From Chloroflexota bacterium (GTDB lineage: Bacteria > Chloroflexota > UBA6077 > FW602-bin22 > JAMCYS01), in NCBI GenBank assembly GCA_023473795.1, contig JAMCYS010000102.1, positions 1 to 35,497 of the forward strand: a stretch of DNA of 35,497 nucleotides, given 5' to 3'. A program made the position numbers and the translations under genes. A model generated the notes under the pieces. The model was not told the origin of the DNA, made no database searches, and worked only from the letters and a program-made list of their open reading frames with translations. Positions 1-35,497 of the stretch are shown here, one piece after another. Numbering within the stretch: position 1 is the first letter of the stretch; each line of letters opens with the position of its first letter.

Positions 1-606
1 CACGTAAGTGCCGGCGATCTTGTCGTGCCAGCCCTGCTTGTAGGCGTCGACGCCGATCCAGATGAAGCCGAGGCCGAAGACGATCGCCGAGACGATGTAG
101 CCGAGGTAGCGGCCCAGGGCGCGGCCGGCCCCGATCTGGCGGCCGTCCGGCCCGACGATCTTGTAGCCTAGTATCAGCTTGCCGACCGTCGCTCCCGCCA
201 GGGGCGGCAGGGCAACGTAGTAGGCCAGACCAAAGATGAAGCTGACGAGATTGGTCGTGCTAAGGACCGCGCTCTCCCGCACGCCGCCGAGGGCACCCAT
301 CAGGCCGAAGACGAAACCGAATATGGCCCCCAGCACGCCGAGAAGTATGGCGTCGATGAGCCAGGCCACCAGCCGGATCCAGAAACCGCCGTAGGGGAAG
401 ACGGCCGCCTGTACCGGCACCCCAGTTACCGCCGGTCCGTAGCCGCCGGACGCGGGGTAGAGCGGCTGGGTCGATGCCGCCGTGGGCTCCAGGGGCGGCA
501 TGGCCTCCGAGCCAGCGCCGGCCGCGGCCAGCTCGGCCCCGCAGACGTGGCAGAAACGAACCTCCGGGCCGTCCGGATTGGCGGCCCCGCAGCGCGAGCA
601 GAACAC
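1..606 (-). CDS. RDD-family membrane protein with N-terminal zinc ribbon (3' end cut by window)
   Basis: The frame is open from a GTG at 606 to the window edge, giving 202 residues. The N-terminus carries two CxxC pairs (C3/C6 and C19/C22), a zinc-ribbon of the kind found on many bacterial membrane proteins. A low-complexity linker follows, then three or more hydrophobic segments. The segment starting around residue 75 (GGFWIRLVAWLIDAILLG) has the Arg and Asp of the RDD family, and the last visible residues (GWHDKIAGTYV) match the usual RDD C-terminus, so only a few residues are missing. GGAGG lies just upstream of the GTG, which decides the start over upstream frames. Function in this family is poorly defined; transport of small osmolytes or ions has been proposed for some members. 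Confidence 0.8.
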   Translation of the reverse strand, partial: MFCSRCGAANPDGPEVRFCHVCGAELAAAGAGSEAMPPLEPTAASTQPLYPASGGYGPAVTGVPVQAAVFPYGGFWIRLVAWLIDAILLGVLGAIFGFVFGLMGALGGVRESAVLSTTNLVSFIFGLAYYVALPPLAGATVGKLILGYKIVGPDGRQIGAGRALGRYLGYIVSAIVFGLGFIWIGVDAYKQGWHDKIAGTYV

Positions 607-672
607 CCCAGCACCTCCCAGCCCCAAGTCTTGCCGCATTCTTCCGGCTTCGCCGTTTCCCAGCTTGAGATG

Positions 673-701
673 AAGGTACCACCGGCCCGCCTGCCAGTCA
701 A
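673..701 (-). promoter_or_regulatory. Putative promoter of the RDD-protein gene
   Basis: On the minus strand TTGACT (701-696) is followed after 17 bases by TACCTT (678-673). This would start transcription near 666, about 60 bases before the GTG at 606. The -10 keeps only the TAnnnT core, so the call is tentative. Confidence 0.35.
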
Positions 702-815
702 GGGGCAGTCAGTAGAATGTCAGTTATGGCCAGGTCGCCGTGGAATCCTGTGTTTCGTGGGCCCGGGCTGGTCTGCCGGCTATCTTGAACCGATAGGCCA
801 TATAGCCCCCGTCCT

Positions 816-864
816 GTAGCGCCGGGGCCATGTCCCCCGAAGGGGGGCTTGTCCCCGGCGCTAC
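816..864. repeat. Inverted repeat, GTAGCGCCGGGG family
   Basis: Perfect 12-base arms, GTAGCGCCGGGG at 816-827 and its complement at 853-864, enclose a nested CCCCC GAA GGGGG hairpin. It lies just beyond the rph stop codon and could act as its transcription end. Related pieces occur at about 6045-6092 and 28865-28892, so it belongs to a dispersed family rather than being a gene-specific terminator. Confidence 0.7.
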
Positions 865-883
865 GACTGGCGAGTTGGTCTGT

Positions 884-1606
884 CTAGGAGCCGATGGCCT
901 TCCGTTGGGCGACCAGTACCTGGGCTATGCCGGCGGCGGCCAGGTCGAGCAGGCGGCCCATCTGCTGGCGGTCGAAGGGCTTGCCTTCGGCCGTGCCCTG
1001 TACCTCCACCAGCTCGCCGGCCCCGGTCATCACGACGTTGAAGTCGACCTCCGCCCGCACGTCCTCGACGTAGGCCAGGTCGAGCAGGGCCTCGCCGTCG
1101 ACGATGCCGACGCTGGTGGCGGCCACGGCCCCGCGCAGGGGGCTGCGAGGGATGGCGCCCCCGGCCACTAGCTTGGCCACTGCCAGCGCCAGGGCGACGT
1201 AGCCGCCCGTGATGGCCGCCGTGCGCGTGCCGCCGTCGGCCTGCAGGACGTCGCAGTCGACGGTGATCGTGCGCTCGCCCAGGGCGGCGAGGTCGGTGAC
1301 TCCGCGTAGAGAGCGGCCGATGAGGCGCTGGATCTCCTGCGTGCGTCCGCCGGGCCGGCCCGCCGTGACCTCGCGGGGGCTGCGCTTGAGCGTGGCCCGG
1401 GGCAGCATCGCGTACTCGCCCGTCACCCAGCCCTGGCCGCCTTTGCCGCGCAGGAAGGCCGGCAGCGTCTCCTCGACGCTGGCGGTGCAGAGGACCCAGG
1501 TATCGCCCAGCTCGACCAGGGCCGAGCCCTCGGGGAAACGTAGGTAGTTCGGGGTAATGCGCAAGGGCCGCAACTGATCGCTGGCCCGGCCATCAACTCG
1601 TGGCAT
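884..1606 (-). CDS. rph: Ribonuclease PH
   Basis: Phosphorolytic 3'-5' exoribonuclease that trims the 3' ends of tRNA precursors using inorganic phosphate. The 240 residues are the normal family length. Visible family features are the N-terminal [18 protein letters not shown] block, the phosphate-binding region around [16 protein letters not shown] (residues about 86-102), the [13 protein letters not shown] block, and the acidic catalytic region [17 protein letters not shown] near residues 170-190. GGAGGAG lies six bases before the ATG at 1606. It stands alone: repeats flank it on both sides, and no rdgB/ham1 partner follows in the window. Confidence 0.97.
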
Positions 1607-1627
1607 AGAGACTCCTCCGATCGCTAG

Positions 1628-1726
1628 TGATGAGTGATGAGTACTGAGTGATGGGTGGAGGGCACGGGCGAAAGGCCAGCTCCCTCTGCTCCTCGTTACT
1701 CATCTCTCATTTCTCACTACTCATCA
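1628..1726. repeat. Mirrored heptad tandem repeats (TGATGAG / CTCATCA)
   Basis: Four head-to-tail seven-base units of TGATGAG type (1628-1655) face four units of the complementary CTCATCA type (1699-1726), about 43 bases apart. As RNA the two tracts could form a long imperfect hairpin between the Fe-S oxidoreductase gene and rph. The second tract runs into the 3' end of the oxidoreductase gene and encodes its last residues (VMSSEK). Confidence 0.7.
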
Positions 1727-3731
1727 CTCGTTCTGCCAGCACCTCGACCACGTCCACGACGCGTGGTGGGTCCGCCAGGCCCAGGTCGGCCAGGCCGTTC
1801 GTCAACATGCTCAGGCAGTAGGGACAGGCCACGGCGACCGCGGGGGCGCCGCTCGCGGCCACCTCCCTCGCCCGGGCCTGGTTGATGCGCTGGCCGGTCC
1901 GCTCTTCCAGCCAGCTGCGCCCGCCCCCGCCGCCGCAGCAGAAGCTCTTCTGTCGCTGCCGTCGCAGTTCGATCACGGCCACCCCCGCCGCCGCCAGCAC
2001 CCGCCGGGGCTCCTCATAGAGCCCGTTGTGCCGGCCCAGGTAGCAGGGGTCGTGGTAGGCCAGGGTGCCGCCGTCGCCGCTCTTCATTGGCAAGCGGCCT
2101 TCGACAAGAAGCTGGCCGAGCAGTTCGGACGTGTGCACCACCTGGAAATTGCCCCCGAACTGCGGGTACTCGTTCTTGAGCGTGTTGTAGCAGTGCGGGC
2201 AGTGGACGAGAATCTTCTTGACCCCCAGCCCGTGCAGCGTCTCGACGTTGGCCTGGGCCAGCAACTGGTATAGGTACTCGTTGCCCAAACGCCGGGCCGG
2301 ATCGCCGCAGCAACTCTCGTCCGCACCCAGGACGGCGAAGCTCACCCCGGCCGCCCGCGGGAGGCGCGCCAGGGCCGCCGCCACCCTGCCGTTGCGCTCG
2401 TCGGCGGCCGCGTTGCAGCCCACCCACCAGAGGTACTCCGCCCCGCTCACCGCACTCCACAGCGGCAGGCCCCGCTCCCCCGCCCAGGCGCCGCGGGCCT
2501 GGGGCCCCACCGGCCAGGGGCAGCCGGCGTTCTCCAGATTGCGGAAAGGCGCCTGTAATTCGGCCGGGAAGCGGCTCTCGCTCAGCACCAGGTAGCGACG
2601 CATGTCCACCAGCTTGGGGATGTGCTCGACAGCCACTGGGCAATGTTCCTGGCAGGCGCGACAGGTGGTGCAGGCCCAGATCGCCTCTTCCTCGATGCGC
2701 CCGCCGATCAGCCCGGCTCGCGGCGACTGCGACTCCGGCTTGGCCCCGGTCAGGAGCGCCGGCCCGGCCGCCGTCAACTCGTCGCGCAGGTCGAGGACGA
2801 TCTTCTTGGGGCTGAGCGGCTTCGCCGTGTTCCAGGCCGGGCAGTTGTCCTGGCAGCGCCCGCAGCGCATACAGGCGTCGGTGTCGAGCAGCTGCTTCCA
2901 GGTGAACTCCTCTACCTTGCCCACGCCGTAGGTCTCGGCCTCCTCGAGGTTGGCGATGGGAGCCAGCGCCCCCGCCGGCTGGCGGGAGTGCAGGAACAGG
3001 TTGGCGGGCGCCGTCAACAGGTGCAGCAGCTTCGTGTAGCCAACCAGGCCGAGGAAGCCGAACGCTAGCAGCAGGTGCAACCACCAGTTGGCGCCGTGCA
3101 GGGCCAGCAGAGCGCCCTTGTCTACCCCGGCCGCCAGCAGACCCTGGGCCAGCGCCCAGCCGACGGGTGACCAGACCTCGAACGACGGCAGGGTGACGGC
3201 GATGCGTGCCGCCTCCTCGAGGAAGCCGCCCACGAGCACGAGAAAGAGCAGCGAGAGAATAGCCAGGTCCTCCCGGCGGTTCTGCACGCCGGGATGACGC
3301 CACTTGCAGCGGAGGTAGGCGAAAAGCAGCACCGCGAGGATGCCCGCCAGACCGGCGACGTCGAGGACAAACGAGTAGGCGAGGTAGAAGTCTCCCGCCA
3401 GAAAGCGCTCGCCGAACAGCGGCGCCGTCAGGTCCTCCTGCAGCATTATCAGCAGCGTGCCGAGGGTGAGAAAGGCGAAGCCCCAGAAGAGGAGGAAGTG
3501 CGCCACGCCTGGGTAGCGCTCGCGCAGCAAGCCGGTGTGGGCCAGGACAGGCCCCAGGGTGGCCCGCAGCCGTGCCCATAGCGCGTCGCCGCGCCGCTCC
3601 GCCTGTCCCAGCCGCCAGAGGCGCAGGCGTCCGTAGAGCCCGTAACTGGCTACCGCCACGAGGACGGCGAAGACCGGATAGATCAGAAGACGCGCGTACT
3701 CGACGTTCCAGTAGATCTCGCGGGTCGGCAT
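1707..3731 (-). CDS. Membrane-bound Fe-S oxidoreductase with NarI-like and CCG (HdrD-like) domains; FadF/EMO-like
   Basis: The 674-residue protein starts with about five to six membrane helices (residues 15-35, 75-97, 115-140, 155-175, 190-235) of the NarI-like cytochrome b type, with several His residues that could bind heme. A soluble domain with two 4Fe-4S motifs follows (C287/C290/C293/C297 and C354/C357/C360/C364). Two CCG-type cysteine-rich domains follow; the ESCCGD and KSFCCGGGGG motifs are visible. This order is that of Bacillus FadF and of membrane oxidoreductases proposed to pass electrons from electron-transfer flavoprotein (EtfAB) to menaquinone. No etfAB or acyl-CoA dehydrogenase is nearby, so the partner is inferred only. 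The ATG at 3731 has AAGGA unusually close to it. Confidence 0.85.
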   Translation of the reverse strand: MPTREIYWNVEYARLLIYPVFAVLVAVASYGLYGRLRLWRLGQAERRGDALWARLRATLGPVLAHTGLLRERYPGVAHFLLFWGFAFLTLGTLLIMLQEDLTAPLFGERFLAGDFYLAYSFVLDVAGLAGILAVLLFAYLRCKWRHPGVQNRREDLAILSLLFLVLVGGFLEEAARIAVTLPSFEVWSPVGWALAQGLLAAGVDKGALLALHGANWWLHLLLAFGFLGLVGYTKLLHLLTAPANLFLHSRQPAGALAPIANLEEAETYGVGKVEEFTWKQLLDTDACMRCGRCQDNCPAWNTAKPLSPKKIVLDLRDELTAAGPALLTGAKPESQSPRAGLIGGRIEEEAIWACTTCRACQEHCPVAVEHIPKLVDMRRYLVLSESRFPAELQAPFRNLENAGCPWPVGPQARGAWAGERGLPLWSAVSGAEYLWWVGCNAAADERNGRVAAALARLPRAAGVSFAVLGADESCCGDPARRLGNEYLYQLLAQANVETLHGLGVKKILVHCPHCYNTLKNEYPQFGGNFQVVHTSELLGQLLVEGRLPMKSGDGGTLAYHDPCYLGRHNGLYEEPRRVLAAAGVAVIELRRQRQKSFCCGGGGGRSWLEERTGQRINQARAREVAASGAPAVAVACPYCLSMLTNGLADLGLADPPRVVDVVEVLAERVMSSEK

Positions 3732-3803
3732 TTTCCTTAACCACCGCTCCTGAAGGTCCTGCGAAATGCCAGCTTCTGGCAGGGCAGAGAGCCGGGGCGC
3801 GGG

Positions 3804-3860
3804 CGTGCTGAAGCCCGCTACTACAAGCAGCCACCGTTCGTAGCAGCGGGCTTGAGCACG
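3804..3860. repeat. Inverted repeat with 21-base arms
   Basis: Arms at 3804-3824 and 3840-3860 (CGTGCTGAAGCCCGCTAC type) match with two differences and surround a 15-base loop. It lies in the 250-base gap between the oxidoreductase and phosphodiesterase genes, where no convincing coding frame is visible. Confidence 0.65.
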
Positions 3861-3937
3861 ACCATCTGCCTAGCGAACGGGGGCATTGACCGCCTAGCCG
3901 CGGGGGCAAACGAGCGTGCTCCGACGAAGGGTGGTCG

Positions 3938-3971
3938 TTCTTGGTAGCGCGGATCACCGCGCTACCAAGAA
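3938..3971 (-). terminator. Perfect hairpin after the phosphodiesterase gene
   Basis: The 15-base arms TTCTTGGTAGCGCGG and complement are exact, with a four-base loop, ten bases beyond the stop codon at 3982. No T-tract follows on the minus strand, so it may be a processing or stability hairpin rather than a classical intrinsic terminator. Confidence 0.55.
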
Positions 3972-3981
3972 TGTTCTCCCC

Positions 3982-5907
3982 TTAGCACATAGGCGGGCGC
4001 TCGACCATCCTCTTCAGACGCTCGACGTTGCGGCGGAGCGATTCCGTCTCTTTGAAGGGCGCCTCGGGATCATCCAGGGCCTGGTAGAGCACACCACCCT
4101 CGGCCTGCGCCGGCACCGGCAGCCCCGTCAGGTAGCAGATGGTGGGCACCAGGTCGGTCAGATGCACGGTGCGCTTGAGCACCTCGCCCTGCTTCACGCC
4201 CGGGCCGGCCATAATGAACACGCCCCGCATGTCGCCAATGCTTACCCGGGCCGTCGGCAGGAACTCGCCATGCTCCTTGCCGAAGCGAGGGTCTACCGCA
4301 TAGATGACGTCCCCCGACTTGGGGTGATCGAGGTTGAGGCAGCGGGCGTCTTCACGAGTGAGGGCGAGCGTGATCGGATGCAGGCCGGTCTTGGGGTCGC
4401 GGTACTCGTGCAGAACATCGAGCACCTGCTGCACCACCTGCTCGTACTCGGCGCGCTGCTGATAATGCTGCAGAGGGTCGCGTCCCTTCAGGTTCACGTA
4501 GACGTGGATGTGGCGCTGGCCCACGGCCTTGGTCTTGCCCCAGTCGATCTGCCTCGCCTTGCCTTCCTCGGCAGGCTTGTAGACCAGCAGACCCGCCTTC
4601 TCCAAAATGTCCTGCACGGAGTAGCTGGCCATCGACGCCTTGACGCCGTGGTCGGAGATGAAGACCACCAGCGTCTTGTCGTCCGCGGCTTCGAGAATGC
4701 GCCCGTAGCAGCGATCCATGCCCTGGTAGAGGGTCAGTTCCATCGCCTCGAAGCGCTTTATCGTCTCCGGGCTGTCGGAGGTGGCCGGGTCGAGGTCCAC
4801 CGAGAAGGTGTGGTAGAACCAGTCGATGGTGTGAATGTGCATGAAGTACAAGTCCCAGGGCTTGTTCTTCAGCAGGTAGAGCGCCGCGTCGGCCAGCCAC
4901 TCGTGGGTCAGCTCGCAGGTCTCGACGAGTGTCTGGTCGTCGATCCATTCCATTTGGTGCGACTCCCAGCCCGCGCGGCCCATCGGCATGCCCATCTCGG
5001 ACTTGATCTCGTCCTCGATAGCCTCCGGGGCGCCCCAGCCGCGCAGGCCGCAGAGGCCGGGGATGAAGATGCGCAGCTGCTCGGCGTCGGGAGAGAGCTC
5101 CACCATCTTCATACGGAAGACGGCCGGCTTGGGCCCTTCGTTGGAGTCGAAGGAGTCGTAGATGTTCTCGGTCCACTGGCCGGGCTTGAGGCGGGCGTAG
5201 ACGCCGGCCTTGTTCTTGGCCTTGGCCACCACGACCGTGTCGTAGCTCTTGCCGTCGCTACTGTCAACCAGCAGCTGCCACTTGATGGGCGCCATCTGGA
5301 ACTGGGAGCGACGCACTACCAGCGTGACCTCGGCCTCCTTGGCCTTGGGGGAGTGCTCGACGCCCTCCCAGCCCTTGGCCGGCTGCCAGACGGCCTGGGC
5401 GGCGAAGGGGAAGGGCTCGGTGGCGATGAGCATGTCGTGGGTCAGATTGTACTGGGTGAAGACGGCCCGCGGCACGTTGATGCGCCAGTCGTTGATGTTG
5501 TTGCCGAAGCCCGAGATGCGGTAGCCATCCTTGGGCTGGGTGGGCCAGCTGGTGGGCCAGGAGACGATGATCGACTTCTTGCCCGCCCTCTCGGCGGCCG
5601 TCCAGATTGCCTCGGCCTCGACCTCGCGCGCGTCCAGGTTCTGGTGCACCTCGTCCAGCTGGTCGCCCGGGATGTGGCCGTCGAAATCAGTGATGCCGTG
5701 GGTGCCCGGCCAGGCGCCGGTCGCCATGGTGGTCCAGTTGGGCGGGGTGATGGTCGGGAATGGCACTAGGCAGTTGGGCGACCAAACGCCCGCGTCCATA
5801 ATGCGCTGGATGTTGGGCAGTTTGCCCTCGCGCGCATACTGGTACACTCGCGCGGCGACGGGGGAATCGATCCCCATCACCATTACCTTCTCGATCTTGT
5901 TGGGCAT
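3982..5907 (-). CDS. Alkaline-phosphatase-superfamily phosphodiesterase (type I phosphodiesterase/nucleotide pyrophosphatase fold)
   Basis: The 641-residue protein has the two-metal site of this superfamily: D14 in VMGIDS, the likely nucleophile T54 in PTITPPNWTTMATG, an Asp/His pair in HTIDWFYHTF, the SDHG motif, and a late His in KEHGEFLPT. No signal peptide is visible, so it is probably cytoplasmic. The family hydrolyses phosphate mono- or diesters; the substrate cannot be read from the sequence. GGAG stands seven bases before the ATG. It is followed upstream by genes for two solute-binding proteins, and it has a paralogue at 31491-33479 with the same motif order, including the insertion-rich middle part. 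Confidence 0.88.
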   Translation of the reverse strand: MPNKIEKVMVMGIDSPVAARVYQYAREGKLPNIQRIMDAGVWSPNCLVPFPTITPPNWTTMATGAWPGTHGITDFDGHIPGDQLDEVHQNLDAREVEAEAIWTAAERAGKKSIIVSWPTSWPTQPKDGYRISGFGNNINDWRINVPRAVFTQYNLTHDMLIATEPFPFAAQAVWQPAKGWEGVEHSPKAKEAEVTLVVRRSQFQMAPIKWQLLVDSSDGKSYDTVVVAKAKNKAGVYARLKPGQWTENIYDSFDSNEGPKPAVFRMKMVELSPDAEQLRIFIPGLCGLRGWGAPEAIEDEIKSEMGMPMGRAGWESHQMEWIDDQTLVETCELTHEWLADAALYLLKNKPWDLYFMHIHTIDWFYHTFSVDLDPATSDSPETIKRFEAMELTLYQGMDRCYGRILEAADDKTLVVFISDHGVKASMASYSVQDILEKAGLLVYKPAEEGKARQIDWGKTKAVGQRHIHVYVNLKGRDPLQHYQQRAEYEQVVQQVLDVLHEYRDPKTGLHPITLALTREDARCLNLDHPKSGDVIYAVDPRFGKEHGEFLPTARVSIGDMRGVFIMAGPGVKQGEVLKRTVHLTDLVPTICYLTGLPVPAQAEGGVLYQALDDPEAPFKETESLRRNVERLKRMVERPPMC

Positions 5908-6221
5908 GACTTACTCCTACGAATTATGACTCCGGTTCCGACCGTCGGGGCGGGGCGCTGTACCCGCCCACCTGGCCCCGCAGGGCCCACGCAGGCACGG
6001 TGGCCGGGCTCTGTCCCGGCCACCGTGGCGCAGCGAGACGACCGGACGGCCGGGGACAAGCCCCCTGTCGGGGACAGGGCCCCGGCGCTACGTTGTGAGG
6101 CGACTGAAGCCGCCGTCGTCCATACTATTGGCACTTATACCAGAGGTGATCGAAACCCGGCGCCTACGGCACTTACGGGCTTATGTGGCCAATGTGTATT
6201 GTGCGTCTGTCAGGAAGGACC
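5908..6221. repeat. Intergenic repeat cluster with a perfect hairpin at 5996-6027
   Basis: This 314-base gap has no supported gene. CACGGTGGCCGGG (5996-6008) and its exact complement (6015-6027) form a 13-base stem with a six-base loop, downstream of the solute-binding gene that ends at 6222. Next to it, 6045-6092 carries two GGGGACA-type hairpins ending in CCCCGGCGCTAC, the same end as the repeat at 816-864. Confidence 0.6.
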
Positions 6222-7883
6222 CTACTTCTCCATCCAGACGTTGCCGACCAGCGGCGTGTTCTCCAGGTCGTAGCCAAAGCCCTTGACGTAGTTGGCGTAG
6301 ACCCAGGTTCGCTGCTGGGGAGCGACGACGACGGTGAAGCACTCGTCCAGCGCCATCTCCTGGATCTTGCGCGCCGTGGCCACGCGCTTGGTCTGATCCA
6401 GGGTGGAGTTGAGCTCCTTGCGCAGGGCGTCCCACTCGGCGTTGTCCCAGTGGGTCCAGTTGCCCTCCTTGAAGTTGGTCCAGGCCTTGGCGGCAGTGAC
6501 CAGAGTGCCGGGGTCGCGGTTGGCCCGGCCATAGGAATGGATGGCCGCCACGATGTTGCCGGGGGTCATCCGGGCCTCGTATTGGGCGATCTCGAGGTCG
6601 ACGATGTTGATATTGACGCCGATCTTCTTCAAGTCGGCCTGCATGATCTGCGCTAGCTCGCCGTAGCCCAGGCCGCGCTTGGAGGCGGTCATCAGTTCCA
6701 GATCAAAGCCTTTGGGATAGCCTCCCTCTGCCAGGAGGGACTTGGCCTTGTCCAGGTCGAAGCCGACCTTGCCCTCCAGGTCTTTCTGGTAAGCCCAGGA
6801 GTGGCTGGCCCACATCAGGCAGGTAGACTGGACCATGCCCTGGAGGATGGTCTTGCAGAAGCGGGCCCGGTCGATGGACCAGGCGATGGCCTGGCGGACC
6901 TTCTTGTTGTCCAGCGGCTTGACGGTGACGTTGAGGGCTACGTCGTAGAGCGTGGGGCCCGGCGCGCCGAGGTCGCAGACGAACTTGTTGGACTGGCCCT
7001 GCAGGCGCACGTAGTCGGAGTTGTTGGGCTGCCAGATGGCGTCCACCGCTCCGGACTCGACGTTGATGGCTAGGCTGGCCAGGTCGGGGATGTCGCGGAT
7101 CACGTACCTGTCCAGATATGGCTTGCCGCTGTCCCAGTAGTCCTTGTGGGCCACCAACTCGAGGCGGTCGTTGGGGATGTACTTGTCGAGCTTGAAGGGG
7201 CCGGTGCCGTTGGCGGTCTTGCTGAGATCGGCGAGGGCATCCTTGTCCATGATGTACATCATGCCCAGCAGGTCGAAGACGCCGGGGTAAATGCCGTCGA
7301 ACTTGAGCACCGCGGTGTACTTATCCGGTGTCTCCACGCCCTTGATCGTCTTGAACATCGAGCGCATAGTGACTTCTTCATTGGTGGTGGCGAAGTCCCA
7401 AGTGTTCTTGACGTCGGCTGAGGTGAACTCGCGCCCGTTGTGGAACTTGACGCCCTCCCGCAGCTTGAGGGTGACCGTCTTGCCATCGGCCGAGATGTCC
7501 CACTTCGTGGCCAGTTCGGGCTGCGGCTGCAGGTTCTGGTCGTAATTGACCAGGGTGTTATAGAGGGCGCGCATGAAGGCGTAGTGGCCCATGTTCGTCT
7601 GCAGGGGGTTGAACTTGGTCATAGCCATCGTGCGCGCGAGTGTGAAGGTGCCGCCCTTCTTGGGCCCGGCGGCCGCTTTGGTGGCCGCAGCCGGGGCCTG
7701 GGTCGCCGCCGGGGCCTGGGTCGCGGCAGGCTTCGGCGCCTCCGTGGCTTTGGGCGCCGGGGCGGTAGTGGGCGCGGGCGCCGCCGGCTGGGCGCAAGCC
7801 GTCAGCAGGCCGAGCCCGGCCGCGGCGCCACCGGCTTTCAGGAAGTCCCTACGTTTCAAGAGTCTCTTCTTGTTCTCTACCAT
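6222..7883 (-). CDS. ABC-transporter solute-binding lipoprotein, family 5 (peptide/DppA-like)
   Basis: The 553-residue protein starts with a twin-arginine-like signal (KRRDFLKAGG) that ends in a lipobox LTAC, so C30 should be lipidated and the protein held on the outer face of the membrane. An Ala/Pro/Thr linker runs to about residue 73. The family-5 core follows, with PELATKWDISADGKTVTLKL, the GVKFHNGREFTSADVK block and the usual C-terminal IAQYEARM region. Family-5 proteins bind peptides, nickel, glycosides or other solutes; the ligand is not readable. It is paralogous to the next gene. No permease or ATPase gene lies nearby. Confidence 0.92.
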   Translation of the reverse strand: MVENKKRLLKRRDFLKAGGAAAGLGLLTACAQPAAPAPTTAPAPKATEAPKPAATQAPAATQAPAAATKAAAGPKKGGTFTLARTMAMTKFNPLQTNMGHYAFMRALYNTLVNYDQNLQPQPELATKWDISADGKTVTLKLREGVKFHNGREFTSADVKNTWDFATTNEEVTMRSMFKTIKGVETPDKYTAVLKFDGIYPGVFDLLGMMYIMDKDALADLSKTANGTGPFKLDKYIPNDRLELVAHKDYWDSGKPYLDRYVIRDIPDLASLAINVESGAVDAIWQPNNSDYVRLQGQSNKFVCDLGAPGPTLYDVALNVTVKPLDNKKVRQAIAWSIDRARFCKTILQGMVQSTCLMWASHSWAYQKDLEGKVGFDLDKAKSLLAEGGYPKGFDLELMTASKRGLGYGELAQIMQADLKKIGVNINIVDLEIAQYEARMTPGNIVAAIHSYGRANRDPGTLVTAAKAWTNFKEGNWTHWDNAEWDALRKELNSTLDQTKRVATARKIQEMALDECFTVVVAPQQRTWVYANYVKGFGYDLENTPLVGNVWMEK

Positions 7884-8046
7884 GAGCGGTTCAGTCCTCT
7901 CCGTCCTCGAATATCTGAATGGCTAGCCCTCAGTTGACATCGGCAAACCCCAGTAGGGGGACAAGCAAGGCGCTGGCGCCATCGTAGCACGAGCCCGCGG
8001 CAGGCACAAGAGAGCCAATGTTCTTGACCACTCGGCGGACAACAAA

Positions 8047-8074
8047 CGTCCCCTTTCCCGGCGGGGAAGGGGGA
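8047..8074 (-). terminator. Intrinsic terminator of the second solute-binding gene
   Basis: A 12-base stem (GTCCCCTTTCCC against GGGAAGGGGGAC, one G-T pair) with loop GGCG begins 24 bases after the stop codon at 8099. On the minus strand it is followed by GTTTGTTG, a fair T-rich tail. The rest of 7884-8098 shows no gene. Confidence 0.6.
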
Positions 8075-8098
8075 CTAGGGGTCTAAGCTTCGCTGAAT

Positions 8099-9802
8099 CT
8101 ACTTGTCCAGCCAGATGTTGGCCACTAGCGGGCAGTTGTCCATGTCTTTGCCGAAGCCCTTCACGTAATTGGCCAGCACGTAGAGCCGCGGCACCTCGGC
8201 CACCGGGTTGGTGAAGCACTCGTCGAGCATGAGTTCCTGAACCTGGCGGGCGAGGGCCTGGCGCTTGGCGCGGTCGAGCGTCGATTGCATGTCGGCCCGC
8301 AGCTTCACGTACGTGTCCGACTCGTAGTGATTCCAGCCGCCCTCCTTGTCGGTGTACCAGGCCTTGGCGCCCGCAAGCATCGACCCTGGGTCGCGGCCGG
8401 CACGGCCGTAGGAGTGGGTCATCGTAATCATGTCGCGCTTGGTCTGCGTGCGCGCCTGGTACTCGGCCGATGCCAGATCGGACACCTTGACCTTGACGTT
8501 GATCTTCGCCAGGTCGGACTGGATGATCTGCGCCAACGCCAGGCTGCCGGTAATGAAGACGTCGGACGAGATCATTTCCATTTCGAAACCCTTTTCCAGG
8601 CCGGCCTCTTTGAGCAGCGCCTGGGCCTTGTTCAGGTCGAAGCCGATCTTCCCCTCTAGATCTTTGAAGTACGCCCAGGAGTTGGGTGGCCACATGAGGC
8701 AGGTCGGGTCGGAGAGGCCTTGCAAGATCGTCTTGCAGAAGCGCGCCCGGTCCACGGACCAAGCTAGGGCCTGTCTGACTTTCTTGTTGGTAAAAGGCTC
8801 CGCCTGGACATTGATCGAGAAATCGTAGATGCTGGAGCCGGGCGAACCCCTTTCGACGGTGAACTTGTTAGTCATGGCCTTGAAGCGCGCGGCGTCCACG
8901 TAGGCGGGCAGGTAGGCAATGTCGATCGCTCCGGACTCCAGGTTGATCGACAGGGCGGCGTTGTCCGGCACTTGACGCACGACGTACTTGTCAAGATACG
9001 GTTTGCCCTTTTCCCAGTAATCAGCGAAGGCGACCATGCTCAGCTGGTCGTTGGGGATGAACTTCTCGACCTTGAAGGGGCCGGTGCCGATGGCGGTGTT
9101 GCTGCGGTTGTCGAAGGTACCCTTGTCCACGATCCAGAGGGCGTCCAGCATGTCGTAGGTGCCGGGGTTGACGACATCGAACTTGAAGACGGCAGTGTAC
9201 TTGTCGGGCAGCTCCACCGCCTTAACCGTCTTGAAGAGCGACATGAACAGAGAGCGCTCGTTTGTCTGCCCATATTGGAGCGAGGCCTTGACGTCCTCGG
9301 CGGTGAACTCGCGCCCGGAGTGGAACTTCACCCCCTGGCGCAGCTTGATGGTGAGGGTCTTGCCGTCCGCCGAGAAGTCCCACTTCTCGGCCAGGTCGGG
9401 CTGGAGGTTCAGCTGGGAGTCGTAGCGGCCGAGTGTATTCCATAGAGCCCGCATAAAGGGATGGTGGCCGGGGTTGATGCTGAACGGGTTGAATTCCTGA
9501 ATGGTGGCGAAACGCGCCAGGGTGAGCGTGCCGCCCCGCTTGGGCTCGCTGCTCTTGGTGGCTGCTGCCGGGGCGGCGCTGGCCACGGGAGCGGCAGTAG
9601 CCACCGGCGCTGCCGTGGCCGCCGGCGCCTGGGTGGGTGCCGCCGGTACGGCGGCCGGCGCCTTGGTTGGGGCCTGGGTAGGAACGGCGGTCGGCGCAGG
9701 AGTCGCCGAGGCACATGCCGCCAGCAGGCTCGCGCTAGCGGCTACCGCCGCTGTCTGCAAGAAACCTCGTCGCGTGATTAGTCGCCTCTGACCTCGTTGC
9801 AC
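8099..9802 (-). CDS. ABC-transporter solute-binding lipoprotein, family 5
   Basis: From the GTG at 9802 the protein has 567 residues. GAGGAGGGAG lies seven bases before this GTG, which makes it a better start than the ATG at 9820 that itself precedes the ribosome-binding site. The N-terminus has a Tat-type motif (TRRGFLQTAA) and lipobox LAAC, then a long Pro/Ala/Thr linker with a repeated APAAT-like unit. The family-5 core aligns end to end with the product at 6222-7883 (for example GVKFHSGREFTAEDVK and ILQG...TCLMW), so the two arose by duplication. A hairpin at 8047-8074 ends the unit, which suggests each gene is transcribed separately. Confidence 0.92.
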   Translation of the reverse strand: MQRGQRRLITRRGFLQTAAVAASASLLAACASATPAPTAVPTQAPTKAPAAVPAAPTQAPAATAAPVATAAPVASAAPAAATKSSEPKRGGTLTLARFATIQEFNPFSINPGHHPFMRALWNTLGRYDSQLNLQPDLAEKWDFSADGKTLTIKLRQGVKFHSGREFTAEDVKASLQYGQTNERSLFMSLFKTVKAVELPDKYTAVFKFDVVNPGTYDMLDALWIVDKGTFDNRSNTAIGTGPFKVEKFIPNDQLSMVAFADYWEKGKPYLDKYVVRQVPDNAALSINLESGAIDIAYLPAYVDAARFKAMTNKFTVERGSPGSSIYDFSINVQAEPFTNKKVRQALAWSVDRARFCKTILQGLSDPTCLMWPPNSWAYFKDLEGKIGFDLNKAQALLKEAGLEKGFEMEMISSDVFITGSLALAQIIQSDLAKINVKVKVSDLASAEYQARTQTKRDMITMTHSYGRAGRDPGSMLAGAKAWYTDKEGGWNHYESDTYVKLRADMQSTLDRAKRQALARQVQELMLDECFTNPVAEVPRLYVLANYVKGFGKDMDNCPLVANIWLDK

Positions 9803-9933
9803 GAGTTTCTCCCTCCTCATCCTACTTGAACCACTAATCGGCCACAGGGCATAGGCAGCCAACCCGGCCGGTGGGGCGTGGCGGCACCATCCTAGCACTG
9901 GCCGGTCGTGTCTGCAAGCGCTACTTCTACTGA

Positions 9934-9953
9934 TACCAGGGGCGCCCCTGGTA
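9934..9953. repeat. 20-base perfect palindrome
   Basis: TACCAGGGGCGCCCCTGGTA reads the same on both strands. It lies about 130 bases upstream of the solute-binding gene that starts at 9802, in a 340-base non-coding stretch (9821-10164) with no other convincing signal. It could be an operator for a dimeric regulator or a member of the repeat families seen here. Confidence 0.5.
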
Positions 9954-10164
9954 AGTACTCGGCTCGTCCTCAACAGCGTTCCTTAGCGCGGTGCGAGTTC
10001 GCGTCCGTGCAGAAGGGTGGCTGGTTTGGCAGCGGGCACGACCAAGAGGGCGTAGGGCCCGGTTTGTGGCTAGCAGGAGGCAGCGATGGTAAACCGCCGG
10101 TTGGTCCGCCACGAGGCTCGGGGAGGGCCATTTGCTGCCCGCCCCGGACCCCGACGGTTCGCCT

Positions 10165-10329
10165 CTAGAGCTTGAGGCCGAAGGCTTGGGTGAGAATGAA
10201 GAGCGTGAAGAAGAAGCCGAAGAACGCCACGCGGAGGGCCAGGATGGCCTCACGCCAGACGGCCGGACGGTATTCGGACGGCAGGAACTTACGGTTGACG
10301 ATGATCGTGAGAACGGCCGACAGAGCCAT
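10165..10329 (-). CDS. Small hypothetical membrane protein
   Basis: The 54-residue frame from the ATG at 10329 (the frame stays open up to an ATG at 10392) begins MALSAVLTIIVNRKFLPS and ends with one strong hydrophobic helix, ALRVAFFGFFFTLFILTQAF, then GLKL. The clear split between a charged middle and a Phe/Leu membrane segment looks protein-like, but no Shine-Dalgarno sequence is obvious and I do not recognise a family. Confidence 0.4.
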   Translation of the reverse strand: MALSAVLTIIVNRKFLPSEYRPAVWREAILALRVAFFGFFFTLFILTQAFGLKL

Positions 10330-10406
10330 GGGCCGTTCTCGTAAGGAAGCGATGGGCAGTGCCGCCGCGAGATTACGTCGAATTGCTGGCATTCGTGCAT
10401 AATCCC

Positions 10407-10541
10407 GTAGGGGCGGGCGTCTCCCCGCCAGCCATGTCCCCGAAGCGTAGCGAAGGGGGCGGCCGCGGCCGCCGTAGCGGCGTAGTTGCCAGCTCGGCGT
10501 GGGGATTAGACGGGCGGGCGGGTACGGAGCCCCGCCCCTAC
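10407..10541. repeat. Element bounded by 11-base inverted repeats
   Basis: GTAGGGGCGGG at 10407-10417 is matched by its exact complement at 10531-10541. The enclosed 113 bases are GC-rich and carry smaller hairpins and a ccgaagcgtagcgaaggggg motif. It has the size and build of a small non-autonomous repeat element; no target-site duplication was established. Confidence 0.45.
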
Positions 10542-10582
10542 CGCCATACCTGCCAGTTATGCACGGATGTCAAGAATTGCCA

Positions 10583-10611
10583 TTGACACTGGCGCCTGCT
10601 TGACCTAAAGT
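10583..10611 (+). promoter_or_regulatory. Promoter of the SIS-domain gene
   Basis: TTGACA (10583-10588) and TAAAGT (10606-10611) are separated by 17 bases, so transcription should begin near 10618. The -10 covers the upstream in-frame GTG at 10610, which argues against that codon as the translation start. Confidence 0.55.
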
Positions 10612-10684
10612 GAGCCAACGTACCCGAGGCCGACCGCGCGGGGGCGACTATCCGGCCTGGGCCGGGCTTCAGGTGGTGGCAAAC

Positions 10685-11746
10685 GTGAGCGAAGGCAAAG
10701 AGAGTGGCCGCCAGCAGCTGCTGGACGAGATGGCCGAGCAGCCCGGCGTCATCGCCCGCGTCTTGGAACGCCAGCTGGATAACGTTCGTAGACTGGCCGA
10801 CGAGCTGCGCCGCCGCCAGCCGGTCGCTCTCGTCTTCGTCGCTCGCGGCAGCTCCGACAACGCCGCTACCTATGCCCGTTATCTGATCGAGACGCGCAAC
10901 CACCAGCTCACTTCTCTGGCGGCGCCCTCCACCGTCACCATCTACGGCAGTGGCCCCTATCTGGGCAAGAGTGCCGTCTTCGCCATCTCACAATCGGGAC
11001 AGAGCGAGGACGTGGTGGCCTACCTCCGCCACGCCCGCAATCAGGGGGCGCTGACGGTGGCCGTGGTCAACGACGCCAGCTCGCCACTCGCCGCCAGCGC
11101 CGAATGGGTGCTGGAGTGCCTGGCCGGACCGGAGGTCAGCGTACCGGCGACCAAGACGGTGACGGCGCAGATGGCGCTGCTGGCGGCGTTGGCCACCGTG
11201 CTGGCCGGGGACACCCAGTGCCGGGCCTTGATGCCGCTGCCCGGCGCCGTGGAGCGCGCCCTGGGCCTGCGCAGCGAGGCCGCGGTATTGGCGCGGCAGA
11301 TGGTAACGGCTGATGCCGCCGCGGTGGTCGGCCGCGGTTTCGCCTATCCGGCCGCCCTGGAGATCGCCCTGAAACTGAAAGAGATGACCTCGACCACCGC
11401 CGAGGCCTTCTCGGCGGCCGACTTCTTCCACGGGCCGGTTGCCCTCGTCGACCCCGACTACCCGGTGCTACTGGTGGATGTGGGGGGACGCTCGGCGCGG
11501 GCAGCCCTCGACTCCGCGGCCGAGGTCGCCAGACGGGGCGGCAAGGTGCTGCTGGTGCGGGCGGGGGAGGTGGTGCCCCTGGAGACCCCGGCGCCGGAAC
11601 TGGCGCTACGCGTACCACTCGCCGAGTACTACACCCCTATAGTCGCCGTGGTTCTGGGCCAGATCCTTTCGTTCGAACTGGCGACCGCCCGCGGCCTGGA
11701 CCCGGCCCATCCTCGGGGCCTGAACAAGGTCACGCGCACCAAGTGA
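10685..11746 (+). CDS. SIS-domain protein, GlmS isomerase-domain/AgaS-like
   Basis: From the GTG at 10685 the product has 353 residues with two sugar-isomerase (SIS) domains, as in the isomerase half of glucosamine-6-phosphate synthase and in AgaS-type deaminases. Visible features are LLDEMAEQPGVIARVL near the start, the RGSSDNAATYARYL loop, SISQSG-like AISQSGQSEDVV (sugar-phosphate binding), PATKTVTAQ, and the second-domain block GRGFAYPAALEIALKLKEM. The glutaminase domain of GlmS is absent, so it probably isomerises or deaminates an amino-sugar phosphate, substrate unknown. The start is chosen because AGGTGG precedes it and because the promoter covers the only earlier start (10610). Confidence 0.85.
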   Translation: MSEGKESGRQQLLDEMAEQPGVIARVLERQLDNVRRLADELRRRQPVALVFVARGSSDNAATYARYLIETRNHQLTSLAAPSTVTIYGSGPYLGKSAVFAISQSGQSEDVVAYLRHARNQGALTVAVVNDASSPLAASAEWVLECLAGPEVSVPATKTVTAQMALLAALATVLAGDTQCRALMPLPGAVERALGLRSEAAVLARQMVTADAAAVVGRGFAYPAALEIALKLKEMTSTTAEAFSAADFFHGPVALVDPDYPVLLVDVGGRSARAALDSAAEVARRGGKVLLVRAGEVVPLETPAPELALRVPLAEYYTPIVAVVLGQILSFELATARGLDPAHPRGLNKVTRTK

Positions 11747-11769
11747 GTTCACCGCCCCAAGTCCCGATG

Positions 11770-11804
11770 GCGACCCGGGCGGCTGCACGCCGCGCCCGGG
11801 TCGC
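11770..11804 (+). terminator. Hairpin after the SIS-domain gene
   Basis: GCGACCCGGGCG and its exact complement form a 12-base stem with an 11-base loop, starting 23 bases after the stop codon. No T-tract follows, so termination efficiency is uncertain. In the remaining bases to 11991, a short minus-strand frame from a GTG at 11929 (MAITPSFVSVSLLAIIVLI) looks like a membrane-protein start but quickly loses character; it may be a gene remnant. Confidence 0.5.
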
Positions 11805-11991
11805 GTGTCCCGCGGTGGCCAGGGGGAGCGGCCTTCGATCTCCAGTTCCAGCGACAGGCTCAGGATCGGCCTGATGAGGACGATGATGGCCAGCAAACTC
11901 ACGCTGACGAACGAGGGCGTGATCGCCACGCTATGGCTGATGTCGGCGGCGACAGGGCGGGTGCCGAAAAGGGGTCAGTGAGAAGCGGCCG

Positions 11992-12441
11992 TCAATCGCC
12001 CAGTTGGGTCGGGAAGCCGCAGTTGATCACGCGCTCCACATAGGCAGAGCGCCAGCCGGGGTTGGGGATGGCATAGCCGCGGCGGCGGAAGGCGCGGTGC
12101 AGCGAAAGGTACTGCGCTTCCAGGCCCCGGTAGCGCTCCAGCCGGGCCACCGCGAAGTCATCATCTCGCAGGGGGTCGCCGTCAGCCCCGCGGCGGCGCT
12201 CGAGCTGCCTCTCGAGCTCAGCCGCCCACTCGTCCAGGCGGGTGCGCATCTCACGCAGCAGCTGTCCCATCAGCGTCTCATAGCTGACGGTGCTGCCGGA
12301 GATGCCGAGCTGGTCGGCGCAAGTGGGGCAGTAGAGACGACGGGCGAAGTAAGTGGCGCTGGCGCACTCCCGACCGCACTCGTCGCAGACGAGCTTGACG
12401 GCGGCCGCCTCGTTAACCTCACGGCGCCAATCGAATTGCAT
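11992..12441 (-). CDS. Zinc-ribbon protein of unknown function
   Basis: The 149-residue product starts MQFDWRREVNEAAAVKLVCDECG. The pair CDEC/CPTC (near residues 18-21 and 37-40) forms a probable zinc ribbon; a charged helical region (residues about 55-115, MGQLLREMRTRLDEWAAELERQL) follows, and the tail is Arg- and Tyr-rich. AAGGTG precedes the ATG at 12441, which is preferred over the longer frame opening at 12504. I do not recognise a family; the layout suggests a nucleic-acid or protein-binding adaptor. A good promoter lies about 110 bases upstream. Confidence 0.65.
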   Translation of the reverse strand: MQFDWRREVNEAAAVKLVCDECGRECASATYFARRLYCPTCADQLGISGSTVSYETLMGQLLREMRTRLDEWAAELERQLERRRGADGDPLRDDDFAVARLERYRGLEAQYLSLHRAFRRRGYAIPNPGWRSAYVERVINCGFPTQLGD

Positions 12442-12549
12442 TGCCAGAGCACCTTTAGCGAGCGGCCAGGAGACGAAAAGGCGCGGTGACTGCCCAGCGA
12501 CCACCGCGCCGCGACATCGTGCTTGCCAGCCCTTGGACTACTGGCGACG

Positions 12550-12578
12550 ATTGTACAGAGAGGCTTTCGTGCCGTCAA
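12550..12578 (-). promoter_or_regulatory. Promoter of the zinc-ribbon gene
   Basis: On the minus strand TTGACG (12578-12573), a 17-base spacer and TACAAT (12555-12550) form a near-consensus sigma-A promoter. Transcription would start near 12543, leaving a leader of about 100 bases before the ATG at 12441. Confidence 0.6.
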
Positions 12579-12608
12579 GCGAGCTCGTGGCCGGTTTGCG
12601 GCTGGAAT

Positions 12609-13520
12609 CTAGGCCGAAAGGTCGACCCGGCGCAGCAGCTGCGCGTTCAAGGCGACGATCACGGTGCTCAGGGACATCAGCAGGCCGCTGAACCAGGGGG
12701 CCAAGACGATGCCAAACGGTGCCAGCACGCCGGCCGCCAGGGGAATCGCCACCACGTTATAGCCCGCTGCCCAGAGCAGGTTCTGCGACATCTTGCGGTA
12801 GCTGGCGCGACTGAGCCGCACTACCCTGGGGACATCGCGGGGGGCGTCGCGCACTAGAACGATGCCGGCCGCGGCGCGGGCCACGTCGGTGCCGGCGCCG
12901 ATGGCGATGCCGACGTCCGCCTGGGCCAGCGCGGGGGCGTCGTTGACCCCGTCGCCGACCATCGCCACGCGCACCCCTCGACGTTGCAGCTCGACCACCT
13001 TGTCCACCTTGTGCTCGGGCAGGACTTCGGCGAAGTACTCGTCGATCCCCAACTCCCCCCAGCGTCTGCCGGCGCGCTCGAGGTCCGGGGGCAGATTGAG
13101 ATTTCGTTCCGCCAGTAGGGCCGGCCCACCCACGTAGAGCTCGCGACCGTCGAGGCGAGCGCGGGCGCCGCGGCCGGGCAAGGCCTGAAAATCGTGGACC
13201 GGCGGCGGGCGTACCCCCCGCCGCTCGGCCTCGGCCACGATGGCCCGCGCCAGGGTGTGCTCGGAGGGCGACTCCACGGCGGCGGCGAAGGTCAGGGCCT
13301 GTTCCGGGTCGAGACCGTCGGCAGTGGCCAGGTCTACCACCCCCTGGCGTCCACGGGTGAGCGTGCCGGTTTTGTGGGCGGCGGCGTGCTGTTCCATATG
13401 GCCGCCCGTCGGTGGGGCATGCCGGTCGTGCAGGTGGCCGCCGGGCACCTCTGCCCCGACCTTCCCCGGCGGGCGCTCGGAAGGCATTGATGGGTGGCCG
13501 TGATGCTCGTGATCGGACAT
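12609..13520 (-). pseudogene. Heavy-metal P-type ATPase relic (CopB-like) with two internal deletions
   Basis: The 303-residue frame begins with a His-rich tail (HEHHGH, HLHDRH) like that of CopB-type copper/silver pumps. It then jumps at residue 49 straight into HKTGTLT: the phosphorylated Asp of DKTGT is replaced by His, and the membrane helices, the TGE actuator loop and the CPx metal site that should lie before it are absent. The nucleotide-binding domain (SEHTLA, GRGARA) is present. At residues 151-160 (GRRWGELGID) a second join removes the P-domain part normally holding TGD and the preceding strand. MVGDGVNDAPALA and the last two membrane helices (246-295) remain. The frame is intact throughout, with GGAGG before the ATG. 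It cannot pump ions by the known mechanism. Confidence 0.75.
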
Positions 13521-13650
13521 GACCGGCTTCGCCTCCCGGGTACTTGCCGGAAGGGTGGGCAGGTCGCGTGCCAGACCGCAGGCGGGGATAGGACCACTCC
13601 CCGCCTCAGATAGGGGGTGGTGAGAGCAGGCAGAGACAGATGCCCGCTTC

Positions 13651-14352
13651 TCAAAGGCTTTCCGGCACGTCCCACTCGGCGCCAGGTCTGAGGACGACGA
13701 CCTTGCTCTTGGTCTGGCTCTCCACGAGGCGTTTGAACTCCTCCGGGTCCGCCTCGATGGGCTGCCAGGTGGAGTAGTGCATGGGGAGCGCGACCTTCGG
13801 CCCGACGAACTCGACCGCTTTCACGGCCTCCTGCACGCCCATTGTGTAGTGGCCGCCGATGGGCAGTAGGGCGACGTCGATGGGGGTCAATTCGGCGATG
13901 AGTTTCATGTCCAGGAAGGCGCAGGTGTCGCCGGCCTCGTAGTAGGTATGATCGAAGAACTTGACGACGAAGCCGTTGGGAATGTTGGAGCGCAGCGATT
14001 GGCCGGGCGGCGTCCAGCTGGAGCTGTGCCAGGCGGGCACGAACTTGACCCAGCCCCAGTCGAACGTGTCCACGCCGCCAAAGCCGCCGTCGATGGCCTG
14101 CAGACCCTCTTCCTGCACGTAGTTGGCCAGTTCGTACGAAGCCAGGATGGGCGCGCCGGAGCGCCTGGCGATTTCCAGGGCGTCGCCAAGGTGGTCGAAG
14201 TGGCCGTGAGTGAGCAGGATGAGCGTGGGATGCAGGTCGGCCGGGATGCCCTTGGTCCAGGGGCTCTCGCTAAGATAGGGGTCGAAGAGAAGGCTGGTGT
14301 CGTCCTGCTTGAACTCCCAGCAGGAATGTCCGTAGTACTTGAGCTTGGCCAC
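13651..14352 (-). CDS. Metallo-beta-lactamase-fold metal-dependent hydrolase (UPF0173-like)
   Basis: The 233-residue product starts at a GTG (VAKLKYYGHSCWEF) with AAGGAGGT directly upstream, a decisive start; the frame extends to 14481 without a better signal. The metal-binding HxHxDH is H49, H51, D53, H54 (THGHFDHLGD), followed by further ligands in PAWHSS, AGDTCAF and the C-terminal MHYSTW. UPF0173 proteins are small soluble hydrolases with unknown natural substrate. It sits alone between a transposase scrap and the ATPase relic. Confidence 0.9.
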   Translation of the reverse strand: MAKLKYYGHSCWEFKQDDTSLLFDPYLSESPWTKGIPADLHPTLILLTHGHFDHLGDALEIARRSGAPILASYELANYVQEEGLQAIDGGFGGVDTFDWGWVKFVPAWHSSSWTPPGQSLRSNIPNGFVVKFFDHTYYEAGDTCAFLDMKLIAELTPIDVALLPIGGHYTMGVQEAVKAVEFVGPKVALPMHYSTWQPIEADPEEFKRLVESQTKSKVVVLRPGAEWDVPESL

Positions 14353-14375
14353 GGTTGGCCCTACCTCCTTGCCGT

Positions 14376-14609
14376 CTAGTTGCCTACTAGCAATGATAGC
14401 GCCGTATGGCTGGGGTTGCCATTGGGCCCAGGCTCCTTGCCGCAGAAGTCGCTCAGGATCACATCCTTCTCGCCTAACCACCCCAGGTAGCGGCCACGCA
14501 CTGCCTTGGCATAGCCCAAGACCGTTTTACGGGTCGCGCCGCCTCCGCTCTTCGGTAACAGTTCCTCTGAGGCGACTTGCCCCGCCAGGCAGTTCGTACC
14601 GTGAGGCAT
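14376..14609 (-). pseudogene. Probable transposase N-terminal fragment
   Basis: The 77-residue frame contains TVLGYAKAVRGRYLGWLGEKDVILSDF, which resembles the start of integrase-core transposases in which a YAEAVRPRYL motif is followed by a helix-turn-helix and a His-Arg-Lys segment. The frame then breaks off at about 14376 with no catalytic DDE region. If right, this is the eroded 5' end of an insertion sequence between the hydrolase and the heme-motif protein. Family recognition is by eye only. Confidence 0.35.
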
Positions 14610-14618
14610 AGCGCCGAC

Positions 14619-14647
14619 TTGACAAACTCTGCGGACTAGCCTACCTT
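14619..14647 (+). promoter_or_regulatory. Possible promoter of the CxxCH/LPxTG gene with long leader
   Basis: TTGACA (14619-14624) and TACCTT (14642-14647) lie 17 bases apart. Transcription from here would leave about 275 bases before the ATG at 14930. The leader is GC-rich and has no supported gene; I could not match it to a known riboswitch. Confidence 0.35.
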
Positions 14648-14929
14648 TGATATATGCTTGTCTGCTGGGATGTGGTCCGGTGGCCCTTCCTTAGGGCGAC
14701 CCCCACTCAGGCTCTTGCGCCAGCCCGTGGCGTCTATGCGTTCGCCGCAGGCGGCGGGGCCACGGCAATCTACAGGCGATCCCGGCGCCAAACCGAGGTA
14801 GAAGGGGGCCGGCGTTCCTGGCCTGGCCAGCCAGCGGGGTGGCGACACCGTTTCGCCGCACGCGCCGCCGCTACGATACAGCGGCAACTTCTGGAAAACA
14901 GCAGCTGAAATAAGGAGGTCTTCCTTCCA

Positions 14930-15373
14930 ATGAGACTGCGCTTCTCCAGGCGACCCTTGACTCTCTTGGTGGTGGCTCTGCTCCTGGCGAGCCTGGCCAT
15001 CTTGCTGACGCCGCTCGCCGGTTTCGCGCTGCCGCAGTACGCCACCGCCACCGGCCAGCCCTGTGGGACCTGCCACGTTAGCGCCGCCGGCGGCGGCCCC
15101 TTGACCGCCAGGGGCCAGGCCTTCGCGGCTGTTCCCACTCACGCCACTAACCCGGCTGCCGCCTTCACGCAGTCAGCGGCGCCAGCGGCGACGGCCACCG
15201 CCGCGCCCGCGGCTCCAGCGGCGACCGCGGCTCCGGCGGCTACGGCTGCCCCCGCTGCCACGGCCGCTCCGGCGACCCTGCCGAAGACGGGCGAGCCGTT
15301 CACTCTGGCTGCCCTCGCCGCTCTGGGCCTCTTGGCCACCGCCAGCGGCGTGGCACTGCGGCGCCGCTCCTAG
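14930..15373 (+). CDS. Small secreted protein with one CxxCH heme motif and an LPxTG sorting signal
   Basis: The 147-residue product has a basic start and a signal sequence (residues 8-33). The short domain LPQYATATGQPCGTCHVSAAGG follows, with one c-type heme motif C45-G-T-C-H49. An Ala/Pro/Thr spacer (80-116) with APAAT repeats comes next. The end is LPKTG (117-121), a hydrophobic helix (124-141) and RRRS, the order of a sortase substrate. The natural reading is a heme protein carried outside and fixed to the wall or membrane, perhaps for electron transfer or heme binding. TAAGGAGGT eleven bases upstream is a very strong ribosome-binding site. No sortase or cytochrome-c maturation gene is in the window. 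Confidence 0.8.
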   Translation: MRLRFSRRPLTLLVVALLLASLAILLTPLAGFALPQYATATGQPCGTCHVSAAGGGPLTARGQAFAAVPTHATNPAAAFTQSAAPAATATAAPAAPAATAAPAATAAPAATAAPATLPKTGEPFTLAALAALGLLATASGVALRRRS

Positions 15374-15397
15374 CTGCCCCAGCGCGCACGTAGCAGA

Positions 15398-15427
15398 AAG
15401 GGGCCGGACAGGTATGCCCGACCCCTT
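15398..15427 (+). terminator. Hairpin after the LPxTG gene
   Basis: AAGGGGCCGG pairs with CCGACCCCTT, one mismatch, ten-base loop, starting 24 bases after the stop codon. The following bases are not T-rich. Confidence 0.4.
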
Positions 15428-15467
15428 CACTGTTCCGACCGCCGGCCGCCCCGGCCACCGCTAGCGG

Positions 15468-15905
15468 CTATTTTCTCTTTTTGCCGCCCTTCTTCTTGCC
15501 CGACCGGCGTTCGTTGGGTCGCGGCAGGTACCGCTGTCGCACTTGCGCCTGCTGGTAGCCCTGCAGTCGCGCCGGCAAGCGAAAGAAGAGATAGTAGACC
15601 AGGTAGCCGATGCCCACCAGCCCCGCCAGCAGCAGCCCCGCCAGCCAGAAACGGGGGCTCAGCAGCGGCACCTGCAAGAGCGCGAAGATGGTGAAGAGCA
15701 GGCCGAGGCTGCCGATCACGATACTCGTCACCGCGGCCGGTTGTGCCACCCGGCGCACGACGGGCACGGGGAAGAGAGCGTCACGGCGCGGATAGAGGAA
15801 AAGCCCGGCCACCAGGCCCAGAAGGAAGATAGCCCCCGCCACCCAGACGAACACGTCCGGCTCGCCGGGATAGGTCGCGAACAAGTACTGGCCCACATCG
15901 GGCAT
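15468..15905 (-). CDS. Hypothetical membrane protein with basic C-terminal tail
   Basis: The 145-residue product has three hydrophobic segments (about residues 17-38, 56-79 and 86-108), then a strongly basic tail ending GKKKGGKKRK. GGGAGGG lies nine bases before the ATG. The tail should lie in the cytoplasm and could touch nucleic acid or acidic lipids. I recognise no family. It is transcribed toward the LPxTG gene, the two units ending tail to tail. Confidence 0.65.
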   Translation of the reverse strand: MPDVGQYLFATYPGEPDVFVWVAGAIFLLGLVAGLFLYPRRDALFPVPVVRRVAQPAAVTSIVIGSLGLLFTIFALLQVPLLSPRFWLAGLLLAGLVGIGYLVYYLFFRLPARLQGYQQAQVRQRYLPRPNERRSGKKKGGKKRK

Positions 15906-15952
15906 AAGCCCGTCCCTCCCCGCCCGGCCTGCCGCCAGGCGCGCTACGCGGA

Positions 15953-15982
15953 ATTATACCCGCGGCCCTTCTCGGCGGGCAA
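15953..15982 (-). promoter_or_regulatory. Promoter of the basic-tail membrane protein gene
   Basis: On the minus strand TTGCCC (15982-15977), an 18-base spacer and a consensus TATAAT (15958-15953) precede the ATG at 15905 by about 40 bases. Confidence 0.5.
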
Positions 15983-16107
15983 GACTCGGCAACCGGGGAC
16001 TTGAGATAGGTGCTAGCGGATGGCTTGCATCCTGGTCGCCCGGGAGGCCGTGGCTTCAACCGGCCAAGCGAGCGAGAGACCCTCGCTCCGCCATCTGCGG
16101 CCGATCC

Positions 16108-18936
16108 CTAGCCCGGGCGCCAGCCGAGACGACCGGCGACGCCACGCGCCGTGAAGCCCAGGGCTAGCGCCGCCGTGGCCAGCGCCGCCAGAGCGGAAAG
16201 GAGCCAGCCCAGTCCCAGCCAGCCCGGCTCGTAGCGGAACTCTACCTGGTGCACCCCCGCGGGCAGCTCCACGGCCCGGTAGAGCCAGTCGGCCCGCAGC
16301 ACAGGCACGCGTTCCCCGTCCACGTAGGCCTGCCAGCCGGGGTAGTAGGTATCGGTCAGGACCAAATAGCCGGGCGAAGTCAGGCCGACCCGCAACGAGG
16401 TGGACTGTGGCAGCCGCGACACAACCTGCACGGTCTCGGATGGGGCCGGCTCGCCACCAGGTGGCTGACCATAGCCGGCGGTGCCCAGTGGATTGAGCGC
16501 CAGGACCTGCGCCAAACGGCCGGCCGGGTCGGCTGGGCCCAGCACCACCTGCTCGGCCGGCTTGAAGTCGGGTGCCAACAGTCGCTGCCAGGCAGCGTCG
16601 GCCGTCTCGACGACGTTCGCGCTGTGGGTCAGGAAGGCCCCCGGCTGCGGGTTCAGATTGCGAAACGCCACTACCGTCTCACTGCGGTAGGCTATCTGGT
16701 AATCGCCCCAACCAGCCAGCTGCCCCAGAGGCACCTTCTGCCCGTCGCTAGTGACTAGGGACACCCTGTCCACGTGCAGGTAGCCGGTTCCCGGAAGGGT
16801 GCGCACGGCCAGCGAACTGATCGCCATCTCCCGGCTCAGTCTGAGCGTCGTCGTGTACGAGTAGCCGTCGTGATTGACGGGTGGATAGCCCGAGTTGGCC
16901 GGCCAGGCCCGCTTGGCGGCAGGCTGCTGGTGTTTGACCCGCGCCCGCACGTCGGGCCGGTCGTAGGCCCACTCGGCGGTATCGCTGCCCGCGCGCACAG
17001 GCAGCGTTTCCTCGCGCGTGCCGTCGCTCACCACTACCTCGCCCACGATGGTGCCGTCCGGCACGTCCACCCCGGCGCTGAGAAAGGATTCCACCTCCAG
17101 AGCCACCGCGCCGGTCGCCGGGATGCCGATCGTTCGGCCAACCGGAGACGGCGCATAGGGGTTGGCCAGATTGTCACGGGCGATTGCCTCGTCGCTCGCC
17201 ACCGACTGTGGTACAAGCAGGTACTTCACGCCCGACAGATCGGCCAGCTTGGGTGACACGTCCAGCTGCTCGGCAAACTCCTGGTAGTTGCTGAGTCCCA
17301 AGGGCAGATAGCCGTTGAGGCTGGGGACGCCGGCCGCCAGCGCGTAGTTGGGGAAGAGGGACTCGGTCACGCCGACCGGCGCGGGCGTGATGCGCTCGCG
17401 CGTATAGACTCGGTAATCCCCTTCTTCCTTGTCGAGCAGACTGGTCACTATTTGCGGTCTGAGCGCCAGCTGCTCCGCCGGGCCGGTGGCGTTGAACGTG
17501 GCGCCGAAGACCGAGACGAACGCATACAGGTCGACGGCGAGCAAGGCAGCCGCCAGCACGGCGAATGCCCCTTCGCCCATCAGCTGCCGGCCACGCAAGA
17601 CGAGGAGGAGCGTGCCCAACACAAGCAACGCCCAGGGCAGGAACAGCCACAGGGTGAGGAGTTGCGTGAGGTCGCGGGCGGCGTTTACGGTCAGCACCCA
17701 CGACACCAGAGTCGCCGCTCCCAACAGGATGGGCGCCAGCCGCGCGGGCGGGCGCGGCAGCGGCAGGCCGGGGTGCAGCAACGTGCTGGCGCCCGCGGCC
17801 GCCAGGGCCGAGACGGCGAACGAGTACAGGAGGAGGAAGCGGGCCGGCACGCGGAAGCTGTTGAAAACGGGCACCCCGGCCAGATTCTGATACAGCGGGT
17901 TGTACTGGCCGAAAGCGAAGGCGATTGCCAGCAATGCCAGCAGGGCAAAGAACGACGTGTAACGGTCGCGCCGAAACAAGACGGCGTAGGGTGCGAGCAG
18001 GAGCGGCAAGATGCCGAGATAGCCGCACCACTCCACGCTCGCCGCCTGGCTGGACGCGGCCAACGGATTGCCGGCGAGGAACGGCGATACGAACGTTGCC
18101 AGGTAAGGTGGCGGTAGCGAGAAAGAGGTGAAGAAGGCGCCCGTCAGGCCGCCCGCGCGCACCGAGCGCGTAGACAGTTCCATCGTGGCCAGCAGCTGCG
18201 GCGCGGCCAAAGCGGCACCCAGCGCGACGGCCAGCGCGGACGCGCCCATGGTGAGCAGGGGGCGCCCCAGGCCTTCACCATCCACGAACTGGGTGCCCGC
18301 CCTGTAGATGGTGTAGAGTCCGAGGGCGAGTAGGCTGAGAAAGGAGACCTGGGCGTGGCCCCCCAGGAACTGCAAGCCGACGGCCACAGCCAGCAGGGCT
18401 GCCCATAATCCTGTTCGCCGGCGTTTGGCCACGAGCTCGACCAGCAGAAACAGCACCGGCAGCCAGGCGGCGGTTGAGGTGATGCTAAGGTGGTCCAGGT
18501 GAGCGATGACGAAGCCCGAGAGCATAAAGACCAGCCCGCCCAAGGTTGAGCCGAAGTGGTCCAGCCCCACGGCGCGGCAGAAACCGTAAGTGCCCAGGCC
18601 GGCCAGGCCGAGGTGCCACAGCAGCTGCCAGTTGAGGGCGGCGGCCGGCGGAATCAGCAAGGAAAAGAGCAGTCCCACTGGGTAAAGAAAGCCGCCCTCA
18701 CCCTCGGCGAGGAGGGGGTAGCCGCCCATGAGGTCGCGACTCCAGAGCGGTATCTGGCCCGCCGCCAAAGCGCGTGCCAGGGCCACCTTCATCGGGTAGT
18801 AGATGCGCTGGACGTCGCCGAAGAAGAAGTAGCCCCGCAACGTGGCCGCCGACCAGAAAACGAGCACTGGGACGGTCAGCAGAACGAAGGGCAGAAGAAA
18901 GGCACCGGGAAGCTCTGCTGCTTCTCGCCTGCGCAT
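16108..18936 (-). CDS. YfhO-type large integral membrane protein (GT-C-like)
   Basis: The 942-residue protein has about twelve membrane helices in its first half (FLLPFVLLTVPVLVFW onward), with the first-loop acidic motif FFFGDVQRIYYPM typical of lipid-sugar-dependent GT-C glycosyltransferases. A long extracellular beta-rich domain follows, with the family motif DTYYPGWQAYVDG near residue 850, and one last helix before RLGWRPG. YfhO proteins are implicated in glycosylating cell-envelope polymers such as lipoteichoic acid; the acceptor here is unknown. It begins one base after the MOSC stop codon, so it is the last gene of the operon and translationally linked to MOSC. Confidence 0.85.
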   Translation of the reverse strand: MRRREAAELPGAFLLPFVLLTVPVLVFWSAATLRGYFFFGDVQRIYYPMKVALARALAAGQIPLWSRDLMGGYPLLAEGEGGFLYPVGLLFSLLIPPAAALNWQLLWHLGLAGLGTYGFCRAVGLDHFGSTLGGLVFMLSGFVIAHLDHLSITSTAAWLPVLFLLVELVAKRRRTGLWAALLAVAVGLQFLGGHAQVSFLSLLALGLYTIYRAGTQFVDGEGLGRPLLTMGASALAVALGAALAAPQLLATMELSTRSVRAGGLTGAFFTSFSLPPPYLATFVSPFLAGNPLAASSQAASVEWCGYLGILPLLLAPYAVLFRRDRYTSFFALLALLAIAFAFGQYNPLYQNLAGVPVFNSFRVPARFLLLYSFAVSALAAAGASTLLHPGLPLPRPPARLAPILLGAATLVSWVLTVNAARDLTQLLTLWLFLPWALLVLGTLLLVLRGRQLMGEGAFAVLAAALLAVDLYAFVSVFGATFNATGPAEQLALRPQIVTSLLDKEEGDYRVYTRERITPAPVGVTESLFPNYALAAGVPSLNGYLPLGLSNYQEFAEQLDVSPKLADLSGVKYLLVPQSVASDEAIARDNLANPYAPSPVGRTIGIPATGAVALEVESFLSAGVDVPDGTIVGEVVVSDGTREETLPVRAGSDTAEWAYDRPDVRARVKHQQPAAKRAWPANSGYPPVNHDGYSYTTTLRLSREMAISSLAVRTLPGTGYLHVDRVSLVTSDGQKVPLGQLAGWGDYQIAYRSETVVAFRNLNPQPGAFLTHSANVVETADAAWQRLLAPDFKPAEQVVLGPADPAGRLAQVLALNPLGTAGYGQPPGGEPAPSETVQVVSRLPQSTSLRVGLTSPGYLVLTDTYYPGWQAYVDGERVPVLRADWLYRAVELPAGVHQVEFRYEPGWLGLGWLLSALAALATAALALGFTARGVAGRLGWRPG

Positions 18937-18937
18937 G

Positions 18938-19372
18938 CTAGCCCTCGACGACGATCTCGTCGCCCACCCTAACCTGGCCGCCGTTCAGCACGCGCACGAA
19001 GATGCCCTCGCGCGGCATGACGCAGTCGCCGGCCTGGTAATAGATCGCGCAGTGGGAGTGACAGACCTTGCCGATCTGGGTGACCTCGCACTCGGTCGGC
19101 CCGAGCCGTAGGTGGGTGCCAACCGGCAACGATGGTAGATCGATGCCCTCGGTGGTGATGTTCTCCGCGAAATCGCCCGGACCGACCTGCAGGCCCTTGG
19201 CGCGCATTTTCTCGATGCTCTCCAGCGCCAGCAGGCTCACTTGGCGATGCCAGGGACCGGCGTGAGCGTCGCCGGCGATGCCGCTTTCGACCACGAATTC
19301 CCCTGCGCCAACGTTCTTCTTACGCATCCCCTTCTTGGCGCTCGTGCAAACGGCCACCACTCGTCCGGCCAT
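18938..19372 (-). CDS. MOSC-domain protein
   Basis: The 144-residue protein is a stand-alone MOSC domain, the sulfur-carrier or Moco-binding module also found at the C-terminus of eukaryotic Moco sulfurase. Visible features are VESGIAGDAHAGPWHRQVSLL, the block GDFAENITTEGIDL, and the region TQIGKVCHSHC, with the conserved Cys in KVCH. Its ATG follows the lspA-like TAG without a gap, so the two are coupled. Its place beside moaA and moaC supports a role in Moco handling. Confidence 0.92.
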   Translation of the reverse strand: MAGRVVAVCTSAKKGMRKKNVGAGEFVVESGIAGDAHAGPWHRQVSLLALESIEKMRAKGLQVGPGDFAENITTEGIDLPSLPVGTHLRLGPTECEVTQIGKVCHSHCAIYYQAGDCVMPREGIFVRVLNGGQVRVGDEIVVEG

Positions 19373-19900
19373 CTAGTAACTCCTCTTGACAACAGCCACC
19401 ACTTCCAGCAGCAGAAACACCACCGCGAAGTTGGGCAGCAGGTCGCCGAAATTGAAAATGGGCCAGCCCGCGATGTGCACGAAATCGAGCACGTACCCCA
19501 AGCGCACCCTGTCGATCAGGGTGCAGAGCAGGGGCGCCAGGGCAAACACCAGGAAGGCCTGCCCCCGCCAGCTGACCCCGAAATGCATCTCATACAGGCG
19601 GTAGGCGGCCAGTAGAACGACGATCAGCACCGCCCCCGAGATTTCCAGCGCCGGCACCAGCCACGGCAGGCCCTCTCCCAGGCCGCCCGCCGCGCCCCGG
19701 TTGGCCAAGTGCACCAGCCCCACTACCTCGCCCCACAGCGGCAGTGTCGTTCGCAGGGGCAGCGTGTGCTCCACCCAGACCTTCGCCGCCTGATCCAGAC
19801 CCACCAGCAAGCCCACGGCCAGAGCCAGGGAAGCGTGGGACAGCACCGGACGGGTGGCCGGACGCCAGGACGGGCGAGCGAGCGGTTCGTATGTGGACAT
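19373..19900 (-). CDS. lspA: LspA-like membrane aspartyl protease (signal peptidase II family), divergent
   Basis: The 175-residue protein has four membrane segments. The LspA blocks are recognisable: LDQAAK (D36), ANRGAAGG (N67, where the family has N-x-GAAFG), LIDRVRLGYVLDF (D139) and FNFGD (D153). The two likely catalytic aspartates, D139 and D153, are both present, but the GGALGN stretch before IDR is replaced by APLLCT. It may be the lipoprotein signal peptidase needed by the two lipoproteins in this window, or a specialised paralogue. It lies between moaC and the MOSC gene, with a 61-base gap upstream that carries its own -10 box. Confidence 0.82.
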   Translation of the reverse strand: MSTYEPLARPSWRPATRPVLSHASLALAVGLLVGLDQAAKVWVEHTLPLRTTLPLWGEVVGLVHLANRGAAGGLGEGLPWLVPALEISGAVLIVVLLAAYRLYEMHFGVSWRGQAFLVFALAPLLCTLIDRVRLGYVLDFVHIAGWPIFNFGDLLPNFAVVFLLLEVVAVVKRSY

Positions 19901-19906
19901 AAGGCG

Positions 19907-19912
19907 ATTATA
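19907..19912 (-). promoter_or_regulatory. -10 box (TATAAT) directly before the lspA-like ATG
   Basis: TATAAT ends seven bases before the ATG at 19900, so transcription would start at or within a base or two of the start codon. No purine-rich Shine-Dalgarno is present. This predicts a leaderless mRNA for lspA-like, MOSC and yfhO. A good -35 was not found. Confidence 0.45.
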
Positions 19913-19961
19913 CTAGCCGGCCTTACGCCTGTCGAGCTCGGCTCGAGTCGCCGGAGGCCGC

Positions 19962-20453
<492 letters not shown>

Positions 20454-20456
20454 ACC

Positions 20457-21449
20457 CTAGCCCCCGATCTGCGACATAGTGCGCCCGGCCGGCGGCTCGT
20501 GCTTGGCGAGGCCATGTCCCTCCGGCTTCAGGCGCACGGCCCGGGCGATGAGCTCGGCCACCTCGGCCACGCCGGCGCCGTCGCGCAGGGCGGCACGCAG
20601 GTCCACCTCGTCGGCGCGCAGCAGGCAGGGCCGCAGCTTGCCGTCGGCCGTGAGGCGTAGACGGTTGCACTGGAAGCAGAAGTGCTCGCTCACGGGAGAG
20701 ATGAAGCCCACCGTGCCCGTGGCTCCCGGCAGGCGGTAGTAGCGGGCGGGACCGTTGCCCGCCGGGGGCGCGCCGCCCGCCGGGGTCAGGGGGCCCAGCG
20801 TTTCAACCCGGGCCTTGATCTCCTCCGTCGAAACGTAGCCGTCGTGGGCCCAGTCGGAGCTGCGGCCTAACGGCATCAGCTCGATGAAACGCACGTGCCA
20901 GTCTCGCTCAATTGTTGTGCGCGCGATGTCCGCCACCTCGTCGTCGTTGAGTCCGCGCACTACCACCGTGTTGATTTTCACCGGCGTCAGCCCGGCCGCC
21001 CGCGCTGCCTCGATGCCCGCCAGCACCTTGGCCAGCTCGCCGCCGCGGGTGACGCGATAGAAGCGCTCGGGGCGCAGCGTGTCCAGGCTGACGTTGACCC
21101 GGCGCAGGCCCGCCCGCGCCAGGTCCCGGGCCTTGGCGGTCAGAAGTACGCCATTCGTGGTCAGGGCCAGGTCGTCGATCCCGGGCACCTTGGCGATGTC
21201 GTGCACCAGGTTGGCGATCCCCAGGCGCACCAGCGGCTCGCCACCGGTGAGGCGCACCTTGCTCAGGCCCAGGCTGGCGGCCGCGCGGACGATCAGCTCG
21301 ATCTCCTCGTAGCGCAGCACATCCTCGTGGGGGATCAGTTGTACTCCGCCCGGCGGCATGCAGTACAGGCAACGGAAGTTGCAGCGGTCGGTAACCGACA
21401 CGCGCAGGTAATTGATCGGACGGTTGTAGGCGTCGTTGATGCAGCCCAT
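20457..21449 (-). CDS. moaA: GTP 3',8-cyclase MoaA
   Basis: Radical-SAM enzyme that cyclises GTP in the first step of molybdenum-cofactor synthesis. The 330-residue protein has the SAM cluster C23/C27/C30 (CNFRCLYC), the GGEP motif (RLTGGEPLVR), NVSLDT, the second cluster in HFCFQCNRLRLT...LRPCLL, and the C-terminal IGG double glycine needed for activity in the family. Its ATG lies three bases after the stop codon of the TrmO-FmdE gene. Confidence 0.97.
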   Translation of the reverse strand: MGCINDAYNRPINYLRVSVTDRCNFRCLYCMPPGGVQLIPHEDVLRYEEIELIVRAAASLGLSKVRLTGGEPLVRLGIANLVHDIAKVPGIDDLALTTNGVLLTAKARDLARAGLRRVNVSLDTLRPERFYRVTRGGELAKVLAGIEAARAAGLTPVKINTVVVRGLNDDEVADIARTTIERDWHVRFIELMPLGRSSDWAHDGYVSTEEIKARVETLGPLTPAGGAPPAGNGPARYYRLPGATGTVGFISPVSEHFCFQCNRLRLTADGKLRPCLLRADEVDLRAALRDGAGVAEVAELIARAVRLKPEGHGLAKHEPPAGRTMSQIGG

Positions 21450-21452
21450 GTT

Positions 21453-22472
21453 CTACCTAAAGCAGCCTAGCTGGCACATGGAAATGCGGATGCCCTCCTC
21501 GTTGGCCAGCTGGCCGAGTTGGCGAGTGCCCAGGCCCAGCTCGCGCGCCAGTTTGAAGGCGACCGGGCAGGGCAACTTGCCATTAATGAGCGATTCCCCC
21601 AGGGTGGCGAGCGCCGCCGCCCGCTTCTCTCCCGCCAGCGGTGGCAACGTGATCGTTGCCGGCTCGGCGTGCCCGGCTGGCCCCTCCTGCACGCTGAAGA
21701 GCGTATTCTCCTCGGCGAGCAGCACCGCTTCGACGTCGCGACCGGCAAGGTCGTGCAAGTAGTAGACGAGCTCGCGCTCGCCGTACTGCAGGTGGAAGGC
21801 GGTGGCGGAGCTGGGGCGCAGGCGGCCGTTGCCCAGCGTGGCCCCGGTCAGCGCCTGGATAGCGTCGGCCACGCGGCCGTCTACGCCGACCGTCGCCGCC
21901 AGGCCGGGCTCCCGCGCCGCCACGCCGAAGTGACGCAGGGCGTGGTAGACCAGGCGCACGCCCAGGGCCAGCTCGGCGCGGCGCTCGCCGTGGAAGTTCT
22001 CGGCCTCCAGCAGCAGCATCTCCAGCACCCAGCGGCTGTCCGACTCGTGCACGAACTGGGCGTCGCGGAAGCCAACGGCCGACCAGGCATAGTCCCAGCC
22101 CCGCAGCGGCGCCTTGAGGTCGAGCACCGCCGTGCCGTCCACGAAGTCGAGGCTCGCCAGATGGAGGGTGCGCCCCTCGACCGCCGTGAGCCGCGCCAGG
22201 CTGATGCCCAGCGGGTTGGGCCTGGCGGGCCCGCGCGTGGCGAAAACGCCGCGATTGGCGGCCTGTCCCTTGGGCTTGCCGACCAGACTGTCGCGTCGCG
22301 CCAGGCCCAACCAGGCGGTGACGCCGACGTAGCTATTGTCGGCCAACCCCACCAAGGCCGGCGCGAAAGGCTCGTAGACCTCGATCTCGGCCGGGACGCC
22401 GTGGCCCGGCATCCTGGCTGGGTCGGCGACGCTCGAGTGAACCACGCCTATCGGCTCGACGGTGATTTGCAT
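21453..22472 (-). CDS. TrmO-like domain fused to an FmdE-like domain and a CxxxC tail
   Basis: The 339-residue protein opens with a TrmO/TsaA domain (residues 1-135), which in its known form N6-methylates t6A37 of tRNA with SAM; the signature GVFATRGPARPNPLGIS is at 76-92. Residues 160-245 resemble FmdE (ALGVRLVYHALRHFG, DAIQALTGATLGNGRL), the accessory subunit of formylmethanofuran dehydrogenase, but the cysteines normally in GHLCPG, NDSC and LTGC are all replaced. The tail (295-339) has C302 and ends SMCQLGCFR, with C333 and C337. GGGAG before the ATG fixes the start. It leads a moaA-moaC operon behind an attenuator-like leader, so a tie to molybdenum or pterin metabolism is more likely than plain tRNA modification. 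Confidence 0.8.
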   Translation of the reverse strand: MQITVEPIGVVHSSVADPARMPGHGVPAEIEVYEPFAPALVGLADNSYVGVTAWLGLARRDSLVGKPKGQAANRGVFATRGPARPNPLGISLARLTAVEGRTLHLASLDFVDGTAVLDLKAPLRGWDYAWSAVGFRDAQFVHESDSRWVLEMLLLEAENFHGERRAELALGVRLVYHALRHFGVAAREPGLAATVGVDGRVADAIQALTGATLGNGRLRPSSATAFHLQYGERELVYYLHDLAGRDVEAVLLAEENTLFSVQEGPAGHAEPATITLPPLAGEKRAAALATLGESLINGKLPCPVAFKLARELGLGTRQLGQLANEEGIRISMCQLGCFR

Positions 22473-22502
22473 AAACGCTCCCGCCAGACAGATGTAATTC
22501 TG

Positions 22503-22531
22503 AGCGAGCGCAGCGAGCGAAGAATCTCCTA
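22503..22531. repeat. TTCTGAGCGAGCGCAGCGAGCGAAGAA-type repeat inside the operon leader
   Basis: A palindromic element around GAGCGAGCGCAGCGAGCG with flanking ATTCT/AGAAT lies between the terminator hairpin and the TrmO-FmdE start. Such elements recur in many GC-rich genomes. It adds a further hairpin 31 bases upstream of the ATG. Confidence 0.5.
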
Positions 22532-22586
22532 GCGCTCTTCGCGGCGAGAAGACTCTTCGGGCCGCCCCGCGGCCCTCAGAACGAGC

Positions 22587-22621
22587 AAAAGGAGCCGACC
22601 CTCCCTGGGGAAGGCCGGCTC
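22587..22621 (-). terminator. Leader terminator of the Moco operon
   Basis: On the minus strand GAGCCGGCCTTCCC and GGGAGGGTCGGCTC pair over 14 positions (two G-T pairs) around a two-base loop, then CTTTTG follows. It stands between the promoter at 22782-22810 and the first gene, so it must be bypassed for the operon to be expressed. Confidence 0.7.
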
Positions 22622-22650
22622 GGCAATAAGCATCCGATGGCCGGGCCTTC
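22610..22650 (-). promoter_or_regulatory. Antiterminator stem of the Moco operon leader
   Basis: GAAGGCCCGGC (22650-22640) can pair with GCCGGCCTTC (22619-22610), leaving one bulged C and a 20-base loop. The second strand is the 5' arm of the terminator at 22587-22621, so the two structures exclude each other. The leader from about 22775 to 22651 is free to act as a sensor. Confidence 0.6.
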
Positions 22651-22775
22651 TCCTTTCCGAACGCGGGCGGTCGGAGCGTTGCCACCCCGGCCGGGGGGAC
22701 GATGTACGTCCTTGACGGCCGCCGCCCCTACCACGAGGGCAGCTGCGACGGCTCGGAGAAAGGGCCCACTGAACT
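22651..22775 (-). ncRNA. Candidate sensor region of an attenuation leader (unidentified riboswitch-like RNA)
   Basis: About 125 transcribed bases lie between the predicted start and the antiterminator. They include a hairpin GGACG-TACAT-CGTCC (22711-22697), the GC-rich CCCCCCGGCCGGGG, and a GTTCGGAAAGGAG segment beside the antiterminator. I see no leader peptide with a good start. The downstream genes make a molybdenum-cofactor, molybdate or tungstate ligand the leading guess; no known aptamer was recognised by eye. Confidence 0.4.
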
Positions 22776-22781
22776 CGCCGG

Positions 22782-22810
22782 AGTATAGCACTGCCGGGCA
22801 GGCCAGGCAA
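22782..22810 (-). promoter_or_regulatory. Promoter of the Moco operon
   Basis: TTGCCT (22810-22805), a 17-base spacer and TATACT (22787-22782) on the minus strand. Transcription should begin near 22775, giving a leader of about 300 bases before the ATG at 22472. The remainder of this divergent gap, to 22995, shows no gene. Confidence 0.6.
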
Positions 22811-22995
22811 CAGCGCCCAGCGCTCTGCCCCGCGGCGCACGTCGGGTCCCGCCCCCGGCCGCGGTCCGTTCCGTGGTGCACAACGGCACGCCTGCCCAGA
22901 GCCGACTCCCTGTGGCCCGATCCACCGTCGCGTCCCCACGCCGACCGTCGCCAGCGTTGGGATTGCCACGGCACCGCTGGCGAAAGCAAGCCGCC

Positions 22996-23004
22996 TGCTA
23001 TACT
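22996..23004 (+). promoter_or_regulatory. Extended -10 promoter of the CMD-like gene
   Basis: TGCTATACT is an extended -10 box, about 33 bases before the ATG at 23038. The same TGCTATACT occurs on the opposite strand in the divergent promoter at 22782-22790. Confidence 0.5.
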
Positions 23005-23037
23005 TAGGACAAGCGACCGCTGTTGGAGAGGTGAAAC

Positions 23038-23370
23038 ATGGGCTACTTGCCGGACGTCTACCAGCACTTCAACCGCGACCATCCCGAATTGGCGCGTCTC
23101 TACGGCGAACTGGCGGACAAGTGCCACGAGGCTGGTCCACTGGACGACCGCACGCGCCGGCTGGTGAAGCTGGGCATCGCCGTCGGGCTCAATTCTGAGG
23201 GGGCTGTGCGCTCCCACACGCGCCGGGCGCTGGAGGCGGGCATTCCGGCGGCTGAGGTCGAGCACGTAATCGTGCTGGCGCTGACCACCGCCGGCTTTCC
23301 CACGATGATCGCCGCCTACAAGTGGGCGCACGAGGTCATCGAGGCCGCCCAAAGGCAGGAGCCGATCTAG
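23038..23370 (+). CDS. Carboxymuconolactone decarboxylase/AhpD-family protein without redox cysteines
   Basis: The 110-residue all-helical protein has the CMD pattern LVKLGIAVGLNSEGAVRSHTRRALEAGIPAAEVEHVIVLALTTAGFPT. The CxxC of AhpD-type peroxidase reductants is absent: the position reads SEGAVRSH, keeping only the His. So it is closer to the decarboxylase-like branch or a non-redox member. GGAG and AGAGGTG precede the ATG. It is transcribed away from the Moco operon. Confidence 0.85.
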   Translation: MGYLPDVYQHFNRDHPELARLYGELADKCHEAGPLDDRTRRLVKLGIAVGLNSEGAVRSHTRRALEAGIPAAEVEHVIVLALTTAGFPTMIAAYKWAHEVIEAAQRQEPI

Positions 23371-23394
23371 GCCTGGCGGCGCCGGCGAGATGCC

Positions 23395-24297
23395 CTAGCT
23401 GGCGCCCAGATGCTCTTTGAACCACGCCGCCGCCGTGCCGCAGGCCTGGCCGAACCACGGCTCGCGGAAGTAAACGTCGAAGTGGCCGCAGGGCAGGGGA
23501 AGAAGCGCTTTCGGTTCGCCGGCCCGTTCGTAGGCGGCCAGCAGGGCATCGTAGGGTAGCAGGCTATCCTTCTCGGCCACGATCATCAGCAAGGGTCGCG
23601 GAGCGATGATCCGTATGAGGCTGATCGGGTCGAACTCGCGCATCTTCTCCAGCGACTCCAGCGTCACCTCGTTGCGCCAACTGGGCGCCAGCTCGCGTGA
23701 GCCGGTGAACCACTCGTAGGCGTCGTCCGGCGTCAGGGCGCAGAACTCGCCCGGCGCGGCCACTACCTTGATGCGACCCGGCGACTCGCCCGCGTAGCGC
23801 GCTAGGCGGTCCTTGAGGATGAGTCTGCCGAGCAGGTCGAAGCGCTCCTCACCGGCGTGGCGCCTAGTCTGCCAGTTCACCGCCGCCGGCATCTGCGCCA
23901 CGACCGCCTTGACCCGCTGGTCGTACTCGGCCACCCAGAGGACGATGCCGCCGCTCATAGACGTGCCCCAAATGCCGAGGCGCTCTGGATCGACCTGGGG
24001 CAGGCGGGAGAGCCAGGTCAGGGCGTTGCGGTAGTCCTCGGCTTGCTCCAGCGGCAGCACCTGGCCCCGGGGTTCGCCCTCGCTCGCGCCGAGGAAGCGG
24101 TAGTCGAAGACCAGCGTGATGAAGCCGGCCGCCGAGAAGCGCTCCGCGAAGTTAGCCAGATACTGCTCCTTCACCGCCGAGAAGCCGTGGGCCATCACGA
24201 CGCTCGGCGCCCGCGCGCCAGCCGGCAGGCGGTCCGGCTGGTATAGCCAGCCCCGGCAGAGTAGGCCCTTGCTGGGAAAGGCAATATCCCGACGCAC
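23395..24297 (-). CDS. Alpha/beta hydrolase (dienelactone hydrolase/acetyl-xylan-esterase-like)
   Basis: The 300-residue enzyme has the nucleophile elbow GTSMSG (S113), acid D244 in AEKDSLLP and base H272 in CGHFDVYF, plus the oxyanion strand MAHGFSAVKE. No signal peptide is seen. The family cleaves esters, peptides or lactones; the substrate is unknown. It ends tail to tail with the CMD-like gene, and its start lies 17 bases after the lepA stop, so it may be the second gene of a lepA transcript. Confidence 0.85.
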   Translation of the reverse strand: MRRDIAFPSKGLLCRGWLYQPDRLPAGARAPSVVMAHGFSAVKEQYLANFAERFSAAGFITLVFDYRFLGASEGEPRGQVLPLEQAEDYRNALTWLSRLPQVDPERLGIWGTSMSGGIVLWVAEYDQRVKAVVAQMPAAVNWQTRRHAGEERFDLLGRLILKDRLARYAGESPGRIKVVAAPGEFCALTPDDAYEWFTGSRELAPSWRNEVTLESLEKMREFDPISLIRIIAPRPLLMIVAEKDSLLPYDALLAAYERAGEPKALLPLPCGHFDVYFREPWFGQACGTAAAWFKEHLGAS

Positions 24298-24314
24298 GGC
24301 CAGCCTCCTGTACC

Positions 24315-26117
24315 TTACTCCAGTTTGAGCACCGCCATGAAGGCTTCCTGGGGGATCTCGACGTTGCCCACTCGCTTCATGCGCTTCTTACCTTCGGCCT
24401 GCTTCTCCAGCAGCTTGCGCTTGCGCGTGATGTCGCCGCCGTAGCACTTTTCCAGCACGTTCTTGCGCAGGGCGGCGATGTTCTCGCGGGCGATGACCTT
24501 GCTGCCGATGGCCGCCTGAATCGGCACCTCGAACAGTTGGCGGGGGATGAGTCGGCGCAGTTTCTGCACCAGCTCCCGCCCGCGCGCGTAGGCTTTGTCT
24601 TTGTGGGTGATCAGCGAGAGCGCGTCCACCGGCACGCCGTTCACCAGCACGTCGAGCTTCACCAGGTCCGAGGGTCTGTAATCCTCGAAGGAGTAGTCGA
24701 GCGAGGCGTAACCCTGGGTGTGCGACTTCAACTCGTCGTAGAAGTCCACCAGCATTTCGGAGAGTGGTAGGTCGTAGCTGAGCAACACTCGCTGCTCGTC
24801 CAGGTACTCCATCCGCTCGAAAACGCCGCGCCGGCCGGTGACCAGCTCCATGATCTGGCCGATGTACTGGCTGGGCGAGATGACGCTGATCTTGACCCAC
24901 GGCTCGGCGATCTCCGCCACCTGCGCCTCGTCGGGCAGGTCGGCGGGGCTGTCCACGTACTTCTCCTCGCCGGTCGTGCTGGTCACCTTGTACTCCACGC
25001 TCGGCGCGGTGAACAGCAGATTGAGCCCGTACTCGCGCTCCAGACGCTCCTGGACGATCTCCATGTGCAGCAGACCCAGGAAGCCGCAGCGGAAGCCGAA
25101 GCCCAGCGCCTGCGAGGTTTCCGGCTCGTAGCCGAGAGCGGCGTCGTTGAGGCGCAGCTTGTCCAGAGCGTCGCGCAGCGGGCCGTAGTCGTTGGACTCC
25201 ACGGGATAGAGCCCGGCGAAGACCATCGGCTTGGCGGGGCGGTAGCCCGGCAGCGGCTCCGCGGCCGGTTGGGCGGCGTCGGTAATCGTGTCGCCCACCT
25301 GCGAGTCCTGCACTTGCTTGAGCCCGGTGGCGACGTAACCAACCTCGCCCGCGGCGAGCTCCTCTACCGCCGTCATCTCCGGCGTGAAGAAGCCCACCTC
25401 CAGAGCCTCGCTTTTCTGTTCCGTGCCCATCATCAAGATGTTTGTGCCGGCGTGGATGGAGCCGTCCACCACGCGCACGTAGGCCACCACGCCCTTGTAA
25501 GGGTCGTAGTGCGAGTCGAAGATCAGCGCCCGCAGGGGTTGGTGCAGGTTGCCGCTCGGCGGCGGCACGTGCTGGACGATGGCCTCCAGCACCGCCTCGA
25601 TGCCCAGGCCGGTTTTGGCCGAAGTGTAGACGATCTGCTCCGCCGGCAGGCCGATCACGCGCACGATTTCGTCGGCCACCTGCTCGGGCCTGGCGTTGGG
25701 CAGGTCGACTTTGTTGATCACAGGCACGATGGCCAGATCGTTGTCGAGCGCCAGGTAGGTGTTGGCCAGCGTCTGCGCCTCGATGCCCTGGGCGGCGTCG
25801 ACCACCAGCACGGCGCCTTCGCAGGCCGCCAGGCTGCGACTCACCTCGTAGCCGAAGTCCACGTGGCCGGGAGTGTCGATAAGGTTCAGCTGGTAGGTGC
25901 GGCCGGTGCGCCGGCTCGTGTAGGCCATGCGCACGGCCCGGGCCTTGATGGTGATACCCTTCTCCCGCTCCAGGTCCATCGAATCCAGGACCTGATCCAC
26001 CATCTGGCGCTGGCTGATGGTGCCGGTGGTTTCGAGCAGACGGTCGGAGAGGGTGGTTTTGCCGTGGTCGATGTGGGCCACGATCGAGAAGTTGCGGATG
26101 TCGCTTTGGCTAGTCAT
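24315..26117 (-). CDS. lepA: Elongation factor 4 (LepA), ribosome back-translocating GTPase
   Basis: The 600-residue protein is the normal length for LepA. The G motifs are AHIDHGKTT (near residue 14), DTPGHVDF (near 80) and NKVDLPNA (near 133). The EF-G-like domains follow, and the LepA-specific C-terminal domain is visible in [25 protein letters not shown]. It binds ribosomes and helps them under stress or during assembly. The ATG at 26117 lacks a Shine-Dalgarno sequence and follows a TATAAT box by ten bases. Confidence 0.98.
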
Positions 26118-26127
26118 ACAGGGGGAG

Positions 26128-26133
26128 ATTATA
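26128..26133 (-). promoter_or_regulatory. -10 box (TATAAT) of lepA, near-leaderless
   Basis: A consensus TATAAT ends ten bases before the lepA ATG. The spacer CTCCCCCTGT has no purine-rich site, so the mRNA should have a leader of only a few bases. The -35 position (TCGCTT at 17-base spacing) is poor. Confidence 0.45.
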
Positions 26134-26168
26134 GCCTGCGGGGCAGACAGAAGCGAGCCGGGCCGTGA

Positions 26169-26558
26169 CTACAGTCTGGCTCGAACGAACTCGACAACGG
26201 CGGCCGCCATTCCGTGGGCAGCCTCGGCCTCCGCTGGCTCGGGATCGTCGGCGGCGCCCGGGTACCGATACCGGGAAATGAAAGGGTTCAGTTGCGCGGC
26301 TGGCACTTCAAGGTCAGCGAAGCCCGCATCCAGCTGTTTGCAGTACGACACGAGTCTCGGCAGTTCGTGCGTCTTGGGAAAAGGTTCTTCTCGCGATACC
26401 AAGTAAGCCTTGAGAGCCTTTTCGGCGGCCTGCTGAGAATGAAACAAGCTGGTAGCAGGCAACAAGAGCGGGCCGGCGATGGTCAAACCCGCAGCGGCCA
26501 AGTCCTCCTCAGCGTGGCGCAACCACAGCCGAGCTTCCTCCGCGGCCTCAGGCGGCAT
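26169..26558 (-). CDS. HEPN-domain protein, partner of the adjacent MNT protein
   Basis: The 129-residue helical protein has the HEPN pattern: WLRHAEEDLAAA, FHSQQAAEKALKAYLVSREEPFPKTHEL, and a C-terminal VVEFVRARL. HEPN proteins paired with minimal nucleotidyltransferases often form toxin-antitoxin or regulatory modules. The RNase-type Rx4-6H motif of HepT toxins is not visible, so toxin activity is uncertain. The gene overlaps the 3' end of the MNT gene by 11 bases, a sign of coupling. An ungapped paralogue of equal length lies at 28948-29337. Confidence 0.85.
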   Translation of the reverse strand: MPPEAAEEARLWLRHAEEDLAAAGLTIAGPLLLPATSLFHSQQAAEKALKAYLVSREEPFPKTHELPRLVSYCKQLDAGFADLEVPAAQLNPFISRYRYPGAADDPEPAEAEAAHGMAAAVVEFVRARL

Positions 26559-26922
26559 ACAACACCTTCCCCTCCCGCAGTATCGTGGCAGGCAAAGAGG
26601 CTCTTGCTCTGGCTCGACGTCGGAACTCCTCCTCCGGCATAAAGAGTAGGTCGAGCGAGAAGCCGCGGTCTACGCCCACTACGGCATAGGCTCGCTGGGC
26701 CAGACGATAGTCCCGCTCCTCGGCACTGGTCATCACGATCATCAGGTCCACATCGCTGTCGGGGGTCGCTTCGCCGCGCGCCTGCGAGCCGAAGACGTAG
26801 ATGCGCTCCGGCTGGAAGTGCTCGACCAGGCGCTGGACGACGCGCGCCAGCTCCGCCACCTGCGCCTCGGCCAGGTGCGGCAGCTCCTGCCGGATGCGCT
26901 CTGCCAGGCTCATTTCGCTCAT
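26548..26922 (-). CDS. Minimal nucleotidyltransferase (MNT) protein
   Basis: The 124-residue protein has the polymerase-beta-type nucleotidyltransferase signature GSQARGEATPDSDVDL (G45-S46, then D57 and D59 as metal ligands). MNT proteins of this kind can transfer AMP to a partner HEPN toxin. It is the first gene of the pair, with a TATAAT box at 26952-26947 and a GGGGAAG site at the ATG. A second in-frame ATG lies three codons later. Confidence 0.88.
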   Translation of the reverse strand: MSEMSLAERIRQELPHLAEAQVAELARVVQRLVEHFQPERIYVFGSQARGEATPDSDVDLMIVMTSAEERDYRLAQRAYAVVGVDRGFSLDLLFMPEEEFRRRARARASLPATILREGKVLYAA

Positions 26923-26946
26923 CTTCCCCGCCTTCCTTCAGGCCCC

Positions 26947-26952
26947 ATTATA
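26947..26952 (-). promoter_or_regulatory. -10 box (TATAAT) of the MNT-HEPN operon
   Basis: Consensus TATAAT about 24 bases before the MNT start at 26922. No good -35 at the normal distance. Confidence 0.4.
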
Positions 26953-26974
26953 GCGCGGCTGCCCGGGCCTCGCC

Positions 26975-28528
26975 CTAAGGGAGCGCCTCCTGACGGGCAT
27001 AGACCAGCGATTGGCCGTCCTCGTAGACCTTGGTCCAGGCGGGGGAGCGCTGGACGGCGGCCAGCAGCGGGCCCTGGAGCTCGCCCACGCCCGGGTCCTT
27101 GGCCAGCAGCAGGTGGCGGATGCCGTACTTCGCCAGGAGGGCCTCCCAGTCGTTGGCGGTCGAGGTCAGCAGGTAGTCCTGCCAGACCCCCAAGGGGTAG
27201 AGCTCGGTTCGGCCGTCGACGAACACCGGCTGCCGGGAACGCGAGGCCCAGATCAGGTAGCCGCCGTAGCTGTCCGGGTGGAAAAGACGCTGGTCGCGCA
27301 AATTGGCGTTGACGTACTCCACCGCCGCTACCGGCGTGGTGGGCTCCAGCAGCGCCCGCCAGTCGGGGGGCAGCGGCAGCCCCTGCTTCAGCCAGGGCGT
27401 GGTGAACAGGCCGAGCCCCAGCAGCAGCCCCGCCAGCGCGTAGTTGGCCGCCAGCGCCGGCCGCTGGAGTTTGGGACGGACAAGGGCAGTCTGGGAGCCC
27501 CGGCGCGCTCTCGCCCGCCAATCGGCGTCAAGCACGGCCAGTTGCTGCGCCAGCAGCGGGGTGGCGACGATGCCGAACCAGACGGAGTTGCGCCCCGCCT
27601 GCAGCGCCAGCACGGCAAAGACAAGGAAGAGCGCCGCGTCCGTGAGATCCACGGCCCGCGGCGCCAGGGCAAAGAGCCCGGCGCAGCCCAGCAGCAAAGC
27701 GAAGAGCGGCATGCTCTGGGGGTCGCGAATGCTGGGGGCCAGCCACTCCGCGATGGCGGTCTGGTTGAGCGGGTTGCGCATCACCGCCAGCCCGAACTCA
27801 ATGAAGCCCGCGCCCCAGGGATTGAGCAACAGCGCCGGCACCATCAGCGCCACGGCCACTGCCAGGCGCAGGGCGTCGCGCCGGGCCAGCGCCCGTTCCG
27901 GCCACCAGCCCAGCCAGGCTTTGCATAGCTCACAGGCGGCGACCAGACCGGCGGCAGCCACGCCCAGCACGACCGAGCCGTGAACGTTTACCCAGAGCGC
28001 CGCCAGCCCCGGCAAGAGCCAGACCGCGCGCGAGGGGGACCGGCGATAGCGGCCGAGCAGCCAGAGCGCGCAGGCGAAGAAGAGGAAACCCAGCACTTGC
28101 GGTCGCACGTCGCGGTTGGCCAGAGCTACGAACATGCCGAACATGGCGGCCAGCGCCGCCAGACGCATGTCACCGCTGGCCCGGTAAGCCATGGCCAGCA
28201 CCAGCGCCGCCGTCGCCGTGAGTAGAAGCGCGTTGGCCAGCAGCGCCAGCTCTACCCCGCCCAGGGAGTAGACCCCGTACAAGTACAGCTCGCCCAGCCA
28301 CTCGTGGTAAGGATAGTAGCGGCCCGCGGCGACGAATGAATAGGCATCGGTCGTGGGTATCTGCTGTGTCGTGGCGATAACCTGGCCGGACTTGAGGTGC
28401 CACCAGAAGTCGCTGAGCGCGATGGGGCTGCGGTTGCAGGTGACGAAGGTGACGGTGAGAGCGGCCAAGGCCCAGACCTGGGCCAGGCCCAGCTCGGGCA
28501 GACCGCGCCCGCGTCCCTGCCTCGCCAC
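26975..28528 (-). CDS. Polytopic membrane protein, GT-C-like, unknown substrate
   Basis: The product has about 517 residues from a GTG at 28528, with GGGGAGGGG five bases upstream; the frame also allows a GTG at 28549. Some ten hydrophobic helices span the first 380 residues. The first outer loop reads SDFWWHLKSGQVI...TTDAYSF and then YHEWLGELYLY, a pattern seen in families of lipid-linked-sugar transferase type. The soluble C-terminus contains FVDGRTELYP and ends VYARQEALP. A plausible role is adding sugars to envelope components, inferred only from the fold-like layout. Confidence 0.7.
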   Translation of the reverse strand: MARQGRGRGLPELGLAQVWALAALTVTFVTCNRSPIALSDFWWHLKSGQVIATTQQIPTTDAYSFVAAGRYYPYHEWLGELYLYGVYSLGGVELALLANALLLTATAALVLAMAYRASGDMRLAALAAMFGMFVALANRDVRPQVLGFLFFACALWLLGRYRRSPSRAVWLLPGLAALWVNVHGSVVLGVAAAGLVAACELCKAWLGWWPERALARRDALRLAVAVALMVPALLLNPWGAGFIEFGLAVMRNPLNQTAIAEWLAPSIRDPQSMPLFALLLGCAGLFALAPRAVDLTDAALFLVFAVLALQAGRNSVWFGIVATPLLAQQLAVLDADWRARARRGSQTALVRPKLQRPALAANYALAGLLLGLGLFTTPWLKQGLPLPPDWRALLEPTTPVAAVEYVNANLRDQRLFHPDSYGGYLIWASRSRQPVFVDGRTELYPLGVWQDYLLTSTANDWEALLAKYGIRHLLLAKDPGVGELQGPLLAAVQRSPAWTKVYEDGQSLVYARQEALP

Positions 28529-28578
28529 CTGCCCCTCCCCAGCGGCCACTCACAGCCGCGGCTCGTACTTGCCTGGCG

Positions 28579-28607
28579 ATTATAGGCTATGAATGCCCCT
28601 TAGCCAA
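28579..28607 (-). promoter_or_regulatory. Promoter of the polytopic membrane protein gene
   Basis: TTGGCT (28607-28602), a 17-base spacer and TATAAT (28584-28579) on the minus strand form a good sigma-A promoter about 45 bases upstream of the GTG at 28528. Confidence 0.6.
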
Positions 28608-28744
28608 GCGTAGGGATGGTTAGCGAACGGTAACGGCAGCCACCCAATGGGGGCAGGCCGCATTGGGGAGACTGCTCACCGCCTGCCAGATTCCGTACGC
28701 GTTGCCAAGGGGCTGTCCTCCCCGCCTTGAAAGACGAGGGTAGG

Positions 28745-28781
28745 GGTCCCCTTTGGGGGTAGAGGTCCCCTCTGGGGTGAG
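28745..28781. repeat. Two-copy tandem hairpin repeat in a 400-base gap
   Basis: GGTCCCCTTTGGGGGTAGA is followed by GGTCCCCTCTGGGGTGAG, two imperfect copies that each form a small CCCC/GGGG hairpin. The surrounding gap (28608-28947) also holds a GCCGGGC...GCCCGGCGCTAC hairpin (28867-28889) of the family at 816-864. No gene is supported there. Confidence 0.55.
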
Positions 28782-28947
28782 GGACGGGCCATGAATGGCC
28801 GAGCGCGGCCTGTGCACTTGGGTTGAGTCGGACCTGCAGCGCAGGAATGAGGGCCTTCCGGCCGGAGCCGGGCACAAGGCCCGGCGCTACGACTTGTTGC
28901 CGCCGTGGCCAGCTCCCCGCGTGCAGGGTGGAACCCCTGTCGCCAAG

Positions 28948-29337
28948 TTACAGCCGAACGCGGACGAATTCCACCACGCCCGCGGCCAGCTCCAGCGCGA
29001 TCTCGGCCTCCCGCTGGGCGGGCTCGAGCGGCCTGCCCGGGCGCAGGTAGCGCGCCAGGTAGGGTTGCAGGGTGGTGGCGGCCGTTTCCAGCAGTCCGAA
29101 CTCCTCGTCCAGCTGCTGGCAGAGGGCCAGGAGCACGGAGAGGTCCTGGATGCCCGCGAAAGCGGTGTCCCGTGAGGCCAGATAGGCCTGCAGGGCCTTG
29201 GCCGCCGCCTGCTGGCCGCGGAAGGCCGCGTCGCCCGGCAAGCTGAATTGCCCCTGCAAGGCAGCTTCCGCCGCCGCCAGATCGTCGTCGGCCTCGGCCA
29301 GCAGCGCCTCGGCCTCGCCTTCGCCCTCAAGAACCAT
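28948..29337 (-). CDS. Orphan HEPN-domain protein
   Basis: This 129-residue protein aligns without gaps to the HEPN protein at 26169-26558: FRGQQAAAKALQAYLASRD against FHSQQAAEKALKAYLVSRE at the same residues, and VVEFVRVRL against VVEFVRARL at the end. The KTHEL motif at 62-66 is changed to GIQDL, and H40 to R. No nucleotidyltransferase gene adjoins it; its neighbour is a transporter gene 21 bases upstream. GGAGGGG precedes the ATG. It looks like a duplicated HEPN copy that lost its partner, or a stand-alone derivative. Confidence 0.75.
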   Translation of the reverse strand: MVLEGEGEAEALLAEADDDLAAAEAALQGQFSLPGDAAFRGQQAAAKALQAYLASRDTAFAGIQDLSVLLALCQQLDEEFGLLETAATTLQPYLARYLRPGRPLEPAQREAEIALELAAGVVEFVRVRL

Positions 29338-29357
29338 CGCACAGCCCCTCCAGGGCC

Positions 29358-29363
29358 ATTATA
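29358..29363 (-). promoter_or_regulatory. -10 box of the orphan HEPN gene, overlapping the transporter stop codon
   Basis: TATAAT here includes the TAA stop codon of the EamA gene (GTA TAA). Transcription would begin close to the ribosome-binding site at 29345-29351. No good -35 is seen. Confidence 0.35.
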
Positions 29364-30294
29364 CCGTGCCGCCGGCCCTTTCGTCCGGGGCGCGTCGAGT
29401 CGGCGCGCCATTCGGGGGCCGCCACACCGTGACGACGGCCACGCCGAGGAAGATCAGGGCGCCGCCGGCGAAGAAGGCGGCGCCGAGCTGCTCACCCAGC
29501 AGCAGCCAGCCCAGGAATCCCCCTACCACCGGCTGGGCGAAGAAGAAGATGCCGGCCACGGCGGAATCGAGCAAAGCCATGCCCAGGTTCCAGAGGTAGA
29601 AGGCGCCGGCGGTGGAGATCACGCCGATGTAGAGCACGCCTAACAGGACCAGCGGGGTCGGTGGGGGCGGCGGCCCGACTACGGCCAGCTCCCCGGCCGC
29701 CAGCGGGGCGGTGAAGCAGAGCCCGAACAGCGTCGCGTAAGTGGTCACAGTCAGCACCGAGTAGCGGCGCGACGCCTTCTTGGCCAGCACGGAGTAAAGC
29801 GCCCAGGTGATCGCGGCCAGCACCAGAAAGGCATTGCCCAGGGCCAGGTCCGGGGCCAGGCTGATCGCGGACGGGTCCGAAACCACCAGCACGCCCAGCG
29901 TGGCCAGGGCCAGACCGAAGAGGCGCGGCCTTGTCGCCTTCTCGCCCAGCAGCCAGCGGGCGAAGACGACCACCAGGGCCGGCGTGGCGCTGGTGATGAG
30001 CGCCCCATTGGCCGCGGTGGAGAGCTTCGTGCCCGCGAATTGAGCGCCGATGGACACCGTGAACCCCACGAGCCCGAGCAACGCCAGCGCCGGCAGGTCG
30101 CGGCGGGCCACCGGCCGCCCGCGCGTCAAGAGCAGAATCGCCCCCAGCGTGGCCAGGCCGATGGCGAAGCGCAGCACCACCAGAGTCAGGGGTGGCACGA
30201 AGTAGAGGACGTACTTGCTGACGACGTAGAGGCCGCCCCAGATGGCGGCGGCGAGGAAGGCGCTGGCGGCTCCGAGCAGGTTCACGAGGGGCAA
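29359..30294 (-). CDS. EamA/DMT-superfamily transporter
   Basis: The 311-residue protein has ten predicted membrane helices in two EamA repeats. Typical pieces are ALWGG-like AAAIWGGLYVVSKYVL in helix 1, the first-repeat end FAGTKLSTAANGALITSATPALVVVFARWLLGE, and AGAFYLWNLGMALLDSAVAGIFFFAQPVVGGFLGWLLLGE in the second repeat. The family exports metabolites or amino acids or imports sugar phosphates; the substrate is unknown. The start is a TTG at 30294 or a GTG at 30285; neither has a strong ribosome-binding site. Confidence 0.9.
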   Translation of the reverse strand: MPLVNLLGAASAFLAAAIWGGLYVVSKYVLYFVPPLTLVVLRFAIGLATLGAILLLTRGRPVARRDLPALALLGLVGFTVSIGAQFAGTKLSTAANGALITSATPALVVVFARWLLGEKATRPRLFGLALATLGVLVVSDPSAISLAPDLALGNAFLVLAAITWALYSVLAKKASRRYSVLTVTTYATLFGLCFTAPLAAGELAVVGPPPPPTPLVLLGVLYIGVISTAGAFYLWNLGMALLDSAVAGIFFFAQPVVGGFLGWLLLGEQLGAAFFAGGALIFLGVAVVTVWRPPNGAPTRRAPDERAGGTV

Positions 30295-30337
30295 GTCTAG
30301 CCTGTCGCACCTGCGGAGGCAAGCTGGGCGGGGCCAC

Positions 30338-30390
30338 GGGTTCCTTCCCCCTCTGGAGGAGAAGGAACCCCCTCTCCCTTTGGGAGAGGG
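30338..30390. repeat. Two adjacent hairpins between the SDR and EamA genes
   Basis: GGGTTCCTTC (30338-30347) and complement (30361-30370) form one stem; CCCTCTCCC-TTT-GGGAGAGGG (30370-30390) forms the next. The second is a widely occurring CTCTCCC/GGGAGAG repeat. The rest of 30295-30609 has no supported gene. The pair could end the SDR transcript. Confidence 0.6.
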
Positions 30391-30609
30391 TTGGGATGGG
30401 GGAGGAAACCCTTATCCTGCCCTCTCCGTTGCATTCTGTAAAAGCCCCTACTCCGGTCCGAGGCACCCGCGAACTCGGTCGCGCTAGCGGTGGCTGTCAT
30501 ACCCAGTACGGCATACGGGCTAACGGTTGCCTGTCCTCGATGCCCTCTTCGGAACTTTCTCGCGGCACGCATTGAAGTAGTGAATAGGGGAATCATCGCC
30601 AACCGGCTC

Positions 30610-31395
30610 CTAGAGATACGACAGCCGACGAGTGACGCCGCCGTCGACTGTGACCACCTCTCCCGTAATGTAGCTGGCTTCATCGCCGGCGAGATAGGCG
30701 ATTAGCGCGGCGACGTCTTCGGCCCTGCCCAGCCGGCCCATCGGCGTCTTCTCGATCTGGACATTGCGGTCGATGGACCTGTCCAGTGCAAAGTGCTCGA
30801 CCTCGATGGCGCCGGGGGCGACGGCGTTCACTGTAATGCCGTGTCTCCCCAACCTTACGGCCGCCGCGTAGGTAAGGGACTCAACTGCGCCCTTCGCTGC
30901 TGTGTACGCGGGGTCCCTCTCGGAGGTAACTCGCGCCTGGATGGAACTGATATTGATGATCCTCCCGCCCTGGCCGCGGGCGACCATATGCCTGGCGGCT
31001 GTCTGCAGGGCCAGGAAGACGGCGGTGACGTTGACTGCCATGTGCTCTTCGAACAGCTCGCGCGAGCACTCCTCCAGGAAGGCATGCTTGAGCACGACGG
31101 CGGCGTTGTTGACCAGGATGTCAACTCTGCCGTAGCGACTAACAGCTTCCTCCACCACGGCCGCCGCCAGGCCTGGATCGGACGCGAAATCGGCCGCCAC
31201 GGTTTCCACCTGCCGGCCGCTCTTTCTGATTTCCCCCACCGCCTCGTCCATCTGCGGCCTGAACGTGCGGTAGTGCAGAAAGAGGTCGGCGCCCTGAAGC
31301 GCCAGGCGCCTGGCCGTGCCCAGGCCAATGCCCGAGCCGGCCCCACTGACCACGGCTACTTTGCCGCCGAGGTCTCCTAGCCTGGTTCCCTCCAC
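30610..31395 (-). CDS. Short-chain dehydrogenase/reductase (classical SDR)
   Basis: The 261-residue enzyme starts at a GTG with GGGGAGG eight bases upstream; an ATG at 31416 opens the same frame but precedes that site. It has the cofactor-binding SGAGSGIG (17-24), NNAA (96-99), catalytic S150, Y164 and K168 (YTAAK), and the C-terminal ITGEVVTVDGG. It reduces or oxidises a carbonyl/alcohol with NAD(P)H. The gene follows the phosphodiesterase gene, separated by a strong hairpin, so co-transcription with the MttB-like and phosphodiesterase genes is likely only in part. Confidence 0.92.
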   Translation of the reverse strand: MEGTRLGDLGGKVAVVSGAGSGIGLGTARRLALQGADLFLHYRTFRPQMDEAVGEIRKSGRQVETVAADFASDPGLAAAVVEEAVSRYGRVDILVNNAAVVLKHAFLEECSRELFEEHMAVNVTAVFLALQTAARHMVARGQGGRIINISSIQARVTSERDPAYTAAKGAVESLTYAAAVRLGRHGITVNAVAPGAIEVEHFALDRSIDRNVQIEKTPMGRLGRAEDVAALIAYLAGDEASYITGEVVTVDGGVTRRLSYL

Positions 31396-31447
31396 GATTG
31401 ATTCCTCCCCCCGCATACCGCGACAAGAGCGGGCAATATCCGAATAT

Positions 31448-31488
31448 GGAGAGACCAGCCTAGCACTCAGGGCCAGGCTGGTCTCTCC
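31448..31488 (-). terminator. Perfect 14-base-pair hairpin between the phosphodiesterase and SDR genes
   Basis: GGAGAGACCAGCCT and its exact complement enclose 13 bases, starting two bases after the phosphodiesterase stop codon. On the minus strand ATATTCGGATATTG follows instead of a T-tract. It may be a terminator or an mRNA-stabilising hairpin. Confidence 0.55.
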
Positions 31489-31490
31489 GG

Positions 31491-33479
31491 CTAACAGGGC
31501 ACTACTTCCTCGGCCATCACGTCCCGCTCGTCAAAGAAGCGCTGGATCCATTTCTTGTACTGGCCCGTTGGCTTGTAGAAAGGCGTTTGCGTTGGGCGTT
31601 CGCGGGCGCCCTCGTGCCCAGCAAGGAGATCCCGTACAACTGTGCCCTGGTTCTGGGCTGGCGGCTCGATGCCCAGCAGGTGGGAGAGAGTCGGTGCCAC
31701 GTCGATCAATCTGATATCCCCGAGCTTCTCAGTCGGTCGGGTGTAGCCCCTCTTGACTCCGGGACCCGCGACCGTGAAGACCGCCTTCTGCGTGCCGTAC
31801 TTGCTCTCTGTAGTCGGAAGCATGCGCGCGTGGCCTGAGGACAGCGCTCCAAGGTTATCGGCCAGGGGCACGGGACTCTCGGCCTTGGCCATCTGGTAGC
31901 CCGATTCCAGCATCACTATCACGTCCCCCAGCTGGTCACCCCACAGGCCGATCAACTGGGCATCGCGCCTGGCAAGGGCCATGGCTACCACCGTCTGACC
32001 GTTCTTCTCATCTACCCAGGTTCGCAGTTCACGCAGGAGCTCGCGCTGGATCGCTAGGTACTCGGCCGAGTCGCGAGGGGCATTGATGTAGATGTTGAAC
32101 GGATCGAGGAACACTCCCTCGTGCAGCCAAACCTTGGTCTTGTCCCAATCGAGCTTGTTGTACCAGTCGCGGACAAGCATCGTCTTGGGGGTCCGCGGGT
32201 CCTTGAAGGCGAGAAGACCACGGTCGAAGAGGAAGCGCTCCATATGGACTTGACGGTTGATGGGCGAGCAGCCATGATCGGACACCATCACCACGTAGTC
32301 GTCGTCGGTCACTCCCTTGAGCAGAGTCTCCATCATGTGGTCGATGGCCTGGTAAGCCAACCTCACCTTGGCCCAGTGTTCCGGAGCCTTGCTTTCGTCG
32401 TAGCGGAACCAGTAGGGGTCTAGGTGCGCCAGATGATAATGGTTGACGTCATCGAGGAAATGCCAATGGCAGAAGAAAACGTCGCAGTCCTTCTTCTGGG
32501 TTAAATACAGTGCCGCCTTAGCCAGCCACTGCCCTTGGTAGTCGCCTTCCTCCACACACGTCTCGAAGTCGACGATGCCCAGCACGTCGAAGACCTGGCT
32601 AACGTGCTCCTGGTAAGGCCCGATCTGCTCGATCAGCTCGGCGCCTATATCGTCTGGCTCCGACCAGCCATCCAGTGGCATGATCTGCGAGCGGTAGAGT
32701 TTGAAGTCCTTGCCGTCGGGCGACAGCCCCGTCAATTTGAAGCGCACCGTGCCCCTCCGGTCGCCGAAGCCAACCGTGGCCCACTGGCTCCACTGGTTCA
32801 AGCGGGCCTCGCAGATGGCGGTCGCCAGGCCCTTCTCTCGGCAAATGACGGCGCGGTCGTAGCCGCGTTCATCCCCCAGCAAGATCACCTGCCAGGTCTG
32901 GAAGTGCTCCGCGTCCTTGGTAGTGATCGGGATGGGGGTCGTGAGCGGTGTCGGTCCGCGGTCTGGCAGCCCTTGCCAGCCCTCCACCGGCACCAGAGCC
33001 ACCTCTTTCAGGCTCTCGTTTCTCACCTCGCTCAGCGTCGCGTAGGCTTCGGCGGTAGCGAGCTCGTAAGGGCAGCCGCCGAAGATGGGCCCCGCGTTGC
33101 CGTCAAGAACGTAGCCTCGCTTCAGGCGTGACGGCGCCGTGCCCGGGTAGTGGAGAACGGCAGCCTTCAGACCCTGGCGCTCGGCCGCCTCCCACATGGT
33201 CTCGGCGTTGACGCCGAGCGAGGTAAGCGACGACACATCCTCCCCATCGGGCATGTGCACGAACCACGAAAGGATGCCGTGCGTGCCCGTATTGGCGCCC
33301 GTGGCTATCGACTGCCAGTTGTTTGGCGTGTAGCAGGGATAGGAAGCCAGCGCCTGGGAGACGGCGCTTCTTTCCAAGAGCCGCGCGATAGTAGGGATCG
33401 ATCCCTCCTCCGCAAGGTACTTGGTAAGCGGCAGGACCATCTGGTCGATACCCATGACGTAAAGCTTGCTTCTTCCCAC
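31491..33479 (-). CDS. Alkaline-phosphatase-superfamily phosphodiesterase, paralogue of the protein at 3982-5907
   Basis: The 662-residue protein starts at a GTG with AAGGAGG six bases upstream; the frame reaches 33512. Metal and nucleophile residues are D12 (VMGIDQ), T51 (PCYTPNNWQSIATG), the Asp/His pair in HWHFLDDVNHYH, SDHG, and the late His in SSGHARMLPT. The layout matches the paralogue through CLP/EPF-rich middle parts and FTVAGPGVKRG. No signal peptide. It lies 40 bases after an MttB-like gene and before an SDR gene, so a role in breaking down a methylated, phosphorylated compound is a reasonable guess, not shown. Confidence 0.88.
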   Translation of the reverse strand: MGRSKLYVMGIDQMVLPLTKYLAEEGSIPTIARLLERSAVSQALASYPCYTPNNWQSIATGANTGTHGILSWFVHMPDGEDVSSLTSLGVNAETMWEAAERQGLKAAVLHYPGTAPSRLKRGYVLDGNAGPIFGGCPYELATAEAYATLSEVRNESLKEVALVPVEGWQGLPDRGPTPLTTPIPITTKDAEHFQTWQVILLGDERGYDRAVICREKGLATAICEARLNQWSQWATVGFGDRRGTVRFKLTGLSPDGKDFKLYRSQIMPLDGWSEPDDIGAELIEQIGPYQEHVSQVFDVLGIVDFETCVEEGDYQGQWLAKAALYLTQKKDCDVFFCHWHFLDDVNHYHLAHLDPYWFRYDESKAPEHWAKVRLAYQAIDHMMETLLKGVTDDDYVVMVSDHGCSPINRQVHMERFLFDRGLLAFKDPRTPKTMLVRDWYNKLDWDKTKVWLHEGVFLDPFNIYINAPRDSAEYLAIQRELLRELRTWVDEKNGQTVVAMALARRDAQLIGLWGDQLGDVIVMLESGYQMAKAESPVPLADNLGALSSGHARMLPTTESKYGTQKAVFTVAGPGVKRGYTRPTEKLGDIRLIDVAPTLSHLLGIEPPAQNQGTVVRDLLAGHEGARERPTQTPFYKPTGQYKKWIQRFFDERDVMAEEVVPC

Positions 33480-33518
33480 CGATTTCCTCCTTGTTCGCTC
33501 GTACTCCCCCAAGAACTC

Positions 33519-34580
33519 TCAGCCGGCCACTTCCCCAAGACAAGACGCGACCTGGGCCATCTCGGAACGGACGTAGCCGGGCAACGGCGGCGGCCAATGG
33601 GTGCGCAGGATCTCCTCCGCGCGGGCGTGGGCAGCGTCGACCACGTTCGGCCTGCCCGAGTCGAACCAGGCGCTCACGCTTCCCCGGTACGACAGCCGCG
33701 GCTCCCAGAACTCGCCCGTCCGCAGGTGGGCGAGTGTGCTCGTCCATTAAGAAGCTGCCGCCGGGGCCTACCCTCGCCACGGAGTCCAGCGCCAGCGTGT
33801 CGACGTTTGCCTCGAACCCTCTGGCCATTCGCTTGGCAATGCCCAGTATCTCGTGATCGATGATGATCTGCTCGTGGTTAACCAACATCCCGACGCCGAG
33901 AGCGCCGGAATTGGACATCAGGTCGAAGCCGGACATAATGGTCGCGAGAGCTGTCAGCATCTTCTCCCAACCGGTTTGCTCGTCCTGGGAGGGGCCGTCG
34001 GCGTGTAGCCCGATTGTGTGGCGCGGCAGGCCGTAGAGCTGGGTCAGTTGGCCGGCAGCTATGCGCAGGAGAGATGACTCTGGCGAGGCGACGATCCGGC
34101 TACCGATTCTCATGTCCATCGCGCCCCAGCCGCCGCCATAGATCACGGGCGTCCCCCGGCGAATCACCTGCGTGATCACGACGCCCGCCAGAACCTCGGC
34201 GTTGTGCGTGGCCATGAAGCCGGCCAGAGTGAGTGGCGCGCTGGCTCCGCTCATCGGCCCGGCGTGGATCACCAGCGGCACGCCAGCGGAGGCAATGGTA
34301 TACAGAAGGTCGCACACAGACGGCGGAACACGTAGGGGGCTCTCGATAGATAACTGGAACACCAGCACCGGATGAGAGGATAGTTCCTCTACCCCGGTTG
34401 CTAGGCTGGCGAGGGTCATTATCGCCTTCGCGACAGGGCCTCGGTCCGGCGCAACGAAGAGGGGCTTGAGGGAATTCGCCAGCACCGCCTCTGCGGCATG
34501 CGCGAAGGCAGACGCCGCGGGCACGTCTTGGGGGCTGGCGGGCACACAGGCGAGGTGCAGTTCGGGCAGCGCATCCACGA
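33519..34580 (-). pseudogene. MttB-family methyltransferase gene, 5'-truncated and frameshifted
   Basis: The frame from a GTG at 34578 (VDALPELHLACVPASPQDVP) matches the middle and C-terminal half of trimethylamine methyltransferase-family (MttB) proteins: LTLAGFMATHNAEVLAGVVITQV, GTPVIYGG, NHEQIIIDHEILGI and GPGGSFLMDEHT. The family's first 120 or so residues are missing, and a CRISPR repeat starts two bases upstream with an in-frame TGA. At 33735-33740 the frame breaks after MDEHT; the other frame continues with LAHLRTGEFWEPRLSYRG to a TGA at 33519, which fits a two-base loss. These enzymes move methyl groups from amines or betaines to a corrinoid protein. No internal amber codon marks pyrrolysine in the part present. 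Confidence 0.8.
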
Positions 34581-34581
34581 G

Positions 34582-35497
34582 GGTTCACCCCCACGTGCGT
34601 GGGGACGGTAGGATAGCAAAAACCGACAGGCCGACTTCCTGCGGTTCACCCCCACGTGCGTGGGGACGGTTGGTGATGGTCGCTGGTATCGCGCGCGTTG
34701 TCCGGTTCACCCCCACGTGCGTGGGGACGGTCCGGGAGGATACCCAGGTAGTGCTAGCGTAGTCGGTTCACCCCCACGTGCGTGGGGACGGTGTGTCCAC
34801 TGTCGCCTTACTCTGCAGCGGAAGCGGTTCACCCCCACGTGCGTGGGGACGGTTCCATCTTGCCTTGAAAACCGCGCCCCCACACCGGTTCACCCCCACG
34901 TGCGTGGGGACGGTACACAATGGGAGCGTCCGCGCTACTGTCCCGGCGGTTCACCCCCACGTGCGTGGGGACGGTCAGGCGCGGATCGACTCGCTCAAGG
35001 CGCCGATCGGTTCACCCCCACGTGCGTGGGGACGGTCATCTAGGAGTTTTCTTCTATCGTCCACGTTACGGTTCACCCCCACGTGCGTGGGGACGGTGCC
35101 CAAGTGCCGTCTTGCACTCGCTGCGTCAACGGTTCACCCCCACGTGCGTGGGGACGGTGACCATCCGGTCCTCATCGGTTTGCGCTCGTACGGTTCACCC
35201 CCACGTGCGTGGGGACGGTCTCGCTCCGTCATAGTTCGATTTCCACCTCCGCGGTTCACCCCCACGTGCGTGGGGACGGTCGCAATGAGTATCGAGACAA
35301 AATAGCCCTATACGGTTCACCCCCACGTGCGTGGGGACGGTCACGATCGGTAGCCTCGGGCCGGCCGAATCTACGGTTCACCCCCACGTGCGTGGGGACG
35401 GTGTTACCCTATACCCCTACATGCTGATTCGCATCGGTTCACCCCCACGTGCGTGGGGACGGTCGCGTAGGGGCTCTACGATGCGTTACACGCCACG
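34582..35497 (-). CRISPR. Type I-E-like CRISPR array, 15 complete repeats, continuing beyond the window
   Basis: Repeats start at 34582 and then every 61 bases to 35436; the last base of the window begins a sixteenth. On the plus strand the unit reads GGTTCACCCCC-ACGTGCGTGGGGACGGT (28 bases), and all copies look identical. Every spacer-adjacent copy is preceded by C, giving a 29-base repeat and 32-base spacers, the type I-E norm. The minus strand gives the usual I-E reading: CCCCACG/CGTGGGG stem and 3' end GTGAACCG, the standard eight-base crRNA handle. So it is transcribed leftward, with the leader and probably the cas genes to the right. The repeat at 34582 is the leader-distal end. Spacers show no match within this window by eye. 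Confidence 0.97.

Follow-up and report, generated by a model that had tools for sequence, protein, structure and literature searches.

A predicted Moco-family riboswitch with a terminator-type platform ahead of a TrmO-FmdE, moaA and moaC operon in a Chloroflexota bacterium

Which signal is read by the long leader of a molybdenum-cofactor (Moco) operon in a Chloroflexota genome, and how would that leader act on its genes? We analysed a window of 35,497 nucleotides, in which a preliminary description had proposed an attenuator-type RNA switch and had left its sensor as either a divergent Moco motif or something new. The match to the Rfam family RF01055, together with the promoter, the terminator and the competing pairings, supports a riboswitch of the proposed type. 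Our reading, to which we give a probability of about 0.9, is a Moco-class riboswitch with a transcription-termination platform that works as a genetic OFF switch.

Leader, aptamer and operon

The promoter and the leader of about 300 nt that follows it were both located where they had been claimed, on the minus strand between 22810 and 22470 (Table 1). The promoter-like site is the only sigma-70-like site within 22400-23050, where shuffles give an expectation of 0.1, and its predicted start at about 22775 yields a leader of ~303 nt up to the ATG at 22472. This leader as a whole folds better than 200 of 200 dinucleotide shuffles (z -3.4), and the surrounding ~650 bases hold a sole terminator-like site, the hairpin at 22621-22592. 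The terminator stem with its CTTTT had been described with 14 pairs; it is present but one pair shorter, as a fourteenth pair would reduce the loop to 2 nt, and its tail is modest. A longer GTG start for the first gene, at 22685, was rejected: the gene would then extend across the terminator and the end of the aptamer, and homology begins at the ATG at 22472. The stretch from the terminator to the ribosome binding site (RBS), 22493-22585, belongs to a dispersed repeat, of which the genome holds three further related copies at 67-80% identity.

When the leader was searched with Rfam covariance models, the Moco model matched 22770-22636 above its cut-off, with 43.0 bits against a gathering cut-off of 36 (E 3.5e-7 for the whole window). 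The alignment covers model positions 1-135 of 135 and is the single RF01055 match across the whole 4.4-Mb genome. Among other Rfam families BjrC80 alone came up and was dismissed, as it scored 18 bits where the cut-off is 80. The aptamer, which the preliminary description had missed, lies upstream of the pairings noted there; its 5' end falls just past the predicted transcription start and its P1 uses the same segment, 22653-22643.

In the model alignment P1 closes the conserved multistem junction, CUCCGAGCC ... GGAAAGGAG, and there is a P3 stem of five pairs (GGACGUACAUCGUCC). The loop of P4 is GCAA, and a canonical tetraloop receptor (CCUAAG-UAUGG) was not found in P2 of the window aptamer. 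This fits the known pattern, in which a GCAA loop comes without the receptor whereas GAAA members carry it in P2; all four GCAA members in Regulski 2008 (PMC2408646) likewise lack it. The stems P1-P5, the junction, P3 and the control of moaA/moaC are also shared with the class as described there. Other RF01055 matches of the phylum reach 81 bits, and the score of the window aptamer is low among them because P2 and its receptor diverge. Of the two options for the sensor, the full-length match above the cut-off favours the Moco motif over something new: judged by its sequence, the leader sensor is an ordinary, well-formed Moco riboswitch and not a new kind of switch.

The aptamer sits ahead of genes for Moco, molybdenum or tungsten (moaA, moaC, MOSC and an FmdE domain). 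Pfam domain matches confirmed the operon with TrmO-FmdE, moaA and moaC; the gene run also includes lspA, and the MOSC-domain gene is probably its last Moco-related member.

Table 1. Coordinates of the leader elements and operon genes in the window
Feature	Position	Strand	Basis
Promoter-like site TTGCCT-17-TATACT, extended -10 TGC	22782..22810	-	sequence scan
Predicted Moco riboswitch aptamer (RF01055), P1-P5, 135 nt	22636..22770	-	covariance model
P1 5' strand GGGCCCUUUCUCC	22755..22767	-	covariance-model alignment and folding
P1 3' strand GGAGAAGGCCC, also most of the antiterminator 5' strand	22643..22653	-	covariance-model alignment
Intrinsic terminator hairpin, 13 pairs, 4-nt loop	22592..22621	-	sequence scan and folding
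CTTTT tail of the terminator	22587..22591	-	sequence scan
Shine-Dalgarno-like GGCGGGAG ahead of the ATG at 22472	22478..22485	-	sequence
TrmO_N-FmdE fusion gene, first of the operon	21453..22472	-	PF01980 77 bits, PF02663 37 bits
moaA	20457..21449	-	Radical_SAM, Mob_synth_C
moaC	19962..20453	-	PF01967, 204 bits
Signal peptidase II (lspA), same gene run	19373..19900	-	domain search
MOSC-domain protein	18938..19372	-	PF03473

Molybdenum or tungsten cofactor as ligand

Regarding the ligand, the instability of Moco precluded a direct binding test in Regulski 2008 (PMC2408646), and as late as 2024 the exact metabolite of the class was reported as unidentified (PMC10845959). P3-bearing RNAs were found in the 2008 study exclusively with genes for MPT/Moco synthesis or for Moco enzymes (PMC2408646), and by this rule the P3 of the window RNA marks a Moco sensor. 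Unlike what the rule would lead one to expect, the host is rich in AFOR genes: its genome, rated 96% complete, contains 16 AFOR_C and 7 Molybdopterin (PF00384) matches, and the profile search gave 0 matches to MoCoBD_1 (xanthine dehydrogenase type). We therefore name both Moco and its tungsten counterpart as possible ligands, with a preference for Moco. An AFOR_C-rich inventory of this kind, spread over several contigs and lacking MoCoBD_1, is unusual where the sole Moco riboswitch carries P3.

The same counts could be taken to mean that the P3-bearing RNA is a sensor of the tungsten cofactor (Tuco), the pterin enzymes of the host being mainly of the AFOR family. We regard this as unlikely, although it is the most serious of the alternatives, since it runs against the exclusive link of P3 to MPT/Moco genes in 2008. 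Besides, moaA and moaC serve both cofactors, tungsten is not used by every AFOR-family protein, and a syntenic riboswitch that also bears P3 is found in a genome (G009) with 14 MoCoBD_1 and 7 AFOR_C matches.

Competing pairings and mode of control

Going back to the Moco-class switch, the segment 22650-22640 pairs with 22618-22609 in the 5' arm of the terminator (GCCGGCCUUC) through ten pairs and a single bulged C, in exact agreement with the preliminary description. The energy of this antiterminator duplex is -20.4 kcal/mol, a value equalled by 15 of 5000 shuffled arms. Because the segment is largely the P1 3' strand, extended by three bases, P1, antiterminator and terminator are mutually exclusive. 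The shared strands thus bear out the idea of folds that exclude each other, and they couple the terminator-type expression platform to P1. In the nascent RNA up to 22606, before the 3' arm of the terminator, the P1-forced and antiterminator-forced folds have almost the same computed energy, -82.6 and -82.9 kcal/mol, respectively. In the full leader, P1 plus terminator gives -101.2 kcal/mol versus -96.3 kcal/mol for the antiterminator fold; at equilibrium the terminator fold therefore wins without ligand, and the ON state depends on the antiterminator being trapped kinetically.

In the mechanism that we propose, RNA polymerase would start near 22775 and transcribe the aptamer first. Bound cofactor, be it Moco or the tungsten form, would hold P1 closed and keep its 3' strand off the 5' arm of the terminator, so that the 22621-22592 hairpin could form and transcription would end near 22587; P1 stabilised by ligand would in this way favour termination. 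With no ligand, the P1 3' strand would move to the terminator 5' arm, and the resulting antiterminator would block the terminator and allow trmO-fmdE, moaA, moaC and the downstream genes to be transcribed. The cell would most likely stop making the cofactor enzymes once the cofactor suffices. We infer ligand binding, the identity of the ligand and the direction of the switch. The OFF logic agrees with the regulation measured in E. coli, which is also OFF, and with the occurrence of terminator-type platforms in some members of the class (Regulski 2008, PMC2408646).

The E. coli moaABCDE riboswitch shares with the window RNA the aptamer class, the target pathway and the expected OFF logic, but it appears to block the RBS, whereas the window RNA would use a transcription terminator. 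As some Moco RNAs, such as the one from E. coli, hide the RBS in P1, one could argue that control at this locus is translational instead of transcriptional. We consider this very improbable, because the RBS at 22485-22478 lies ~160 nt past P1 and >100 nt past the terminator, and the terminator stands directly 3' of the aptamer.

Relatives and the genes behind Moco riboswitches

RF01055 is present in 12 of 61 relatives and in 7 of 29 genomes of the class; across the phylum, 52 of 400 sampled genomes contain it (45/284 among those of good quality). G009, from the same order and another family, keeps the gene order riboswitch, TrmO/FmdE, moaA, moaC and YfhO-like protein, its TrmO-FmdE protein being 39% identical to that of the window. 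Its RNA scores 65 bits, with a GAAA loop on P4 and CCUAAA in the receptor position; here, too, the terminator arm pairs with the P1 3' strand of the same leader. In a region of 72% GC and with a score just 7 bits over the cut-off, the match in the window could be a GC-driven coincidence and the leader a plain attenuator with no small-molecule aptamer, but this is barely credible in view of the E-value over the window, the sole match in the genome, both conserved junction segments, the Moco-synthesis gene context and the 65-bit syntenic relative.

We also checked the Moco-class, terminator-type reading against the possibility that transcription starts downstream of the terminator. Promoter-like sites directly 5' of the aptamer are strongly enriched, occurring in 47 of 93 phylum leaders versus 4.3 expected, and the riboswitches of G007, G005 and G003 have the same TGC-TATACT/TATATT layout upstream. 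As for the pairings, a first phylum scan for contiguous antiterminator complementarity was weak (6.0 vs 5.6 shuffled) because bulged pairings are invisible to it, and it was redone with duplex energies. A duplex between P1 strand and terminator arm at p<=0.05 was found in 13 of 46 strict-terminator leaders, where about 2 are expected. When arms were swapped, strands paired better with their own than with foreign terminator arms (permutation p 0.019), the largest own-pair excess being that of the window pair (-9.3 kcal/mol); these p-values are indicative only, as related sequences were treated as independent. In related leaders, then, the competing pairings are kept despite different sequence.

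The other confirmed P4 GCAA loops of the phylum are those of G121 and G198, both without receptor; GCAA loops in G262, G108 and G381 lie outside P4 on sequence reading and were not counted. The G121 and G198 RNAs are 111-112 nt long Moco-family RNAs in which GCAAAGG replaces GGAAAGG, and they precede an AFOR gene. They may form a tungsten-type subgroup of their own.

In G030 and G042 the riboswitch is followed by a protein related to the C-terminal part of the window TrmO-FmdE (52% over 54 aa) and then by moaA, after which moaC and MOSC come in G030. There the C-terminal part is a separate 136-aa gene with two domain copies, located in the interval between riboswitch and moaA. Around ten Chloroflexota Moco riboswitches lie directly 5' of an FmdE-like gene, most of whose products contain the motif SRxHSHLCPRQILGVR (one of them Pfam-confirmed). 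Elsewhere (G019:C45:6400-12000) two Moco riboswitches share a strand at a distance of ~1 kb, and a TrmO-domain gene follows the first of them. The recurring position of FmdE-domain genes behind such riboswitches links them to Moco control, and fmdE has the look of a gene that recurs in Moco regulons. Regulski 2008 (PMC2408646) makes no mention of FmdE, and our literature search found no paper naming FmdE together with a riboswitch. What is least documented is that genes with FmdE or TrmO domains recur behind Moco riboswitches. A bolder proposal would be that the P3 aptamer of this AFOR-rich host, which lacks xanthine-dehydrogenase-type genes, responds to the tungsten cofactor or to both forms alike, P3 being an unreliable mark of molybdenum, and that the riboswitch-linked FmdE-domain proteins act in cofactor synthesis or metal handling; we hold it as speculative and would not expect it to prove right.

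Published work already covers the class, its platforms, the correlation between loop and receptor, and the presence of such a riboswitch in front of moaA-moaC in Chloroflexota, the last for Dehalogenimonas (PMC13390414, 2026), which has the phylum and the target genes in common with our locus. Unlike the window, the part of that report available to us mentions no leading TrmO-FmdE gene, nor does it describe the expression platform. In turn, Chloroflexota is absent from the group list of Regulski 2008 (PMC2408646), from whose examples our locus also differs in its first gene, TrmO-FmdE, and in a host genome that abounds in AFOR-family genes although the RNA bears P3. To this body of work, the locus contributes a Moco riboswitch of the terminator type from Chloroflexota that reads cleanly and whose three competing strands can be exactly specified. 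It is, moreover, a natural test case for the P3 rule of Moco versus tungsten-cofactor sensing.
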